In this document: positions 1-64,000 of the stretch, one piece after another
How the letters are laid out: the number at the start of each line of letters is the position of its first letter
Position numbering within the stretch: the stretch's first letter is position 1
DNA from: Rheinheimera sp. UJ63
Lineage (GTDB): Bacteria; Pseudomonadota; Gammaproteobacteria; Enterobacterales; Alteromonadaceae
Direction: 5' to 3'
Assembly (NCBI RefSeq): GCF_021568285.1
Contig: NZ_JAKGTQ010000006.1
Span: 62,001-126,000, forward strand
DNA: 64,000 bases
Translations under genes and position numbers: made by a program
The notes under the pieces: generated by a model
What the model was told of the DNA's origin: nothing
Databases searched by the model: none
The model's input: only the letters and a program-made list of their open reading frames with translations

Positions 1-2472
1 CGGAAACTACTACTTAATATGGAAATGTACAGTGATGATCGTTCATCAATGAAACTCTTTGGTACGGGGTCTCAATATGTTGATTCAGCATTGGGCGAAC
101 TTACCACCGAAGTGCTGATCGCCCCCCGTACCGTTATTATCATTGATGAAATTGAAAAAGCGCATCGTACGGTTATCCAGTCATTACTCACCCTATTGGA
201 AAAAGGTGAAATGACCGATCAAACCACCAACAAGGTCGTTGATTTTAGCCAATGTATTTTCGTGTTCACGACAAATCTCGGGCAAAAAGCCGCTAAACAA
301 AGTCTGTCAAAAAATAAACCGCTCGATTTAAGTGCATTACTTGCTGAAAAACCGGGGAAAGTCGGTTTGTCATCTGAACTGATCAGCCGCTTATCACGTG
401 GTAGTGTAGCGCTATTCAGAGAGCTAGAGATTAAAGACTTACTCAATATGGCAGAGCATGCAGCAAATATTGCGCGCGAAGATAAGACGCTTTGCTGGCC
501 TGAAGACTTACCTGAGATGCTCGTTGAAACCTTGGGTGGGGACCTTGCACCAAGAACCATCCTAGCTCAAGCCTCGAAACTACAGGGCAAGATTGTAGAG
601 TTTGTGTTATCAACAATCGAAGAAACCGCAAACGACCCACGTATCGAAGTTGAAATAGCAGAAGATATTGCGAACTTTCACTATGCTGTGGTGACTCAGG
701 ATCGCCTGTTAACGCGGCTGCTTAAAAAGTACTTTCCAAATTGCAAAGTATTAACGGACGTATCGCAAATCCAGCAATTATCTAGCGAGCAAAATATCCA
801 AGCGGTACTCATTGATCAACCGCAATGCTCGACCGAACTGGCTGCTGAACATAAAGGCAACTTACACTTTTACAGTTTTGGCTATCAACATCAGGGTGTT
901 GACGAAGCAATAAAACCAACACAAATAGAACGGCACTTTAAGCTTGTTGATTTTACCGTTCCATCATTAACCGCATTTATTAAGCAGGTTGCTAAACGTT
1001 GTCGCCTATTAACCAGCGCTGAGCAACTACGTAAGCGTAAAATGATGGTTGAGTTTGATTATCAACTCACGCGCATTGATGATGGTTTCAAAGTCACCCT
1101 GCAACACCCTGTTTATGAGCAACGCTTTGATCCTAACGATTTTGAAGCACCCTACATGCAGGAACCTTGCATTCCCAAAATTAGCTTTCAAGATATTATT
1201 GGTCAAGATGAGCTAAAACAGAGTATGACATTCATTTTACAACGGCTACGTGGTGCAAATGACTTTGTACTGGATATGCCAAAAGGCTATCTTTTTGCAG
1301 GTTTACCTGGGACAGGTAAAAGTTATTTTGCAAAAGCCATTGCAGGCGAGTGTCAAGTACCCTTTATTCCGGTAAACGCAGCAGATTTGATGAATGGAGA
1401 TGTGGTTATCAACATTAATCACTTATTTGAGGTGGCTGCACGTTATGCGCCATGTATTGTCTTTCTTGACGAAATTGACGCCATCGCGTTGAGCCGTGAA
1501 CAAAACTCTATACATGGCCGTTTAGCGGTTAATACGCTGCTAACCCAGTTAGATGGCTTTAACAACAGTGATAATCCGGTTTTTGTGTTGGCCGCAACCA
1601 ACTTTGCACATAAGCTTGACCCCGCTGTGATGCGTCACGGACGTTTTGATAAAATGGTAACTATCCCATTACCCGATCTCGCCGCACGCACACGCTTTAT
1701 CGAACAATGCTGCAATAAATATAAGTTTCAATTAACAGATGCTGCCTTACTCAGTTTTGCCAAACGCGTTAGCGGTGCATCATATGGTTTTCTTGAAACA
1801 CTGTTTCGCGATCTACAGCTAACGCTTCTCACTAAGCAATGCCAATTTAGTGCGAGTATGCTAGACGAACAATTGCTAGCGGCTACGATTGGAAATAAAA
1901 AAGCCGTTAGCTCCTATAATGATAAAGACCGCTTGGCCATTGCTTATCATGAAACAGGCCATTACCTTATGTACAAACATTTGCACCCCAAAGCGAGGTG
2001 CACCAACTTGTCGATCCAAGAACATGAAAGATCTGGCGGAATTACTATGTTTGATTTGGACGGGCAAGTGTTAAGCAACACAAAAGCAAATTATAAAGCT
2101 CAGTTGCAAGTGCTTTTGGCTGGACGCGCAGCGGAGAAACTACTCAGTGAACATGACGATGATATTTCAGCTGGCGCCAGTCATGATATTCAGCAGGCCA
2201 CACTACTCGCGAAACGTGCTATATCGGATCTGGGTTTCTCAGACAGCTTAGGTTTAGCTGATTTTAAGCAATTACCTATGCTACAGACCAAGGTAGAAAA
2301 CGAAGTAGTAGAATGGTTGAATACCGCGTTTATAGCCAGCGAAACGTACTTGCGGAAAAATTGGGCTTTAGTGAAACAAATTGCTGAAGTGTTATTTGAG
2401 CAAGAAACGTTAGATCAAGATCAGCTAGACAACATTGCAACGCTGCCAAATAAGAAGAATGCTAAAGCATAA
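1..2472 (+). CDS. Fused ClpB-like AAA + FtsH-like AAA + M41 protease (5' end outside window)
   Basis: The frame is open to the window edge, so the start lies upstream. Counting from the first in-frame ATG (position 19), a Clp/HSP100-type AAA piece comes first, with Walker B VIIIDEIEKAH near residues 39-49; its Walker A must be upstream. A second AAA module of FtsH type follows: Walker A GLPGTGKS near 428-436, Walker B VFLDEID near 480, and a second region of homology AATN...RHGRFD. The C-terminus is an M41 metallopeptidase with HETGH at 644-648 and the likely third zinc ligand D723 in GASHD. I see no FtsH-style N-terminal membrane anchor in the visible part. Energy-dependent proteolysis is the likely role. 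The target is unknown. FtsH is normally a single AAA plus M41, so this tandem fusion is unusual. A strong terminator follows directly. Confidence 0.85.
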   Translation, partial: RKLLLNMEMYSDDRSSMKLFGTGSQYVDSALGELTTEVLIAPRTVIIIDEIEKAHRTVIQSLLTLLEKGEMTDQTTNKVVDFSQCIFVFTTNLGQKAAKQSLSKNKPLDLSALLAEKPGKVGLSSELISRLSRGSVALFRELEIKDLLNMAEHAANIAREDKTLCWPEDLPEMLVETLGGDLAPRTILAQASKLQGKIVEFVLSTIEETANDPRIEVEIAEDIANFHYAVVTQDRLLTRLLKKYFPNCKVLTDVSQIQQLSSEQNIQAVLIDQPQCSTELAAEHKGNLHFYSFGYQHQGVDEAIKPTQIERHFKLVDFTVPSLTAFIKQVAKRCRLLTSAEQLRKRKMMVEFDYQLTRIDDGFKVTLQHPVYEQRFDPNDFEAPYMQEPCIPKISFQDIIGQDELKQSMTFILQRLRGANDFVLDMPKGYLFAGLPGTGKSYFAKAIAGECQVPFIPVNAADLMNGDVVININHLFEVAARYAPCIVFLDEIDAIALSREQNSIHGRLAVNTLLTQLDGFNNSDNPVFVLAATNFAHKLDPAVMRHGRFDKMVTIPLPDLAARTRFIEQCCNKYKFQLTDAALLSFAKRVSGASYGFLETLFRDLQLTLLTKQCQFSASMLDEQLLAATIGNKKAVSSYNDKDRLAIAYHETGHYLMYKHLHPKARCTNLSIQEHERSGGITMFDLDGQVLSNTKANYKAQLQVLLAGRAAEKLLSEHDDDISAGASHDIQQATLLAKRAISDLGFSDSLGLADFKQLPMLQTKVENEVVEWLNTAFIASETYLRKNWALVKQIAEVLFEQETLDQDQLDNIATLPNKKNAKA

Positions 2473-2486
2473 CCATTCATAAAATG

Positions 2487-2524
2487 AAAAAAGCGGGGTG
2501 ACTCTAGAGCACCCCGCTTTTTTT
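2487..2524 (+). terminator. Intrinsic terminator after the AAA-M41 gene
   Basis: GCGGGGTG and CACCCCGC form a GC-rich stem around a 9-nt loop, flanked by an A run before and a run of seven T after. This is a textbook rho-independent terminator 14 bases after the stop codon. The A run also makes it potentially bidirectional. Confidence 0.95.
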
Positions 2525-2890
2525 ACGCAAAAAATTGGCTACTAATAGAATATAACGCTAATTTGCTGTGAGTTTAATGTAAATAACTAAAGAATCCAAA
2601 GGAATTCCACAAAATGGAGAAAAAACCGCTAACGTAAAAATTGATTTGTTAAATTAAAGTAAAAAAAGAAAGGCGGGATATGTGTTGCAAAATCGCGTTT
2701 TACAAAAAAAATTAAAAATAAAAAGCGATTTTTTAAAAAGAAAAATACTTCAAAAACAGTTACTTACAATCTAAAAGCGACCATTTAAAAATATAAATAA
2801 AAAAATAAAAAAAGTGCTTATTTCAAGGAAAAATTATTAAAGAGTAACGATAAGATATCTCTCAACAACAGCACAGACCAATATTAACAC
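2525..2890. other. AT-rich intergenic region before the WYL regulator
   Basis: About 370 bases, very A-rich on the + strand with many A and T runs, and no credible reading frame. It probably holds the promoter of the regulator that starts at 2900. I could not single out a convincing -35/-10 pair. Confidence 0.5.
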
Positions 2891-2899
2891 GAGGTGGCT

Positions 2900-3616
2900 A
2901 TGTCTTCATCTACAATTTTTCGCGTACTTACGACTTTTATTGAAATTATTCCTGCATCCCCCAACTTTCTCTCTTCAAAACAGATCGCTGCGAAGTTAGC
3001 TGAGCTTGGTATGGACATTTCTCAAAGCCAACTAAGCCGAGATTTAAACGAATATGCTGCATTTTTTAATGTGCAAGAATGTGAGTTTTCTTACGAAGGT
3101 AGTAAATGTTGGCAGCGTTTTAGCAAAACGCCATCGGCAGCAACAATCTCAGAAACTGACATGGCCATCCTTAGTTTGATAAAGGAAAATATGGACACTT
3201 TTCCTGCATTTACCCAAGAAAGCTTAAATCAAAAGCTAGCCGATTTAAGCAAAAAACAAGCCGTGATGCACAAAGTGAACCCTAAACATCGTATATTTGA
3301 GTGGCAAAAAAATAGGGATCTCATTATCAAGTTTGAAAGACAGAATATTATAGATAATGCCCTACTAAAAGCGTTAATGCAGAGTCTTAATCATGATATT
3401 GCCTTCAAGTACACAACTGATGAATCTGCAAGTAAAGTTTACTCTATGAAAGTTCATTCGCTGTCTGAGGAAAATAATCAGCTAGTGATCCATGGATTTC
3501 TTTCGCATGAGAATACTCATGAAATAATTAAAGCATCTTCAATTAACATTGTAAAAAACAACCCTGATCACTCAGCATCCACACATGTATTTCAACAGCA
3601 AAAATGTTCTAGGTAA
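2900..3616 (+). CDS. WYL-type transcriptional regulator with N-terminal winged helix
   Basis: About 238 residues. The ATG at 2900 is preferred over the GTG two codons earlier because GAGG at 2891-2894 sits at ribosome-binding distance. The N-terminus reads as a winged helix (SSKQIAAKLAELGMDISQSQ, then LSRDLNEY). The C-terminal half looks like a WYL-type ligand-binding fold (KVYSMKVHSLSEENNQLVIH). The same layout and several matching positions occur in the protein at 56445-57194, so the two are paralogues at opposite ends of this window. WYL proteins often control defence or stress genes. The likely target is the downstream large gene, 111 bases away. The family call is by pattern only. Confidence 0.65.
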   Translation: MSSSTIFRVLTTFIEIIPASPNFLSSKQIAAKLAELGMDISQSQLSRDLNEYAAFFNVQECEFSYEGSKCWQRFSKTPSAATISETDMAILSLIKENMDTFPAFTQESLNQKLADLSKKQAVMHKVNPKHRIFEWQKNRDLIIKFERQNIIDNALLKALMQSLNHDIAFKYTTDESASKVYSMKVHSLSEENNQLVIHGFLSHENTHEIIKASSINIVKNNPDHSASTHVFQQQKCSR

Positions 3617-3727
3617 TATACCTCTGAATTGTGAGTTGCTTGCTACAACGTTTTAAAGTTGTTGGCAGGCAATTTTGCTTATGCTAAGGTTTTTAAGATA
3701 TGTATTGATAAAAGCCTAGATGACTTT

Positions 3728-6268
3728 ATGAGTGAAGAAATTAACAAGAAAGAAAGCCTACTCTATCGATTCATCTTACACAGCCTAGACCAGTATCAAA
3801 ACGGATTAGACTGCAAGTCTTTAACGTATCGATTTAGAGAATCGTTTAAACATTATCAAATAACAGAAAACAACACTCTGTCCGCACTTAGTTACCTAGA
3901 ACAAACCAATCGCATTAATAAATTACATGATAAATGGTTTCGGAATAAAAAAAACGATGCATTAGCCTGCTTAACCGAGAGTGATATCATCTTCGCTTTA
4001 ATTGTAAAGAAATTTACTCCCTACTCTTTCTCCCCGTCATTAGAGGAATATCTAGATACCACCATTCAAGCTTATGCCTCTGGAGTTGCTTCATCTTATA
4101 ATTATGATTTTTCTAACTATTTTCATGAGTGCATGAGTGGCATAAATACGTTACCAAACATTAAGAAATTAAAAGCTCATGAGTTTAAAAATATTCAACA
4201 ACCTTTAGCATTTAGACACTCATTTAAAAAGTCTATCTTAAAATTTTTTCAGTCCCAATCTATGAACGCCTTGAAAAACTTAATAAAAATCTTATTGAGC
4301 AAGGAGACAATTGATAGAATTGCAGACAAAGCATGGGTCAAAAATACTTTAGCAAAGCATCTATCTGATCTTATTTGTGGTGTTTGTGCTTATAGTCACG
4401 TTGTGAATGGTGGCAGTACCATTATATCGTCACTTATCTTAGAACGATTAATCGAACTTGCCCCTTTGTCATCGCAAAATAATATTTGGCTAGTTAATAA
4501 CATACAAGAGTCAAACCTCAAAAACCCTGCAAAGCAATTTTGCAACACACTGACGTTAAAACTGAAATACTTTATACGCAAGGCCAGTAATGAACAGAAA
4601 GAGTTGAATAGAAACGGTCATAAAGTAAACAACCAAGATGTAGATTTTACAACCTTTGATCTAACGATTTTTATTTATCATGTTTTATCACTCAGTGAAA
4701 ACAAAAAACTCCAAGAATCTTATTCGCTAGACTCCACCCCTGCTGCCATTAATTATTCTCAAGCTTTTAATTGTTGGGCGAAGACTAACTGTGATGATGA
4801 TGAACATAATCATTATGAAGAAGATGATTATTATCTAAACAACGTGAGGACTAACATAAATCAAATTTTAATATTTTTAATAAAACACACAGGTAACACT
4901 AAACAACACAGGTTTAATAAGGAAAATAGTTCTCAGAGTGATGAAGGACTTGCTAAAAATGAGAAACTTGAAGGCTTTGAATGGTTAGATGATAAAATCT
5001 ACGAAGAACTGTTTAAACAGATATCATTCGATTATGGCTATATGTCTAAGTTGCACTCATTTGATTTAGTCATTAGCGCGATTGTTAGACTCCCCTCAAG
5101 TTCTGATATAACCGATAATTTGCTGCTCAGACGGCGTAACTCTCGCCTCGCCGTTTTTTTCCAAATTTATACTAAAACCTTTGAATTTTATCAATCAATT
5201 CTGCTTAACTGGCCAGAACATAATGCGACAACAGAAAACGGTTCTCACAGCAGTATAGGCAACAATCCCACTGCGATAATGAGTTTTGATACTGACGAAA
5301 CCGATAGTCCTTTTCTTGAATCATCAGCAAGCATAAAAAATCATCCTGATATAACGAAAAGCAGAATTGAAGCGCGTTCTAACCGGATGTTTTTCATAGA
5401 GAACCTTATTAAATCCATAGGGCGTTGTGACAAAAATGCTTTCGTAGAGTACCTGATTTTGCACACCAGTTCTGACAGAAAGACAATTGTCAGCGACTTG
5501 ATGCAACTTGAAGCGATATATACGCTAAATGTTGGTATTGATGATGATGCCAACTTAATATTTAATCGGACAACAAATAGAGGCGCAGGCCTCTCAACCG
5601 CTGAAAAAAAACAAAGATTATTTCGTGCATTGATAAATGATATTCTTCGAAACTTTACTCCGCTAGAGTCTTTCGGCAAATATCAACTGGCTTTTGAACA
5701 ACTTCATATTGATTTAAGCGATGTAACTGCAGAAGAAAAAATATGGCTAGATAATCAGAAAAACCAACTAAAGCAATTGCCGCAAGTCGCAAAACGCTGG
5801 AATTTAGATTTGTGTCTTGAGCTTACCCAAAATATTGAATATCCAGAATTTATAAGCAACCCTAATACTCAGAACTGCAAAATAACAAAGTATAATGTGA
5901 TTTTGTACGATTATTACGGCATTACAGACAAGGAATACTTTAACGATATTATTCGAATAGAATCAATTTTAGATACTCGCTTTAGAGTCGGTGGTGGTTT
6001 TTCGTTCGCTATTGATGAGCAATATGAAGATTTAACTAATAACAGTAACATATCTTATTTCATACCACCGAGTAAAAAAAGTTATCTTGGTGATGTTTTG
6101 TTGGAGCATACGCTAGAAGCACTAGCAAAAGAATATCCTTTTGAAGGGAATTCAGCCTTTTTACAACAACAAATGACGAGCCTGATATATCCTCAGAAGC
6201 TGAAATTCAAATACTCGATGTTTAATGCTCTTGCTCATACTAAATTTTGTACACCATATCGAGGCTAA
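3728..6268 (+). CDS. Large protein of unknown function (about 846 aa)
   Basis: I do not recognise this family. The reading frame opens at a TTG at 3659; I prefer the ATG at 3728 (MSEEINKKE), though neither start has a strong ribosome-binding site. Residues 10-100 resemble a winged-helix domain (DCKSLTYRFRESFKHYQITE, then LSALSYLEQ), similar in style to the regulator upstream. The middle is helical with acidic, low-complexity stretches (CDDDEHNHYEEDDYY). The C-terminal part is mixed alpha/beta (YNVILYDYYGITDKEYF). No membrane segments, P-loop or clear catalytic motif were found. It lies 111 bases behind the WYL-type regulator on the same strand, so the two may be one transcription unit. A regulatory or DNA-associated role is only a guess. 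Confidence 0.7.
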   Translation: MSEEINKKESLLYRFILHSLDQYQNGLDCKSLTYRFRESFKHYQITENNTLSALSYLEQTNRINKLHDKWFRNKKNDALACLTESDIIFALIVKKFTPYSFSPSLEEYLDTTIQAYASGVASSYNYDFSNYFHECMSGINTLPNIKKLKAHEFKNIQQPLAFRHSFKKSILKFFQSQSMNALKNLIKILLSKETIDRIADKAWVKNTLAKHLSDLICGVCAYSHVVNGGSTIISSLILERLIELAPLSSQNNIWLVNNIQESNLKNPAKQFCNTLTLKLKYFIRKASNEQKELNRNGHKVNNQDVDFTTFDLTIFIYHVLSLSENKKLQESYSLDSTPAAINYSQAFNCWAKTNCDDDEHNHYEEDDYYLNNVRTNINQILIFLIKHTGNTKQHRFNKENSSQSDEGLAKNEKLEGFEWLDDKIYEELFKQISFDYGYMSKLHSFDLVISAIVRLPSSSDITDNLLLRRRNSRLAVFFQIYTKTFEFYQSILLNWPEHNATTENGSHSSIGNNPTAIMSFDTDETDSPFLESSASIKNHPDITKSRIEARSNRMFFIENLIKSIGRCDKNAFVEYLILHTSSDRKTIVSDLMQLEAIYTLNVGIDDDANLIFNRTTNRGAGLSTAEKKQRLFRALINDILRNFTPLESFGKYQLAFEQLHIDLSDVTAEEKIWLDNQKNQLKQLPQVAKRWNLDLCLELTQNIEYPEFISNPNTQNCKITKYNVILYDYYGITDKEYFNDIIRIESILDTRFRVGGGFSFAIDEQYEDLTNNSNISYFIPPSKKSYLGDVLLEHTLEALAKEYPFEGNSAFLQQQMTSLIYPQKLKFKYSMFNALAHTKFCTPYRG

Positions 6269-6295
6269 AATAGCAGTATCATTGTAAGCATAACA

Positions 6296-6321
6296 GCAAC
6301 CACACCTTTCGTTGTGGTTGC
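6296..6321 (+). terminator. Hairpin, probable terminator
   Basis: GCAACCACA and TGTGGTTGC form a perfect 9-bp stem around an 8-nt loop, 28 bases after the stop of the preceding large gene. There is no good T tract after it, so it may be a weak or rho-assisted terminator. Confidence 0.5.
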
Positions 6322-6646
6322 TGATCATTAAGGCAGGAGATGTTACGGATGTTCGCGGTAATTGGCTGTAGGTAGCTCTTTTATCACACCGCTGATTAAA
6401 TCCATTTTTGAGGATACCTCAGACCTGTGCAGGTGCTAAACTTAGCTCTTGCAAAAATAGAAGTACGCTCAGAGGCAAAGCAGATTATCATTACGTATTT
6501 AGATGCGGTTCAGAACGATGCACTCTAAATAATTCTCTGGAGCGCTAAGCCTAATGCCTGCATCACATAGTAAAAATCAGCCACTCTAGGCTAAGTTAAA
6601 ATAGTTAAGAAAGTCAGAATTCATAATTATTGAATCACTCGCAATG
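6322..6646. other. Intergenic region with possible coding debris
   Basis: No intact gene. A stretch at 6433-6528 reads as 31 residues with protein-like composition (VLNLALAKIEVRSEAKQ...), ending in a stop. It could be the tail of a lost gene or chance. The end of the interrupted nuclease gene on the other strand lies just to the right. Confidence 0.3.
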
Positions 6647-7566
6647 TTATTTACAATTACAAGTATCACAAAAGCTATTTTGATTATTTCTTTTCTGTGA
6701 ATTAATAATTTTACGCCATTTTCTTAATGTCTTTTTATTATCATGTCCGTTTGCACAACTAAGGCTCAGAACGATTTCAAAATTACCCTCTCGTGCTACA
6801 CTGACAGGCGTTTTAATGAATGATACATAATTATACCAATATTCAGAGTCACCCAGTCCAGTTTTTTTAATTACATCGATGATGTGAGGTTTCTGCTGAG
6901 TACAATCCCCAAGGGAAAAGCCCTCTGGAAACTTTATATCACCAGTATTTAGGCAATAATAGCAAAGGAAACCGTTAAAGTTTTGGATGCGATCTACTAA
7001 TCGTCCAATGTTTCTTAATTTACTATTTTCTTTTTTGCATTTGGGGCATATGATATGAGAACTAATCGGTTTTTTAACTAACTGGTCCCTAATATCAATT
7101 GGCAAGTTATAGAAAATATAACCAAGTCGAGAAGATAATTCGTATTCTCGTCTTTTACTATTAAAATCACGTCTTTTACAAATATTACAAAAGCCACTTT
7201 TTGTTTCTATTAGTGTTTTTACATTTAAATTCCGTTCAGCTCCACAATTACCACATAGATACTTAACATCGTCTGATTTTAAATATTGGTTTTTTTTAGT
7301 TAAAAGCTGATGTTTATGCTTTTGACAAAAATCTTTTAATTGTTTTGTGCAGTTTTCTGCACTCACTTTTAAACGTTCAGTATATTCTCTTCGAATTTCT
7401 TTGGTATTTGGTTTTTTATTTATGTAATTCAAAAATTCATTTTTTACTTTTGATTTTGACTCTTCGATTGCGTTTAATACAGCGGATAAGGCATTATTTG
7501 GTGAGATGTGATTGATACGGTCAATCTGCATGAAGAAGTGGCCTTTTTGTTCAGCCTCTTTTCTTT
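6647..7566 (-). pseudogene. 3' fragment of zinc-ribbon PD-(D/E)XK nuclease gene, cut off by IS21
   Basis: This is the C-terminal part of a minus-strand gene whose N-terminal part is at 10139-11302. An open frame continues up to 7630, but its first 23 codons lie in the IS terminal repeats. If the IS and one 5-bp target copy are removed, the frame runs straight through: ...RDKEKR joins KEAEQKGHFFMQIDRI..., which restores the end of the nuclease core. The remaining residues carry at least three CxxC pairs typical of zinc ribbons (CGNC, CNIC; CPKC, CYYC; CDTC near the end). The restored protein would have about 692 residues. As it stands the fragment lacks a native start and is probably not functional. 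Confidence 0.85.
7562..7566. repeat. Target-site duplication, left copy (TCTTT)
   Basis: TCTTT immediately outside the left end of the IS matches TCTTT at 10139-10143 just outside the right end. Removing the element and one copy restores the host reading frame exactly. IS21-family elements are known to make duplications of 4 to 8 bp, so 5 bp fits. Confidence 0.85.
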
Positions 7567-7662
7567 TGCGTATTTCGGGATGATCCGGCCAGCGATTTCG
7601 GCATGAGTCGGCCACCCATTTCGGTATCATCCGGCCACCTGTTTCGGTATCGTCCGGCCAGT
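7567..7662. repeat. Left terminal repeat cluster of the IS21 element
   Basis: Four related units, each with TTTCGG and then TCCGGCCA or TCGGCCA about 10 bases later. The outermost begins TGCGTATTTCGG. These are the likely IstA binding sites. Confidence 0.85.
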
Positions 7663-7725
7663 TTGTTCTTCCTTCGTTTTACGGACTTTGGCATAACAGT
7701 TTTTTAACTGTTCGCCGGAGTAGTC

Positions 7726-9279
7726 ATGACACGTAAAAAGAAAATGGTAAGGACAGATATGCAAACTTATCTGGATATATTTCGCCTCAAATTCGAGGCC
7801 AAGTTAAGCGATCGGCAAATCTCTCAGGCTTTAAATATTGGCCGGGCAACCATCAGTGATTTGGTTATCCGCTTTAACAATTTAGGCCTGAGCTGGCCGC
7901 TGGCTACCGATTATCCGCTTGATAGTCTCGACAAACAGTTATTCCCTGGCCGTGATTACAGTACACAGCGGGTCTTGCCGTTGTGGGTGCAGGTACACCT
8001 TGAGCTGCGCAGAAAAGGCGTCACCAAACTGCTGTTATGGCAGGAGTATCAAGCTGAGCATGGCAATAAAGCGCTTGGTTACACGCAATTCTGCGAACAT
8101 TATCGTCGATGGTGTGCTGTACAAAAACGCTCAATGCGGCAGCATCATGAAGCCGGTGAGAAGCTGTTTATCGACTTCTGTGGCCCGACGGTGCCGATTG
8201 TGAACCCTCAAACCGGCGAGATAAAACACGCGGCTATCTTCGTCGCCACCATGGGTGCATCGAACTACACCTATATTGAAGCCTGTGAAGGTCAGGATAT
8301 GGAGTCCTGGCTGATGGCGAACAGCCGCTGCCTGACATTTTTAGGTGGTGTGCCGGCGTTATTGATACCCGATAATCTCAAAGCAGCGGTTGATAAAGCG
8401 GATAAGTTCGAGCCGGTGCTTAACGACAATTACAAAGCGCTTGCCAGGCATTATGGTTGTGCGCTGATGCCCACCCGACCACGCAAACCGCAGGATAAAG
8501 GCAAAGTCGAATCCGCTGTGTTGATTGTTGAGCGCTGGGTATTAGCTCGGCTGCGCCATCAGGTGTTTTACTCACTGGCTGCGCTAAATCAAGCCATCCG
8601 GGCACTGAATACTGAGCTTAACCAGCGGCCCATGAAGCATTACAACGGTGCCAGCCGTGAGCAGTTGTTTACCTTGCTGGATGCGCCTGCATTACAACCA
8701 TTGCCGCCCTATGCCTATGAGTACACCGATTATCGCATTGCGAAAGTCACCAAAGATTACCACGTACAGTACGACAATCACTGGTACTCGGTGCCACACC
8801 GTTTAGTGGGTGAGCGGGTTGAAATCAGTGCCACGCAAACGCTGGTGAAGGTTTACCATCAGGCTAAATGTGTCGCACAGCACCCCCGCAGCCATAACGC
8901 TTACCGGCACACGACTGACATAGCGCATATGCCAGAAAACCATGCAGCCTATCAGGAGTGGAACCCAGAGCGTATTCGCAGCTGGGCCAAGCATATTGGC
9001 TCCAACACCCTGGCGGTGGTATTAGCCGTTGAACGCAGTAAAGACCATCTGGTTCAGGCACAGCGCGCCTGCCTGGCGCTACTGAGTGAGCAAAAACGCT
9101 ACGGTAGTGACAGGCTGGAAAGTGCCTGCGCACTGGCCATCAGTCGCCAGCTACCTTATATACCGGTCATCAAAAAGCTGCTGAAAAACGGTGAAGATCT
9201 TCGCTGGCAACCTGATGAAACAAACACCATTATCCCTAGCACACACATCAACATCCGTGGCTCAAAATACTATCAATAA
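7726..9279 (+). CDS. istA: IS21-family transposase IstA
   Basis: 517 residues, normal for IstA. The N-terminus has a helix-turn-helix (LSDRQISQALNIGRATISDL). The rve/DDE integrase core follows, with D150 (FIDF), D216 (IPDNLK) and E262 (KGKVES) as the likely catalytic triad. The ATG at 7726 follows a short leader inside the IS. IstA binds the multiple terminal repeats and, with the ATPase IstB, carries out cut-and-paste or copy-out transposition. No frameshift or stop is seen. Its stop is 11 bases before istB, so the two are co-transcribed. Confidence 0.97.
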   Translation: MTRKKKMVRTDMQTYLDIFRLKFEAKLSDRQISQALNIGRATISDLVIRFNNLGLSWPLATDYPLDSLDKQLFPGRDYSTQRVLPLWVQVHLELRRKGVTKLLLWQEYQAEHGNKALGYTQFCEHYRRWCAVQKRSMRQHHEAGEKLFIDFCGPTVPIVNPQTGEIKHAAIFVATMGASNYTYIEACEGQDMESWLMANSRCLTFLGGVPALLIPDNLKAAVDKADKFEPVLNDNYKALARHYGCALMPTRPRKPQDKGKVESAVLIVERWVLARLRHQVFYSLAALNQAIRALNTELNQRPMKHYNGASREQLFTLLDAPALQPLPPYAYEYTDYRIAKVTKDYHVQYDNHWYSVPHRLVGERVEISATQTLVKVYHQAKCVAQHPRSHNAYRHTTDIAHMPENHAAYQEWNPERIRSWAKHIGSNTLAVVLAVERSKDHLVQAQRACLALLSEQKRYGSDRLESACALAISRQLPYIPVIKKLLKNGEDLRWQPDETNTIIPSTHINIRGSKYYQ

Positions 9280-9290
9280 GGACAATACTA

Positions 9291-10037
9291 ATGGATGCAC
9301 TACTTATCCAACTGCGCCAACTTAAGCTGGCAGCCATGGCTAGTGCGCTGGAGCAACAACGCCTTGCGCCCCATACTTATGCCGAGCTGAGCTTCGATGA
9401 ACGACTGGGATTACTTGTCGAGCAAGAACATCTGGCGCGGGATAACACCCGCTTACAACGGTTACGAAAACTGGCTAATCTGCGCCTTAAAGCGACACCT
9501 GAAGGCTTACGCTATCCAGCAAAGCGCGGCTTGCGAGCTGAACAAATTACGCCACTTATGCAAGGACATCACCTGACGTATCATCAGAATATCCTGATAA
9601 CCGGCCCCACCGGCAGCGGCAAAACCTATCTTGCTTGCGCCTTAGGTGAGCAAGCTTGCCGACAGAATAAACGCGTGCTGTATTACCGGTTAGGTCGGTT
9701 ACTGGAAAGCCTGAAAATGGGGCATGCTGATGGTAGCTATCTTAAACAACTGGTACAGCTACAAAAGGTAGATATGTTGATCTTGGATGATTGGGGCCTT
9801 GAGGGATTTAAAGGTAAACAAGTCAGCGATTTACTGGACGTGATTGAAGATCGCTACGAGCAACGCAGCACAATTATAGTCAGTCAGTTACCGGTCTCGG
9901 AGTGGTACGGATTAATGGATAATCCAACTGTTGCAGATGCGCTGTTAGACAGAGTGATCCACAACGCCCACCGACTGGAATTAACAGGTGAGTCACAACG
10001 TAAAAAAACACTGGTTCAGGGAGAGGAAGTCGGGTAA
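9291..10037 (+). CDS. istB: IS21-family helper ATPase IstB
   Basis: 248 residues, the usual IstB size. It is a DnaC/DnaA-like AAA+ ATPase: Walker A GPTGSGKT near residue 105, Walker B MLILDDWG near 162. The N-terminal helical part (LRQLKLAAMASALEQQRLA) is typical of the family. IstB helps IstA choose and engage target DNA. It lies 11 bases after istA in the same element. The ATG at 9291 follows a purine-rich AAGGAC. Confidence 0.97.
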   Translation: MDALLIQLRQLKLAAMASALEQQRLAPHTYAELSFDERLGLLVEQEHLARDNTRLQRLRKLANLRLKATPEGLRYPAKRGLRAEQITPLMQGHHLTYHQNILITGPTGSGKTYLACALGEQACRQNKRVLYYRLGRLLESLKMGHADGSYLKQLVQLQKVDMLILDDWGLEGFKGKQVSDLLDVIEDRYEQRSTIIVSQLPVSEWYGLMDNPTVADALLDRVIHNAHRLELTGESQRKKTLVQGEEVG

Positions 10038-10069
10038 AAAGAGAACATAAACGAAGGTCAGATCATGCT

Positions 10070-10138
10070 GGCCGGATCACACCGAAACGCCTGGCCGGAT
10101 GAAACCGGAACAGGTGGCCGGACAAACCGAAATACGCA
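10070..10138. repeat. Right terminal repeat cluster of the IS21 element
   Basis: Three units, inverted relative to the left end, each with GGCCGGA followed by ACCGAAA or ACCGGAA. The outermost ends CCGAAATACGCA, the complement of the left tip. The right target duplication TCTTT follows at 10139-10143. Confidence 0.85.
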
Positions 10139-11302
10139 TCTTTTTTCTTTATCACGAAAAATTGTTTTTTCATCATTCCTATGAGTCATATATCCTTGAT
10201 ATTCAACTTGAATACCACCGAGTTTCTCTAGTAAATTACTTCCATGTATATCTAGCTCTTTATTATTTGAGAAAAAACCTTTTATATTCTCCCTCCAAAT
10301 CACAGGTTGTTTATTTTCATTTAACTTAAACAATTCATTAAGAACACAAAGTATCATAGTCTGATGAGCCCAAATATTATTTCGACCAAAATTGCTATTA
10401 ATTGCCCTATTCATTGTCTGCCAGTTTGACAAGGTTTTGTTGATTTTCATGTACTTAATGTAAACACCTGTATTATTTGAAAAACAGCTTGATTGACCAC
10501 TGCCTAAAAAATACTTGTTTTTTCCTGCAAGGAAGATAATGAATTTAATCTCAGCTCCAAAGCTCTCTGCTTTATTTTGATTTTTTTTTAAATTCTCGAT
10601 TAGAACTTCATCTTGTTTTAAAAGCTGAATTAACTTCATTTTAGTGATATCGCCTGTAATTCCACCTCTTAATCTACCGGTGATTCTAGAGTCAAGTATT
10701 GCTTCTATAGGTATTTCATTTTTGGGGTACAAACCTTCAAAACTAGGCAGATCAATGTAAAAGCCTTTTGATGTAACATTAATTATAATGTCCTCCCCCC
10801 AAGTTTTTTTTGCTCTCTCAATTAATACATCTCCTTCCTGAAGAGAAATTTTTTTATTCTCATCACAAAATTTGCATTTTAAGGATCTGGAACCATTACT
10901 CTTGTTACTTTGAATATAAATTCGTTTTAAATCATTAATTGGTTTTTTAAAAAATTGGTCACAAGGGGAATGATAGATTTTTGCAATTGCGCCATGTTTT
11001 GGAATGCCTGTTTTTCCCGGGTTGGACTCTTGGCTTAATTTCGGGTCATGATAATACTCTGTTATCTTGAACTTTAGTTTAAGAAGATTAAATTTGGACT
11101 GAATTTCGCTTGCGTGCCTACAAACAGAGCAGTGCTCCTTTATTGATTTATTTGTTAAATTATTCCAGCTTGTTTCAAAAACAAATCTGCATTTACAACG
11201 CACCTCAATTTTTTCTTTATTTTTTTTGCTGAAGCCATTAATTGGTTCAAGCTTTTTAGCTTGCTCGGGAAGATTTTCTACACACTTAATACTTTTTATC
11301 AT
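10139..11302 (-). pseudogene. 5' fragment of zinc-ribbon PD-(D/E)XK nuclease gene, interrupted by IS21
   Basis: 388 native codons remain before the insertion; the open frame then runs into the IS to 10058, adding foreign residues. CxC/CxxC pairs (CKCRF...CSVC, CKFC) indicate zinc ribbons. The end of the fragment has the core of a Vsr-like PD-(D/E)XK nuclease: KELDIHG with D351, then VEYQG with E367, then H374 and RDKEKRK, which matches the family pattern E-L-D-x...E-Y-x-G...H...R-D-x-x-K. The insertion falls just after that last motif. The 3' part is at 6647-7566. Large zinc-ribbon nucleases of this sort are common in phage-defence and mobile islands; that role is inference. Start is the ATG at 11302. 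Confidence 0.85.
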
Positions 11303-12451
11303 TAAAACTCCAAATTTTTAACAATTAATTCGATTATTTCTTGATCTAATTTCTCTATTGAAAACCACAATTTTTTAAATATGAGCTCATTTATTAAGCT
11401 ATTTCCAAGTCTCCCTATTAACATAAGTTCCTAATCATGAAAGAGTTGAATTAAGCAAGTTTGTCTTAATTAATCCAGTTTTCATCAATACTAGACGACA
11501 CCTCAATAGTCGTCAATAAGTTGTTGAATTCAAAAGATTTTATATGTATATATATAGGATGCATTTCACTTTATGGACTCTCATTTAACCCAGTAAACAA
11601 TGGAAAACCCATTACAAAAGTTAGTTAGATAAATCTTAAATTTTTTACTTAATAGGCTAATTGAGACTTGATGACGAATACCTTCTCTCGAGCCTTTCAA
11701 TTGCAGAGAGGCGAAGAGTTGTTTCAGATACTGCAAGAGAAAAAGTTTGATGGCATGGCATGATTTGACATTAAAAGCGAGAAACTGAAGCTACACACAC
11801 ATTATTGTCCATAGCAACTAAACCGTATCTGAAGTGGAAAAACGCGAAGTTGATTTGAACAAGTTAATTCATGCTAATCTCAACGGTACGCTGAAAATGC
11901 AACAAGAAACTCTTCGAATGCTGGATCCGGATCTGTGCTATCGGAGATCCCTACACTCTCATGGCGGGCAGACTAATGGCCAGCAAGTCTGAATCTTGAG
12001 CGGGAAATCGTGCCAGTTTAGGGATCAGCATAAAACAGGAAAGTCGGACTACTTCCTCGAAAAACTCCGTCCTAAAAAACCAAAATTGTGTCACATCAAA
12101 AATTAACGTTATTGACAACTGCCCTAGAATGTTACTAAAAATAATAAAAGCAGTAATACGAATGATTAAAAACCAGGCTAAAGTCGACATTGATTAGCAA
12201 AAATTCATTAACAATTGAGTTGGCAGGTAGAGCACCTATAAGATTGTTCGCATTTCCAGCTAAAAACGCAGGTTAAAGTGGTCATCAAATTCAGATGTTT
12301 AATTAATATCTACCTTATAAAATAACAAATTCACAAAAAAATAAATAACTTAATCTGAAAAGAAAAAAATAACATTGAAATGTTCTATAAATAAAATAAG
12401 ATGAATTTATGCAGGTAAAATTTTTTATAAATAAAGTTTAGAGGTCTTAAT
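11303..12451. other. Long intergenic region with decayed coding debris
   Basis: No intact gene in about 1150 bases. Short open pieces look like broken coding sequence: 11671-11763 (30 codons, MTNTFSRAFQLQRGEELFQI...), and about 11820-11990 (EVEKREVDLNKLIHANLNGT...). I could not assign a family. The last 150 bases are AT-rich and contain TATAAATAAA at 12386-12395 and again at 12426-12435, just before hipB, and may carry the hipBA promoter and operator. Confidence 0.5.
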
Positions 12452-12802
12452 ATGTCAGTAAACAATATGCCTACTCTCGAAGCATCACTGCAAGAGCTCA
12501 TTCAAGAACGCAATCGACTACAGCAGTTGATGGTGCATTTGGACGAAAACATTCGGGCAAAACTGCATCAGTCAGCATTAGATAGCTACCGTCCGGTGAG
12601 TAGCGAGACAGTGCAATTTAGCATTGAGACACATAAGGGTGATCTTTCCATCTCTGAGCTAGTCGCTTTTGCTGGCGTATCTATGCAAACCTATTACAAT
12701 TCAATACAGCGAGTGGATGCGGTATCTGTAGGCAAGCTTAACCATCTAATAGGTGCTGTTGGTTTGCAGCTTTATATTGGTAAGCGTCAGGGTAATAAGT
12801 AA
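12452..12802 (+). CDS. hipB: HipB-like antitoxin with helix-turn-helix
   Basis: 116 residues. The first 40 residues are a likely coiled coil (LQELIQERNRLQQLMVHLDE). The C-terminal half is a Xre/Cro-type helix-turn-helix (LSISELVAFAGVSMQTYYNS). GAGG at 12441-12444 precedes the ATG at 12452. The stop overlaps the hipA start by one base (TAATG), so translation is coupled. In HipBA systems HipB binds the toxin and represses the operon through operators in the promoter. The coiled-coil N-terminus makes it longer than E. coli HipB (88 residues). Confidence 0.85.
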   Translation: MSVNNMPTLEASLQELIQERNRLQQLMVHLDENIRAKLHQSALDSYRPVSSETVQFSIETHKGDLSISELVAFAGVSMQTYYNSIQRVDAVSVGKLNHLIGAVGLQLYIGKRQGNK

Positions 12803-14097
12803 TGAGCGCGCCAGCACGTATTGGTTTTGTGTATTGTAATGATCACTTAGCGGGAACGATCACTGAGTATTCGGTTCTGGCCGGTTACGAATATGAATTT
12901 CGTTATGACACGAAGTATTTAAAAAGCGGGCTTGCGAAGATTGGTACTAACCTCCCTCTTACTGAGCTCCCCTTACACAGGAACCACCTTCCTGCATTTT
13001 TTACTAATCTAATGAGCGAGGGGTGGGTAAAGCGCCATCAGGCGAAGCTAGCGAGACTTGACGTAGATGATAAATTTGGTCTTCTACTTGCCCATGGCGA
13101 AGAGCTAATCGGACCAATTAAGGTGCTCCCGCGTTTACTCAAAGATGAAGACGCAGCGCATATCGCTGAGTTACCAAAGAAAAACCTTAAAGGCTTCACC
13201 ATCGATTTTGCCAGACATGAATTTAATGAAGTGGCGATGAGATCATTAGGCAGAGCTTCCATTTCAGGGGTTCAGCCTAAAATGTTTCTTACTCATAAAC
13301 CTGGCACCAGGAAAACATTAACAGCCAGCATTGGTATGGGTCCATACATCGTAAAACCATCCCCAAGAGATTTGCCCCATTTAGCAATCAACGAGTTTAT
13401 TATTATGCGGCTTTGTCAGTTGACGGGGTTTAATGTTGCAGATCATGCCCTTGTGCCGTTTTCATGTGGTGAACTGGCCTACGTGACAGGTCGGTTTGAT
13501 TTAGACACCGCCGGCAGAAATATAGGATTCATTGAAGATTTAGCCTCTGTCATGGATGTTGCGCCAGGAAACAAAAGTAGCGAAGCTTTATCCTACGAAC
13601 ACGCATTAAAAGTGGCCCACGCAAGCTGCGGTTACCACGCCCAAATACTTAAAGATGGTTTTTTGCACGTACTCATGGCGTACCTTGTGGGGAATAACGA
13701 TTTACACATGAAGAACATGAGCCTAGTCAGACCTCTTGATAGTGACACTGCAACCGGATTCTCAAAAATATATGACATGGTGTCCGTAGCGCCATACAAA
13801 GAATACGATGGCTCTGAGCTCAGTATCTGGCTTATGGAAAGTGAAGTGAGAGACGCAGAAAGTACTAGTTCATACAAAAATTATGGCTATTATACTAAGC
13901 ATGATTTTGTTGCGTTTGCCGCTCAACTTGGGCTGAACCAAAAGGTCGCGAAGAAACTTATCCATTATTTGGTAAAAAAGGTGTCGCAAAATTTGAACAA
14001 GGCCTTTAATAGTGTGACAGGTTTTGACGAACTTAAACACGTCGTACTTAACCGTATTCAAGCGCGACTGGAAACGATGTCACGCCCTTGGCTGTAA
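12802..14097 (+). CDS. hipA: HipA-family serine/threonine kinase toxin
   Basis: 431 residues, close to E. coli HipA (440). The HipA N-terminal subdomain is present (FFTNLMSEGW...EELIGPIKV), then the nucleotide loop region SISGVQPKM near residues 153-161, the catalytic loop GNNDLHMKN near 297-305, and the IYDMVS metal-binding motif near 328. HipA kinases phosphorylate a cellular target, glutamyl-tRNA synthetase in E. coli, and cause dormancy. Here the pair probably helps keep the replicon, or acts in stress or defence. It starts one base inside the hipB stop. All key motifs look intact. Confidence 0.93.
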   Translation: MSAPARIGFVYCNDHLAGTITEYSVLAGYEYEFRYDTKYLKSGLAKIGTNLPLTELPLHRNHLPAFFTNLMSEGWVKRHQAKLARLDVDDKFGLLLAHGEELIGPIKVLPRLLKDEDAAHIAELPKKNLKGFTIDFARHEFNEVAMRSLGRASISGVQPKMFLTHKPGTRKTLTASIGMGPYIVKPSPRDLPHLAINEFIIMRLCQLTGFNVADHALVPFSCGELAYVTGRFDLDTAGRNIGFIEDLASVMDVAPGNKSSEALSYEHALKVAHASCGYHAQILKDGFLHVLMAYLVGNNDLHMKNMSLVRPLDSDTATGFSKIYDMVSVAPYKEYDGSELSIWLMESEVRDAESTSSYKNYGYYTKHDFVAFAAQLGLNQKVAKKLIHYLVKKVSQNLNKAFNSVTGFDELKHVVLNRIQARLETMSRPWL

Positions 14098-14343
14098 TAT
14101 GTCTGCGGCGTTTAAATTGAAAAGGTATTAATGTCTGGCATTAAAGTTAATCGGTTAAAAATTCAATACAAATGTTCATAATTTGCGAGTCATTGAATAG
14201 CGCTTTGAGCAAAAGCAAAATTTACTATGCTTGATAGAGTATGTAACTTTCAGGTTTATTTTAGCCAATATTTAACTTTATAGTGTCAACTGGCAGCGTT
14301 GTTCAAATGAAGTACCTGAGCGTCAGCATTTTGTCTCTTCAGG

Positions 14344-15065
14344 CTATACTAACGCATTACTGCGAGCTTCTAGCACACTTGCAATCATTGGCGCAATTAA
14401 CGATTCCATCACCGCATAACCCTCGGCGTTGGGATGCACCAGATCTTCAGCACTGGTAAAATCCGGTACCCGCAAACCACCTTTGCCATCATTCATGGCT
14501 GCATAATAGTCTACATAAGGAAGTTGCTGTTGCACTGCGTACTGCTTAATAAGCTGATTAAGCTCAACAATACGCTGCACCGGTTGCAGGCCGCTGCGCC
14601 ATGGAAAATCACTGGCCGGTAATACCGAGCACAGAATAACACTGGCACCTTGAGCGCGTGCTAATTCGGCCATACTAAAAATATTGTCGGCTATGCGGGG
14701 TACATGAATGGCGCCACTATTTTGTGCAATATCATTGGTACCAGCGAGGATCACTACCACCTGCGGTTTCAGGTTAAGCACATCTTCCCGAAACCGCAGC
14801 AACATCTGGTGGCTAACCTGGCCGCGGATACCACGACAGATAAAGTAATTTTGCGCAAAAAACGCCGGCCGTTGGTATGGCCAAAACTCGGTGATTGAAT
14901 CGCCCATAAATACCACCGGCACGCCCTGCGGGTGTTGCGTCATCAGCTGCGTGTTAGCCTGCTGATACTTTTCGTAATTGACATAAGTAGTAATATTCAA
15001 GCTAATTTCCGCAGCAGTAATTGGCAACAGAGCACAGAGTAACAGACCGTACAGCTCATTTTCAT
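14344..15065 (-). pseudogene. SGNH/GDSL hydrolase, signal peptide likely frameshifted
   Basis: The mature part (from about 15027 down) is a clear SGNH hydrolase: GDSIT with the nucleophile serine, an RGIRGQ block, GTND, and the DLVHPN catalytic Asp-His pair. Such enzymes are secreted esterases or deacetylases. The natural start should be the ATG at 15065, with AGAGGA upstream. Adding one A to the A4 run (15059-15062 on this strand) gives MKNELYGLLLCALLPITAAE, a good signal peptide that runs into the enzyme. As read, that ATG frame stops after 22 codons. The only in-frame start left is a TTG at 15027, which has no signal peptide. This is either a sequencing or assembly error, slippage, or a real knock-out. 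The enzyme domain itself is intact. Confidence 0.8.
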
Positions 15066-15339
15066 TATTCCTCTTGTAAGCGATGGTATCCAGAAGTGTT
15101 GGTAATGTGCCAAGTAATTTCGTTTTTCATTGTAAAATAGTTAATTTGGATAGAAAAGATTGACACCGCTAACGCAGGTGATGTGTGGTGTGCTGAGTTT
15201 GTATTACACATAGCCGATTCGATTTATGTTCTGCATAAGAAGTATCAATTCTGCTGACTCGCTTCCTTGTTTGCGATGCTAGAGCTACGCCTAATAACGA
15301 TTGTGCAAAAATGCATCACTGCATGACATTAAAACTTGC
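15066..15339. other. Intergenic region between SGNH gene and small-gene operon
   Basis: About 270 bases with no gene that I can support. It would hold the promoter of the SGNH gene (reading left) and the end of the Coq7-type operon. No strong terminator hairpin was seen. Confidence 0.4.
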
Positions 15340-15531
15340 TTAGGTTTTAGATAAGTCGGCTTGTGCATCTAGTAATAATTCTTGCGTAAGCAGACGCTTG
15401 TAACGTCTCTGCCGGCGTCGTGCTTTTGCAGCGCTTGCTCGCCAGTTGCTGCGTTTGTCTGAAACAATGTCGTCCACATCGTCGGCTGTGATCACGCGCT
15501 TAGCATCCCTAGGGGAGGTTCTTTTACTCAT
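15340..15531 (-). CDS. Small basic protein, unknown function (63 aa)
   Basis: 63 residues (MSKRTSPRDAKRVITADDVD...), with a highly basic middle (SNWRASAAKARRRQRRYKRL). The ATG at 15531 is chosen over a TTG ten codons earlier; GACGAG lies just upstream. It is the last gene of a four-gene minus-strand unit with the Coq7-like protein, a zinc-ribbon protein and a 111-aa protein, 19 bases after the stop of the last of these. The basic helix suggests nucleic-acid contact, but no family is recognised. Confidence 0.6.
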   Translation of the reverse strand: MSKRTSPRDAKRVITADDVDDIVSDKRSNWRASAAKARRRQRRYKRLLTQELLLDAQADLSKT

Positions 15532-15550
15532 ATTCTCGTCGTTCTCATCA

Positions 15551-15886
15551 CTAAAAGGCAAAACTGCTTTGCTTTTGTCTCCATCTTAAAGACCGTTTAT
15601 TTAAGCAATGTAAATCTATTTCACCTGCAAGAATGTTTTCACATAGCTTGACGGCAGCCTGTGCCTGCGTTTCAGTTAAATGTCTATATGCAGGTTGCTT
15701 AATGTAGTCATACCAAGCACCGTTGCATACATTATCAAGCACAACTCTTTGAAAGCAGTGGTCGTGCTTGATAGGCCAATCGTGTCGTTTAATAAGTGCT
15801 GCTTTGGGCATAACAATCTGGGTTAGATAGAGGTACTGGTCTATCCATTGCTCGCGAGTATGATTGATGATTTTGTTTTTCAGCAT
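15551..15886 (-). CDS. Conserved-looking hypothetical protein (111 aa)
   Basis: The ATG at 15886 is chosen because it lies 5 bases after the stop of the zinc-ribbon gene; longer starts would overlap that gene by about 100 bases. The protein has well-ordered features (TREQWIDQYLYLTQIVMPKA, HDHCFQRVVLDN, AYRHLTETQAQAAVKLCE) that look like a folded helical domain, possibly with His/Cys metal ligands. I do not recognise the family. The tight spacing suggests translational coupling with its neighbours. Confidence 0.65.
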   Translation of the reverse strand: MLKNKIINHTREQWIDQYLYLTQIVMPKAALIKRHDWPIKHDHCFQRVVLDNVCNGAWYDYIKQPAYRHLTETQAQAAVKLCENILAGEIDLHCLNKRSLRWRQKQSSFAF

Positions 15887-15891
15887 TTGTA

Positions 15892-16089
15892 TCAATTCCG
15901 CTTCTTTTGCTTCCACGTACCGCCGTATTGATAATCTCCACTGGTTTGCTTCAGCCGCTCTTGACACTGTTTGCAGACCAAGATCCAAGACTGACTTTGC
16001 ATGGCCTTCACTCGGTATAACACGCTATGAGTCATCGACTCACACATACCACAAGCCTTTGATGCTCTTTCACGCGATACTTTACCCAT
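15892..16089 (-). CDS. Small zinc-ribbon protein (65 aa)
   Basis: 65 residues starting MGKVSRERASKACGMC. Two CxxC pairs (CGMC and CKQC), 27 residues apart, make a likely four-cysteine zinc ribbon. The ATG at 16089 lies 8 bases after the Coq7-like gene's stop codon, so an operon is likely. A longer frame upstream overlaps that gene and is not preferred. Function unknown. Confidence 0.7.
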   Translation of the reverse strand: MGKVSRERASKACGMCESMTHSVLYRVKAMQSQSWILVCKQCQERLKQTSGDYQYGGTWKQKKRN

Positions 16090-16097
16090 GATTAGGC

Positions 16098-16649
16098 TTA
16101 AATAAGTCTGGCTGCTGTCACTGCGCATTGAGAACCGTAGGCAATTAAACGGCCCCAACAACGCATTGCTTTACTTGCTTGTTCTGTCATTGCGTGCAGA
16201 GCTTCATCTCGGTGCTTTGTTTCATCAGCATGAAACGCCGCCATCTGCTGAGAAAATCCCCTAACGAATGAATTGCATTCATGATCAAATAATTTAAGCT
16301 GCTCGCGATAATGTTCATCTACAAATGACTCAACGCAAAAAATAGTATAAAACATCCAGTTTCTTCCCAAGAGCGTTGGCAGAGCACCCGTAACAAAGCC
16401 CGCTACCCCCCAGAAAAACAGTAACAAACTACCGCGATATCTTTGGATATTAGCTTCAAAACCTGCCAGATGGGACTTTTCCGTGGCCAAGTGCTGCAAA
16501 GCAAATGATTTTATCTGCGCGTCTCGACGAATGAAATTTGCGCACAGAATACCGCGATAAATCCAAACTGCCCCAAACTCGCCAGCGTGACTGGCGCGAA
16601 GCTCAGACCGAATATGCTTAGGTAAACGCGATGTCGAGACTTTTCCCAT
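16098..16649 (-). CDS. coq7: Coq7-family di-iron hydroxylase (demethoxyubiquinone hydroxylase-like)
   Basis: 183 residues from the ATG at 16649, which has GAAGAG just upstream; ATG 16664 and TTG 16682 are alternatives without a ribosome-binding site. Di-iron ligand motifs of the family are all present: RASHAGEFGAVWIYRG, TEKSHLAGFE, VESFVDEHYREQL and ADETKHRDEA. Coq7 enzymes hydroxylate demethoxyubiquinone in ubiquinone synthesis at the membrane. In this genus the pathway is normally encoded on the main chromosome, so this may be a second copy or the only copy placed here. It heads a four-gene unit with small proteins of unknown role. Confidence 0.88.
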   Translation of the reverse strand: MGKVSTSRLPKHIRSELRASHAGEFGAVWIYRGILCANFIRRDAQIKSFALQHLATEKSHLAGFEANIQRYRGSLLLFFWGVAGFVTGALPTLLGRNWMFYTIFCVESFVDEHYREQLKLFDHECNSFVRGFSQQMAAFHADETKHRDEALHAMTEQASKAMRCWGRLIAYGSQCAVTAARLI

Positions 16650-16929
16650 ACACTCTTCACCCATGTTTACAATTTTGTTCAATTAATGTCTTCCTAAGTT
16701 TAGGTTATCCCAATCTTGGATAATCCGAAGTTACCATTACTGAACACCAACAATTCATTTCCTTGCTCTAATCACGAGACCACCTTTGCAGCTTATAAAC
16801 GCTATATCATGGATACAATTGCACACTTGTTCATTTAAGCGACTTATTGTTAGCTATTTGTTTTTATGCGTGCGGGAGGAGGTAAGATCAATCGGCATGA
16901 TAGTTAAACAATAACAGGACAACATTCTT
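16650..16929. other. Intergenic region upstream of the Coq7-type operon
   Basis: About 280 bases with no gene. It probably carries the promoter of the minus-strand Coq7 operon. It runs into IS3-family debris on its right. Confidence 0.4.
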
Positions 16930-17205
16930 GTAAGTTAAACACTTGCGTCTGGCCGCTTTCACATTGGGCATAATACCCTCTACGCGATACCTGAAGTACA
17001 GCTACCATTCTGATTAACGAGAACGAATTTTGATGCTCAAAAATAAACTCAAACCGAGCTATTTTTGTTTTTTTGCGAAGTAGGTACCGTCTTTTTTAGG
17101 ATAGCTAAATCCTCTGCCTGTTCGGCACATTGACGTTTAAGGCGAGCAATTTCGGCTGCTCTGTTTCTAGCTCGGTGGAGGTAGAATTTATCTCGGCTAT
17201 AGGCC
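16930..17205 (-). pseudogene. IS3-family transposase remnant (OrfA end and OrfB start)
   Basis: Read on the minus strand, about 17205-17060 gives RAAEIARLKRQCAEQAEDLA followed by ILKKT, the leucine-zipper tail typical of IS3 OrfA. About 17060-16930, in a shifted frame, gives ARFEFIFEHQNSFSLIRMVA then VLQVSRRGYYAQCESG, the start of IS3 OrfB. The programmed frameshift zone lies between them. The rest of OrfB is missing. A related OrfB body fragment lies at 49780-50175. Confidence 0.8.
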
Positions 17206-17247
17206 GTCAATTATATAACTGAGACTAGTGTGACTTCGGCTCAGTTA

Positions 17248-18213
17248 TCATTTTGCTGATGCTATCGGATCAAAGTAGACACTTAATCGTTTAATCACTA
17301 AAGGACGGTCAATCACTTTAGGTTTAGGCGCTTCATCGGCGAGAAACGGTTTGAGTGGATGGCACTTCACATTTTGATTAAAAACGAATAAAGGTGAGTG
17401 GGCAATCATGTCTACAGGCGCTTTGAGATCAGGCCCCAGATAGAGTGGCGCATCTTTTATGTAGCGCAAGTTCATGGCTGGCGCGACACGAAGTGGGCGA
17501 GTCATTAAAAAGCGGCTGGTTGCCGGATATTGGCTGATCACCCTTTTCTCTTCGTGAACTGCTTCGCCTTTTTCAGACAGTGGGAAACGTTTTTCGTAAT
17601 AGCTGATGGTTTTATCAAGCATATCTAGCAGTTGCTTTTTAGTGAGGTGTTTACTGGCACGCCTATTCTTCCAAGTGAAACCCACGGAGTAAAGTGCGCG
17701 ATTAGCAAACAAGGTACCTCGAAACGCTTTAAGTTTAACAACGTTGGGCATCGAGCGCAGTAACGCTTCAAAGCGTACATCACGGTTGGAGTGGCTACTT
17801 AGCACCATTTGGTGAAAGTCCGCTTTCTTCTTATTGATGGTGGCTAATCTCGCTAGCATTGATAGCGGATCCGGATGCGAAACGCAGATGATGCCGGGCA
17901 ACCGCGGAATAATACGATTGGAGTGGTCATGCTCCAGATCCATACTTTTTAAGTGTGCCATGGCAATTTGGTAGGCGTCATCACCGGTGATGGTATCCAC
18001 GGAGATATGTTCTGGCCACTCGCCAATATCGTCATCGTGAAACGGAGGTAAGCGGAAGACCTCGGCACGGATTAGGGAGCTATGGTCATTCAGTTCATTT
18101 TCAAACAAGGTCAGTTCGCTTCGAATATCGGCAAAGGAGAGTTGTACTCTTGCGGCAAATTCGCCATCGTCAACTAACGGGTGTTTTTTCGGTGTGATGT
18201 GTGAATCGGACAT
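17248..18213 (-). CDS. tus: Tus-family replication terminus site-binding protein
   Basis: 321 residues against 309 for E. coli Tus. Several blocks align with what I remember of Tus: ELTLFENELNDH and VFRLPPF near the start, IPRLPGIICV near residue 105, ATINKKKADFHQMV, RFEALLRSMPNVVKLKAFR, and SVGFTWKNRRASKHLTKKQL, then a basic C-terminal part ending KRLSVYFD. Tus binds ter sites and stops the replicative helicase from one side only. Two inverted ter-like sites lie just upstream (18311-18330, 18513-18532), as TerB lies beside E. coli tus, so autoregulation is likely. The iteron origin is only 3-6 kb away. Confidence 0.85.
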   Translation of the reverse strand: MSDSHITPKKHPLVDDGEFAARVQLSFADIRSELTLFENELNDHSSLIRAEVFRLPPFHDDDIGEWPEHISVDTITGDDAYQIAMAHLKSMDLEHDHSNRIIPRLPGIICVSHPDPLSMLARLATINKKKADFHQMVLSSHSNRDVRFEALLRSMPNVVKLKAFRGTLFANRALYSVGFTWKNRRASKHLTKKQLLDMLDKTISYYEKRFPLSEKGEAVHEEKRVISQYPATSRFLMTRPLRVAPAMNLRYIKDAPLYLGPDLKAPVDMIAHSPLFVFNQNVKCHPLKPFLADEAPKPKVIDRPLVIKRLSVYFDPIASAK

Positions 18214-18310
18214 AGTGTGCTCTTATTAATCTTTAGCGATACCCTATTGAACGCAACGGTTACTGGTTACGATCCAGCCGCAATATCAAAAATTTTTAAA
18301 TATTGTAGAC

Positions 18311-18330
18311 CAAAGTTAGTACATCATACC
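18311..18330 (-). promoter_or_regulatory. Putative ter site 1, upstream of tus
   Basis: On the minus strand this reads GGTATGATGTACTAACTTTG. It matches site 2 at 19 of 20 positions, inverted, and resembles the E. coli Ter core GTATGTTGTAACTAAAG (one substitution and one deleted A). The C of CTAA, equivalent to the flipped-out C6 of E. coli Ter, is kept. By analogy its non-permissive face points left, so it would stop forks arriving from lower coordinates. Confidence 0.7.
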
Positions 18331-18474
18331 ATATTAAACATTCGAAAATTAACAACATCCAAACCCAAGTCAAAATTCCAAGAGACCAGAGTACAGTTGG
18401 CACATTGCTCTTATTTGCCATTAATTTTTTACACTAACATTCCAGTAATCAACTCACCACATTCGAAGCTCAGA

Positions 18475-18493
18475 CCTGGCGCTTTGCGCCAGG
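18475..18493. terminator. Perfect GC-rich hairpin between the two ter sites
   Basis: CCTGGCGC and GCGCCAGG are separated by TTT, giving an 8-bp perfect stem. There is no T tract directly after it on either strand. It may be a terminator, a structure at the fork-arrest zone, or a REP-like element; no other copy was noticed. Confidence 0.5.
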
Positions 18494-18512
18494 GTTTAGC
18501 AGGAATTATATA

Positions 18513-18532
18513 GGTATGATGTACTAACATTG
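18513..18532 (+). promoter_or_regulatory. Putative ter site 2
   Basis: GGTATGATGTACTAACATTG on the + strand, 19/20 identical to site 1 but in opposite orientation, about 300 bases before tus. By analogy with E. coli Ter, the non-permissive CTAA end faces right, toward the origin at 21-24 kb, so it would stop a leftward fork soon after initiation. Confidence 0.7.
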
Positions 18533-18835
18533 TGGGTAGAAAAAGTCTTCATCGCAGTTTACCTTGATGCAAAAAACTCACTTCGCTTAATTACATGAAT
18601 CACAATTGGAAATTTGACATTTTCCCCCCGCCTAAATCGGCGGTGGTAATCATAGCCTGTAGATTTAGAGGAGGACTATGCCATTTTGAGTCAGAGTCGA
18701 TGGCTATATTTATAAATCGCAAGCTCGTGTCATGGAAAGCGAAAAACAGATAAAAATATTATTAACAATCATGATTCCTTCGTAACGCCCAGGCCACTTT
18801 TATGTAATATGGGCATCAACCCACTTGGTGAGTAA
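18533..18835. other. Intergenic region right of the ter pair
   Basis: About 300 bases, AT-rich. AGGAGGAC at 18669-18676 followed by ATG looks like a translation start, but the frame closes after a few codons (ATGCCATTTTGA). No supported gene. Confidence 0.4.
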
Positions 18836-18836
18836 A

Positions 18837-18860
18837 CAAAAAGCCCCGCAAAGCGGGGCA
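18837..18860 (-). terminator. Intrinsic terminator of the lipoprotein gene
   Basis: On the minus strand GCCCCGC, a 3-nt loop and GCGGGGC are followed by TTTTTG. It lies directly after the stop of the gene at 18864-19787. A strong rho-independent terminator. Confidence 0.93.
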
Positions 18861-18863
18861 TTA

Positions 18864-19787
18864 TTATCTCTGAAAAAGAAGTTCTTTGCCTTTTTTAAAT
18901 ACTGAAGCATATTCCCTATTTACATTAATACGCACAGGTTTATCAATGGCTACAAAGTTAAAATAATCTGGCATTATGAGGTATCCATCATAATGCTTTG
19001 ATAAAGCTTCGTTAAAATAATGCCCAAATTCAACTTTAAAAATAATAATATAGTACTCATCCCCGTCAATCACTGTTTTACCAGCAATAGAGATTAAGCC
19101 ACCCAGTTCGCAATATTCCTCAATACTACTGGTATCCTCAAAAAAAGTGCCTTGTGGTATTTTATTAAAGCCAGAATTCGCATTAATTTTATCGCTTAAT
19201 GAAAATTTATAAGATTCATCACAAGCTTTTTTATCGAAAAACAGAAAGTCTGTGTTAAATAAATGAGATCTTCTTTTGTCATTTAAAGTATATGCACCAT
19301 GCCAAATGAGATCTGGATATTCTGCTGCTAATGAATCTTTAATTTTTTCACTAAGAATTTTTTGAATGGAAGAAAATCTATTTAACTCGTCTATTGACTT
19401 TACAGGTACAAAATCAACAATTGATGGTTTCCAATCAACTTTACGATTCACACCAGAATTTAGTGCTTCCATAGAGATAACACCAAAAACACCTTGGCTA
19501 AGTAAGCCTAAACCTGCATCTAATATGCGTGTACCACCGCCGATCCGCCCAGTGTTCGCTTCAGTACCATCAGCAAAGTCTTTCATACCGTTGCCAACGC
19601 CGGCGGGTTGAGCCATTCGAGCAACATTTAGCGCTTCTGAAATAGAGTCATCCCACACATAAGGTTTGCTCGATAATATCTTTAATACTGGATAACCGTT
19701 TGTACCTTTAGAACTATCAGTGCTAGCGCAACTAACGACCAATACACTAACTAATCCAGCCATAATCATTTTTTTGAAAATACGCAT
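18864..19787 (-). CDS. Lipoprotein of unknown function (307 aa)
   Basis: The N-terminus is a lipoprotein signal: basic start MRIFKKM, hydrophobic run, then lipobox VVSCAS with the acceptor cysteine at residue 20, so the product should be anchored in the outer or inner membrane. A glycine-rich stretch (TGRIGGGTRILDAGLGLLSQ) follows near residue 80. The remainder is mixed alpha/beta without a motif I know. It is a single-gene unit with its own terminator. No neighbour suggests a function. Confidence 0.75.
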   Translation of the reverse strand: MRIFKKMIMAGLVSVLVVSCASTDSSKGTNGYPVLKILSSKPYVWDDSISEALNVARMAQPAGVGNGMKDFADGTEANTGRIGGGTRILDAGLGLLSQGVFGVISMEALNSGVNRKVDWKPSIVDFVPVKSIDELNRFSSIQKILSEKIKDSLAAEYPDLIWHGAYTLNDKRRSHLFNTDFLFFDKKACDESYKFSLSDKINANSGFNKIPQGTFFEDTSSIEEYCELGGLISIAGKTVIDGDEYYIIIFKVEFGHYFNEALSKHYDGYLIMPDYFNFVAIDKPVRINVNREYASVFKKGKELLFQR

Positions 19788-20024
19788 TTTTCAAGTCCCT
19801 TTCAATTAATGCACATAGTTTAATATCAAGTTAATCTACCGCAACTTTCCTAAATATGGCAATAAATAGCTAAAAAAAATATATGTACTAAAGCTATCAA
19901 TGAAGGAGACGAAGCAACTACCATGAGACTTTCGGGCCCAATAGACATATGCAATAATTTATGGCAAGTTTGCTTACTGTACGCTAATAGTAGAAGTGAC
20001 TGAGCATAGACCTCTTATAAACAG

Positions 20025-20402
20025 CTAATCTTCGATTAAACCTTGTTTTTTTAACTCAGCAACAATAGCTACCTTAGTTCTGCCATGTATTACTGATAAT
20101 TCGTCTATCGACAATTCTGACTTATATTTATGAACAAGTTGTTCTTTCTCATCAGTAGTCCATGGAAGCCCTGCATTTTTAGGTAAACCATTTTTAATAT
20201 TTTCAGCTTGTTTTTCTTCTATTGTTTTCTTTAGTGATTTCATTTTTTTTACTGGGTTTTTCAACTCAGCTAAAATAGTAAATAATGCTCTAATTACCTC
20301 CGGCTGATTATATGGAGATTGATTATCAAAAAATTCACCTGTAATTGGATCTACTCCCTTTGCTAAAGCTTCTAAAACTTTGATTTCTTTTTCTAATCTC
20401 AT
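20025..20402 (-). CDS. Small hypothetical protein with C-terminal helix-turn-helix-like end (125 aa)
   Basis: 125 residues. The N-terminal part has the phrase LAKGVDPITGEFF, seen in some small phage and plasmid proteins. The C-terminal 50 residues (PWTTDEKEQLVHKYKSELS, then IDELSVIHGRTKVAIVAELK) look like a Myb/SANT or resolvase-type helix-turn-helix. DNA binding is likely but unproven. It is monocistronic, facing the ter region. Confidence 0.65.
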   Translation of the reverse strand: MRLEKEIKVLEALAKGVDPITGEFFDNQSPYNQPEVIRALFTILAELKNPVKKMKSLKKTIEEKQAENIKNGLPKNAGLPWTTDEKEQLVHKYKSELSIDELSVIHGRTKVAIVAELKKQGLIED

Positions 20403-20568
20403 AGTAATTCCAATCTATAAATAATTAACATAGCGTTAGAGAGCAACAAACGGTGGCTTTATTCTGGTCCTTGTTGGGCCTCGGTACTCATAAAAAAGCA
20501 CTAATGATAATTTAAGTTTTTATCATTGCTTGTAAACACCTACCATTTTTATCCTCCATAATCCCTCC

Positions 20569-20655
20569 TTAAGGAACCCACCCTTGTTTTATAAGTTCAT
20601 TTACCTCTTTGATTAATCCTTTATACGAAACTGTTATCACAAGTGTATATTCCAT
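20569..20655 (-). CDS. Very short gene or remnant with DUF1737-like sequence (28 aa)
   Basis: The frame from the ATG at 20655 reads MEYTLVITVSYKGLIKEVNE then LIKQGWVP and stop. The pattern 'L-x-K-E-V-N-E-L-I-x-x-G-W-x-P' is that of the DUF1737 family of tiny proteins. AAGGGA lies 8 bases upstream of the ATG at ribosome-binding distance. It is shorter than usual for the family (which continues past the GW-P), so it may be truncated. Confidence 0.5.
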   Translation of the reverse strand: MEYTLVITVSYKGLIKEVNELIKQGWVP

Positions 20656-21106
20656 TAATTGTTTCCCTTGAACTTGATATTCGACAAAAACCAACGCCGA
20701 TGTAAGCTTGAATGTGTAAATATGAAACCGTTTCAATACAACTAGTTATTTATATCACACATACATATTGCACTAATAAAATGAAAAAACTGCACAGATA
20801 AAATCATTATTTACATAACTTATGTAGTTATTAAACAAAATCCATTAACAAATGGCAAGGACCAAATTAGTAGTGTTTTCTAAGAAGATAAAAAATGGCA
20901 AAAAGGGATATTTACAAACCTACTCACAAAAAGAAGCATGTTTAAATTAGCCGTTATCTGCATTAACAACTAGTAATTACGTAAAGTTAAAATTCGTTAA
21001 TAAAGTAAAATACCTTAAATATGGAAAATTAAGAATAATTAATTTTTTTACTTGTTTAGGATGTAGTGTATTTAGTCGTTGAGTGTGACAGCAGGACTTT
21101 AACTTA
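20656..21106. other. AT-rich region beside the origin
   Basis: About 450 bases of very AT-rich DNA with no coding potential. It lies next to the hairpins and iterons at 21107-21384, so it could include the duplex-unwinding element of the origin. No DnaA box (TTATNCACA) was seen by eye. Confidence 0.4.
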
Positions 21107-21157
21107 AACCTAAAAGCTTTAATGGTCGCTTGTAGCGAGCGTTAAAGCTTTTAGGTT
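21107..21157. repeat. Long perfect inverted repeat (16-bp arms)
   Basis: AACCTAAAAGCTTTAA (21107-21122) and its exact complement (21142-21157) surround a 19-nt loop that contains a small CGCT/AGCG stem. A second hairpin (ACCAAAGC/GCTTTGGT, 21162-21181) follows at once. The pair lies behind the RepA-like gene. It could be its terminator or a single-strand initiation structure of the kind IncQ plasmids use. Confidence 0.75.
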
Positions 21158-21161
21158 GACG

Positions 21162-21181
21162 ACCAAAGCATCAGCTTTGGT
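21162..21181. repeat. Second hairpin adjacent to the long inverted repeat
   Basis: ACCAAAGC and GCTTTGGT with a 4-nt loop ATCA. Perfect 8-bp stem, 4 bases after the larger hairpin. Confidence 0.7.
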
Positions 21182-21252
21182 TGTAATTCATGATCCTTAC
21201 TATATGGTTATATAGTTATATAGGAAGATTTGAGGCTTATATTCGATCTAAA

Positions 21253-21384
21253 GATCAGGAATAAGCTTAATGACGATCTCTTAAAGCTTATTTCTAATAC
21301 ATTAAAGCTTATTTCTGATCTAGCCGTCTAAAATTAAGGCTTATTAGCGATCCTTTGGTTAGTTTTTAAACTTACTTCTGATCT
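21253..21384. repeat. Iteron cluster downstream of the RepA-like gene
   Basis: Five copies of a GATCAGAAATAAGCTTTAA-like unit. One is on the + strand (21253-21270). Four are inverted (21281-21300, 21301-21320, 21332-21353, 21362-21384), the last running into the end of the helicase gene. They match the iterons at 23645-24085, so initiator binding on both sides of the replication genes is likely. Confidence 0.75.
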
Positions 21385-22448
21385 CTTTTTTTACGCTCAT
21401 GCCACAGCCTTAATTGTTCTTTATCTTCTTCTGTAACTATTTCATCTTGTTTCTGTTGCAACGCTTTTTTATCAATTGAGCTTTGACTAAATATCAATGA
21501 GCTAAGAGTAATTTCCTTAGGTTCATCTTCAACGATTTCTTGCTTATTCGCCAAAATAGCCTGGAGTGACGGAACATCAGGTAGTTGCTCTACATTAGAT
21601 AAAGATGGTTCGATAGATTTTACTTGATTGCTTACAGCATAAAGGTCAGTGTTTAAAGCATCAAAAAGTAGAGAATCTTCATTCCATTGCAGTTTATGCT
21701 GGAGTAAACGGTCATTTTTTGAAATATAATTAGCTTTAATATGTGAAAGAGTGGTTTTTGAATCTCCCCTAACCTTGCCTTCAACACGGTCAAGATATAA
21801 ATGCATTCGGCTGTTTGCTTGAGTGGTTGAAAAACCAGAGCCACTTACATTACTAATTTTTTCATTACCCCTAATAGCAGCCTTAGTTAAATGATGAACA
21901 ACGAGAATAGCAACATCAGCTTGGATTGCTATATCTTGTAGAATTCTTTTAACAGTTTGGTCATCATCTACCTCGTCAGCATTACCGGCTGCTTCACGAA
22001 GTGTATCAATAATAAGTAAATCAACCCCTTGGCATGCTTTAATCAATTCATTTCGCGCTCGCTCGCTCCCTTCTATTTCCAAGCCATTACGTAAAGTGCA
22101 AAGTGGATGATGACTATCCCAGAGCATGACGTTCTCAGTAATTCTATTGACAACTTCAGCAGGCATTGATTGCATGTGTCCTAACATACGCTTTGCAACT
22201 TCATCCACACCATCCTCAATTGGCCAGTACAGGGTTTTAAAATAACCTGGACTGCCTTTTAATTTAAGAAATGGAACATCGCTTGCTAACTCATAGGCGA
22301 TTGATAAACATAAGTAACCTTTACCTACGTCTGGAGCAGATAGAATAAATCCAATACGTTTCTTAGAAAGGCCTTTTAAAATATAATTTTTGTTCTGGGA
22401 TTTGCTTATAGAATTGAGATTATCTATGTTTGTTCTTATGAGTGACAT
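21372..22448 (-). CDS. repA: RepA-like hexameric replicative helicase (RecA fold), altered P-loop
   Basis: 358 residues. The RecA/DnaB-like core resembles the RepA helicase of IncQ plasmids: P-loop region FILSAPDVGKGYLCLS (37-44), then Walker B VDLLIIDTLREA, VAILVVHHLTKA and SNVSGSGFSTTQANSRMHLY. The P-loop is odd: the first Gly is Ser37 and the Ser/Thr after the lysine is Gly44 (GKG instead of GKS/T). Its ATPase may be altered, or a neighbouring residue compensates. The start is 2 bases after the stop of the initiator gene, so the two are translated together. It likely unwinds DNA at the iteron origin. Confidence 0.75.
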   Translation of the reverse strand: MSLIRTNIDNLNSISKSQNKNYILKGLSKKRIGFILSAPDVGKGYLCLSIAYELASDVPFLKLKGSPGYFKTLYWPIEDGVDEVAKRMLGHMQSMPAEVVNRITENVMLWDSHHPLCTLRNGLEIEGSERARNELIKACQGVDLLIIDTLREAAGNADEVDDDQTVKRILQDIAIQADVAILVVHHLTKAAIRGNEKISNVSGSGFSTTQANSRMHLYLDRVEGKVRGDSKTTLSHIKANYISKNDRLLQHKLQWNEDSLLFDALNTDLYAVSNQVKSIEPSLSNVEQLPDVPSLQAILANKQEIVEDEPKEITLSSLIFSQSSIDKKALQQKQDEIVTEEDKEQLRLWHERKKRDQK

Positions 22449-22450
22449 GA

Positions 22451-23548
22451 CTAAGCCTTAAGACCTTCTGTTTCTTTAAGTTTCTCTGTATATAAAAGCT
22501 TATGATCAGATTTATGCTCATCGACGGGTGTTAGAATAAAATTGAAATGCGTCAGTAGTTTATCTTTGTCTTGTACAACTTGATCAAAAAGTTGTTTTTT
22601 CTTAAATCGAAGGTTTATGCCAAACGTTGTCATTTTATTGTTAAAGTATTTTTCTAATAAAAATGACAATGTTTGTCCATGGATAAAATCTCGCTTGTGG
22701 CTATCTAAAAACTTATAAAAATCTTCGATCGAGTTTTTCCCAACCAAACTGACATAATGGTTTTTAAGACGTTTTCTGCTGATTATCCCGTCATTTTTTA
22801 GACTTTTTAAGTAATATTCAGAAATACTCACTATCAAATCAGTGTGGGTCTCTTCCGTAAACGAACCATTTCTAATTTTAGATACGTCTAGCAAAGCATA
22901 ATAATCTTTATCAACAAGAGAAAATGCGGTTTTATATTCATGCAAAGGCACTCCCTCTTTCACTGGGGTTAAAGCTAAATGCATGATAGAAAGTCTTTGT
23001 AAGCGTTCTAAAATTTTGAATCTATTTTGTTTTTGCGGGGCGATCCCCATACCTTTGCAAATTTCATTAAATGTAATATGAAAAAAGACGCCACGGTTTA
23101 TTAGTGGTCTATCTATAGCATCCTGCCTTACATATTCCCACTTCACATCTTTAAGTTTACAGCCCTCAGCTACCTGCCTTAATGTATATTTAGACGCATC
23201 GTTTATCATACTCCCGTGCGCTATTATGACATCAAGCAAATGCCGATCATCTGCAAGACAAACCGCCCCATATATATCGACATCTATGCTATTAAATTTT
23301 GCATCTTTGCCTTTCCAATAAGGTTTCAAAATTTGCGTTTGGATAAGTGGTGAGTTAGCAAGCAACATTTGTTCTATTTTCTCTGGAGATGACAATATGC
23401 TGCTTATTAATTCTTTTGGCACACGGTTGCCCATGATAAAGATCTTGTCAAACATAGAACTGCTGACAGGTTGATCACCTTTAACTTCAGTAAGAAAGTC
23501 ATTGTGCAAAAAATCTAACTCGTTTATCTCAACCTGTTTCTTACTCAT
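22451..23548 (-). CDS. Plasmid-type replication initiator (RepC-like winged helix)
   Basis: 365 residues, first gene of a two-gene unit with the RepA-like helicase. The central part (VDIYGAVCLADDR, YTLRQVAEGC, VFFHITFNEICKGMGIAPQK, RFKILERLQRLSIMHLAL) reads as winged-helix DNA-binding modules, the fold of iteron-binding initiators such as RepC of IncQ plasmids. Iterons lie directly upstream (23645-24085) and behind the operon (21253-21384). It should bind these, load the helicase and autoregulate. I infer the role from fold-like motifs and context more than from sequence identity. Confidence 0.65.
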   Translation of the reverse strand: MSKKQVEINELDFLHNDFLTEVKGDQPVSSSMFDKIFIMGNRVPKELISSILSSPEKIEQMLLANSPLIQTQILKPYWKGKDAKFNSIDVDIYGAVCLADDRHLLDVIIAHGSMINDASKYTLRQVAEGCKLKDVKWEYVRQDAIDRPLINRGVFFHITFNEICKGMGIAPQKQNRFKILERLQRLSIMHLALTPVKEGVPLHEYKTAFSLVDKDYYALLDVSKIRNGSFTEETHTDLIVSISEYYLKSLKNDGIISRKRLKNHYVSLVGKNSIEDFYKFLDSHKRDFIHGQTLSFLLEKYFNNKMTTFGINLRFKKKQLFDQVVQDKDKLLTHFNFILTPVDEHKSDHKLLYTEKLKETEGLKA

Positions 23549-24510
23549 ATTTTGAAGTCCCTGATTGAAACTAACCTTAGTTCTAATACAAATTCACTCT
23601 AGCCTACCTTAAGAACTGATGAAATCAACTGATTTTTATACAATGTATTAGAAATAAGCTTAAAACTAAGAAATAAATCTGAACTGGATCAAAAATAAGC
23701 TTTAAAAGTTGTATTTCTGATCCTGCCGTCTTGGAAATAAGGTATAAAAATCTCTCGCTGTCTTATAAATAAGGTATAAGGATGACTAAACCGTCTTAGA
23801 AATAAGGTTTGATTTCAGTTTAGAACATTTTCTAAACGTCATTTCTAAGACGTTCATTTAAAGCGACAGTTGTCTTTGATGAAAATCTAAATTTGAAGAT
23901 ATGAGTATTATTATTAAGCTTAAATATTAGCCAAGGCTATGTCGTAGGGAACGTTTAAACGTTTGAGTAATAGGTAAATAAGTAAGTGTAATGATTAATT
24001 GGATCTGAAATAAGCTGTAAGCACTCTTTTAAGCTTGGATATTCATAATTAAGTTGAATATGTGTATTAGAAATAAGGTTTGTATACGCTAGATGGCTCT
24101 CTTACACAAACTGAAACCGTGGTGATTGTCCGAACATGCTTGCATACCTGAATTTCAGTACAAGGATGACAAGTAAGAAGCTTATGCTCGCCGTTGAAGA
24201 GGATAAGTTTACCAGTGTAGTTAATTTTAGTCTGGACTACTTTGATATACTCCAGTACAGAAAACTGTAGTGATTTCTGCCTTTTTGGTGAAAAAATAAA
24301 AAGATTATTGAGGCAACTTACGAGTTCTTATTTCAGATCGATCCACAAACTACTTTTTAGCTATCGTCACCGTGTTTGTTTGCAATCAATAGTCGTAATA
24401 CGTTTGTTGAGATGGGTCTTTGAATATTCTTTTAAGTAATACTACATTTTTACTGCCGTTTTTAAATAACTGTGATGGTAGTTAGACGTTTATATCTGTC
24501 TAAAATATAA
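23549..24510. other. Probable replication origin (oriV) with iterons
   Basis: About 960 bases with no credible gene. It holds the iteron array at 23645-24085 and an inverted repeat around 23821-23852 (AGAAC...TTTCTAAACGTCATTTCTAAGACGTTC). AAACGTTT-type palindrome ACGTTTAAACGT lies at 23950-23961. The initiator promoter must lie here too, so the iterons probably serve both replication and autoregulation. Confidence 0.7.
23645..24085 (+). repeat. Iteron array upstream of the initiator gene
   Basis: Seven direct copies of a 19-22 bp unit, consensus about GTATTAGAAATAAGGTTT. They start at 23645, 23686, 23728, 23760, 23793, 24001 and 24064. The first five are spaced 41, 42, 32 and 33 bases, close to 4 and 3 helical turns, so bound proteins would share one DNA face. 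Partial inverted copies lie at 23709-23723 and 23840-23851. This is typical of iteron-controlled plasmid and chromid origins. Confidence 0.85.
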
Positions 24511-25131
24511 CTAGTTTTTTTTAGATTTTATGCCTGTTTGAACCTCAAACATGAAGTGTTCTGCTTGCTCATCTAATACATTCTGAGTTCTATTCTTACC
24601 CGATAAATGCTTACATGCTAACCAACCAGCGCGATAAGCGTAGTCTATGTAGTTCACAATAGTTGACCAAGTATGTCTGCGAAGTTTTAATTTTGCCCTT
24701 GAAATGTTAAATGATTGATCAAGCGTTAATGCTGATGTTGGATCTTCGACAAGGGTTTCAGCTTCTTTTCTATCCTCGGGATCAATTAGCAACTCAATCA
24801 GGCCATCGTAGGTATCGAATTCATACCCGTTTGAATATGCAAATTGCTTCAACCTTTGGATTGTTTTGTTATTTAGGGTAATGGTTGTTACATTACTTTT
24901 TGAACGGGTTTTAAAGGTTCGGTACCGAGTCACAATTTTAGAAAGCGCTTCAGCGGTGAGGTATTCAGATAAAACTGCCATGTCGGATGCAAAGTCTTCA
25001 CCGGACACATAAGGCAAAGGATATGATGCGTCTTTAAAAAAGGTTATTGGCATGGATTCAAATTGTTTCTGCTGTGATACAAATGCTGGCCACAGTGTTT
25101 TATCCACTTTTGACGCTCTTACTTTAATCAT
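24511..25131 (-). CDS. Ribbon-helix-helix DNA-binding protein, MatP-like layout (206 aa)
   Basis: 206 residues. Residues 60-130 (LTAEALSKIVTRYRTFKTR, TTITLNNKTIQRLKQFAYS, YDGLIELLIDPEDR) read as a basic four-helix segment followed by a ribbon-helix-helix, in the order found in MatP, the organiser of the E. coli Ter region. Sequence identity looks low and no decisive residue was checked, so a plasmid-type RHH repressor is an alternative. Four copies of the palindrome ATTAC-NN-GTAAT lie just upstream (25138-25346) between this gene and the recombinase; they are its likely operators. It probably autoregulates and may also control the recombinase or organise the origin region. Confidence 0.6.
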   Translation of the reverse strand: MIKVRASKVDKTLWPAFVSQQKQFESMPITFFKDASYPLPYVSGEDFASDMAVLSEYLTAEALSKIVTRYRTFKTRSKSNVTTITLNNKTIQRLKQFAYSNGYEFDTYDGLIELLIDPEDRKEAETLVEDPTSALTLDQSFNISRAKLKLRRHTWSTIVNYIDYAYRAGWLACKHLSGKNRTQNVLDEQAEHFMFEVQTGIKSKKN

Positions 25132-25137
25132 TTAATA

Positions 25138-25346
25138 ATTACCTGTAATTCTTTTTTATCTTTCAAAAATACTACTCCAACTCATAAATATACGCAACAC
25201 AAAAAGTGTTACAGGTAATTCTTTTTGGTTGCGTTCGCATTAGCAAAAATTACAGATCAAATTAATTACCTGTAATGCTTTTTTGTTTCCGATTTACTCC
25301 GTAGCTAGTGACTATTCATGCAATATAGTAAATGATTACAGGTAAT
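25138..25346. promoter_or_regulatory. Four palindromic operators ATTAC-NN-GTAAT
   Basis: Copies at 25138-25149, 25208-25219, 25265-25276 and 25335-25346. The two centre bases are CT or AG. Three are perfect and the second begins GTTAC. Each is followed on the + strand by TCTTT or GCTTT, so they have one orientation. Start-to-start spacing is 70, 57 and 70 bases. They fill the divergent promoter region between the RHH gene and the Cre-like recombinase. Confidence 0.8.
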
Positions 25347-25380
25347 TCTTTGCTTGCCTGATTTTGTGTTTTTATAACAT

Positions 25381-25411
25381 AACAAAATAATAAGGCTTAT
25401 CTTGTTTTGTT
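25381..25411. repeat. Interrupted palindrome, candidate recombination site
   Basis: AACAAAATAA (25381-25390) and TTGTTTTGTT (25402-25411) form 10-bp inverted arms with one mismatch around an 11-bp spacer TAAGGCTTATC. It lies 59 bases before the Cre-like recombinase. Arm length and spacer are near those of tyrosine-recombinase core sites, but an operator is equally possible. Confidence 0.35.
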
Positions 25412-25469
25412 GCATTATCACGAATTTAAGGTATTGTTTATCCGTTTTATGTCTTAATTGAGATTTGTG

Positions 25470-26486
25470 ATGCAAAGTGACTTCATTCCTGCAAAAAACC
25501 TAAAAAGTGAGAGCTTGGTTACTCATGGCAATGTAGATCGCGCAAACCATCAATTCGCTAGGTTTTTAAAAACCATATTTGCCAGAATGCCCATAAACTC
25601 TCAAAAGGCGATGAAGTCAGACTGGAACTGCTACCAACGATTTATAAAAGAGAACGCGGCAATAGGACTGATAGCTGTACCAGATGATGAAGATGTCATG
25701 ATTGAAACCATGTTGGCCTATGTAGACTACCTTAGTAAAAAATACAAAATAAAGACAATTAGGCGGCGTTTGCATCATTTAAAGGTATTATTTAGCTATT
25801 TCGGTTGCCCTAACCCACTTTTAACAAGTCATGAACTAAAGAAGAATATAAGCTTAACGATAAAAAGTGTGGCTCAACCAGCTGGGCAAGCGGAGCCACT
25901 AACTGCTGATATGTTGATTGAACACCTCAGTAAAATTGATGCGAGTAATCTTATGTCACTCAGAAATGCCATGATAGTTAACCTCGCTTATGATTCGTTA
26001 TGCAGGGCTAGTGAAATGAGGATGATCAAACTGAGTCATATCGATAGAGAAAAAGATGGAACTGGTACTGTGTTCGTTGAAAGAACTAAATCAGACCGTG
26101 AAGCAATTGGTGCATATAGGTATATCAGTAAAACAACAATGGAGTTGATAGAGCAGTGGAAAGAAAGAACTGGGCTATCAAACGAGGATTACCTGGTACG
26201 TGCATTGACCTCAGCGGGAACAATAAAACCCTATATAGCGCATGAAGAATCCCCTCCGGTTAGCTATGAAGTGATAGTTAGTGCCTTTAAAGCCGCTAAT
26301 GTCAGTCTATCAGGCCACTCTGCTAGGGTTGGTGCTGTTTTAGACATGGTAAAAGCAGAAATTTCCATCGAAAAAATTCAGTTGGCTGGAGGCTGGCGAG
26401 ATCAAGCAATGCCGCTTCTGTATTCAAGAAAAATACGTGCTAAGAACTCAGCTGCTGCAGAAATGGCGAGAAAAAATGGGCGGTAA
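25470..26486 (+). CDS. Cre-like tyrosine recombinase (probable dimer resolution enzyme)
   Basis: 338 residues from the ATG at 25470 (TTG at 25458 is in frame but less likely). All catalytic residues are present: R179 (LCRASE), K207 (RTKSD), H283 and R286 (SGHSARVGA), W309 (GGWRD) and the nucleophile Y318 (LLYSRK). The phrase SGHSARVGAVLDM and the W (not H) in box II closely resemble phage P1 Cre. The N-terminal half is the core-binding domain (TMLAYVDYLSKKYKIKTIRR). P1 Cre resolves plasmid dimers; beside an origin and on a replicon with parAB the same job is likely. The upstream operators suggest control by the divergent RHH protein. Confidence 0.88.
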   Translation: MQSDFIPAKNLKSESLVTHGNVDRANHQFARFLKTIFARMPINSQKAMKSDWNCYQRFIKENAAIGLIAVPDDEDVMIETMLAYVDYLSKKYKIKTIRRRLHHLKVLFSYFGCPNPLLTSHELKKNISLTIKSVAQPAGQAEPLTADMLIEHLSKIDASNLMSLRNAMIVNLAYDSLCRASEMRMIKLSHIDREKDGTGTVFVERTKSDREAIGAYRYISKTTMELIEQWKERTGLSNEDYLVRALTSAGTIKPYIAHEESPPVSYEVIVSAFKAANVSLSGHSARVGAVLDMVKAEISIEKIQLAGGWRDQAMPLLYSRKIRAKNSAAAEMARKNGR

Positions 26487-27055
26487 GTTTAGTTATTAGT
26501 TAATGTGGTACGATCCCCTTCTTTATAAATAGACTGCATAAATGCAAGTTGTATTAATAAATTTTAGGATTTATTTAACTATAAATTCAAGGAGCTTGAG
26601 TGGGGGGCATTCAAGGTGCTGATTTTTATGTACATATTCCCATTTTAACGAATTTCTTCTACACTTTAACCGTTCATCTTATTTCAGTGATCCTTATGTG
26701 GATGATGTTTAAAAAAAAGAGTTAATATAGCACTCAATAATGATTATCTTGAAATATAAATAAATGTAGAAACAGTAGATCTTTAAGTTAGACTACATAC
26801 TAAATGATATCAGAACAATCCTAAGTGCACACCGCAAAGACTATTCGGATATGCTAACCTAAGGAGTGATAAGTATTAATTGGTAAGTGAGTACTTAGAG
26901 AAGGAAACCTCAAGTATGATAACCAATCAATTTATTACAAGAATACTGCTTTAACCTGTGTAAAAAATTTGAAGTAACTTTTAAATTTTTTAATTTAAGG
27001 AAAGTTGTCTAAGAGGTAGAAATTGATCAACTGAAGGTTTCGTAAGTGTTTTGAG
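26487..27055. other. Intergenic region between recombinase and the Dpd locus
   Basis: About 570 bases, AT-rich, with stops in all frames. I see no gene, RNA gene or clear repeat. It marks the boundary between the replication block and the Dpd island. Confidence 0.5.
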
Positions 27056-27247
27056 TTATGAATGGTGGTAATCTTCTTTTGTAGAATTAAGATATTCTCT
27101 TAAAGAGTTATGTTCAACAACATTGCCGAGAACATCAAGAGCAATGTTAATGGCTTCCTGCTTGCAGCCATGTTTGTTATTCGATAAAACCTCAACAATA
27201 CGCTGGAGACTATGTGTTAACTCTTCTTCTTTTTTTCTGTGTACCAT
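27056..27247 (-). CDS. Small hypothetical protein (63 aa)
   Basis: 63 residues from the ATG at 27247 (MVHRKKEEELTHSLQRIVEV...). It looks all-helical, with a basic start and an amphipathic region (CKQEAINIALDVLGNVVE). It lies alone, divergent from the Dpd operon. No family recognised; it could be a regulator, but nothing shows this. Confidence 0.45.
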   Translation of the reverse strand: MVHRKKEEELTHSLQRIVEVLSNNKHGCKQEAINIALDVLGNVVEHNSLREYLNSTKEDYHHS

Positions 27248-27431
27248 CAAAATTTAAATCTCTGATTCAGTAATTTAACACTTCAACTAATATACATCAG
27301 AATGCAAGATTCGTCCAACCACCTTGGTTTAGACTCATCACCAAGCTAAAACGACATCAAAACTCAATAACTCCACTAGCTGTCTGAACTGAACTGGGTT
27401 ATTATTGACATATAGATTTAGAGAAAAAACC

Positions 27432-27794
27432 ATGACTATAAAAATTTATAAAGAATTTACGTTTGAGGCTGCGCACTTATTGCCTAATGTTCCAGAGGGA
27501 CATAAGTGTGGGCGACTTCACGGACACTCATATGTAGTTAAGCTTCATTTCAAAGACAACATCGACCCTTTAAAGGGATGGTTCATAGACTTCAGTGAGG
27601 TTAAAGTCAAGTTCAAACCAATACTTGACCAATTAGACCATCGCTATCTTAATGAAATCAAAGGATTAGAAAATCCCACAGCTGAAGTGATCGCTATGTG
27701 GATTTGGAAAAAAGTAAAACCAATAATTCCTCAATTATGTGAGGTAGAATTAAATGAAACTTGCACATGCGGTGTCTCTTATAAGGGGAAGTAG
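27432..27794 (+). CDS. queD: QueD: 6-carboxy-tetrahydropterin synthase
   Basis: 120 residues from the ATG at 27432. Family marks are all present: zinc ligands H15 (FEAAH) and H30/H32 (LHGHSY), catalytic C26 (CGRLHGH), and DFSEVK...LDHRYLNE. QueD makes 6-carboxy-5,6,7,8-tetrahydropterin, the second step from GTP toward preQ0. It opens a five-gene + strand unit (queD-dpdC-dpdA-dpdB-queC); the next start is one base after its stop. Here its job is to feed preQ0 for DNA modification and not only for tRNA queuosine. folE and queE are not in the cluster. Confidence 0.95.
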   Translation: MTIKIYKEFTFEAAHLLPNVPEGHKCGRLHGHSYVVKLHFKDNIDPLKGWFIDFSEVKVKFKPILDQLDHRYLNEIKGLENPTAEVIAMWIWKKVKPIIPQLCEVELNETCTCGVSYKGK

Positions 27795-27795
27795 A

Positions 27796-28734
27796 ATGCA
27801 TGTTAATTTGGTGACAAGTTGCGTGAGTGCCAAAAAGACTTCTGTTGGTCGAGTTGTTGGTTTAGCTGATACCTTTTCCAAGGGTTGCGGCACGGCAAAA
27901 GAATGGCTTGATACATTAAGCAGTAATCCTCATGAGATGTTGCCAATAATTGATTTATACAAAGGTGACCATTGGTCTATAGCTAAAAATATCAATACAA
28001 TCGAAAAAGTCACACTATGGGTGATTTCAGCAGGCTTAGGTTTCTCTCATCATACAAAATTGACACGGCCTTACGATGCCACATTTAACAAGCCCAACTC
28101 CAACTTCGTAGGCAACATAACATTAAATACCACCACTGAAGAACCAACTAAAAATTGGTGGGCACTTCTGCATGGAAATAAAAACGCCTTTCGAAACTTT
28201 GTCGAAGATAATCATGGACAGATATTCATTTTTTGTGCGAGCGAACGATATTTGGTAGCGATTGAAAATGATCTTGTAGATTTAGTCAAAGAAGGTTTGT
28301 TTAATAAAGAAAACTTTTTAATAATAACAAGTAAAAACAACATTAATACAGAATTATTCCCATACATTTTAATCTCTAAGGAGAAATTTTCAAAATCCGA
28401 AGAAATAAAAGGCTCTATGGTATCTTTAAATATTAGGCTGGCCAGATATCTCATACAAGCATCAATCAAATCTAAAAAGCCGCTAAGAAAAATGATTGAG
28501 GTATATAAAGAACTAGAACTTTCAACACAAAATATTTTCCGTAAAAAAGCTAATAAGCTTACAGATTCACAGGTCATGTGTGCAATATCTAAATTACCAC
28601 ATTCCTCCCTTACCTCACCTACATCTGCATTAAAAGCATTAAGAAAAGAAGGTATGTCCTGTGAGCAAAAAAGGTTTTCAACCTTATTCAAATTATATAT
28701 CGAAACTCGAGTTTTAATCCGTGAAAAAAGTTAA
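27796..28734 (+). CDS. dpdC: Probable DpdC: YaaA-like preQ0-DNA nitrile-converting protein
   Basis: 312 residues from the ATG at 27796, one base after queD. The N-terminus (MHVNLVTSCVSAKK, then IIDLYKGDHW, WVISAGLGFSHH, TRPYDATFN) matches the pattern of YaaA/DUF6884-type proteins (S-C-x-x-K-K..D-L-Y..S-A-x-x-G-L..P-Y). In the known Dpd pathway DpdC has a YaaA-related domain and converts preQ0 in DNA to the amide form (ADG). Position between queD and dpdA fits. The C-terminal half is helical and unassigned. Its last 14 bases overlap dpdA. The identity is inferred from domain type and context. Confidence 0.7.
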   Translation: MHVNLVTSCVSAKKTSVGRVVGLADTFSKGCGTAKEWLDTLSSNPHEMLPIIDLYKGDHWSIAKNINTIEKVTLWVISAGLGFSHHTKLTRPYDATFNKPNSNFVGNITLNTTTEEPTKNWWALLHGNKNAFRNFVEDNHGQIFIFCASERYLVAIENDLVDLVKEGLFNKENFLIITSKNNINTELFPYILISKEKFSKSEEIKGSMVSLNIRLARYLIQASIKSKKPLRKMIEVYKELELSTQNIFRKKANKLTDSQVMCAISKLPHSSLTSPTSALKALRKEGMSCEQKRFSTLFKLYIETRVLIREKS

Positions 28735-29971
28735 ATTTTTCTTTCCTGACAGCCATGATTTTGTTGATCCTACTTTTGACTTTATCAACGAAACTAATAA
28801 TGAGTTTCGCGTTATCCAGCGTGACGATAAATACGCCCATGAAATATTTGATGCTCCTGTTTACGATGGAGTTCTTGTATCTAAAGCCATTGTAGAAGGG
28901 TTGAGCGGGGTGAAGGGTCGCTATTCAGTAGCTCAAAGACAGCGCTTTTTCCGTGAGGGAATTTACAAATTTTTCAGACTTCCAAAAAGTTACGAAACAA
29001 TTGGTGATTGTGGTGCTTTCAGTTACGTGAAAGAGTTCGAGCCACCATATTCAGTAGAAGCTGTAGTAGAGTTTTATACAAACTCTGGTTTTACTCACGG
29101 CATTGCTATGGATCACATTATTTTCGACTATGAAAATGCGGATGTTAAATCTTCCAAAATAGTAGGCGAGCGTCTTATAGAATGTTTAAGACGAACTGAA
29201 CTGAATTTGGAAAATGCGTCAAAATTCCTAAAAATCTCAAAGTCTGAACCATTCAACCCATATGGAGTCGCTCACGGATGGAATCCTAACTCGTTTAGTG
29301 AATCTGTTATTCAACTTCAGGCAATGGGATACAATAAAATTGCATTAGGTGGCATGATCCCGCTTAAAACGAAGGATATTCTTGAGATTCTTGCCAAAGT
29401 CGCAGAGGTTAGAAAACCGACAACTCAATTACATTTGTTGGGAATTAATCGTTTAGAACATATCTCGCAATTCTACTCTTTTGGAGTAACTAGTTTTGAC
29501 TCTACCTCGCCTCTTATGCAGGGATTAAAAGACGACAAATTTAACTATCACCTACCCGAACATAAATATACTTCCATTGCCATACCACAAGTTGATGGAA
29601 ACAACACAATGCGAAAATTAATAGCTAGTGGGGCAATAGACCAAGATTTAGCCATTAAGCTTGAACGAATATGTCTGGATTTAATCATTCAATTCGATCA
29701 AGGATATGTATCGAAGGAAACAGTCTTAGATGCTCTATGTGAATATGAAAAGCTTTATTTAAAAGATGCCCATACAAAAACCAGAAGAGGGCTAATGAAT
29801 AAAGTTCTAACGGATAAACCTTGGGTGAGTTGTCCTTGTAATATTTGCAAAGAAATTGGGATTCATGTGATGTTAAAGCGTGGTGCTGCACGAAATAGAA
29901 GACGTGGTTTTCATAATCTTTTTAACGCATATAACACCATACAAAAAGAACTCTCTAAAATATCGGAATAA
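28721..29971 (+). CDS. dpdA: DpdA: DNA guanine transglycosylase (inserts 7-deazaguanine into DNA)
   Basis: 416 residues from a GTG start inside the end of dpdC. The fold is that of tRNA-guanine transglycosylase: the general acid/base aspartate region IGDCGAF (D96), substrate region ALGGMIPLKT, and the nucleophile region SFGVTSFDSTSP (D260). A zinc site is formed by CPCNIC...H near residues 369-398. DpdA swaps guanine in DNA for preQ0, the key step of the Dpd system. Its partner DpdB follows 3 bases later. Motifs look intact, so modification is probably active. Confidence 0.92.
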   Translation: MKKVKFFFPDSHDFVDPTFDFINETNNEFRVIQRDDKYAHEIFDAPVYDGVLVSKAIVEGLSGVKGRYSVAQRQRFFREGIYKFFRLPKSYETIGDCGAFSYVKEFEPPYSVEAVVEFYTNSGFTHGIAMDHIIFDYENADVKSSKIVGERLIECLRRTELNLENASKFLKISKSEPFNPYGVAHGWNPNSFSESVIQLQAMGYNKIALGGMIPLKTKDILEILAKVAEVRKPTTQLHLLGINRLEHISQFYSFGVTSFDSTSPLMQGLKDDKFNYHLPEHKYTSIAIPQVDGNNTMRKLIASGAIDQDLAIKLERICLDLIIQFDQGYVSKETVLDALCEYEKLYLKDAHTKTRRGLMNKVLTDKPWVSCPCNICKEIGIHVMLKRGAARNRRRGFHNLFNAYNTIQKELSKISE

Positions 29972-29974
29972 ATT

Positions 29975-31069
29975 ATGACAATGTTAAAAATACCCGCGCT
30001 GAAAATCATGCAAGGTCCTAATCGTGAGCTTTATAGTTTTGCTCTTAAAGGTAAGGATATCCATAGTGTTGCAGCAATATCACGAGTAAAAAGGGAAGAA
30101 AATCACTTAGCTGGATATCAAAGACCCGAAGTTTCATCTCATATCAATGAAATAAAGCGCTATTTAGAGTCCGAAAATCCAATGATTCCTAATGCAATTG
30201 TTATTGCATTTGATGATAGAGTGGTCTTTAAGCCGCTATCTGAAGACGGCACGTTTGGTGAAATACATATTCCTTTGATTGATGGTGATAACAAAAAGCC
30301 CGGCTGGGTAGTCGATGGCCAGCAACGTGCAGCAGCATTGCGAGAGGCTAATTGTGGAGAGTTCCAAATGCCAATCTCAGCTTTCATAACGAATGATACA
30401 CAAGAGCAACGCGAGCAATTTATTTTGGTTAACTCAACAAAGCCACTTCCTAAAGGTTTGATCTATGAGTTACTTCCATTCACTGACACAAAACTAGCAA
30501 GGCCACTTCAGAGGAAACGTTTCCCTGCTAAGTTACTTGACGAACTTAATTATCACCCTGATTCGCCAATGTATCGAATGATAAAAACTGCAACAAATCC
30601 TAATGGAAAAATCAAGGATAATTCTATTCTTAAATTAATTGAAAGTAGCTTAACTGAGGGGGCGCTCTATCGTTTTCGCGACGCTAACAATGGTGAAGGT
30701 GACATAGAAGCAATGTTCCAATTAATGTGTAATTATTGGTCAGCAGTTAGCCAAGTATTCCCTGAAGCATGGAATGTTAATCCTAAAGAGTCTAGATTAA
30801 CTCATGGTGCAGGAATTTTTTCAATGGGTCACCTTATGGACGCAATCTTTGATCGCTATCATTCAGAAGACCACGAAGATATGGTTTCCACTGAAAAATT
30901 CAAACAAGATCTAGAGTTATTAAAGCCATATTGTAAATGGACTAATGGCTATTGGGACTTTGGTACCGATCACAAAGTGAAATGGAACGAACTGCAGAAC
31001 ATTTCAAAAGATCTTCAAACGCTGACTAATTTCTTACTTCGCAAGTACAGAAATGAGGTTTGGAGATAG
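29975..31069 (+). CDS. dpdB: DpdB: DGQQR-type ParB-like partner of DpdA
   Basis: 364 residues. The signature [11 protein letters not shown] (DGQQR at 114-118) marks the DndB/DpdB-like group of ParB/Srx-fold ATPases. [19 protein letters not shown] and [13 protein letters not shown] are also typical. In Dpd systems DpdB acts with DpdA in base exchange and has ATPase activity. ATG 29975 lies 3 bases after dpdA and its stop is 2 bases before queC, so all are one operon. Confidence 0.9.
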
Positions 31070-31071
31070 AA

Positions 31072-31749
31072 ATGGCGAGAATAGTTGTAGTTTACTCTGG
31101 TGGAATGGACTCGTTTACAGTGTTACACAAAGCGCTGAAAGGTGGTCATGAAGTTTTTGCGCTGTCGTTTAACTATGGCCAAAAACACAGTAAAGAACTC
31201 GTGTGCGCAAAGCAAGTTACCGATGAGTTAGCGGTTAAACATAAAGTTCTTGATATTACAAGCATCAGTTCCCTGTTTACCAGTTCATCACTTGTTTCCA
31301 GCGAAATTCCCGTTCCTGAAGGCCATTACCAAGCGGAAAATATGAAGTCAACTGTTGTCCCTAACCGCAACATGATCTTGCTATCATTGGCTATTGGTTT
31401 TGCAATCGATATAGATGCTACTCAGGTCTGGTACGGAGCACACTCTGGTGATCATGTTATATATCCAGACTGCCGCCCAGAATTTGTTAAAGTTATGGGG
31501 CAAGCAGCAAAGGTATCAAACTTTGAGCCTATAGAGATTATAGCTCCATATTTAAATGCTGATAAAACCACCATCCTACAAGAAGGTTTATCGATGGGCC
31601 TAGACTATGGAAAAACATGGACTTGCTACAAAGGTTTAGAAAAGGCTTGCGGCAAGTGTGGGTCATGTGTTGAAAGATTAGAAGCCTTTGTAGCTAATAA
31701 CAAACTTGATCCTTTACCATACCTTTCTTCCATGAAGATAAGTAGCTGA
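31072..31749 (+). CDS. queC: QueC: 7-cyano-7-deazaguanine (preQ0) synthase
   Basis: 225 residues from the ATG at 31072, with GGAG 6 bases upstream. The PP-loop ATPase motif SGGMDS is at residues 9-14. [18 protein letters not shown] and the zinc-site cysteines TWTCYKG...CGKCGSC complete the family pattern. QueC turns carboxy-deazaguanine into preQ0, the base that DpdA inserts into DNA. Last gene of the modification operon. Confidence 0.96.
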
Positions 31750-31768
31750 CTTAATAGATAATTTATCC

Positions 31769-31814
31769 GGGCGCACTCGGGTATTCATCTTCAAAATTCA
31801 ATTGGGAGGCGCCC
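31769..31814. terminator. Candidate bidirectional terminator between the convergent Dpd operons
   Basis: GGGCGC-A-CTC (31769-31778) can pair with GAG-GCGCCC (31806-31814) around a 27-nt loop. It lies between queC (+) and dpdD (-), where both operons must stop. There is no clear T tract, so confidence is modest. Confidence 0.45.
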
Positions 31815-31859
31815 TCAATATAATCCCTAATACTTTACACATTATTGAGTTAATAAATC

Positions 31860-34070
31860 TTAAACAAATTCTAAATTTGAGATTAGAGCTCTTACAATTG
31901 AAGAACTGCCCTTACCATCTGGGTAAATAATATTTTTGTTTATGTCTTTGACCGCATAATATGATTGATGGGCAGCACTTTTGTTGCAGAACACAAAATA
32001 ATCAGCTGTTTTTACCAAGTTCTTTAATTTATCAGTGGCAACTTTGTCATGGTTTAAAATGACTTCAACGGCTGGGAACAAGGCTTTCAAAATTTCAGCT
32101 GCTCGTTTCCCGGCTTTCTCCGTGAGAGTAGAAATGCCAATTTTTTTACCTTTTAATTTTTCAGAATTCTCTGTGAAAAACTCTCTGAAGCTTTCAGAAC
32201 GCCGTTGTTCAAATAAATGGGTTTCTGGAGATAGTTGTTTTTCAAGCCAAATTAGGACGCTTTGTGTATCTACTTCATATTCATCCCAATGGTCTGCAGA
32301 AAATGATCTTAATTTGGGCCAGATTTCGTATTTTAAATAACTTTCATCTTTAAATGGATAATCAAATAATGACTCGATGAAATCAATTATTACACCAAGT
32401 GACCTGCGACTTAACTCTACAGAGAGAACTAGATCAAATGCAACTAAAGCTTCCTTGTACTGAATTTCCGAGTGTGGAGCCTCCAAAAAGTGACTAATCA
32501 AGTCTTTAAGAAGTAAGACTGTTGTGAATGATGTCTTGTCGTCTACCGAGATTAGTTCAATTAACGATAACCAGAATTCGGCATCCGTCTTAACTTGTTG
32601 TTCTTCAATCCACCTGATAAGGTGGGGTGATATGTCTCTTATTTTTTCAGGTTCATTGCATTCCTTTATCATATTTGTAATTTGATCTAAATCGAAACCT
32701 TCCAATTTAGATTCCATAAGAAGGTCAATGTTTACAGAACGTTTATAACCATTAGAAAACCAAGTGTTCCAGTCCAGTGTGGGAGGTTGCAACTCAGAGT
32801 GAATCACACTTTTAGCTATTACCTCGTTCGAATCATTTATATGTTCATCGTTTACACCGTAAACATAGTCTTCATATTCAGCCCATTTCGTTCTCAACGG
32901 TATACACGATTTGATTTCTTTTCGTATTTCGTGTGGTAGCTTATCAAGCCAGTCAAGGATTTCTGGAATTTCACTCGAAGAACAATTTTCAGCATATTTA
33001 AATAAGGCATTTGCTGTTTCTATATTCTGTGGGCCTTCCAATAAAGATTTGAACTCTTCATTAAAAGACTGCCTTACCTCTAGAGTAAGTGCCGCTTTCT
33101 TTATTGATGATTTTGTACTTGCAATCCAAGCTTTATCTATAAAGTTAGGGACAATATCAGCTACATTTTCTACTCCTAATATTATGTTCAACAAGGTCCA
33201 CGATTTCCAATCTTCTTGGTAATTGGGGTCGTTTTTTAATGCTAACTTATTGGTTAAAAGGGGCTGAAATTTATCTAATTTAGTCCTAACTAATTCAAGA
33301 TCTATCTCTTCAAGACGAGCGTCATTAATTGCAAAAGAATTTGCAATGGCTCTAACCAAAATATGATAAATGCGACTAGGGATTATTCCGCTTACATAGT
33401 CATTAAAAGATTCATGACTAAGTATTTCTTTCCATTTTTTTTGCGATTTGAAAGCCTGAAACTCGAGGCTAATAAGGTTTCTATGACTTAGCTTTCCAGA
33501 GCACTTTATTTCCGAAAAATAACCAGTGATTAAATCCGGATCTTGGTGTCTACAGGCAACAAAAAAATCTCTTAATATACGACCGACGGGCCTTGTGATA
33601 GTCGAATTGAAAATAGGCTTTATTTCGAACCTTTTTGATATCTGAAGTATTTTTGCAATTACATATTTCGCTCTTTCAAGTTGCTTGTCTTTGTTTATTT
33701 GCTGACTAAGTTCGAATCTTATAAGCCCATGAGGAAAAAGCTGTAAAGCTTCTCTTTCATATTCAAAAGAAGGCTCTTGCAATAAACTATAATGGCTCGT
33801 ATCAGAAGTCCCTAAACCAAAGTGCAAGCTACTTCTTAACTCCTCTAAATTTTTACGGCAATCGCTAAAACCGTAAAAGTACAGAACACCGGTGTTATAT
33901 GAGGCCAAAAAGAATGGGTGACTTCCCTGTAATTTCTCTTTGGCGTCTATTATTAACGGATAGATTGTGTTGAGTAAATCATCGCTATTTGGTTTATTGA
34001 ACTCAATACCGTTTTCATAACTAAAGAATGAATCCAACCAGCCAACGTAATTAGAAGAATTCATGTTCAT
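31860..34070 (-). CDS. dpdD: Probable DpdD: large Dpd-associated protein with C-terminal DUF2325-like domain
   Basis: 736 residues, last gene of the minus-strand operon. Most of it is helical repeats without a known motif. The last 90 residues (KKIGISTLTEKAGKRAAEIL...ADYFVFCNKSAAHQSYYAVK) look like the DUF2325 fold: a Rossmann-like strand, then A-D-x-x-V/F...S-A-H...K. The name DpdD is inferred from size and position in a dpd gene set. Its ATG overlaps the end of dpdK by 20 bases; a second ATG at 34064 is possible. Role in restriction is likely but not defined. Confidence 0.65.
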   Translation of the reverse strand: MNMNSSNYVGWLDSFFSYENGIEFNKPNSDDLLNTIYPLIIDAKEKLQGSHPFFLASYNTGVLYFYGFSDCRKNLEELRSSLHFGLGTSDTSHYSLLQEPSFEYEREALQLFPHGLIRFELSQQINKDKQLERAKYVIAKILQISKRFEIKPIFNSTITRPVGRILRDFFVACRHQDPDLITGYFSEIKCSGKLSHRNLISLEFQAFKSQKKWKEILSHESFNDYVSGIIPSRIYHILVRAIANSFAINDARLEEIDLELVRTKLDKFQPLLTNKLALKNDPNYQEDWKSWTLLNIILGVENVADIVPNFIDKAWIASTKSSIKKAALTLEVRQSFNEEFKSLLEGPQNIETANALFKYAENCSSSEIPEILDWLDKLPHEIRKEIKSCIPLRTKWAEYEDYVYGVNDEHINDSNEVIAKSVIHSELQPPTLDWNTWFSNGYKRSVNIDLLMESKLEGFDLDQITNMIKECNEPEKIRDISPHLIRWIEEQQVKTDAEFWLSLIELISVDDKTSFTTVLLLKDLISHFLEAPHSEIQYKEALVAFDLVLSVELSRRSLGVIIDFIESLFDYPFKDESYLKYEIWPKLRSFSADHWDEYEVDTQSVLIWLEKQLSPETHLFEQRRSESFREFFTENSEKLKGKKIGISTLTEKAGKRAAEILKALFPAVEVILNHDKVATDKLKNLVKTADYFVFCNKSAAHQSYYAVKDINKNIIYPDGKGSSSIVRALISNLEFV

Positions 34071-34665
34071 CTTCGCCCTCTTCTATATTCGAATCATGCT
34101 TATCAACATAACTAGTTGGGTATTGAGTTGTGTCATGCCTCGGTTCAAACTTATAAGTTTCTCTAAATTCTATTCTCGCATTTGAGAGTTGATGCTCATC
34201 TCCTGTGAGAGAAACCAACTCTTCATTTTTATTAGCACCAGAATAGGTAAAGTTCATTGACCCCTTCAAAAAACATGATTCTGTAAGGAGACCCTTTATA
34301 TGAACTTCATGGCTTTCGCAAATTCTAAAGCTAGGCTCTTTTCCAAGGTTAGTCTGAAGGCGATACACCGCCGCTTCGTTAATATTGTCTTTTTTAACTA
34401 CAACTCTGAGGGAACATCCACTCTTGACCGCTGTTTCTAATAGTTCTAGAAAACTTATCTGTCTTGGCCCCCAATCTGGATTTAGGTAACTCCAGTTGCC
34501 AGATCTATTGTCCAAAACATCAAAATCAGTTAACCAGGCTGTTACCAACCACAAATCCTGGGGCACAATAATGACGCCTGCAAATATGCTCGACAAAACT
34601 TCTCTTAATTCTCGCTTACCAAGAGGAGATTTCGTCATTATGTCTCTCGAAATCAGTTCAATCAT
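34051..34665 (-). CDS. dpdK: DpdK: phospholipase D-like nuclease of the Dpd restriction arm
   Basis: 204 residues with one PLD-type site: VHIKGLLTESCFLKGSMNFT, giving H-x-K and then S-x-N in the usual spacing. WLVTAWLTDFDVLD and SLRVVVKKDNINEAA fit the PLD fold. A single motif implies dimer action, as in bacterial PLD nucleases. In Dpd systems DpdK is a candidate nuclease for cutting unmodified DNA. Its start overlaps the dpdJ stop by 4 bases (ATGA). Confidence 0.88.
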   Translation of the reverse strand: MIELISRDIMTKSPLGKRELREVLSSIFAGVIIVPQDLWLVTAWLTDFDVLDNRSGNWSYLNPDWGPRQISFLELLETAVKSGCSLRVVVKKDNINEAAVYRLQTNLGKEPSFRICESHEVHIKGLLTESCFLKGSMNFTYSGANKNEELVSLTGDEHQLSNARIEFRETYKFEPRHDTTQYPTSYVDKHDSNIEEGEDEHEFF

Positions 34666-37600
34666 TGTATTGTCTCTGCTATTTCCAAGTGCATTGATAA
34701 ATAGTTTTTCTGCCGAAATATCTTGATAATACGAGTGTGAAATAGCAACCCCAAGTACTCAATAGCCACAGTATTAATTTGGAAGATTATAGAATTTAAT
34801 TTATCGACATCTTCAAAGCCTAAGCGAAGTTCAACTTTTCCTTGATCTTTCGAACTCAAGGCAATTAATAAATCTTGCTTCCAATTTGATGTATATTCGA
34901 TAAATCGAACTTTGTCTTTGAACAGTCTAGTCACGGCAAGTCTTTCAAACACGTTAGGGGTTTTCGCAAACCGATTATAAAATTGAATAGATGTTTGTCT
35001 TATCGCTTGTCCCTTAGGCCAAAGAAGTGCCAAAACTTTATCTTTCAACTTGTTTACTTCTCCTTTAGGTTCTATTTTTTTAGCAATCAGATATGCCATA
35101 GCGACTAAGGGTATTTCTAAGTGAAATTTATTTTCTAGCTCTTCCCATTGAGTTAACCAATCTAAAAGTTCTTCATCGTTCTTTGGTGTACTCCCGGCTT
35201 TTAGCAACCTTGTATGCATTAGACTGTTGAAACTGTGAGTTTGAGCTATTCCAAGCTTTGAAATCGCAGACCTAAGTAGCATCAATGCTGAAACACGTTC
35301 GCTGTAACAATAAGCTTGCCTAAAACCTTTTATTGCATCTTCTAGTTCTTTATTTTTTTTCAGTTGAATCAATAACTGATGCATATCATAGTTAACCTGT
35401 TCGTACTCCCCGATTTCGAAACTTCTTGATAAATGATTTAATACACTCAACGGATCATCGATATAAAACTCTTCAAAACGTGAAACGATACCAACGCCAC
35501 CGGCTTCATTTTCCGTTAACCACACGGTTAAATTATCTCTGGCCCATTCAAAATCAACATTAATATCGGTTTCACTAACATCGGGCAAAAGACTATGAAG
35601 CGTAGCGGATATCCCACCACAGAGAGTATTTGCAAGAATATTTCTAAACCACGATACAAAGTTATTTGTGGCCAAATTTTCTTCATATAAAAACTGAAGC
35701 AAGGGTTTCAAAGAAGCTAGATTGTTGTCATTGGAAAGAAATCCAATTATATCTTTTTGAAGAACTTGTTCTTCGGTGTTTCCTTCATCCACTTCCTTCA
35801 ACTGAAATACTTCCAAGGGAATTGAACAAATAACGCGCTTAATATCCGGTTCTGAAATAGATTCTATTACTGACTTGATTGTTCGGCCCTGTGAATGTGA
35901 AAGATAATATATTGCTGTTGTTACACAATCTAAAACCCATCCTCCTTGAAACTGGTTTTTAAATAACGCCGACTCTTTAAACAATGCTTCAACATAAATA
36001 CCTCGCAGACTCTTCAAAAGAACAGGGTCTTTCAATAACTCAGTTAAGCGCTGTTCACTGAAATGAAATTTCCAACTAACACCATCAACATAGAACACTG
36101 TTCCAACACCAACAGGCGAACCATTGTTTACCCAATTAAAGTCTATATTAGACGAATCACCCGTTTTAAATTTTATGGTGGCTTCAGAACCGGTTGAATA
36201 ACGAGTTAATTCAATTGGACACATTTGAGAGTGTCTAAAAAAACAAACGCTTCTCAGAAATTCAAACCAATCTGAGCTTTGTGGTATCTTGAATTGATGC
36301 GAATCAGAGTCAACAAAAAAATCTGAGCCCCAGTTTAAGAATGCGTTGCTTTTATCTGTTATGTTTTTGTTTTCAAGCCTTTTTGCAAACAATTCTTTCG
36401 GTTTAAATATTTCAATACTGCAGTTTAAGTCTAATTTGATTTTTTTAGTTGGTTCTGCACTCTCCCCAAAAGCCTCTTGAACTTCGACACTACACTTCAT
36501 ATCTTGACCTGGAGTAGGTGAAAACGTCTCTGGAACCAACCAATCGCTTTCATTGCTATTATTGACACTATACCTTTTGGATACTCGGCCAGGTGCGAAT
36601 TCTTTTAAACCCTGAAAAAGAGGTAAATCGTGCCATTCTTGCTTCCTTTCATCTTTTTTACCTCTTAATGTACAAACATTGAGGGAGGGTAAAACCAATT
36701 CACTAAATAAAGTCGGGGGGAAAAAATCAGGCATTGGCGACCCGTTCGTAGTAAGCCCTTTCCACTTAATTCCATTTACTGACCACTCAGTTTCTATTTT
36801 ATGTAATAGGTTTGGTATAAAGTCCATTCTGAGTGAGCGAGGACCTTGCCAAAAGACCTGTTGGATTTTTTCATCTGACAACGCTAAAGCAGCCATTAGA
36901 TATTTTTTCAGTTCATTAATGGTTTGCTCATTAGTGTTCAGTGTTTCAAGTACGTTTCTAAGATTTGTAAAATAAGTTTTAGTCGTATCAACTTGTGGCT
37001 TCTTCAGTTTGGCCCACAAGTTTGTTTTACCCACTTTTTTACTCAACCAATCGAGTGTTGCGAGACATGCTTGCATTTTTTGGATATGACTATTGTCAAT
37101 TGGTAATTTACTAGATTTGATTCTTGGCTCTACCAAGCTCTCATATCGTTGAAATGCAATTCTATCTCTACCATAGTCAGACAAAACGGTGATCATCCAA
37201 GGCCGCATCCCTCTAGTTCTACCTGCTCGCCCCTTACGCTGAATATATGATGCCATTCCTCTCGGCGATTTATGTTGAATTACAGTTCCAACTTCAGGAT
37301 CATTAAAACCAACTTCAAGTGATGCAGTGGCAATTGTGATTTCAGCATCACGGTCGACACCTGTATCTTGACTAGATGTCCTGGCAACTCTTGCTCTAGC
37401 ATGCTCATTCATCGCATGGCCAATGCGCTCACAATTAGACCAGTTCTGGCCTAATGCATCCATTTGCTCTTTTTGAGTGTCAAACTCGGGGTGCTTGCTG
37501 CTTCGTAGAAATGCTAATGGGATTTTCGTCGGTTTGAGTTTCTTGAAAGCATGCTCCCACCCTTCAGCATCTGCCATCATTTCAAATAAGCGGTTGTTTA

Positions 37601-39074
37601 CATCTAAGTCATCTGTAAATACAAAAAGCTTGCTTCCATAAGTACCTTTTGAAACAGAGTGATTTTTAGTATCCATCATTCTTTGAAACAACATGGTAGT
37701 CTGAATGGTCGTAGAAAGTAACGCGGCTTGAGATACGGGGTCACCTCGCAGAGCCAAAAGGTACTCGGCGCCCTCCTCTAGCATTTCGGATTCTAATGGT
37801 TCAATTGCTTCAACCTGTTCATCAGTTACACCTGTGAATGTAGCAAAAAATTTAGATGCATTATTTAATGTTGCTGACAACCCCACGAAATGTGGTGAAG
37901 AATTCGTGTATTTCATCCATCTCTTTAACAAATAGGACGTCTGAGCCCCAGTGGAGCCTTCATAAGTATGCACTTCATCTAAAAGAACTAAGGGAATAGA
38001 TTGGTTGTTAGCACCAAATAGATGATTAGAATAACCATCTCCTAAATGTTGGTTTAACATTTCAGTGGTTGTGAACAAGATATCAGGCGCAGGAGATTCT
38101 CTTGTTAGCGCAATGACATCTCCTTCGTGTCTCGCACCACAAACTCCACAAATTAGTGCTTCTTTGTTAGTGTCAAAATCTTCTTTTTTCCATTTTAATA
38201 CGCCGGAGCAGTTACACTTCAACATATTGTAAGAAACGCTGCCCTTGTTCATTTCTTTTTTTAGTAGTTCTTTACTCCAAGTATCACCAAAAAACGTTCC
38301 AATCCTAATTTTTCGAGTGTTGTTTCTTTGCAAAAAAGGATCTAGCTTCCTTGCTTGGTGAAAGGTTTCCTGAAATTGGTCTTTTAGTAACTCTTTTCTA
38401 GGATAGATTGCTAAGATTCTTACTTTACTTTCTTGGTTTTGAGTGAGTTCGACTGCCAAATTGGCTAGTGCTGGCAAATAAAATGAGAGTGTTTTGCCAC
38501 TACCTGTTCCCGCACAGACTATCGTTGCAGAGGTAGTGTTCTTTTTTTTAGTCAGTTTGTTAAGAATTCTTATTGTCGCTCTTTTTTGAAATCCAGAAAG
38601 CATCAACTTATGACTACCTTCAAGCATGGCACAGAGCGATTCTCTATATTTTTCGCTTAACTTATTCGATTTGCATACCTCATCAACAATGAAGTTAGGT
38701 GCGATATCCCTTTTTGGATATGTTCTCGCTCTACGTATAAATCTGTAGTCAGAAACGAGAGTCTTAGTATTCTGTAAACTTTGTCCATGGAACCACTGTC
38801 GCAACTTTTTAGAAAGGTGAACAGACTCAGCCATTCTGGAACGGTAGGCATCGGGAGAAAAAATATCAGCTACAGAAAAAATTAAACATCTCTTTAATAA
38901 TTCAAAAAATATATCTTGAGCATTTTGTGAGGTTTGAGACTTTATAATTTCAAGTATTTCACTCTTATTATGTCGCACTTCAGTATCGCCCCAAGCCAAC
39001 AACCGATACTCTCTCTGCTCAATAATGTCTAGACAATCATCTAGACAACGTCGAAGATCTTCTTCATTTATCAT
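34662..39074 (-). CDS. dpdJ: DpdJ: giant DEAD/DEAH-type helicase
   Basis: 1470 residues. Superfamily 2 motifs are clear: Walker A CAGTGSGKT near residue 190, DEVH (VLLDEVHTYEG) near 360, LSATLNN near 395, and the C-terminal motif IQRKGRAGRTRG near 628. A zinc-binding insertion lies between the first two (CNCSGVLKW...ICGVCGARH). The C-terminal 800 residues are unassigned. The layout is like DISARM or Lhr-type defence helicases. In the Dpd system DpdJ belongs to the restriction arm. It starts 17 bases after dpdI. Confidence 0.9.
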   Translation of the reverse strand: MINEEDLRRCLDDCLDIIEQREYRLLAWGDTEVRHNKSEILEIIKSQTSQNAQDIFFELLKRCLIFSVADIFSPDAYRSRMAESVHLSKKLRQWFHGQSLQNTKTLVSDYRFIRRARTYPKRDIAPNFIVDEVCKSNKLSEKYRESLCAMLEGSHKLMLSGFQKRATIRILNKLTKKKNTTSATIVCAGTGSGKTLSFYLPALANLAVELTQNQESKVRILAIYPRKELLKDQFQETFHQARKLDPFLQRNNTRKIRIGTFFGDTWSKELLKKEMNKGSVSYNMLKCNCSGVLKWKKEDFDTNKEALICGVCGARHEGDVIALTRESPAPDILFTTTEMLNQHLGDGYSNHLFGANNQSIPLVLLDEVHTYEGSTGAQTSYLLKRWMKYTNSSPHFVGLSATLNNASKFFATFTGVTDEQVEAIEPLESEMLEEGAEYLLALRGDPVSQAALLSTTIQTTMLFQRMMDTKNHSVSKGTYGSKLFVFTDDLDVNNRLFEMMADAEGWEHAFKKLKPTKIPLAFLRSSKHPEFDTQKEQMDALGQNWSNCERIGHAMNEHARARVARTSSQDTGVDRDAEITIATASLEVGFNDPEVGTVIQHKSPRGMASYIQRKGRAGRTRGMRPWMITVLSDYGRDRIAFQRYESLVEPRIKSSKLPIDNSHIQKMQACLATLDWLSKKVGKTNLWAKLKKPQVDTTKTYFTNLRNVLETLNTNEQTINELKKYLMAALALSDEKIQQVFWQGPRSLRMDFIPNLLHKIETEWSVNGIKWKGLTTNGSPMPDFFPPTLFSELVLPSLNVCTLRGKKDERKQEWHDLPLFQGLKEFAPGRVSKRYSVNNSNESDWLVPETFSPTPGQDMKCSVEVQEAFGESAEPTKKIKLDLNCSIEIFKPKELFAKRLENKNITDKSNAFLNWGSDFFVDSDSHQFKIPQSSDWFEFLRSVCFFRHSQMCPIELTRYSTGSEATIKFKTGDSSNIDFNWVNNGSPVGVGTVFYVDGVSWKFHFSEQRLTELLKDPVLLKSLRGIYVEALFKESALFKNQFQGGWVLDCVTTAIYYLSHSQGRTIKSVIESISEPDIKRVICSIPLEVFQLKEVDEGNTEEQVLQKDIIGFLSNDNNLASLKPLLQFLYEENLATNNFVSWFRNILANTLCGGISATLHSLLPDVSETDINVDFEWARDNLTVWLTENEAGGVGIVSRFEEFYIDDPLSVLNHLSRSFEIGEYEQVNYDMHQLLIQLKKNKELEDAIKGFRQAYCYSERVSALMLLRSAISKLGIAQTHSFNSLMHTRLLKAGSTPKNDEELLDWLTQWEELENKFHLEIPLVAMAYLIAKKIEPKGEVNKLKDKVLALLWPKGQAIRQTSIQFYNRFAKTPNVFERLAVTRLFKDKVRFIEYTSNWKQDLLIALSSKDQGKVELRLGFEDVDKLNSIIFQINTVAIEYLGLLFHTRIIKIFRQKNYLSMHLEIAETIQ

Positions 39075-39091
39075 AGATACTACTTTCCTAA

Positions 39092-39892
39092 TTATTTTCT
39101 TTCTACCTTGAAATTCGTTAATTTACTGTTGGCGTTAAGCCATTCCAGAACTTTAGGAGTCAGTAAATCCAAAGTTGCTGGTTCAAATCGAGAGTTCAAG
39201 GCCTTAAAAAACCTTGCAACATCTTCCGGAAAGTCGGAAACATCAAATTGTGCTTTCAATTTCACCAATGAATCACGTAACCCCTGAATTTTAACTGCAC
39301 AATCCATCGTGACTATTCTAGTTTGCTTGAGTTTTTCTAAATTAGAAATATCGCTATTAAATTTTTGATAGTTTTCCTTTTGGGATGGATTATGTTTCTG
39401 ACTCTCTAATACCTGCTCTTCAATAAAAACACGTTTATCTATCAGCGTTAACCACTCATTCCAACAGTATTCATTGGCCTCTTTTATTCTTGCCAATAAT
39501 TCTTTTAATACGTCGCGAGCATGGATATATGAATCTTTTTGTTGGACTATATAATTTTCCTTTTCCCACGCTTGCTCAAACTCTTTAAACTTTGCAATAG
39601 CTTTGTCAATTAAAACAGTTAACTCCTGATTGAATACAATAGAACTAACACCATTTCGATACACACCACTTTCAGAGAAAACTAACGAATAGTCTGGTGT
39701 TTCATCTAATATATTGTTCACAAAATTCAAAGCCTGAATAAATTCAAATTGCGCATAGAGTTTATCATTAACAGCACGTAATTCACTGTAAATGACCTGG
39801 TTACCTTCAATTATTACTTCATTCTGTTGGGAGTTATCTGCCAAAAGAATCTCTGATTTAAAGGTGGCAATTCTTTCCTTCAAGCTATTCAT
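39092..39892 (-). CDS. dpdI: DpdI: coiled-coil protein of the Dpd restriction arm
   Basis: 266 residues, mostly helical with long heptad-like stretches (IDKAIAKFKEFEQAWEKENY, SDISNLEKLKQTRIVTMDCA). No enzyme motif. Position between the DpdH ATPase and DpdJ, with a 4-bp overlap with dpdH, matches dpdI in the known gene order. Likely a structural partner of DpdH; this is inference. Confidence 0.75.
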   Translation of the reverse strand: MNSLKERIATFKSEILLADNSQQNEVIIEGNQVIYSELRAVNDKLYAQFEFIQALNFVNNILDETPDYSLVFSESGVYRNGVSSIVFNQELTVLIDKAIAKFKEFEQAWEKENYIVQQKDSYIHARDVLKELLARIKEANEYCWNEWLTLIDKRVFIEEQVLESQKHNPSQKENYQKFNSDISNLEKLKQTRIVTMDCAVKIQGLRDSLVKLKAQFDVSDFPEDVARFFKALNSRFEPATLDLLTPKVLEWLNANSKLTNFKVERK

Positions 39893-42800
39893 TTACAATC
39901 GTTCTCCGTGAACGTAGTTAAGTGTGAAAGTGTTTGGTTTAAATTAAGATTGGTATTTTTTATACCTTGATTGAGTGCACTCAACTGATGTTTACCAACA
40001 GTATTATTGACTGATTGTATTTTCGGTAATGCTAGCCTTTCAAAAGTTTCCCATTGCGAAAGAACTTTTGACAATAAGGTAATGAGTCCTCCATCAAGGT
40101 TGGCTAGTATTTCAATCTCTTTTTGCTCATCTTCAACGGTTATTAGCTTGATGGCATTTTTAACCTCAATCCAACTTAAAGTTTCAAGCAATATTTTGAT
40201 ATCCTGATTGGCCGTTTTACGTTTTAGGATTTCATCTGGATAAAATCCCAAATCTTGAATAGATTTGTAAACTTCTCTTATATCTTCAAGTAAATCTTGA
40301 AATTCCTCTTTGTTCTCACAATCGCTAATAAACATTTTTATTTTAAGGAGGTTAGGCTTTATTTCATCGATTGCCGCTTTCTTAAGTCGCCGCAATGCTG
40401 GATCAAGCTTCTCCTCGCCATTTTTTCTGGCTTCTTTGATTGCAGCCTTTAATATGTCTGAGTCGATAGCAACATTTTCAATAAGAACAAGACTGGACCA
40501 AACTTTTTGCGTATCATCCCATTGGTCTAACAAAGCAGTCCTTAATTGTTCGAAACCAGAATTTAACGGTTCCTTTAGAATCGATTTGATGTGTACACTT
40601 TTCATTAAAAGCGTATTTTCAAGACTACCTTGCTCTTTTAGTCCTAAACCATTTAGCAACATCAACTGCTTATCCACCGAGCGTACTAAATACTTCTTAC
40701 GTAACGCCTTGAGAGCGACCTTTAAAACATGTGGAACCCATTTTTCAGCGAAATTTTTATAATAAGCAAAATCTTCATATCCTTTTTCATAATTCCACCC
40801 CGTAGATGGGTTATCTTTGTTAGTCCTGTGATAGCGAATTATCGCCAGTGCAGTCCGTTGTAGTACATTCGAAGACTTTTCATCATAGAAATCATGCTCT
40901 GAGCAAAATTCAACTAACGGTAAAGCATTGTTATTATTTGAGTTTGGTAGGCTAATTAAAAAGAGTTTATCTGACTTAAGAATTGCTTCAATGGCTGTTT
41001 TTTTTGTTTTTCCCACCTCAAATACTTTACTATTTTCAAAACCAGTCCATTCAGAAAGTGGAGATTCTTCAATCATTGTATAGAGTTGGCTTCTGAAGAA
41101 GTTCGCCAACTTAGAATCGATAGGTGCCTCATTGTTGAACCATTTCCCAAGTTGCTCCTCCAATAAATCCGCCTTATTTGGGGCAGGAATAGGTACGGGC
41201 TCAGGCGGTTTCTGTGGTGCTACCACAATAGGGCGTGGTGTAGGGATATGAATTTCACTTCCTAAGTAGGGAGCGAGTTCTGGTAAATTGAATGAAATAG
41301 CAACTTCTTTGGGTAAAGCTGATTTCAAAGCTTCCATGCTAGATTTGTCTGACCAGATTGAACAAAGTGTTATAGCTTGTTGCGGAGTCGAAAGACCCAA
41401 ATTGCTCAATTCAGCTAGAAGTGTTGGTTTGCGCTCTTTAAGTTCAACATTCTTAGGAAATATACCCGCTTCATAATCGTTTCGTTGATATCTTAAAATA
41501 TTAAGTAAAATATCATTTAACACATCTCGTGGATTAAAGATTAACGAACCGGAATCGTTGGAACAATACCATTTGGCAAGATTTACTATGGCCTCTTTAT
41601 TAAACGGGAAAAGTGGGATCTGTAAAGAAGATTTACCGAATGCTTCCAAACACAAGCTATCACTCTCATCTAACTCGTCATTCCATATAGGAATATTATC
41701 ATCCCAATTCTCAAGGCTAATGACATCCTGTAATTGGGACTTCCCATAGCGAGCCGCATTTAAATACCGACTACAAAAGTCGACTATTTTAGTAGGGATA
41801 TCTTCTTGGCTGTCCTGATTATTTTTGATTTGCCACTCAAATTTTGCTCTCGTTCTAATAGTGTTTTGTCTTCTTGTATAACCGCTGTAGCCACTTGTAA
41901 CAGCGAGTACTGATTTCAGAGTGCATAATTCATCTTTAGCCTCCTCTAACAGGCAATCTATCAAGACATCTTCGATAGCCGAAATTGCAGCGAGATCTTC
42001 CACTAAAATAACAAGGGTTTGATTACGAGCTTTTAGGTGCTTTCTTATTTCTTTAAATAAATCTTGAAAGTTACCACTGCCAAATTGAAATAATTGTTGA
42101 AAAGCAGTTTGTGAGGCGCGGCCAACCCCTTCATTTATTATTTCTAAAGCCTTTTTACTTCGCTCGGGGCTGTCTAATCTAAGTGCACTTAACGCTTTAC
42201 GAGCTGGTAACGACAAATCATCTATTTCAATCTCTTCAATCATCGAGTCAAAATCTTTCTGTGACAAAGCAAATTCTTTTTGGTGCAACTCTTCCTCTGT
42301 TGCCCCTTTTATCCACCTAGTTGCTATATTGTAAATATAACTATCATCACCAATGAGTCTTGATTTAAATTCAATATCGTCAACTAAATTAGGGAGTTGT
42401 TTAGCAAATTGTATCCTTTTTATTACTTCTTGTGCTTCAGCAGAACCAGGTTGGCAGTTATCCAAAAGTTGAACACTCTCTTCACCAATATCCTGAATGC
42501 CATGTTTTAAGTGAGTACCAAAAAGATCAGCTATTTTCCTAGCGACTAGAGTATTTCCGACTTCGTCTACCTGTTTTCGCGCGTTTTCAAAAACATCTCC
42601 TTCCAAACCGTTAAGAAGAAGGTGAAGGGTCTGTCTTAAACTTGCATTCTTCGGGATTCGCACTATCTGCCAGTTTTCTTCCTGAACTATTTTCTCATTT
42701 TTAAGCTTCGCATGTAGCCACCTTATGAGGTGTGATTTACCTAACCCTGCATCAGCAACGATAGGAATAGGCCTATCAATTCTTAAAAAATGTTCTAGAA

Positions 42801-42963
42801 GGTCCTTTTCGGTAGCCTCTTCTTCGAATGTATTGCTACTAAATTTTGTCAACTGCATCGGTTCATGAACAGCCAGCAATGCCTCATCAGAGAGTTCTTC
42901 AGCTTCAGTTTTGATACAATCAATTACGTTTTGTACAGATGGCCAGTATCTTTCTAAACTCAT
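39889..42963 (-). CDS. dpdH: DpdH: large P-loop ATPase of the Dpd restriction arm
   Basis: 1024 residues. Walker A is VADAGLGKSHLIRWLH near residues 72-83; a Walker B-like strand LVILVEDLAAISAIED is near 318. A proline-rich linker (PTPRPIVVAPQKPPEPVPIP) near 580 separates the ATPase part from a long helical C-terminal part. STAND- or BREX-like ATPase architecture is possible. Overlaps dpdG by 4 bases and dpdI by 4 bases (ATGA), so translation is coupled. Confidence 0.85.
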   Translation of the reverse strand: MSLERYWPSVQNVIDCIKTEAEELSDEALLAVHEPMQLTKFSSNTFEEEATEKDLLEHFLRIDRPIPIVADAGLGKSHLIRWLHAKLKNEKIVQEENWQIVRIPKNASLRQTLHLLLNGLEGDVFENARKQVDEVGNTLVARKIADLFGTHLKHGIQDIGEESVQLLDNCQPGSAEAQEVIKRIQFAKQLPNLVDDIEFKSRLIGDDSYIYNIATRWIKGATEEELHQKEFALSQKDFDSMIEEIEIDDLSLPARKALSALRLDSPERSKKALEIINEGVGRASQTAFQQLFQFGSGNFQDLFKEIRKHLKARNQTLVILVEDLAAISAIEDVLIDCLLEEAKDELCTLKSVLAVTSGYSGYTRRQNTIRTRAKFEWQIKNNQDSQEDIPTKIVDFCSRYLNAARYGKSQLQDVISLENWDDNIPIWNDELDESDSLCLEAFGKSSLQIPLFPFNKEAIVNLAKWYCSNDSGSLIFNPRDVLNDILLNILRYQRNDYEAGIFPKNVELKERKPTLLAELSNLGLSTPQQAITLCSIWSDKSSMEALKSALPKEVAISFNLPELAPYLGSEIHIPTPRPIVVAPQKPPEPVPIPAPNKADLLEEQLGKWFNNEAPIDSKLANFFRSQLYTMIEESPLSEWTGFENSKVFEVGKTKKTAIEAILKSDKLFLISLPNSNNNNALPLVEFCSEHDFYDEKSSNVLQRTALAIIRYHRTNKDNPSTGWNYEKGYEDFAYYKNFAEKWVPHVLKVALKALRKKYLVRSVDKQLMLLNGLGLKEQGSLENTLLMKSVHIKSILKEPLNSGFEQLRTALLDQWDDTQKVWSSLVLIENVAIDSDILKAAIKEARKNGEEKLDPALRRLKKAAIDEIKPNLLKIKMFISDCENKEEFQDLLEDIREVYKSIQDLGFYPDEILKRKTANQDIKILLETLSWIEVKNAIKLITVEDEQKEIEILANLDGGLITLLSKVLSQWETFERLALPKIQSVNNTVGKHQLSALNQGIKNTNLNLNQTLSHLTTFTENDCK

Positions 42964-43922
42964 TTTTCTACCCCAAATCTAATGTGACTAACTGGTCTTT
43001 TTTTATTTCCAGGTAGGTTCAACTGCATTGTTTTTTCAGCATCAGATTTAGGCACAAGAAAAATAACCCCCTCAATATTAAGTCGGTACAAAGCCTGAGA
43101 AAGACTTGCCGATAGTTCGTGCTCAGGCAAAGATTTCCAATCTTTTACCTTAGAGCGAATAAGTTCCTCGATGGTGCAGCGATACGCTCCACCATCAATT
43201 ACGGGAAGTATTCCACTTAGTTGAATTAAAAATTCTTCTACTGGCATCTCACTAGCAGCACCTGAATTTTTTAATATTTTGATAACCGCAGGTCTAATTA
43301 AGCGAGTTGGATCAACCACAAGCGTATCTTTGGTTACTTGTTCTAGAAAACCTAAAAGAAGACCATAGTTGGCAAAAGTAGCAGTCTCGGAACTGTTAAT
43401 AGTAAGGCGAGTATCGTTTCCAGATCTTGGTGGTAGATACTTTCCAACGATGGCTTCGATTTCTGTAGGCTTAAAAAAATTACCACCTGCAAATGTAAAT
43501 GAGTCCAGACACAAAAAAAGAGCCATGCCTCGAAGCAGTGGCTCTATTCCAGTTCCATCGACGATATCAAGCTTCTCTTTAAATAAAGTTTGAGTAATTC
43601 TTTCTCCAAGGTTGTCATCACATGAAAACTCTGACCAAGCCTTGATCCCTTCTTCATTTTGCTGCCATAAACCAGTTTCCTTCCAAAAAAATAAAGTTTC
43701 TCTCAGCTTTTTTTCGGGGTTAGTGCTTCTCTTAAACTCTCCCTGAGAATCACACTCCTCATCGATAAAAAGATAATCTGGCATGTTCGATGACAAAATA
43801 GCGGTCAATGGTAAATGTTCTTCGCTTTTATTTTTTTTGGAAAAATGTCGGTTAACCAAACGGTCAATGAAATGTAATGAAGCTATATGGCTGCCTGGAT
43901 TCGCATTGTTTATTACTGACAT
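42960..43922 (-). CDS. dpdG: DpdG: Dpd restriction-arm protein of unknown mechanism
   Basis: 320 residues. No enzyme motif seen. The C-terminal part (EELIRSKVKDWKSLPEHELS, QALYRLNIEGVIFLVPKSD) reads like a winged helix. Named by position between the RecQ-like DpdF and the ATPase DpdH. Starts within the dpdF stop (one-base overlap). It may couple DNA recognition to DpdH. Confidence 0.78.
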   Translation of the reverse strand: MSVINNANPGSHIASLHFIDRLVNRHFSKKNKSEEHLPLTAILSSNMPDYLFIDEECDSQGEFKRSTNPEKKLRETLFFWKETGLWQQNEEGIKAWSEFSCDDNLGERITQTLFKEKLDIVDGTGIEPLLRGMALFLCLDSFTFAGGNFFKPTEIEAIVGKYLPPRSGNDTRLTINSSETATFANYGLLLGFLEQVTKDTLVVDPTRLIRPAVIKILKNSGAASEMPVEEFLIQLSGILPVIDGGAYRCTIEELIRSKVKDWKSLPEHELSASLSQALYRLNIEGVIFLVPKSDAEKTMQLNLPGNKKRPVSHIRFGVEK

Positions 43923-46417
43923 CAGTTTTGTCCTAGCAGATTTCTAAAGTTACTTATTGATAATGACGATGAATAATTTTCGTACCAATTGCGATATTCC
44001 TTACCTGACTCTTTTTGTGACCTTTCTGCAAAGAAATACGTCACCTTCTCTCTAGCCTTTGGTACATCAATTACTTTTGCACTTTCCTCAGCAATCAATA
44101 TGGTAGGCCAGAAGCTCGATTCATCCTCAAATTCTTGAGAAATCCAGAACCGTTCAAAGCCAATTGGTAAGGTTTCTTGGAGCTCTGCCAAAAACCTATC
44201 AGATGCCTGAATACCCGAAATAATATTTTTCACTAACATTGATTTCAGTAAACCTTTCCAATCGAAAATATCATTATTATCGTAGTAAACCATGCACATA
44301 TTCCTGTTAGAAATCAGCGGTTGTAATCTGGGCGTCGAAGTTGCCTGAGATGTATAGTTATCCAGATAGGCTGCCCCTCCAACAGTAGGGGAGAATCCGT
44401 CGCAATTGCGACACCCCCTGCAGGCTCGCTGTGCAGGTACATGATTAATCGAATAGTATTTAGACAGCGTTTTACAAAGTGTTACTGAGTTATTTTCTAG
44501 GTACTGCCTCAAAACATTAAATCGGTCATTCTGCACAGTTAACTCACGTTCTCGGTATCTATTAATTTCAGTTTCCCAATAATCCTTTTTCAGTGCTTTG
44601 GGCTCTAACAACTCTATTACTATTGTTTCAGAATAATCTTCCCAGAACTTTTGAAATTGTAATTGTTCATAACTTTCATCTGACGTTGAAGGTAATTTAG
44701 GAACTTCATAGTATATTTTGATAGCGCCAGCGCGCTGCATAAACAGCAAGGTCAACCAATTCCACTCGCTATTTTTATCGCTCATTTGGCCTAATTTATT
44801 TCGAAAAAATGAGGTGTTTAGCTTATAAATATCATCACTTTCAAACAAATCACCTTCGGCAGACTGTTTGCGCTTGAACATATCCATCCATCGTTCAAAT
44901 CCTAAATCGATTGATATTATTTTTTCTCTATTAACACCTTGGGCAATATCTAACTGTTCATGATGATAAATCATTAACGCTATTGCTGAGTCACCATTAC
45001 GACCTGCTCTTCCTATTTCCTGATAATACCTATCAATGTTATCTGGAACACTAGCGTGTAGAACTGTTTTAACATCCGCTTTATCCATCCCGACACCAAA
45101 AGCAGACGTTGCTACAATGATGTCGTATTGGTTGCTCTTCCACTTTTCTATGATTCTTTTTTTTTCTTCATTTTTGGTGTCGCCGTCAAACTTAGCAACC
45201 CTGGTACATCCGTATTCCTTTAACTTCTTGTGCACTTCATCAGCTTCAGACTTTGTTGTGGTATATAAAATCAATGGTTTCGGCAATAAAAAAGTATATT
45301 TACACACCGTGCAAAGATGCTCATGCCTATTAACTTTTAACACAGAGCTTTTAATTTCTGGGCGAAGAAAATTACCATTGACGATAATGGGATCGCTAAC
45401 TCCATCACCATAAACTTTATTGATTGCCTCTATATTCGATTGAGTAAACGTTGCCGACATCAGGACAGTATTAAACTTACTTTTTGAAACCTTTCTGAGT
45501 GTTGCTAGCAATGCTCCAAATTTTTGAAAGTCTGGCCTAAAATTGGTGCCCCAACTATCAATTAGATGAGCCTCATCGACAATAATTTCTGCAATTTGAT
45601 CGCTACGCGATAATGAAAAAAGCAAATAAAGTAAACTTCCAGTAAGTGATTCTGGTGATGTAAAGAGAACTTTCTGACGGCCCGTTTGCATATTTAACTT
45701 TATTTCTTCTCTCTCTTCCTGAGTTAAACTTGCATGCCAACAGTAATTGGATACAACTGGAATGCCACAGTGATGAATTATTTCTTTAGCTCTGTCCGCT
45801 TGTTCTATTGACAAACCAACAGTAGGAAGAATAACAATGGTGTTAGCAAGCGCCCTTTGGAATAGTATAGAGGCGTGTGAAATCAGGGTTTTACCACATC
45901 CTGTTGGCAAATTTACAAAGATAGTTGAACCTTTTTTAGCGGTAAGGCACGTCCGGACAGCCAATCTCTGACCTGCCGTTTGGTAATTGTTATATCCCAG
46001 CCCATCAAGTTTAATTTTTAAACACGCATCTAGTTGTACGGGTTCCGTTTTTCTTTTGTTTTGCAGGGTATAAACATCTAAATCGTGCTCGTGAAGACTG
46101 TCTTGATCAAGTTGTAATAAATTAGTCCCTTGTCTTTGAATCAAACCTGTTTTTTTAGCAACTTCTAACTCTTGTCCTCTCAATTCTCGTGGAAAGGCGA
46201 AACTACTGTAGTTTTGATCAGTTGTCCGCTGAATGGATACTAAGAAGTCTTTTATAGCTAACATAGTATCTACTGAATTGATGTTTTCGGATTTCAGAGT
46301 TGTAAGAAGTCTGTTAAAGAAAAAATTATCTTGAAAGGTGGAATGGCGTTTTGACACCTCTTTAGTCACAGACTCGTACTCACTCTCATTTAATCTCAAT
46401 GACTTTACTTCAGACAC
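43922..46417 (-). CDS. dpdF: DpdF: RecQ-like DNA helicase
   Basis: 831 residues. Helicase motifs: PTGCGKT near residue 161, VDEAHLI near 276, MSATFT near 310, VGMDKADVKTVLH near 450, and the RecQ motif RYYQEIGRAGRNGDS near 465. Cysteines CRGCRNCDGF near 665 make a RecQ-type zinc site. Part of the DNA-restriction arm, where it is expected to process unmodified DNA. Starts 2 bases after the dpdE stop. Confidence 0.92.
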   Translation of the reverse strand: MSEVKSLRLNESEYESVTKEVSKRHSTFQDNFFFNRLLTTLKSENINSVDTMLAIKDFLVSIQRTTDQNYSSFAFPRELRGQELEVAKKTGLIQRQGTNLLQLDQDSLHEHDLDVYTLQNKRKTEPVQLDACLKIKLDGLGYNNYQTAGQRLAVRTCLTAKKGSTIFVNLPTGCGKTLISHASILFQRALANTIVILPTVGLSIEQADRAKEIIHHCGIPVVSNYCWHASLTQEEREEIKLNMQTGRQKVLFTSPESLTGSLLYLLFSLSRSDQIAEIIVDEAHLIDSWGTNFRPDFQKFGALLATLRKVSKSKFNTVLMSATFTQSNIEAINKVYGDGVSDPIIVNGNFLRPEIKSSVLKVNRHEHLCTVCKYTFLLPKPLILYTTTKSEADEVHKKLKEYGCTRVAKFDGDTKNEEKKRIIEKWKSNQYDIIVATSAFGVGMDKADVKTVLHASVPDNIDRYYQEIGRAGRNGDSAIALMIYHHEQLDIAQGVNREKIISIDLGFERWMDMFKRKQSAEGDLFESDDIYKLNTSFFRNKLGQMSDKNSEWNWLTLLFMQRAGAIKIYYEVPKLPSTSDESYEQLQFQKFWEDYSETIVIELLEPKALKKDYWETEINRYRERELTVQNDRFNVLRQYLENNSVTLCKTLSKYYSINHVPAQRACRGCRNCDGFSPTVGGAAYLDNYTSQATSTPRLQPLISNRNMCMVYYDNNDIFDWKGLLKSMLVKNIISGIQASDRFLAELQETLPIGFERFWISQEFEDESSFWPTILIAEESAKVIDVPKAREKVTYFFAERSQKESGKEYRNWYENYSSSLSISNFRNLLGQN

Positions 46418-46419
46418 TA

Positions 46420-49400
46420 TTATAGTCCTCCTACCAATGTCATACTAAGAGCGGAGACCAACCTAACAGTTAACTTATTTGTTAAGTCTAATTGCTCATT
46501 TTTGGGCAAAACACTCTTTATTATTTGAGATTCTCTGTGAGTTATGGCGCCTTCAATGACTCTTTCCCATTCATCTCTCAGACAAAACGAATTAAATAAT
46601 TCCCACAGGTCCTGTTTTGCAGTTACTAGGACTTCAAAATCTCTATAACTGTTATCATGTTCACCTTTTGATACTTGTACCGGCTTTCTCAGTAAATTCA
46701 GTATCGCTTCATTCTCGACTATGTTCCCAGAGTCATCTATCCACTCTGTTTTTATGTGAGGTTCGAATTCCTCGTCAAGATTTCTCTGCTCCACAACTGA
46801 ATCTTCGCTTGACTCGCAAGAAACTAGCCAATTTAACTTCAAAAATGTTTTTGGCTTTTCGAGTTTTATTTTTATTAGCCTCAAAACTGAACTCACAAGC
46901 CCTAGTATGCTCCCTTGTGTGAAATTGTATATTGTATCTATGAAAGGTTGACCATACCGTAGTGGGTAGGCACCGGTTTTAGCGGTGATTTCTCTATTTG
47001 GTGTCATAGGTTTTGTAGCAGGATTTCGTAAACCACTATTAAAGTCTATCCCTAAAATACAGTGGTGTAAAAAATCGTCGATATTAAGACGAGTTATCCC
47101 AAGTTTATATTGGTAAACAAATGTCGATTCGTCTTTAGGTGTTACCCTAAATTTCAGGCTCTGTCTGATCCAGTTTTGTAATGAGTTATGCAAAGATTCA
47201 GCATCTGAATCAATTTTCTGCATTTGCTCAGCAAACTTCTTTATTTTTGTGAGGTCAACCTGCATTTCATTCCAAACCTCCTGGTCTGCGACTTTTTTCC
47301 GTTCTTTTGCAATTATTCCTTTCTCTCCGCTTAAATTTTTTCTAATCTTACTCAATTGCCTGAACCCATTAGTTAGCAGATTCTGCTCTTCACGTTGAAT
47401 AACATCTTCTAAAGCTAATTGGATGCTTGCTGTTGTTTCATTAAACACGCCTATAATATCTTTTAAAAAAAGAGCCCAGTTTTGAATGAAACTGTCAGAA
47501 CCTGGAATAAGCACATAATTTTCAATCGGTTTCATACCTTTCGAAGTCGCGCTATACCTATTTAACCTACCAATACGTTGCTCGATTCTTACTAAAGAGC
47601 GAGGCAAACTGTAATGAATTGCTAATCGAGATGGTCCCTGTAAATTTAACCCATCCTCACCTTTTTCATCAATAATAAGTACCTTAATTGAAGGATTGGT
47701 AACAAAAAGTGGCGTGGTATGAGAAGAGTGCCTTTCAATATCGTCTCTATGCTTCATTAAGAATGAATAAAGGCAATCTGCAGCGGCTTTATTTCCACAG
47801 AAAATAGCTACTTTACCATCGGTGTTATTTTTCAACCATTCATCAAGTATGCTTTTTGTAAGTTCATCTTTGTTTTTTTGTTCACAAAGTGCAGATTCCT
47901 TCAGAATTGAGAATATTTCAAAAAATTCATGATAATCATCAATATTAATCAATCTATCTAGTTCAGACGAAAGACAACTTGGTGAATCTAACAGTGCATC
48001 AAGAAGAGGCATTACACTTGGTAGTTTATGCTCTTGCCCCTCACTAACAAGGTAGTCTCTATAGTCATCTAACTGCTGATCTAAATAGGGTAACTGTTTA
48101 GCAGATCCCCATTTTTGTAATTCACAATTACCAAGGCCTGGAAAAAGTAATTCTATCGAACTGTTCTTGCTCCCTCTCCTATTGCGAATAAATCGTTGAA
48201 AAAGCCTGTACCTTTCACCAAAATACTGTTTAAGCTCATAAATAGCGCAATTTCTTTTAACATCATTTTTATTTATATTGAAAAAATCAATTTCCGGCTT
48301 TAAATTCTCGATCAACTTAGATAATTCAAAGTCTCCTAGGTCTAGAGTTTCTAATTCATCTAATATCCCACTTAGTGTGAAGTCGTCAGACTCGGGTGAT
48401 AATGCTGTATATATTCCGGAAAAAAGCTCTCTCTCACTTACTTTTTTGTTGAAATCAACAATACCTTCTTCAGAGATTTTATAGTTGTCAGGACTAAGAC
48501 AATGCAGCATGGCCAAAAAGCTTTTTGCATTTCCTGCAATTGGCGTACCCGACAAAATAATTGTTGAACGAGCATCTGAACAAAAAGAGACTATTTTTTG
48601 ATAATTGGTGTTGTTGTCATCATTCCATGCCAAGTTAGCAAGGTTATGTCCTTCATCGATTACGACCATAGTTGGTTTTTTTTCAGTTGTATCAAACAAC
48701 GGCAAGTTAAAATAATCACAGACAAAAACTTTCTGGTCTTCCTCAAACTCAATACCAAGTACATCTTCCAAGTGAAATTTTAATGTCAACTCCTGTTTCC
48801 ATTGGTTTATCAGAGCAGTAGGTACTATAACTAAGACGCAAGCATCATCTTTTAACTCAAGAATATGCTCTCGGATTAAAAAACCAGCCTCGATGGTTTT
48901 ACCCAAACCCACCTCATCACCGAGTAAGTATTTTTGATTTGAGTCTTTCAAAACTTGTAATACAACTGATAATTGATGTATTTCAAGGTTTACTGCGCTA
49001 CTTGATAAAGAAGATATAGAGTTACATGCCGCTCTTTGTTCTATATATGAGGTAATAAAGTTTGTTCTATTTTCGTAATGCTTAAAAGCGGATGTAGCCT
49101 GAGATGCTAGGAATTTCGCTGCAGGAAAAGAAGACAGCGCTAGTAAGTTTGGAACAAATAATTCTTCAATTTCATAAATATCCGATTCGTCATGATTAAA
49201 GTAAATTAAGTGCTTGTCTCCAGGTCGTTCACCATCATAAAAACCCATTCTCCATCGTTGAGTAGATCCGAACTTTACGTAAACAACAGTTTTTTCAAAC
49301 AACTTTTTCTTTCCAATTAAATCACTTCCTTTGACTTTTATTTTTTTATCATAAGGATTAATTGGAGAAGTGAAAAAACCAACTGTTGCGCTTTGATCAG

Positions 49401-49479
49401 CTGCAGATGTAGATAGAATTTTACCTATACCTTTAAAAAAAGGTGCGCCCTCAACTAAAGAACCTACTACCAATCTCAT
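46420..49479 (-). CDS. dpdE: DpdE: SNF2-type DNA translocase
   Basis: 1019 residues. SWI2/SNF2 motifs: GDEVGLGKTIEAGFL near 187, VIDEGHNLA near 270, LSGTPIAG near 308, DGLNLQGPSRLAIHYSLPRS near 615 and RIEQRIGRLNRYS near 635. Similar in layout to RapA/HepA and to DISARM DrmD. First gene of the minus-strand restriction operon dpdE-F-G-H-I-J-K-D; the promoter must lie just upstream of 49479, where the DNA is AT-rich. Dpd restriction genes are known to be needed to exclude unmodified DNA. Confidence 0.92.
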   Translation of the reverse strand: MRLVVGSLVEGAPFFKGIGKILSTSAADQSATVGFFTSPINPYDKKIKVKGSDLIGKKKLFEKTVVYVKFGSTQRWRMGFYDGERPGDKHLIYFNHDESDIYEIEELFVPNLLALSSFPAAKFLASQATSAFKHYENRTNFITSYIEQRAACNSISSLSSSAVNLEIHQLSVVLQVLKDSNQKYLLGDEVGLGKTIEAGFLIREHILELKDDACVLVIVPTALINQWKQELTLKFHLEDVLGIEFEEDQKVFVCDYFNLPLFDTTEKKPTMVVIDEGHNLANLAWNDDNNTNYQKIVSFCSDARSTIILSGTPIAGNAKSFLAMLHCLSPDNYKISEEGIVDFNKKVSERELFSGIYTALSPESDDFTLSGILDELETLDLGDFELSKLIENLKPEIDFFNINKNDVKRNCAIYELKQYFGERYRLFQRFIRNRRGSKNSSIELLFPGLGNCELQKWGSAKQLPYLDQQLDDYRDYLVSEGQEHKLPSVMPLLDALLDSPSCLSSELDRLINIDDYHEFFEIFSILKESALCEQKNKDELTKSILDEWLKNNTDGKVAIFCGNKAAADCLYSFLMKHRDDIERHSSHTTPLFVTNPSIKVLIIDEKGEDGLNLQGPSRLAIHYSLPRSLVRIEQRIGRLNRYSATSKGMKPIENYVLIPGSDSFIQNWALFLKDIIGVFNETTASIQLALEDVIQREEQNLLTNGFRQLSKIRKNLSGEKGIIAKERKKVADQEVWNEMQVDLTKIKKFAEQMQKIDSDAESLHNSLQNWIRQSLKFRVTPKDESTFVYQYKLGITRLNIDDFLHHCILGIDFNSGLRNPATKPMTPNREITAKTGAYPLRYGQPFIDTIYNFTQGSILGLVSSVLRLIKIKLEKPKTFLKLNWLVSCESSEDSVVEQRNLDEEFEPHIKTEWIDDSGNIVENEAILNLLRKPVQVSKGEHDNSYRDFEVLVTAKQDLWELFNSFCLRDEWERVIEGAITHRESQIIKSVLPKNEQLDLTNKLTVRLVSALSMTLVGGL

Positions 49480-49779
49480 GTCTTCTCCTTAACTACAGCA
49501 TTCCATCTAAAAGTAAGTATTTATATCATGTGTACTTTATTAGCAACAGAGGGTAATACACCCATTTTTAAATGACGCTAAAAGCAGAAGGTTGCGTTAT
49601 TAAAGCCTGCTTGTATTTCGGTGGTGTAACAGCAATTGTCGTGTTTAGCCGTCCATTACTGTAAAATCATAGCCATTCTGTTGTATGATATTTCACTTTG
49701 GCAATACTGCTTGTTAATCATTAGAAGCGAACGGAGTGGTTTTATTGCTCCACATAAGTATTTTGCTATGTTTTTCTTG
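49480..49779. other. Upstream region of the Dpd restriction operon
   Basis: About 300 bases. The first 100 (49480-49580) should carry the dpdE promoter. The rest merges with the end of IS3-family debris. No gene supported. Confidence 0.45.
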
Positions 49780-50175
49780 TTGGATGAATTTTAGTTTAAT
49801 ATCATCTTTTTCAGCACACTTAGCCCTTAACGCACTGATATATTCAGGCCCAGTGTCAAATACGAATTTGCTTTTGCTTGCTAAGCCATTTAACAAGTAA
49901 GTTTATCGTGTGGACAACACGTTCAGTCGGCAGTAAGAAATCAACCGTCATTACTAGGCGTTCACGGTTAAAATCATCAATAATATTGAGTTGCCTGAAG
50001 GTGTGACCAACTTAAATTAGGTCATTCATATGATCCATAGACTACCCATTTTTTAATGAACTCCGGCACGGCCAGTACGTTAGACTTATCTCGTTTTGAG
50101 TGCTACTTAGGCTTTATCTGTAGATTAAGCTCCAGCGCTTTATGAATCCTCAACACCCGTTTTTGGTACTAACTG
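49780..50175 (-). pseudogene. IS3-family OrfB transposase remnant
   Basis: On the minus strand, about 50175-50030 gives RIHKALELNLQIKPK, a stop, then HSKRDKSNVLAVPEFIKKW. About 50010-49890 gives LNIIDDFNRERLVMTVDFLL then PTERVVHTINLLV. After a frameshift, about 49885-49780 gives FDTGPEYISALRAKCAEKDD followed by IKLKFIQQE. These are consecutive parts of the IS3 (IS2-like) DDE integrase core in the right order. The DNG before PEYIS reads DTG. At least one stop and two frame changes show it is dead. Confidence 0.85.
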
Positions 50176-50194
50176 AAGCGCTTCACGTTGCGTA

Positions 50195-50640
50195 AAAGTA
50201 AAAAAGCATCCCAAAATCTTAACTGCAGTGTGTTATTTTTAGCCGGATAAACTAGTCAGCAATTTTAGTCTTCTTGTTACTCTGTTTGGCCTGATTGTGA
50301 TAATAGTTTTTTGCTAAGCACAAAGAGAGCACACGCTAAATTGATAGCAATGAAATGATTTTGCACCGACTTTTGCTTAAAACCCCCTTCGGCGTATGGT
50401 TTTACTTTTTTCAGACTTAGAGTCTCGAATGCCATTGTCGATTGCAGTCACTGTGCATATTCCTTTGGTCACCAAGCTTTGTAACGATGTACAAAGTGCA
50501 GCGTTCCTGGTTTTGTGTGTGTTTTTTGGAGTGACAAACGACAGAAAATTGGCGAGCATTACTTGAACATTCATTGTGTGCTTCAGTTTAACTTTTTTGG
50601 CGAAAGATCAGATCAGGAACCGCAATGAATGTTCCCTTAT
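50195..50640 (-). pseudogene. Possible second transposase remnant
   Basis: A minus-strand frame at about 50400-50270 gives KPYAEGGFKQKSVQNHFIA followed by INLACALFVLSKKLLSQ, which looks like the C-terminal end of an unrelated transposase. A frame just before it gives CTSLQSLVTKGICTVTAIDN. Family not identified. Its position next to the IS3 remnant supports a decayed insertion site. Confidence 0.35.
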
Positions 50641-51486
50641 CGCCTAACTAATTGTTTTTATTGAACGCATTTGTCGGGATACCTCAGGTTTTATTGCCGA
50701 GTAATTGGTCTAATTTATTTATAATAATAAGACGTTCTATTTAGTAAAAGTTAGTTGTTTGCTACTCATAATTAATGACAATCTATTGTTTAATTCGTTT
50801 TTATTTTCTTCCATTACCACCCTCCCCTCTCATCTGTTTATCTTTGGTCATTTGGTATTTTTGCTGTATTAATGATTGGTTATCTGGTTTGAGTAACATT
50901 TAATAGAAGTGTAGATGATGATTTGTTTTCTATTTTAATTATTACGCGATTCACTTTCTAAATTACTCAATATCTTTATTCAAGAAATTCTTAGACTCAA
51001 TACTTATATTTCTCAATCTAAATGATGTTAATCACCCTACCCTTTTGATGTGTTCGATCTCCCCCTCGTCTTCGTTGTGCTTCAGTTAAACATTTTGATA
51101 GCCTTAAATCTTTGAATTTTTCAGTACGATACCATTTAATCTTTATCAATCTTAGATTTAATGGTTAAGTGCGCGGCCTTTTCGTCAGATACACCGAAAA
51201 GATTCTCAATACTTTTAAATTTCACATAGCCACCTTGAACTCTAATGTTGATGGTTTAAATCTTGCTCAACTTGTAGAATTGATCATATGTCCAGCGCTG
51301 GACATGTTGATTTAAGGTGTTGAAAACTAATCAATTAATTTATTTTAAATTGATTTTTTTAACGTTTATCAGTTTAATCCGAGCGTTTAATGAGTTAAAG
51401 CTTACTTTATAAATTTAGATTGGATTTGACAGTCTTAGCCAACTCTAATAGGCTTTCGCTATCAATATTAAATATTCTAGGTTTTT
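50641..51486. other. AT-rich region upstream of parA
   Basis: About 850 bases, T-rich on the + strand, no credible gene. It holds the 18-bp palindrome at 51288-51305 (putative parS/operator) and the parAB promoter. No tRNA or other RNA gene seen. Confidence 0.5.
51288..51305. promoter_or_regulatory. Putative parS site or par operator, copy 1
   Basis: ATGTCCAGCGCTGGACAT is a perfect 18-bp palindrome, 182 bases before parA. Its 16-bp core TGTCCAGCGCTGGACA recurs only at 53738-53753, just after parB. A GC-rich palindrome flanking parAB in AT-rich DNA is what a centromere-like ParB site looks like. Confidence 0.75.
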
Positions 51487-52734
51487 ATGCACATTTCTAA
51501 ACGGTTAAGTAATTTAACGCCTCTGATTGAGCAAAACGAAATTTCAAGACTGCAAGCGGTAATAGAGAGCACTAAAACAACTGATGATATTAATAGTCTA
51601 ATTATTCATCATTGCGTTTCACAAGCTGACGCAGCCAGAATGTGTGGGATGTCTTTAAATACGTTCAAAGATAGGGTTGTCGAAGCAAAAGAGCAGGGCG
51701 TTATCGATGATGTTATGTTTGAGTCAAATAAGTACCTTTATAGTCTGGGGCACATGCATGCATTGATGGACTGGATGGGAATTCCCAAATGGTCAGACAA
51801 AAATAAAGGAAATATTATAATTAATGTCGTTAATCAGAAGGGTGGAACAGGAAAATCTACTACGGTTATTTCTTTAGCCGCGGGTATCGCTTTACGTATG
51901 AATGAGCGTAGGCGAGTATTGATTATTGACTTAGATCCTCAGGGTACATTACAACAAGTTACAGCTCCAAGATTACGTGACAGTGATGCTTCAAGTGAAT
52001 TAGTTTTAAGTGCTGTTGATATTATGCTGGGCAGTGAAGAGAAAGACAGCGATTACGCACAACTTATTGCTAATGGTTATACTCACCAGGAAATTTTAGA
52101 ATACAGCATACTTAAAACCCATATTCCTAACCTTGATGTTTTACCATCATTTCCAACGGATGAACGTTTTTCACAAGCCGCTTGGATGGAATATGCTAAG
52201 ACAGGTGAGTTGATGCATGTTAAAAGGCTCAAATCTAAGATTATTGAACCTTTATCAAACCACTATGACTTAATTTTGATAGATACTGGACCCCATGTTA
52301 ATCCTCTTAGTTGGTCTGCTTTGGAAGCGTGTAACGCATTACTGGTACCCGTTTGTCCTAGGAAACTTGACTGGGTAAGTACTGGGCAGTTTCTTTCTAA
52401 TTTGCCAGAGCAAATGTCATATCTTCCAAGTAAGGGAGATAATGTTAAGTTTTTCAAAGCAATAACAGTTAATTATGATGAAGAGCAGGGTAGGGACATA
52501 GAAATGCTTCATCAAATTAAAACCGTTCTTGGTCGAGATGTCTTAAACGCAACCATCAAACGTTCATCTGCATTTGAAGCAGCTTCCAGAAATTATAGAA
52601 CGGTTTTTGATTTAAGAAAAAAAGATAATTTGTGTCCAGACAGACAGCTTGATAAAGCAATTTCTAGCTTGAATGATGCGATACGAGAATTATTGCTTAC
52701 ACTTGAAGACGTTGATTTTAGTGAGGAAAACTAA
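51487..52734 (+). CDS. parA: ParA partition ATPase with N-terminal DNA-binding domain (type Ia)
   Basis: 415 residues, the long P1/SopA-like form. N-terminal helix-turn-helix (VSQADAARMCGMSLNTFKDR, 44-63), then the deviant Walker A NQKGGTGKS (118-124 core), Walker A' LIIDLDPQGTL near 149, and the second aspartate region DLILIDTGPH near 262. Such ParA proteins both drive partition and repress their own promoter through the N-terminal domain. parB follows after one base. The palindrome at 51288-51305 lies in the promoter region. Confidence 0.95.
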   Translation: MHISKRLSNLTPLIEQNEISRLQAVIESTKTTDDINSLIIHHCVSQADAARMCGMSLNTFKDRVVEAKEQGVIDDVMFESNKYLYSLGHMHALMDWMGIPKWSDKNKGNIIINVVNQKGGTGKSTTVISLAAGIALRMNERRRVLIIDLDPQGTLQQVTAPRLRDSDASSELVLSAVDIMLGSEEKDSDYAQLIANGYTHQEILEYSILKTHIPNLDVLPSFPTDERFSQAAWMEYAKTGELMHVKRLKSKIIEPLSNHYDLILIDTGPHVNPLSWSALEACNALLVPVCPRKLDWVSTGQFLSNLPEQMSYLPSKGDNVKFFKAITVNYDEEQGRDIEMLHQIKTVLGRDVLNATIKRSSAFEAASRNYRTVFDLRKKDNLCPDRQLDKAISSLNDAIRELLLTLEDVDFSEEN

Positions 52735-52735
52735 T

Positions 52736-53728
52736 ATGTCTAAGCTTTCTGAAAACTCAGGGCCATCTAAAATGTATAGCATGGATAGGAAGGGTAGTTT
52801 AGCACTTCCGCCAAAAGAAAACTCTAACAGTTATATTGCGTCTCCTACTACGGGTATAAAGATCCCATTAAAAGAAATCGTTATTGCATCAGAAAACGTA
52901 TGGGATAGCGTCTATAAATCACGCTATAACTCACGTAATAAGAATTTGTTAACACCCGCTACGGTGATGAATATTCTTCCTTCAATTAGAGAAGCTGGTC
53001 GTAATACTATCGCTGCTCTTGCAATTAAAGACGAGAATGGTAAGTTTGAAATTCTTTCTGGCATGAAAAGAAGTTATGCGGTTAGCATTTCCCCTGGTAC
53101 TAGTCTTGTTGTCCATTACGCAGAGAAAATGGATGAATCTGATAAGCAGGTACTTTCAAAGACTGCAGACATGCATGAAAAACCATCTTTTTTAGATGTT
53201 GCTCTCTCTATTAAAGATTATAAAAATGAAGTAGGGGAGGCTTTTTCGTTAAGAAAAGCAGGAGCTATTTTTGATGTAAGTAAATCTTCTATTGGTGATT
53301 TGGTTAAATTTGGTAATTTACCTGAAGAATTATTTCGTTTGTTTCCAGGCGCGGGTTATGTGACATGGCGTTTTCTAAAGCAAATAGTTGATAGCGGAAA
53401 AGATAATGATGAAATAATTGATGCAATCAAAAATCTTGATCCAATTTCCTCTGATATTGACAAAGTACTCTCGGAAAACGCACACAAGTTACTTGCAAGC
53501 GAATGTAAGTCGTTAGAAAAAGAGATCTTAAAAACACTTATTAAGAAAGAACCTAAGAAAGTGTCTAAGGGTTTTGCGAAGAACTCACCTTTTAACGAGG
53601 CTAACTTGATTAATGGTATAAAGGTTAAAGTTGAAACAAAAGGTGCAATCAGTATGACCTTTGATAAAGTATTTTTTGAGAGCGACACCGGGAAAAAACT
53701 CTTAAAATTAATTTCCTTAGACTCATAG
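52736..53728 (+). CDS. parB: ParB partition (centromere-binding) protein
   Basis: 330 residues from ATG 52736, one base after parA. ParB-like N-terminal region (IKIPLKEIVIASENVWDSVY, IREAGRNTIAALAIKDENGK, FEILSGMKRSYAV), followed by a central helix-turn-helix (SLRKAGAIFDVSKSSIGDLV, then KFGNLPEELFRLFP) and a lysine-rich C-terminal part. It resembles SopB/P1 ParB-type proteins. The likely binding sites are the palindromes on both sides of the operon. Confidence 0.9.
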   Translation: MSKLSENSGPSKMYSMDRKGSLALPPKENSNSYIASPTTGIKIPLKEIVIASENVWDSVYKSRYNSRNKNLLTPATVMNILPSIREAGRNTIAALAIKDENGKFEILSGMKRSYAVSISPGTSLVVHYAEKMDESDKQVLSKTADMHEKPSFLDVALSIKDYKNEVGEAFSLRKAGAIFDVSKSSIGDLVKFGNLPEELFRLFPGAGYVTWRFLKQIVDSGKDNDEIIDAIKNLDPISSDIDKVLSENAHKLLASECKSLEKEILKTLIKKEPKKVSKGFAKNSPFNEANLINGIKVKVETKGAISMTFDKVFFESDTGKKLLKLISLDS

Positions 53729-53737
53729 TGCCGTTAG

Positions 53738-53753
53738 TGTCCAGCGCTGGACA
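53738..53753. promoter_or_regulatory. Putative parS site, copy 2
   Basis: TGTCCAGCGCTGGACA, a perfect 16-bp palindrome 9 bases after the parB stop, identical to the core of the copy upstream of parA. It can also form a hairpin, so a terminator role is possible, but the exact repetition upstream argues for a protein site. Confidence 0.75.
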
Positions 53754-53903
53754 TTAAATGTGAAATTGATGGCTTTTTAGAAAAATATTTCGCTTTGTTA
53801 GGCAGTTACGATAAATGTTTTGTCGCCTATAACAGCCTATTGGATATTTAGAAATTTAAATGAACGCTTATAAAGTGCTTCGTGTTAGCCGTTTTGAACT
53901 GTA

Positions 53904-54206
53904 TTAATAAATGTGATGTTGAGAGGATAGGGGAGGCGTGTCCTCTATCTTTTCGATATTAATTAGTCTATCTGCTCTTATTTTAATATGCTTTTTTGCT
54001 TCTTTGATATTCAGAAAAGTAAAACTGCCATCAAACATGACAGGATCAGAGTCATCAAAGTTGCTCATAAATGCTAAGGCCTCATTGAGTTCTGTGAGCA
54101 TTTTTTCTCTTCCATGTGTTCTAACACTAATTGACATTACATTGTTGTAAATTCTGCCCGCTTCATTAACACGCATAGTTAGATACTCCGTTATCTTAAT
54201 GCTCAT
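53904..54206 (-). CDS. Hypothetical protein (100 aa)
   Basis: 100 residues (MSIKITEYLTMRVNEAGRIY...). Mixed helix and strand, with MFDGSFTFLNIKEAKKHIKI in the middle. No family recognised. It faces parB, between the partition operon and dgt. Codon use looks like that of real genes nearby, but no homology argument can be made. Confidence 0.5.
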   Translation of the reverse strand: MSIKITEYLTMRVNEAGRIYNNVMSISVRTHGREKMLTELNEALAFMSNFDDSDPVMFDGSFTFLNIKEAKKHIKIRADRLINIEKIEDTPPLSSQHHIY

Positions 54207-54526
54207 ATATTTAAGAACAAATTAAGTATAAACCTAATATCAATTAATGCCATTGTAAATCTGTATAGATAAGAAACAGTTTTAATGTATATTCTTTAGA
54301 GAGTTAGCATGAAGCAGAACGCTTCTAGCTAGTAGTAATAGGAAACCTAAGCTTTCTTAAAACTCATTGTCAGCATAGTTAAGGGTAATGGCTAACATTT
54401 ACGATTTATTGGTTTGATAATAAATATATGTGGCGAATAAAGGAGGCTGATAATGGATAGCCAGAGCTTATTAAAAATAATTTCGATGTCACTTCTTACT
54501 AAATATTCTATGATGGAAGTATTTTA
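54207..54526. other. Intergenic region upstream of the dGTPase gene
   Basis: About 320 bases, AT-rich. Divergent promoters for the 100-aa protein and dgt should lie here. AGGAGGCTGATAATG at 54440-54454 looks like a translation start, but the frame is only a few codons long (MDSQSLLKIISMSLLTKYSM... to 54526), which could be a short leader peptide before dgt. Confidence 0.4.
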
Positions 54527-56113
54527 ATGAATTATAACGATAAGTTAAAAACAGAACGTCCGAGACCGTCAAGCGTTAAAAACGTAATAAGAGACTTTAA
54601 TGAAGAAATGGAAAGCGATCGTGGACGGGCAATTAACTCTGCTGCTGTAAGACGTTTACAGCAAAAAACTCAAGTTTTTCCACTTGAAACTAATGCAGCT
54701 GTCCGCAGTCGTTTAACACATTCGTTAGAAGTACAGCAAACCGGGCGCTATATTGCAAAACTCATTTTTAAAAAGTTAGATGCAAATAGTTTAACTACAC
54801 AGTTAGGACTCATTGATAAGCGAGATGGTTTTATTAGTGCAGTTGAAATTGCTTGTTTGCTACATGATGTTGGTAACCCTCCGTTTGGTCATTTTGGCGA
54901 AGAAGCAATTAATTTTTGGGCTAGAGAAACGCTTGTCCAAATTTTTAAAGATAATTTTTCTGACGTGGTAGTATTAGAAAGTGAACCAAGCGAGCCGGTT
55001 GATTCAAAAGACAGTGGTGAAGATAAGAGCAATACACAACAAAACAATAAAGCTAAACAAAAAGTTGTCGAAAAAGTTGTAGATATACATTTGCGTGATT
55101 TATTGTCTTTTGAAGGCAATGCTCAAGCCATTAGGTTGTTGCATAGTTTGCAAGAGCTAAACCTTACCTATACTCAGGTAGCCAGTTTATTTAAGTACAC
55201 GCGGCCGGCTTATGAAGACAAGCCAGAAGATACCAGTGATTTTAAATATCGAAAGAAAAAGCCAGGTTTTTATCTATCTGAGGAAAGCTACGTTTCCGAG
55301 TTAATGTCTACGTTGAATATAGAGGCGGGTTGCCGTTTCCCACTCGCTTATATCATGGAAGCGGCTGATGATATTTCTTATAGCATAGCCGATTTAGATG
55401 ACGCTTTAGACAAAGGTATTCTTGATGTTGAACAGCTAAGCCAAGCCATAAGAAATCAGTGGAATGCATACAAAGGCCAAAAAGGTATTTCAGATGCAGT
55501 GGTTGAAGAGGGGTATTTATTAAAAATAGAAAAAGAAGCACTTACAAATTATCAAAGTACTGTAATTAATAAAAGCCATCATTACATATTAAAGTTAAGA
55601 ACGTCATTAGTTAATGATTTGGCAAACTATGCTGCAGAGCGGTTTGTTAGTAATCATCAGGCGATTTTCGATGGTACCTTTGACGAGCCATTACTGGGTG
55701 GTAATGACAGCTATGATCTGGCTGCAAAAACCCTTAAAGACGTAGCTGTAAGTAAAGTTTTTTCTGATAAAGAGGTTGAACGGCTTGAACTGAAGGGGTT
55801 TTCTGTAATTAAAGGTTTGTTACTAATTTACACTCCATTGTTAAAACTGTCATTCGTAGAGTTTAAAAGCTTAGCGACAAGCAATTTTTTAAAAACTCAC
55901 CCCATTGAAACACGTTTGTTTCGTGACTTATCTCGTAAACACATATCGACTTACTTGAACAGTGTTGAAGATGTCTACAAATTGGAAAAACAAGAAAGCG
56001 ATAATCTGAAAAAAGAGTTATATTATCGTTGTAGGCTTATTATTGATTACGTAAGTGGTATGACCGATCGCTTTGCTTTAGATGAATACCGCGAATTATC
56101 AGCATCAATTTGA
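54527..56113 (+). CDS. dgt: dGTP triphosphohydrolase (dGTPase)
   Basis: 528 residues; E. coli Dgt has 505. HD-domain motifs: RLTHSLEV (first His), CLLHDVGNPPFGHFGE (His-Asp) and YIMEAADDISYSIAD (last Asp). GRAINSAAVRRLQQKTQVFP near the start is typical of dGTPases. An acidic/basic insertion (EPSEPVDSKDSGEDKSNTQQ) near residue 150 explains the extra length. The enzyme cleaves dGTP to deoxyguanosine and triphosphate; relatives act against phages by lowering dNTP pools. Placement beside parAB and a guanine-modification system is notable. ATG 54527 follows GGAAG. Confidence 0.92.
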   Translation: MNYNDKLKTERPRPSSVKNVIRDFNEEMESDRGRAINSAAVRRLQQKTQVFPLETNAAVRSRLTHSLEVQQTGRYIAKLIFKKLDANSLTTQLGLIDKRDGFISAVEIACLLHDVGNPPFGHFGEEAINFWARETLVQIFKDNFSDVVVLESEPSEPVDSKDSGEDKSNTQQNNKAKQKVVEKVVDIHLRDLLSFEGNAQAIRLLHSLQELNLTYTQVASLFKYTRPAYEDKPEDTSDFKYRKKKPGFYLSEESYVSELMSTLNIEAGCRFPLAYIMEAADDISYSIADLDDALDKGILDVEQLSQAIRNQWNAYKGQKGISDAVVEEGYLLKIEKEALTNYQSTVINKSHHYILKLRTSLVNDLANYAAERFVSNHQAIFDGTFDEPLLGGNDSYDLAAKTLKDVAVSKVFSDKEVERLELKGFSVIKGLLLIYTPLLKLSFVEFKSLATSNFLKTHPIETRLFRDLSRKHISTYLNSVEDVYKLEKQESDNLKKELYYRCRLIIDYVSGMTDRFALDEYRELSASI

Positions 56114-56444
56114 TTCTTGATGAGTTAAATAATTACGTCTATGACGCGGAGAGCGGTTAGCCCTGGTAAGATTATTTGCTGAAAAAACGGCATTTGCAAG
56201 CAATGTCGTTCTATGGACGCATTGTTATTTACTGCAAGTCCGTTGTGGCGCTTTAACCGTCAGGCAGCTTATTAGCGACTGCAGGCCTTAATGATGCGGC
56301 CTGTAATGCATTAAAGCACTAGGTGAGATTTGTGCCGCTTTCTATAATACTTTTGGCATTTAGCTCGCACTCTTTTTTGTGTAAAGAATAAAAGAGTGCA
56401 TAGCCTAAGTACATTGCTAATGTATGAGCTGCCGCGATGTATAT
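56114..56444. other. Intergenic region with a hairpin between dgt and the WYL gene
   Basis: About 330 bases without a gene, between convergent genes. GCACTCTTTT (56367-56376) and AAAAGAGTGC (56390-56399) form a perfect 10-bp stem with a 13-nt loop, a probable terminator for the convergent genes. The left part looks like degraded coding sequence but no family is visible. Confidence 0.45.
56367..56399. terminator. Hairpin between convergent dgt and WYL genes
   Basis: Perfect 10-bp inverted repeat with T-rich and A-rich arm ends, 46 bases beyond the WYL gene's stop. Suitable as a bidirectional terminator. Confidence 0.5.
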
Positions 56445-57194
56445 TTAGCGACGCAGTCGATTACAAGTTGCAGAGTCAGGGTCGATGCAATTAGCTGTCG
56501 TAATTTTGCTAAGACTATAGTTAGCATTAGTTCCTCCATTAAGTTCGGATAAACCAGTGACATAAAGGTTCCCCTCTTTTTCAAACAGACTTATCGGTGT
56601 GAATAGGTCTTGTGTTTGAGGCGGAAGTTCACTTGAAGTAATTTTTAATTCTAGTGAATTATTGAGGGCAGCTCTAAAGCTGTTTAAAACCCCGGGTTCA
56701 AAACGGCACTTATTTTCATAAGCACAAAAAAGTTGGGTATTTTTCTGAAAATTATGGACCCGATGGTGAGGCACATTTTTCAGCGTTTTGACACGCGTCG
56801 ACGTTCTCTCAAGTTGCTGCATAAGAAACTCTTGAGTATCCTTTGGCAGCGATGATATAAGCGTTTCAAGCCCAATATGCTCAGTCACAGCAATATAAAG
56901 CATTGCTTCTACTTCACTCATTCTGCTAGATGACTTTTTTGCTAGCCAATAAATACTGCCGAATTCATCCTTATCGTCAACTCGGTCTACGCCAAAATCG
57001 TTAGAGTACGAATTCAGTATTCTGTTCAGCTGGCAGCGGGAAATGTTATAACCCTCAGAAATGAGATGGTCATGTATTTGCTTGGTGCTTATTGGGGTCG
57101 AACGGGGAAGAATGATATCTTGAAAAATGTGAACGACACGTTTGATCCCTTTTTTATCAGAGTCGAATGAAACAGAACTGGTTGTATCAGACAT
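56445..57194 (-). CDS. WYL-domain transcriptional regulator
   Basis: 249 residues. N-terminal winged helix (STKQIHDHLISEGYNISRCQ, then LNRILNSYSNDF). A middle helical segment (HIGLETLISSLPKDTQEFLM) leads to a WYL-like C-terminal domain with DLFTPISLFEKEGNLYVTGL, which matches the family pattern of 'P-x-x-L...G-x-x-Y-V-x-G'. AAGGGG lies 6 bases before the ATG. A decayed duplicate (57247-57768) lies directly upstream and a paralogue at 2900-3616. It is the best candidate regulator of the leader-motif regulon at 58.3-62.5 kb; this is inference. Confidence 0.8.
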   Translation of the reverse strand: MSDTTSSVSFDSDKKGIKRVVHIFQDIILPRSTPISTKQIHDHLISEGYNISRCQLNRILNSYSNDFGVDRVDDKDEFGSIYWLAKKSSSRMSEVEAMLYIAVTEHIGLETLISSLPKDTQEFLMQQLERTSTRVKTLKNVPHHRVHNFQKNTQLFCAYENKCRFEPGVLNSFRAALNNSLELKITSSELPPQTQDLFTPISLFEKEGNLYVTGLSELNGGTNANYSLSKITTANCIDPDSATCNRLRR

Positions 57195-57246
57195 AGCAAG
57201 CCCCTTTTATAAAAGAGTAAAATAAGTATTTAAAGGTAGCTAAGTT

Positions 57247-57768
57247 TCAAGCTACATCATCATAATCACACTTAATGTCGTGACAATGGTCGTCCCAAAT
57301 GTCAATGATGGCTTGTTGAGATAGTTTTCTTGTGTTTAAACCAAACACATGGACCAATAGTAATGGACCTTCAACTTCGAACTCTTGCAGACCATACTTA
57401 TTGCATATTGCTCTTACTGCCTTGCTAAAACTGGCAGGATCGTAGCGGCTTGAGATTAAAGATGAGTTATGTTCGACTATATAATTTAAGTTGAAGCTCT
57501 CTTTATCCGAGACACAATTAAATTCTTGGTCTATTAGAGGTGAGTCGGCGTTACCATCCAATTGTTCCTGGACTATTAAGTCGGTATGAACAGGGGCAGC
57601 TTTGTTGGAAATTAAAGTATCATACTCTTCAGGTATGATAGGATTATGGATATTTTTGTTGGTAATAGAGAAGCTATTGGGGATGATGCTTTCTCGGGAG
57701 GGATGCTCAACGCGACTGTTCTTTTTTTTATCAGAATTGAAAGCAACAGAATTGAATAAATCAGACAT
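57247..57768 (-). CDS. Decayed tandem duplicate of the WYL gene start (173 aa)
   Basis: 173 residues. The first 50 residues (MSDLFNSVAFNSDKKKNSRV...) align with the start of the WYL protein (MSDTTSSVSFDSDKKGIKRV...), and the upstream DNA (GAGCTTGCTATGTCTGAT against GGGCTTGCTATGTCTGAT) also matches, so this is a tandem duplication. The helix-turn-helix has lost its pattern and the WYL part is replaced by an unrelated sequence (YDPASFSKAVRAICNKYGLQ...). It may be a dead copy or a new protein. AGGAG lies before the ATG, so it could still be translated. Confidence 0.6.
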   Translation of the reverse strand: MSDLFNSVAFNSDKKKNSRVEHPSRESIIPNSFSITNKNIHNPIIPEEYDTLISNKAAPVHTDLIVQEQLDGNADSPLIDQEFNCVSDKESFNLNYIVEHNSSLISSRYDPASFSKAVRAICNKYGLQEFEVEGPLLLVHVFGLNTRKLSQQAIIDIWDDHCHDIKCDYDDVA

Positions 57769-58337
57769 AGCAAGCTCCTAACGCATATAAAATTGATACG
57801 CATCCGCAAAGAAGTGCTGATTAAAAATGGTAAATGTTAAGAGCTTAGATTAAGACTAAGTCAATTTATCAGTAAACCAAAATTATTCAGATAAAGCCCT
57901 CTTATAAGGAAACGTAAGTAATTTAATTACAATAATTTTTATATTAAGTTTTGGATTTTGCTATGTGTGTATCTATATCTAATTTTGACAGCACATATCT
58001 AGCGTGTTTAGTCAAAAAATTGATGGGTAATTTTTGTACATTTGCCATCAACTTAATTAGATTAAGTTTAAAGAAAAATAATGTCAATAAGAAATTATTA
58101 ATTATCTCTAAATTTTCCGAGCATACCCTGTGCTCAGAACGTGACCAAGCCGCGGAGTCATTTTTAGTCGGTATTGCTAACGCAGCAAAGCTTAGTGGTA
58201 CAAGCCGATGCCTTTTACATGGTTATATCCCACCCATGCAGTCTATCTTTTGAGTTCATTCAATTTGAGTTTTTCTAGCTTTCTAAGAAGTGCTTTTATT
58301 GAGCGGTCAAAATATTTTTCATGTTTAAATGTTAGGT
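57769..58337. other. Region upstream of the TPR gene, with one doubtful small ORF
   Basis: About 570 bases. An open frame on the + strand from ATG 57963 to 58253 (96 residues, MCVSISNFDSTYLACLVKK...) has no ribosome-binding site and no family; I give it little weight. The remainder holds the divergent promoter of the WYL duplicate. Confidence 0.4.
57963..58253 (+). CDS. Doubtful small ORF (96 aa)
   Basis: 96 codons without a ribosome-binding site. Composition is mixed: a hydrophobic middle (GNFCTFAINLIRLSLKKNN) and a Ser/Cys-rich end. No homology recognised. It might be a real small protein, since the region is otherwise empty. Confidence 0.25.
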   Translation: MCVSISNFDSTYLACLVKKLMGNFCTFAINLIRLSLKKNNVNKKLLIISKFSEHTLCSERDQAAESFLVGIANAAKLSGTSRCLLHGYIPPMQSIF

Positions 58338-58370
58338 TATGCATCAGATGCGTTCTCTACTATTTATAGT
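58338..58370 (+). promoter_or_regulatory. Shared leader element, copy A (before the TPR gene)
   Basis: TTATGCATCAGATG followed 10 bases later by TATTTATAGTG. CATCAGATG (58342-58350) is a palindrome with a central A. The element ends 89 bases before the start codon. Near-identical copies precede the S26 and lipoprotein genes. Confidence 0.75.
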
Positions 58371-58438
58371 GCCCTCTAACAACTAGGTCGTTAAGTTATT
58401 GAAACTGGTTAGTTTCGCTAAAATTATTGGAGTATGAC

Positions 58439-60466
58439 ATGCAAAGTTTGACATTTCCTGAAAGTAAAAATTTTCATTTTATCAGCGTGTTAGCAGGCGA
58501 GCTTAGTCATTCCTTGACGAGTGAAGATGTGCTATCAACTGAGGCCCAAGATGTTTATAGCGCTATATACGAGCTTTTGCTAAATGCGGCTGAACCCCTT
58601 AAATATATTGAAAACGACGTGGAGCGCAGTCTATCAGCAGAGTTAATGCAATCCCCTGAAGTGTTCGATTTAGAAAAAGCTAAAACGTTATTTGCAAATT
58701 CAGCATTGTCAATACTAAACCAATCGCTTGCACTTGCTCTTATTTCTTGGTTTGAGCACGGCACCGACTCGCTTGCTCGTTGGCTGAATTTGAAGTCTGA
58801 TGAGCAAAAAACGTTTCTTTATATTGCTTGTAATCTATTTACAAGTCTTGATTCGAGATTCTCGGCTGAGCAGTTTCTGAAATACTTAGCGTTAAAGTAT
58901 GTATCGAAACTGGGGCAGCAGTTCGACGAGCAACAGCTTCAAGCCTACATAAACATTGTTATTTTGCAGAGTAAGTTTTGTTATGAATTGCGAATAGATT
59001 TTGAACTGGCTTTCACTCTTTTAAATAGTGGGCTTGATGTCTTAGATAATTTAAACACAAGAGTCAAAGATTCATTGTTATATTTGGAATGCGAGCAGGT
59101 ACTTACAGGTAAATTAGGCGATCTTTACTCACGGCATGTTTATGTTAACCTTGCGAACCAACTTTGTTACAGAAACCTAGCTATTAGTCGGCGTATCATT
59201 AAACAGTTTGGTGGAACACCTGCGCGTTTTCAAGAATTAGCTATCGCGTTTGGTCGACTAGGTAACTTTGAAGCACTTTATCATGATTCTGGCAGAACAG
59301 CGAAAAAATGGTACTTGCAAAGCTTAATTATCATCGAAGAACAGATGGCTAAGTTTGGTGAAACACCTGAGCGTATGGAATATGTTATTAAATTACTCCA
59401 CGCTTTAGTTTTTAGGTATAATAGTGGTGAAAGTTTGGTTTCCAAGCGCAACATATTAGCAGAGTGTTTAGCTATCTGCGATAAGCTAATTTATGTAGAT
59501 GGTGAAACAGAAGAGCGCTTAGACATTTTAGCTGATGTGCTTGAAAACTTGCATTACGGAGAGAGGGAAAAGGATTTTGCCAATGCTGAGCGCTCTTTAG
59601 CCATTCGTGAAAGGTTATTTGCAGGAGATAGTGAAGCTAGAGGTTATTTAAGATCTCTATTTTATCCATTCACAAAACTTGCAAATAATTATGCTCGTAG
59701 CGGTAATGAGGAGGCAGCAAGAGCAACATATACTCGTTTCATTAACATCGCAGAGAATCAAATTAGTCTAAAACCAAATTTTCTTGACTCAGATATGTTG
59801 TCTGCTGCTCTTAGATATTTAGCAGAATTTGAATACGAAATTGGTAATTTTGTTTCAGCTAAAGCATGTTTTACGCGTTATTTAGCTGTCTTAGATGAGT
59901 ATCCTTTACCATCTTCTGAAATTGAAATTAAGATATCCGTGCTGCATCGTTTAGCAATGCTCGATGAGGCTAACGGTGATGATGCCAGCGCAATGGATCA
60001 TTATTTACAAATTGTGGCTATTAATAATCAACAGTATATTGAGCAGTCAGCTTCACCCGAATGTTTGCGAGCGTTAACGGTTGCGCTAAGTCGTTTAGCT
60101 GATCATGATGATTGTAATATTTTAACTGCCTTGGAAGGTTATAAAAAGTCTTTAATCATTTTGGAGTGCCTGATGTATGCCTTTGGTGAATCAACGGAAG
60201 TGATTCAGGGTCTAAATATTTTAATCGAACAATGGACTGAAGAAATGGATCTTAGCTTATTGAGTGATGTAAAAGTTTGTTATGCACGTTACTCATTAAT
60301 CGTTGATCGATTGCTTGCGGATTTAGAGCAGAAACCAAAGTTTCGAAAGAGTGTATTGGATGAACTTCGACGTTTTTTTCATAAAGAAGAAACGTTAAAC
60401 TCAATCGATACCGATACCGATACCGATACCGATACCGATTACATCTTTCTAGACTTTGAATTTTAA
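58439..60466 (+). CDS. TPR-repeat protein with C-terminal Thr-Asp repeats (675 aa)
   Basis: The start at ATG 58439 follows TTGGAGTATGAC, the same ribosome-binding context as the S26 gene. The protein is almost all helical; from about residue 210 to 620 the helices are in TPR-like pairs (AISRRIIKQFGGTPARFQEL, ANAERSLAIRERLFAGD, NFVSAKACFTRYLAVLDEY, DDASAMDHYLQIVAINNQQ). No signal peptide, so it is likely cytoplasmic, a scaffold or sensor. The end carries a run of Asp-Thr encoded by a six-base repeat, then DYIFLDFEF. It has its own leader element and terminator, so it is a single-gene unit in a probable regulon. Confidence 0.8.
   Translation: MQSLTFPESKNFHFISVLAGELSHSLTSEDVLSTEAQDVYSAIYELLLNAAEPLKYIENDVERSLSAELMQSPEVFDLEKAKTLFANSALSILNQSLALALISWFEHGTDSLARWLNLKSDEQKTFLYIACNLFTSLDSRFSAEQFLKYLALKYVSKLGQQFDEQQLQAYINIVILQSKFCYELRIDFELAFTLLNSGLDVLDNLNTRVKDSLLYLECEQVLTGKLGDLYSRHVYVNLANQLCYRNLAISRRIIKQFGGTPARFQELAIAFGRLGNFEALYHDSGRTAKKWYLQSLIIIEEQMAKFGETPERMEYVIKLLHALVFRYNSGESLVSKRNILAECLAICDKLIYVDGETEERLDILADVLENLHYGEREKDFANAERSLAIRERLFAGDSEARGYLRSLFYPFTKLANNYARSGNEEAARATYTRFINIAENQISLKPNFLDSDMLSAALRYLAEFEYEIGNFVSAKACFTRYLAVLDEYPLPSSEIEIKISVLHRLAMLDEANGDDASAMDHYLQIVAINNQQYIEQSASPECLRALTVALSRLADHDDCNILTALEGYKKSLIILECLMYAFGESTEVIQGLNILIEQWTEEMDLSLLSDVKVCYARYSLIVDRLLADLEQKPKFRKSVLDELRRFFHKEETLNSIDTDTDTDTDTDYIFLDFEF
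60406..60439 (+). repeat. Hexanucleotide tandem repeat inside the TPR gene (CGATAC x5.7)
   Basis: Five full CGATAC units and a partial one encode alternating Asp-Thr near the C-terminus. Because the unit is six bases, slippage changes protein length by two residues without a frameshift. Confidence 0.95.
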
Positions 60467-60506
60467 TTTGATTAGTAAATTAAGAAACGTACTAAGTTAA
60501 AAAAAT

Positions 60507-60529
60507 CGCCAGCTAATCTGGCGTTTTTT
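60507..60529 (+). terminator. Intrinsic terminator of the TPR gene
   Basis: CGCCAG, a 5-nt loop, CTGGCG and six T, with an A run before the stem. Strong rho-independent terminator 40 bases after the stop. Confidence 0.93.
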
Positions 60530-60633
60530 ATTTCCTCATAATTCAGGGATAAATTGACAGTTGATGTGGTTAAAGGCTTTGCGTCCAAGTTTCCAATTTT
60601 AATTAACGATTAAATTGGTTGTGTCATTTTCAT

Positions 60634-60666
60634 TATGCATCAGATGAGCGGCCCTTATTTATAGTG
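60634..60666 (+). promoter_or_regulatory. Shared leader element, copy B (before the S26 gene)
   Basis: TTATGCATCAGATG, then 9 bases, then TATTTATAGTG. CATCAGATG is at 60638-60646, 91 bases before the ATG. Between it and copy A the core is almost identical, while the flanking DNA differs. Confidence 0.75.
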
Positions 60667-60737
60667 TTCTCTTACGGCCAAGCAGTTTAGTAAACCATTA
60701 CACACTGCTAATTATCCTTTATCTGTTGGAGAATGAC

Positions 60738-61445
60738 ATGATTATTTCGCAATCGGCGCCCGCCAAAACTAATTCAAATAACATGAGTAAAAAGTGGTTA
60801 TGGTTATTTGTCCCTCTTCTAATGGCATCTATGTTCTTAACATGGGTAGCGTTATCAACAAACTCATATATTGCAAATATTACGGGTATATCGATGCTCC
60901 CGTTAATAAAGAATGGCGACAAAGCTTTTATGCAAAGCGTTGGATCAAAAATAGAGGTGGGTAAAATTCACGGAGTAAGTTCTTTTAAAACTTCGTACAG
61001 TGAAACAGGCGTATCGCCAAACCTGATGAAACGAATTATAGCAGGGCCAGGCGATACTTTAGTCTTTCATGCCAGCACTGGAGAATGGTTGTCCATTAAC
61101 GGCCAAGATGTTGTCATTTCGCCAGCTCAGGGGCACGAAGATTTGTTCTTAACTAATGCAAGCAAAACATATAAGCTTTTGGCAGGAGAGATTGAACACT
61201 TAAAAACCCCAATTTATCGTGTTGAAACTAATAATGTTAATGACATGCCGATTACATTTGCTTATTTGAACGAACATGCTGATGTTGATCATAAAGTGGT
61301 CGTGCATGTTCCAGATGATCATTATTTTGTTATGTCAGATAACTGGCTAGGAAATTTGGATAGCCGTTACTTTGGACCCATCCACAAAAGACATCTGCGG
61401 TTTAAAGTGGTTGCAGTTTTACCGAAACACACGCAGTTGCATTAA
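60738..61445 (+). CDS. S26-family signal peptidase (LepB/TraF type)
   Basis: 235 residues from ATG 60738 (GGAG 6 bases upstream). One membrane segment at about 20-40 (WLWLFVPLLMASMFLTWVAL). Catalytic serine in GISMLPLIKNGD (S52), lysine in NLMKRIIAGPGD (K98), and the conserved end FVMSDNWLGNLDSRYFGPI, with S where most enzymes have G (FVMGDN). Type I signal peptidases of the TraF kind process pilins or selected exported proteins. Here it may serve the neighbouring exported subtilase or lipoprotein. It has its own leader element and terminator. Confidence 0.88.
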   Translation: MIISQSAPAKTNSNNMSKKWLWLFVPLLMASMFLTWVALSTNSYIANITGISMLPLIKNGDKAFMQSVGSKIEVGKIHGVSSFKTSYSETGVSPNLMKRIIAGPGDTLVFHASTGEWLSINGQDVVISPAQGHEDLFLTNASKTYKLLAGEIEHLKTPIYRVETNNVNDMPITFAYLNEHADVDHKVVVHVPDDHYFVMSDNWLGNLDSRYFGPIHKRHLRFKVVAVLPKHTQLH

Positions 61446-61467
61446 CAACGTTATCTTGTTTCATTAA

Positions 61468-61500
61468 ACAAAGCAGGCACATCGCCTGCTTTGTGCATTT
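61468..61500 (+). terminator. Intrinsic terminator of the S26 gene
   Basis: ACAAAGCAGGC and GCCTGCTTTGT form an 11-bp stem with a 5-nt loop, followed by GCATTTT. Located 23 bases after the stop. Confidence 0.85.
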
Positions 61501-61559
61501 TAAAAAGATCTTTTTAAGTTGGAAAAAATTTCAACTTTTTTTGCAAATAAGTCTTTGGA

Positions 61560-61600
61560 TAATCATCAGATGCATGGCCTCTCATTAATATGGTTTTTAT
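61560..61600 (+). promoter_or_regulatory. Shared leader element, copy C (before the lipoprotein gene)
   Basis: CATCAGATG at 61564-61572, then CATGGCCTCTCATTAATATG and TTTTTATCGG. The GGCC...CT...ATT.ATA pattern follows copy B closely (GGCCCTTATTTATAGTG). 94 bases before the start codon. Confidence 0.65.
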
Positions 61601-61666
61601 CGGATGCGCGGGAAAGAAATTTTTTCGTTGCTCTTTTACTGATCAGTTATTACAGAGGTATTGCTT

Positions 61667-62536
61667 ATGAAAAATCTTATCGCACTTTCTTTATTTATTC
61701 CGTTACTTACTGCTTGTGGCGGTGGTGAATCAGAGCCACCTATTGGACCTTTTAGTGCCAGGCTAAGTACCATTCCTAGCGTTCTTAACGAGAGTAGCAC
61801 GTTACCTGTCTCGGTAACGGTGCAGAATGTGAAAACTTCAGCAAACTTTACGGTAGTTTCTAATATTCCACAGATCATCGTTATGCGTGGAGAGGGTAAT
61901 AACTTTACGCTGCAAGTTGCAGAGGTTGATAGAGAATATTCAGGGTTTATCACATTAACCGCTATCGATGGAACGGATGAAACGCGGCGGGTGCTTACTA
62001 ATATTCAGGTAACAATAGATAACAGCTCATTTACTGAAAAACTGGCTGATATCGAGTTTTTACAAAGCCAGCGTGAACGTTTAGTCGCGGCAACCGAAGA
62101 AGAAACGCTGTTAGTAGCGTTGCGTGAACTAATGGTGCTCAACAACCCAAGTGAACAAGCAGCACAAACTAGCCACAGCGCTATAAATACCAACGCGACT
62201 GCACTCTCTAGCGCAATTGCTGCGATACAGGTGAGTAATTATAAGCAAGGTAATGTGTCTGATGCGCAACTTATAACTGAGTATCAGTATGCACTCACTC
62301 ACCTTGAGGAGCATATGGCGCCTTATCGTACATTACTGAATACGCTTTTTAGCCAACTTGCTAACAGTTTACCTGCCGTCGTGCAAGCCAACCAATTTCA
62401 GTTAAATACTCAGCTTAAAACGTCTTCCTTTTTTACGGGTAATGCTGCTTTGGGCCAAGTAGTAGGAGATCAATGGGTTTTCAATGATGACGTCGCTTAT
62501 TTAGCTGATTTAACCAACAACACTTGTGGCTTATAA
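61667..62536 (+). CDS. Lipoprotein, beta-domain N-terminus and helical C-terminus (289 aa)
   Basis: Starts MKNLIALSLFIPLLTACGGG: short signal with lipobox LTAC, acceptor Cys at 17, then Gly/Glu/Pro-rich linker. Residues 25-110 look like an immunoglobulin-like or cadherin-like beta domain (TLPVSVTVQNVKTSANFTVV...). The rest is helical. ATG 61667 follows AGAGG. The subtilase starts 28 bases after its stop, so the two are one operon. It may be the membrane anchor, substrate or inhibitor of the protease; the sequence does not say which. Confidence 0.75.
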   Translation: MKNLIALSLFIPLLTACGGGESEPPIGPFSARLSTIPSVLNESSTLPVSVTVQNVKTSANFTVVSNIPQIIVMRGEGNNFTLQVAEVDREYSGFITLTAIDGTDETRRVLTNIQVTIDNSSFTEKLADIEFLQSQRERLVAATEEETLLVALRELMVLNNPSEQAAQTSHSAINTNATALSSAIAAIQVSNYKQGNVSDAQLITEYQYALTHLEEHMAPYRTLLNTLFSQLANSLPAVVQANQFQLNTQLKTSSFFTGNAALGQVVGDQWVFNDDVAYLADLTNNTCGL

Positions 62537-62564
62537 GCTCATTTAATATTTTAGGAGAATGACT

Positions 62565-64000
62565 ATGTTGAAGTTGACTACCGGATTTTCACTGCTGAGT
62601 ATCGCGCTCTTTTCAAGTTGCTTGCTGGCTCAATCTGCACGTTTGATTGTAAGTAATGACATTAAAGCACTTAACTTACCGTATGTTGCTACGCAGTCAC
62701 AGGTTCAAACCGAAAACTGTTTTACCTTAAGAAGCGGTAAAAACTGGTGCGTACCTTCGTTGCTTGTACAGCAGACTTCACAGAATATGATGCATCACAA
62801 TCATACCGTAGTATCTACAGAGCTTCGCTCTCAAGTTGTGCATGTGCCTTTAGAACTGACAATTGATGAGGCTGAGCAATTGTTGATAGACAGTGGTCTT
62901 TACCATTATGTTGAACGTGATGTGATTGTGCAAAGTAGCGAGACGGCATGGCATAGCGTTACACCGAATGATCCTGAGTTTTATAAGCAAGGCTATTTTA
63001 ACGACAACTCTGCGGCTAACCCGATATCATCTTCGGTCTTATCGCTGTGGGGCAAGTTACAAGCGCCAGAAAAGAATGTCGATGTGTATGTGCTTGATGG
63101 TGGGTTTCGTTCACATCAGGATATCAATTATGCCGATGGCGTGAATTTTGTTGTCGTGTCTTTTGACAACGAGCGTAAGTCGGGCTTTTTGGAGCAAGAT
63201 TTTAACGAGAGTTGTGAAAGCAGCCATGGTTTGGGTGTTGCAGGTGTTATTGGCGCAGGGATCAGTAATGCTAACGCAATAACCGGTATGGTTGGCGATG
63301 TAACAATTCATCCAGTTAGAGTACTTAATTGTCGAAATGGTTTTTTAAGTGACGTTGCTGCTTCGCTTGATTGGTTTTCGGGCAATGGGGAATACCTCAA
63401 ATCACAATCACCTGAATTACCTGAGTTTGAGGGTGAGCCGGGCATTATTAATATGAGCTTAGGAGGCATGGTTTCAGAATGTCCTCGTTATTTACAAAAT
63501 GCTATTAATAAAGCCATCGCAAAAGGGTTTGTGTTAGTGGCTGCAGCAGGTAATGAGAGTAAAGACGTGGCCATGGTCGCTCCCGCAAATTGTGACGGCG
63601 TTATTTCTGTCGGTGCTGCTGCATCGAGTGACTATACCCCGACAGATTTGTCTTCATTTAGTAATTATGGTCCCACTCTGGACATAATGGCTCAGGGGAG
63701 TTCCGTTAGTAGCTTAATAAGAAATGAGCAAGTTTCATCTTGGAACGGCACGAGTTTCTCAAGCCCAATCGTGGCAGGTTTACTGGCATTGGTTAAAAAA
63801 GATTTTGATTTTACTCCAGAGCAGTGGAGTACCTTAGTGGCTATTTCCGGTGAACATCGTTGGTCTGAAAACAGTCGATGTGAGTCTTTAGGCTGTGGTG
63901 GCGGTATTTTAGATGGCGTTAAGCTTTATGAAAATGCTGAAAAATTGCAAAAAGGCGAGTTAAACAGCGCGACATATACTTTAAATTTGATCAGTGCATG
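62565..64000 (+). CDS. Exported subtilisin-like serine protease (S8), 3' end outside window
   Basis: 478 codons are visible and the frame runs off the end. ATG 62565 is chosen (AGGAG 7 bases upstream); an in-frame ATG two codons earlier is too close to it. Signal peptide at 1-23 (LLSIALFSSCLLAQS). An I9-like propeptide follows to about 125 (LELTIDEAEQLLIDSGLYHY). Catalytic triad: D178 (VYVLDGGF), H221 (SSHGLGVAG), S397 (NGTSFSSPIVAG), with oxyanion N330 (AAAGNES). Cysteines near 215-275 suggest disulphides. The visible part is complete for the catalytic domain; more C-terminal domains may follow. Co-transcribed with the lipoprotein. Confidence 0.93.
   Translation, partial: MLKLTTGFSLLSIALFSSCLLAQSARLIVSNDIKALNLPYVATQSQVQTENCFTLRSGKNWCVPSLLVQQTSQNMMHHNHTVVSTELRSQVVHVPLELTIDEAEQLLIDSGLYHYVERDVIVQSSETAWHSVTPNDPEFYKQGYFNDNSAANPISSSVLSLWGKLQAPEKNVDVYVLDGGFRSHQDINYADGVNFVVVSFDNERKSGFLEQDFNESCESSHGLGVAGVIGAGISNANAITGMVGDVTIHPVRVLNCRNGFLSDVAASLDWFSGNGEYLKSQSPELPEFEGEPGIINMSLGGMVSECPRYLQNAINKAIAKGFVLVAAAGNESKDVAMVAPANCDGVISVGAAASSDYTPTDLSSFSNYGPTLDIMAQGSSVSSLIRNEQVSSWNGTSFSSPIVAGLLALVKKDFDFTPEQWSTLVAISGEHRWSENSRCESLGCGGGILDGVKLYENAEKLQKGELNSATYTLNLISA

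Follow-up and report, generated by a model that had tools for sequence, protein, structure and literature searches.

The three copies of the 9-mer CATCAGATG in the window (the whole 64-kb stretch of Rheinheimera sp. UJ63 DNA that was analysed) raise the question of whether the genes that follow them are controlled together, as the first-pass annotation had proposed. The sites it gave, at positions 58342, 60638 and 61564, are exactly the ones present in the window; all three are on the + strand, compared with 0.33 copies expected, and a count of three was reached in 0 of 100 shuffles. They form the cores of a longer promoter element. The reading that we favour, with a probability of roughly 0.62, is that this element marks out a dedicated WYL-activator regulon serving an undescribed multi-protease system carried on an island.

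The element is composed of an imperfect palindrome, TATGCATC-A-GATGCATA, followed after about 9 nt by a -10 hexamer of the form TAnnnT, and it contains no recognisable -35 box. The palindrome spans approximately -38 to -22, with its centre near -30. The AT-rich block previously noticed behind each 9-mer corresponds to the -10 region, with TAnnnT located 27-28 nt from the element start; the block is exact (TATTTATAGTG) at elements 1 and 2, and the similarity is looser at element 3 (CATTAATATGG). The distance of 89-94 bases to the start codon was also close, being 88, 91 and 94 nt from the end of the 9-mer at elements 1, 2 and 3, or 97 (TPR), 100 (S26) and 103 nt (lipoprotein) from its first base. 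The coordinates of the elements, and those of the genes discussed below, are given in the table.

Table. Elements, candidate regulators and neighbouring features in the window.
Feature	Position	Strand	Remarks
Element 1, TPR gene	58338..58370	+	palindrome 58338-58354, TATGCATCAGATGCGTT; -10 TATAGT, 58365-58370
Element 2, S26 gene	60634..60665	+	palindrome 60634-60650; -10 TATAGT, 60660-60665
Element 3, lipoprotein-S8 genes	61560..61591	+	palindrome 61560-61576; -10 TAATAT, 61586-61591
ClpB-FtsH(M41) fusion copy 2, 3' part	1..2472	+	domains shown on copy 1
WYL-B, second candidate regulator, 240 aa	2894..3616	+	paralogue of WYL-A
869-aa protein	3659..6268	+	homologue of the D18 721-aa protein adjoining its ClpB-FtsH gene
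WYL-A, candidate regulator, 249 aa	56445..57194	-	predicted winged helix and degenerate WYL domain
Small protein adjoining WYL-A, 173 aa	57247..57768	-	weak match (27%) to small protein beside the D18 WYL gene
TPR-like protein, 675 aa	58439..60466	+	TPR matches all below Pfam cut-off
Terminator-like hairpin, TPR/S26 gap	60507..60523		terminator scan
S26 signal-peptidase-like protein, 235 aa	60738..61445	+	D18 orthologue, 39% over 193 residues
Lipoprotein-like protein, 289 aa	61667..62536	+	D18 orthologue, 34%
S8 subtilase, 591 aa	62559..64000	+	ends beyond the window at contig 126334; D18 orthologue, 44%

When seven sites of this genome and three of Rheinheimera sp. D18 (see below) are compared, TAnnnT, which is expected at 2.0% per position, lies at offset 27 in nine of the ten and at offset 28 in the remaining one; offset 27 was also found in 4/4 sites identified without using the -10. 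At one site the hexamer is TATAAT. The best -35 matches at the ten sites are 2 to 4 of 6 positions, with a mean of 2.7; a control set of 599 random TAnnnT positions averaged 2.5. Between 4 and 9 of the 9 palindrome arm positions are identical (random mean, 2.3); several sites are degenerate, the S26 site keeping just 4, and the D18 lipoprotein site is a perfect palindrome. The likeness of the leaders is largely confined to the palindrome and the -10. An RNA leader element was considered and rejected: six leaders, three from the window and three from ClpB-FtsH genes, gave folding z values of 0.58, -0.64, -0.58, -1.13, -0.69 and +1.80, and because none of these RNAs has an unusual fold the element probably acts as DNA. 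Inverted repeats of the CCCC...GGGG type are present before two ClpB-FtsH genes, and probably begin ahead of the transcription start.

Genome-wide, the full element is present in seven copies, all on the window's contig and spread over 117 kb. They precede the TPR gene, the S26 gene, the lipoprotein-subtilase pair, two ClpB-FtsH genes, an ADP-ribosylglycohydrolase gene and a membrane-protein pair. In a scan with the full model, which contains the seven sites and was applied to 150 of the 2057 candidates from a first look, these sites reached 21.5-25.7 bits; the next match elsewhere in the 3.84-Mb genome scored 15.2 bits, the level found in unrelated genomes. In leave-one-out analysis with the palindrome alone, all ten sites (17.2-28.7 bits) outscored every one of the 451,332 other positions in the contig and the 60-kb D18 region. 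A search pattern built from three window and two D18 sites re-found its five source sites and added two new ones here, both on this contig, which holds 4.3% of the genome. It added two matches in D18, one of them inside the island; the fourth D18 match, at 3057298, was taken as chance. The reversed pattern gave no match here and one in D18. The bare 9-mer was discarded as a signature: it occurs 36 times in this genome and 24 times in D18 (reversed control, 8 and 4). The 9-mer is not specific, and only the extended element is rare.

No element is present in the stretches scored upstream of WYL-A, WYL-B, the D18 WYL unit or ClpB-FtsH copy 0. A role in general island control was rejected, as the stretches scored before the Dpd genes, cas3 and one small-protein gene also lack it, the best score (8.6 bits) lying near Dpd. 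Dpd, Mokosh-like and type I-F CRISPR loci lie among the scattered genes.

Regarding the genes themselves, the view that all sites precede exported or TPR genes was too narrow, since no obvious export was seen for the ClpB-FtsH and ADP-ribosylglycohydrolase genes; a possible secreted-metalloprotease gene is located downstream of the latter. That the genes have their own terminators holds for only one of the two gaps, as there is one clear terminator-like hairpin, between the TPR and S26 genes; the hairpin seen by eye after the S26 gene (61468-61494) has no T run and was not listed by the terminator scan, which detected three terminator-like sites against 3.9 expected in shuffles. Just outside the window lie the start of ClpB-FtsH copy 2, at contig position 60825, and its element, at 60750. 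The genes do not belong to the IetAS system (IetA AAA ATPase and IetS subtilase): the S8 protein scored only 15.5 bits against IetS, and the AAA protein scored higher against FtsH (227.5 bits, under the model cut-off of 600) than against IteA (100.6 bits) and carries an M41 domain.

In Rheinheimera sp. D18, most of the target genes and a candidate WYL regulator gene are located in one compact island. Three elements are present there, before the orthologous lipoprotein, S26 and ClpB-FtsH genes, and the spacing matches: the element lies 98 nt (lipoprotein) and 99 nt (S26) from the ATG in D18, and 70 nt from that of ClpB-FtsH in both species. The ClpB-FtsH proteins are 43-70% identical, with copy 2 showing 70% identity in the final 389 residues compared and 43% in a 290-residue stretch of the N-terminal part. 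With seven sites on one contig and three in D18, the single dedicated regulon proposed for the window is well supported and wider than was claimed.

Close WYL orthologues and element clusters coincide: of 395 family genomes, the same two have both, the WYL and element models having been built from these two genomes. This co-occurrence does not single out the WYL protein, since it extends to the target genes. The window S26 protein was likewise detected in 2/395 family genomes at E <= 1e-10; at E <= 0.001 it was found in 8 of 60 relatives, strongly only in its own genome and D18 (the other six, 1e-5 to 5e-4). For the TPR-like protein, a search of 59 other relatives gave no homologue at E <= 0.001. 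Among 369 genomes of the class, the S8 profile (E <= 1e-45) recovered only the UJ63 genome itself and G077, which has a partial relative and in which the 13 kb around the lipoprotein-S8-like pair lack the element (best, 13 of 19). A search of genome contigs with two peptide patterns matched 63 stretches and recovered D18 alone, which is weak evidence because the patterns are very specific. Viral sequences yielded no relatives in scans with the S26 profile (26 stretches matching a pattern) or the WYL profile (120 stretches), and plasmids no S26 match at E <= 1e-8. Four single element matches in other family genomes (E 0.003-0.018) were taken as chance: the 393 genomes would be expected to give about eight at E <= 0.02, and fewer under the strict filters used; the best of them lies, by eye, within coding sequence. 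Single exact 13-mers in G001, G007 and G027 lie within one similar sequence that, by eye, resembles coding DNA. Among the titles and abstract openings listed in literature searches, we found no description of the gene set or the element, and two papers on D18 islands appear to cover other islands (PMC7155750, PMC7775301).

Two WYL paralogues are encoded on the contig, and either is a candidate for the acting regulator. The suggestion that the nearby WYL protein is involved gains indirect support from its Foldseek matches, the co-occurrence in 2/395 genomes and the WYL-activator-like promoter layout. All seven Foldseek matches of WYL-A at E <= 0.001 are WYL factors (PafBC, DriD, CapW and BrxR), with PafBC on top and PafBC and DriD first by E-value, by a small margin. 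In a second structural comparison, other winged-helix families held the highest ranks (up to Z 9.7), and CapW (8.5) and BrxR (8.4) tied with PafBC (8.1) and DriD (7.9). The WYL-A model has helices and strands at H12-28, H37-46, H53-63, E69-72 and E77-80 (block pLDDT 74-87 for residues 21-80), and residues 147-242 show a WYL (Sm-like) fold, matching a DriD C-domain chain at Z 7.8 and 3.5 Å over 89 residues, where the model confidence is moderate and a Z under 8 is weak alone. For the whole model the mean pLDDT is 65.7, with whole-chain TM-scores of about 0.25-0.30 and rmsd of 12-17 Å. At E <= 1, WYL-A matches neither the sequences of solved WYL proteins nor the Pfam WYL family; PADLOC gives a WYL match at E 0.0098. 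This model, of moderate confidence, gives WYL-A a winged-helix WYL fold. WYL-B has an ArgR-like DNA-binding match whose 25.9 bits fall slightly short of the Pfam cut-off (27). Residues S52, Q55, L56, R58, L60 and N61 are invariant in the three WYL proteins and fall within or border the putative recognition helix (53-63).

According to the model that we propose, the element would be an activator-dependent sigma-70-type promoter whose palindrome stands in for the -35 box. The palindrome is most likely bound by a dimeric winged-helix protein of the WYL kind, WYL-A or its paralogue WYL-B, which would recruit RNA polymerase, as DriD, SiwR and PafBC do, so that at least seven separate transcription units would be switched on together. 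The signal may be nucleic-acid fragments or DNA damage, and a role in defence or stress appears plausible.

Rather unlikely, in our view, is that the palindrome is a repressor operator, at which a BrxR/CapW-type WYL protein would sit on the -35/-10 region and be released on phage infection or damage. CapW, which has been linked to CBASS, is a repressor, the element overlaps the polymerase-binding region, and BrxR and CapW are, as described above, among the structural matches of WYL-A. A simple repressed promoter, however, usually requires a good -35, and all ten promoters lack one; the Foldseek ranking likewise favours PafBC and DriD, although only slightly. WYL factors are described as controlling defence loci, and BrxR represses by binding inverted repeats; the BrxR repeat studied has 11-bp arms and a 5-bp spacer and lies downstream of a predicted -10 (PMC9122601), unlike the element. 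Moreover, BrxR acts on its own promoter, whereas the WYL genes here lack the element, the best score upstream of WYL-A, WYL-B and the D18 WYL gene being 6.7 bits, against the 17.2-28.7 bits of the ten sites in leave-one-out analysis.

That the element is read by another island protein is improbable, whether by the 869/721-aa protein, by an unrecognised transcription factor or by two of these jointly. The 869/721-aa protein has kept its place next to the ClpB-FtsH/WYL genes in this genome and in D18, and two helix-helix-helix-strand-strand segments in the poor model of the 721-aa protein could be winged helices; its mean pLDDT, however, is 34, too poor for a structure search, and no family match was found for the 721-aa protein in Pfam, PADLOC or NCBIfam, nor for the 869-aa protein in Pfam or PADLOC. 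The alternative sigma factor raised in the first-pass annotation would account for two conserved blocks at a fixed distance and the missing sigma-70 -35. It is nevertheless disfavoured, and we consider it very improbable, because the -10 is an ordinary TAnnnT, once TATAAT, and the upstream half is a near-symmetric palindrome resembling a dimer site; moreover, no sigma factor was noticed among the ORFs listed, which are part of all ORFs. Chance or duplicated leader DNA without common control is scarcely credible: the 9-mer is common, and the ClpB-FtsH leaders are those of paralogues and one orthologue, but the leave-one-out result, the limited extent of the similarity and the positions before non-homologous genes argue otherwise, as does recurrence in D18, where the lipoprotein, S26 and S8 proteins are only 34-44% identical.

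Defence-rich islands are usually read one gene at a time. From the promoter signature, it seems that genes separated by 117 kb, and by unrelated systems, belong together, a long-range grouping that neighbourhood-based methods would miss. The protease-rich gene set carries no name in the family libraries tried. If true, the WYL-activator reading would describe a regulon of the WYL-activator type in a proteobacterium, apparently not part of the DNA-damage response, with a testable handle in the 19-bp site, two candidate regulators and seven targets. A more tentative possibility is that the targets form an undescribed conflict or stress multi-protease system that is compact in one species, shattered over 117 kb in another and united there as one functional unit by a WYL activator and its shared palindromic promoter. 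Its parts would be the ClpB-FtsH fusion proteases, the lipoprotein-subtilase, a dedicated signal peptidase, the membrane-protein pair, the ADP-ribosylglycohydrolase and the TPR protein, in an island that would be largely compact, with the activator perhaps fired by nucleic-acid fragments during infection.

Four known systems come closest. BrxR/CapW resemble the present case in being WYL factors within a defence-rich region and in their inverted repeats; BrxR differs as a repressor of its own and a neighbouring promoter with another repeat geometry (PMC9122601). In DriD, SiwR and PafBC promoters, a regulator motif at -35/-26 stands at a fixed distance from TAnnnT, a layout present at 10/10 sites here, together with their poor or absent -35. 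PafBC promoters (tTGTCRgtg-8nt-TannnT; sigma adaptation; PMC5656591, PMC11804915) likewise have a motif replacing the -35 plus TAnnnT, and PafBC is the top Foldseek match of WYL-A; unlike the candidate here, PafBC is a heterodimer that uses a non-palindromic motif and acts in the DNA-damage response. SiwR of Mycobacterium smegmatis is an activator with a 19-bp imperfect palindrome between -35 and -10, and its activation requires the -26 region (PMC10693628); an imperfect palindrome upstream of the -10 is shared with our element, whereas the operon described for SiwR is a single one beside the regulator, against seven units over 117 kb, and the sequence and phylum are different. DriD of Caulobacter differs in its consensus, ATACGAC-N7-GTCGTAT, the element here being centred near -30; in its chain lengths of 319-329 residues versus 249 aa for WYL-A; and in its DNA-damage response, as opposed to island protease genes. 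Nonetheless, DriD uses a 20-bp pseudo-palindrome that overlaps a poor -35 and keeps one distance to the -10 across the promoters of several units (PMC12340889), and it is this combination of pseudo-palindrome, fixed -10 distance and several separate units that the element shares, with WYL-A matching the DriD structures.

The first-pass annotation had placed a palindrome before three genes of the window, and all three copies of its core, the 9-mer CATCAGATG, are present on the + strand (58342, 60638 and 61564), against 0.33 expected in the window. An AT-rich block lies 3' of each copy, and the first base of CATCAGATG is 97, 100 and 103 nt from the ATG, respectively. The claim that these genes have their own terminators holds for the gap between the TPR-like (TPR) and signal-peptidase-like (S26) genes, which contains one clear terminator-like hairpin, but not for that between S26 and the lipoprotein gene preceding the subtilase gene (S8), where the only hairpin lacks a T run.

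The bare 9-mer is unspecific, with 36 copies in the window genome and 24 in Rheinheimera sp. D18 (NZ_CP037745.1), a relative carrying most of the gene set in one island. The pattern TATGCATCAGATG-N13-TANNNT was run on both genomes, allowing at most two mismatches, with reversed controls. It matched five sites in the window genome, all on the window's contig (C18): the three known sites and two new ones. Four sites were found in D18 (two known, one new inside the island and one elsewhere), and the reversed pattern gave none in the window genome and one in D18. With a palindrome matrix derived from seven sites, leaving out those at 41931, 45333 and 159280, seven positions on C18 reached 18 bits or more (next, 14.0), and 60 kb of D18 yielded the three sites plus their opposite-strand readings (next, 12.1). 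In a leave-one-out scan, all ten sites (these seven and the three of D18) outscored each of the 451,332 background positions, a set limited to C18 and the D18 60-kb region.

A sequence model of the ten sites was applied to 31 genomes of the genus, with scoring confined to the 150 top-ranking of some 2000 first-look candidates in each genome. The C18 sites scored 21.5-25.7 bits and the D18 sites 22.2-28.9, against 15.2 for the next match in the window genome and 15.3 for the best in any other genus genome, a gap that is partly by construction because all ten sites are in the model; the mismatch-pattern search and leave-one-out scan are the fairer tests. Under stricter filters, element clusters occur in only two of 395 family genomes, UJ63 and D18, and the four single matches in other family genomes are fewer than the eight or so expected by chance at the threshold.

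In nine of the ten sites the offset of TAnnnT from the site start is 27 nt, and in the tenth it is 28 nt; chance alone gives 2.0% per offset (2.8-2.9% in AT-rich sequence). Part of the sites came from a pattern that itself contains TAnnnT. Four sites (D18 lipoprotein, D18 S26, C18 45333 and C18 41931) were detected without using the hexamer, and all four have it at offset 27. A good -35 is absent: the best fit agrees with 2 to 4 of the six bases, on average 2.7, versus 2.5 at random. Between the palindrome arms, 4 to 9 of the nine positions agree, compared with a random mean of 2.3, and the second arms are degenerate. If the hexamer is the -10, the palindrome would be centred near -30.

The motif-to-ATG distance is 97-103 nt in the leaders of TPR, S26, the lipoprotein, both D18 genes and the ADP-ribosylglycohydrolase, the last assuming, by eye, the ATG after AGGTGG at C18 42033. 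This spacing is held in six leaders of differing sequence (window 58338-61667; stretches L045 1931-2035 and L019). Folding of six leaders revealed no unusual RNA fold, and three of the 97-103-nt leaders, when folded, gave no RNA structure. The distance to the start is 70 nt in all three ClpB-FtsH leaders and 116 nt, to the listed GTG, in the membrane-protein unit. Downstream of the discriminator and ahead of the Shine-Dalgarno sequence, ClpB-FtsH genes carry inverted repeats (CCCCTAAG..CTTAGGGG and ACTCCCA..TGGGAGT; L039 12783-12826 and L045 5366-5408); a similar CCCCC..GGGGG in D18 did not fold that way.

Element sites, neighbouring loci and D18 homologues (L-numbers, further DNA stretches)
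Feature	Position	Details
C18 site	41931	before ADP-ribosylglycohydrolase, then 560-aa protein with Calx-beta domains and weak metallopeptidase match
C18 site	45333	before ClpB-FtsH/M41 fusion copy 1
C18 site	60750	before ClpB-FtsH/M41 fusion copy 2
C18 site	120337	before TPR
C18 site	122633	before S26
C18 site	123559	before lipoprotein-S8
C18 site	159280	- strand; before two membrane-type proteins (D18 homologues, 30% and 26%)
Dpd (7-deazaguanine DNA-modification) cluster	window 28721-49479	PADLOC models
Type I-F CRISPR-Cas	L003 15563-20000 and L004 1-3155	contig 128.5-136 kb, past window end
ClpB-FtsH(M41) fusion genes (three)	L044 18196-L045 1858; L045 5408-8998; L039 12825-window 2472	
D18 lipoprotein homologue		34% identity
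D18 S8 homologue		44% identity
D18 S26 homologue		39% identity
D18 WYL-like gene		33% identity
D18 ClpB-FtsH gene		70% and 43% over two compared parts
D18 small protein homologue		27%, less clear than the other D18 homologues

The window S26 protein matches 8 of 60 relatives at E <= 0.001: besides its own genome, one strongly (D18, 2e-31) and six at 1e-5 to 5e-4. At E <= 1e-10, D18, assigned to the same genus as UJ63, is the sole other genome among 395 of the family. The D18 S26 gene is preceded by the 9-mer context TTATGCATCAGATGAATAG (99 nt to the ATG) and its lipoprotein gene by CTATGCATCAGATGCATAG, which is perfectly palindromic around its central A (98 nt); the TPR protein has no homologue in D18 at E <= 0.001. 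A partial relative, G077, has a lipoprotein-S8-like pair, paired by eye, without the element, so the pair can occur in another context; by eye, we take the adjoining genes to be TonB-ExbB-like.

The putative regulon is protease-rich and is set among anti-phage loci (the Dpd cluster, an MkoA-like helicase and type I-F CRISPR), and the D18 set starts beside a tyrosine-integrase-like gene (L041 16206-17453), itself adjoined by a presumably yicC-like gene. These anti-phage neighbours and the integrase-like gene suggest horizontal spread of the set and a putative conflict or stress role. A search of the 60 kb (+ strand) for an exact 14-16-base direct repeat of the D18 island junction found none, and for the proteins tried, no PADLOC or NCBIfam model named the set. 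All nine Dpd proteins scanned were matched (DpdA, DpdB, QueC-like, DpdD, DpdK, DpdJ, DpdG, DpdF and DpdE), the scan leaving out the ORFs at 39092-42963. In the type I-F locus, Cas3f is followed by further genes, presumably csy-like from their order and sequence, and a repeat array; the divergent region before cas3 holds a palindrome unlike the element, GCATCA-ATTG-TGATGC (C18, about 128393-128412).

Of the three ClpB-FtsH copies, only 1 and 2 are preceded by the element, which the copy 0 promoter lacks. Over 615 residues, copies 0 and 2 share 91% identity, with about the first 330 of these almost unchanged, which suggests recent duplication or gene conversion. A possible operon (L040 62-6477) adjoins the membrane-protein pair; we take its proteins to be PEGA/formylglycine-type, MotA/ExbB-like and von Willebrand-type, and the MotA/ExbB-like one has a weak ZorA match.

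The candidate regulators are two paralogous proteins encoded in the window, WYL-A (249 aa) and WYL-B (240 aa), both homologous to the D18 WYL-like protein. At E <= 1e-4, a profile built on the three has matches in 28 of the 395 family genomes. Above 370 bits it matches only the three proteins themselves, in the two element-bearing genomes; every other match scores less than 43 bits and falls in an open frame of 327-386 codons, which exceeds WYL-A in length. The predicted WYL-A structure (pLDDT 65.7) gave seven Foldseek matches at E <= 0.001, all WYL factors (PafBC, DriD, CapW and BrxR), with TM-scores of only 0.25-0.30. A second structure comparison put winged-helix domains of other families on top, with repressor and activator WYL factors alike at Z 7.8-8.5; the moderate model leaves activator and repressor relatives unseparated. 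A sequence search with WYL-A found no solved WYL protein, and the PADLOC WYL model matched it at E 0.0098 only. Several points count against a WYL activator acting at the element: two WYL paralogues are present; a protein encoded beside the ClpB-FtsH genes (869 aa in UJ63, 721 aa in D18) is a possible third regulator; the element is missing from the promoters of ClpB-FtsH copy 0 and of all the WYL genes; the second arms are degenerate; the structure model is moderate; and element promoters are known from two genomes only.

The candidate WYL-activator promoter can be set beside known systems. The repressor BrxR has its own promoter among its targets, whereas the site is absent from the WYL-A, WYL-B and D18 WYL gene promoters, and the BrxR repeat geometry differs from the element (PMC9122601). 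DriD sites are 20-bp pseudo-palindromes over a poor -35, at constant distance from the -10 (PMC12340889); the palindrome used by SiwR is imperfect, spans 19 bp and lies between -35 and -10, with the -26 region required (PMC10693628); and PafBC, acting by sigma adaptation, uses tTGTCRgtg-8nt-TannnT (PMC5656591; PMC11804915). The UJ63/D18 promoter layout is of the same kind as these three, and its sequence is new.
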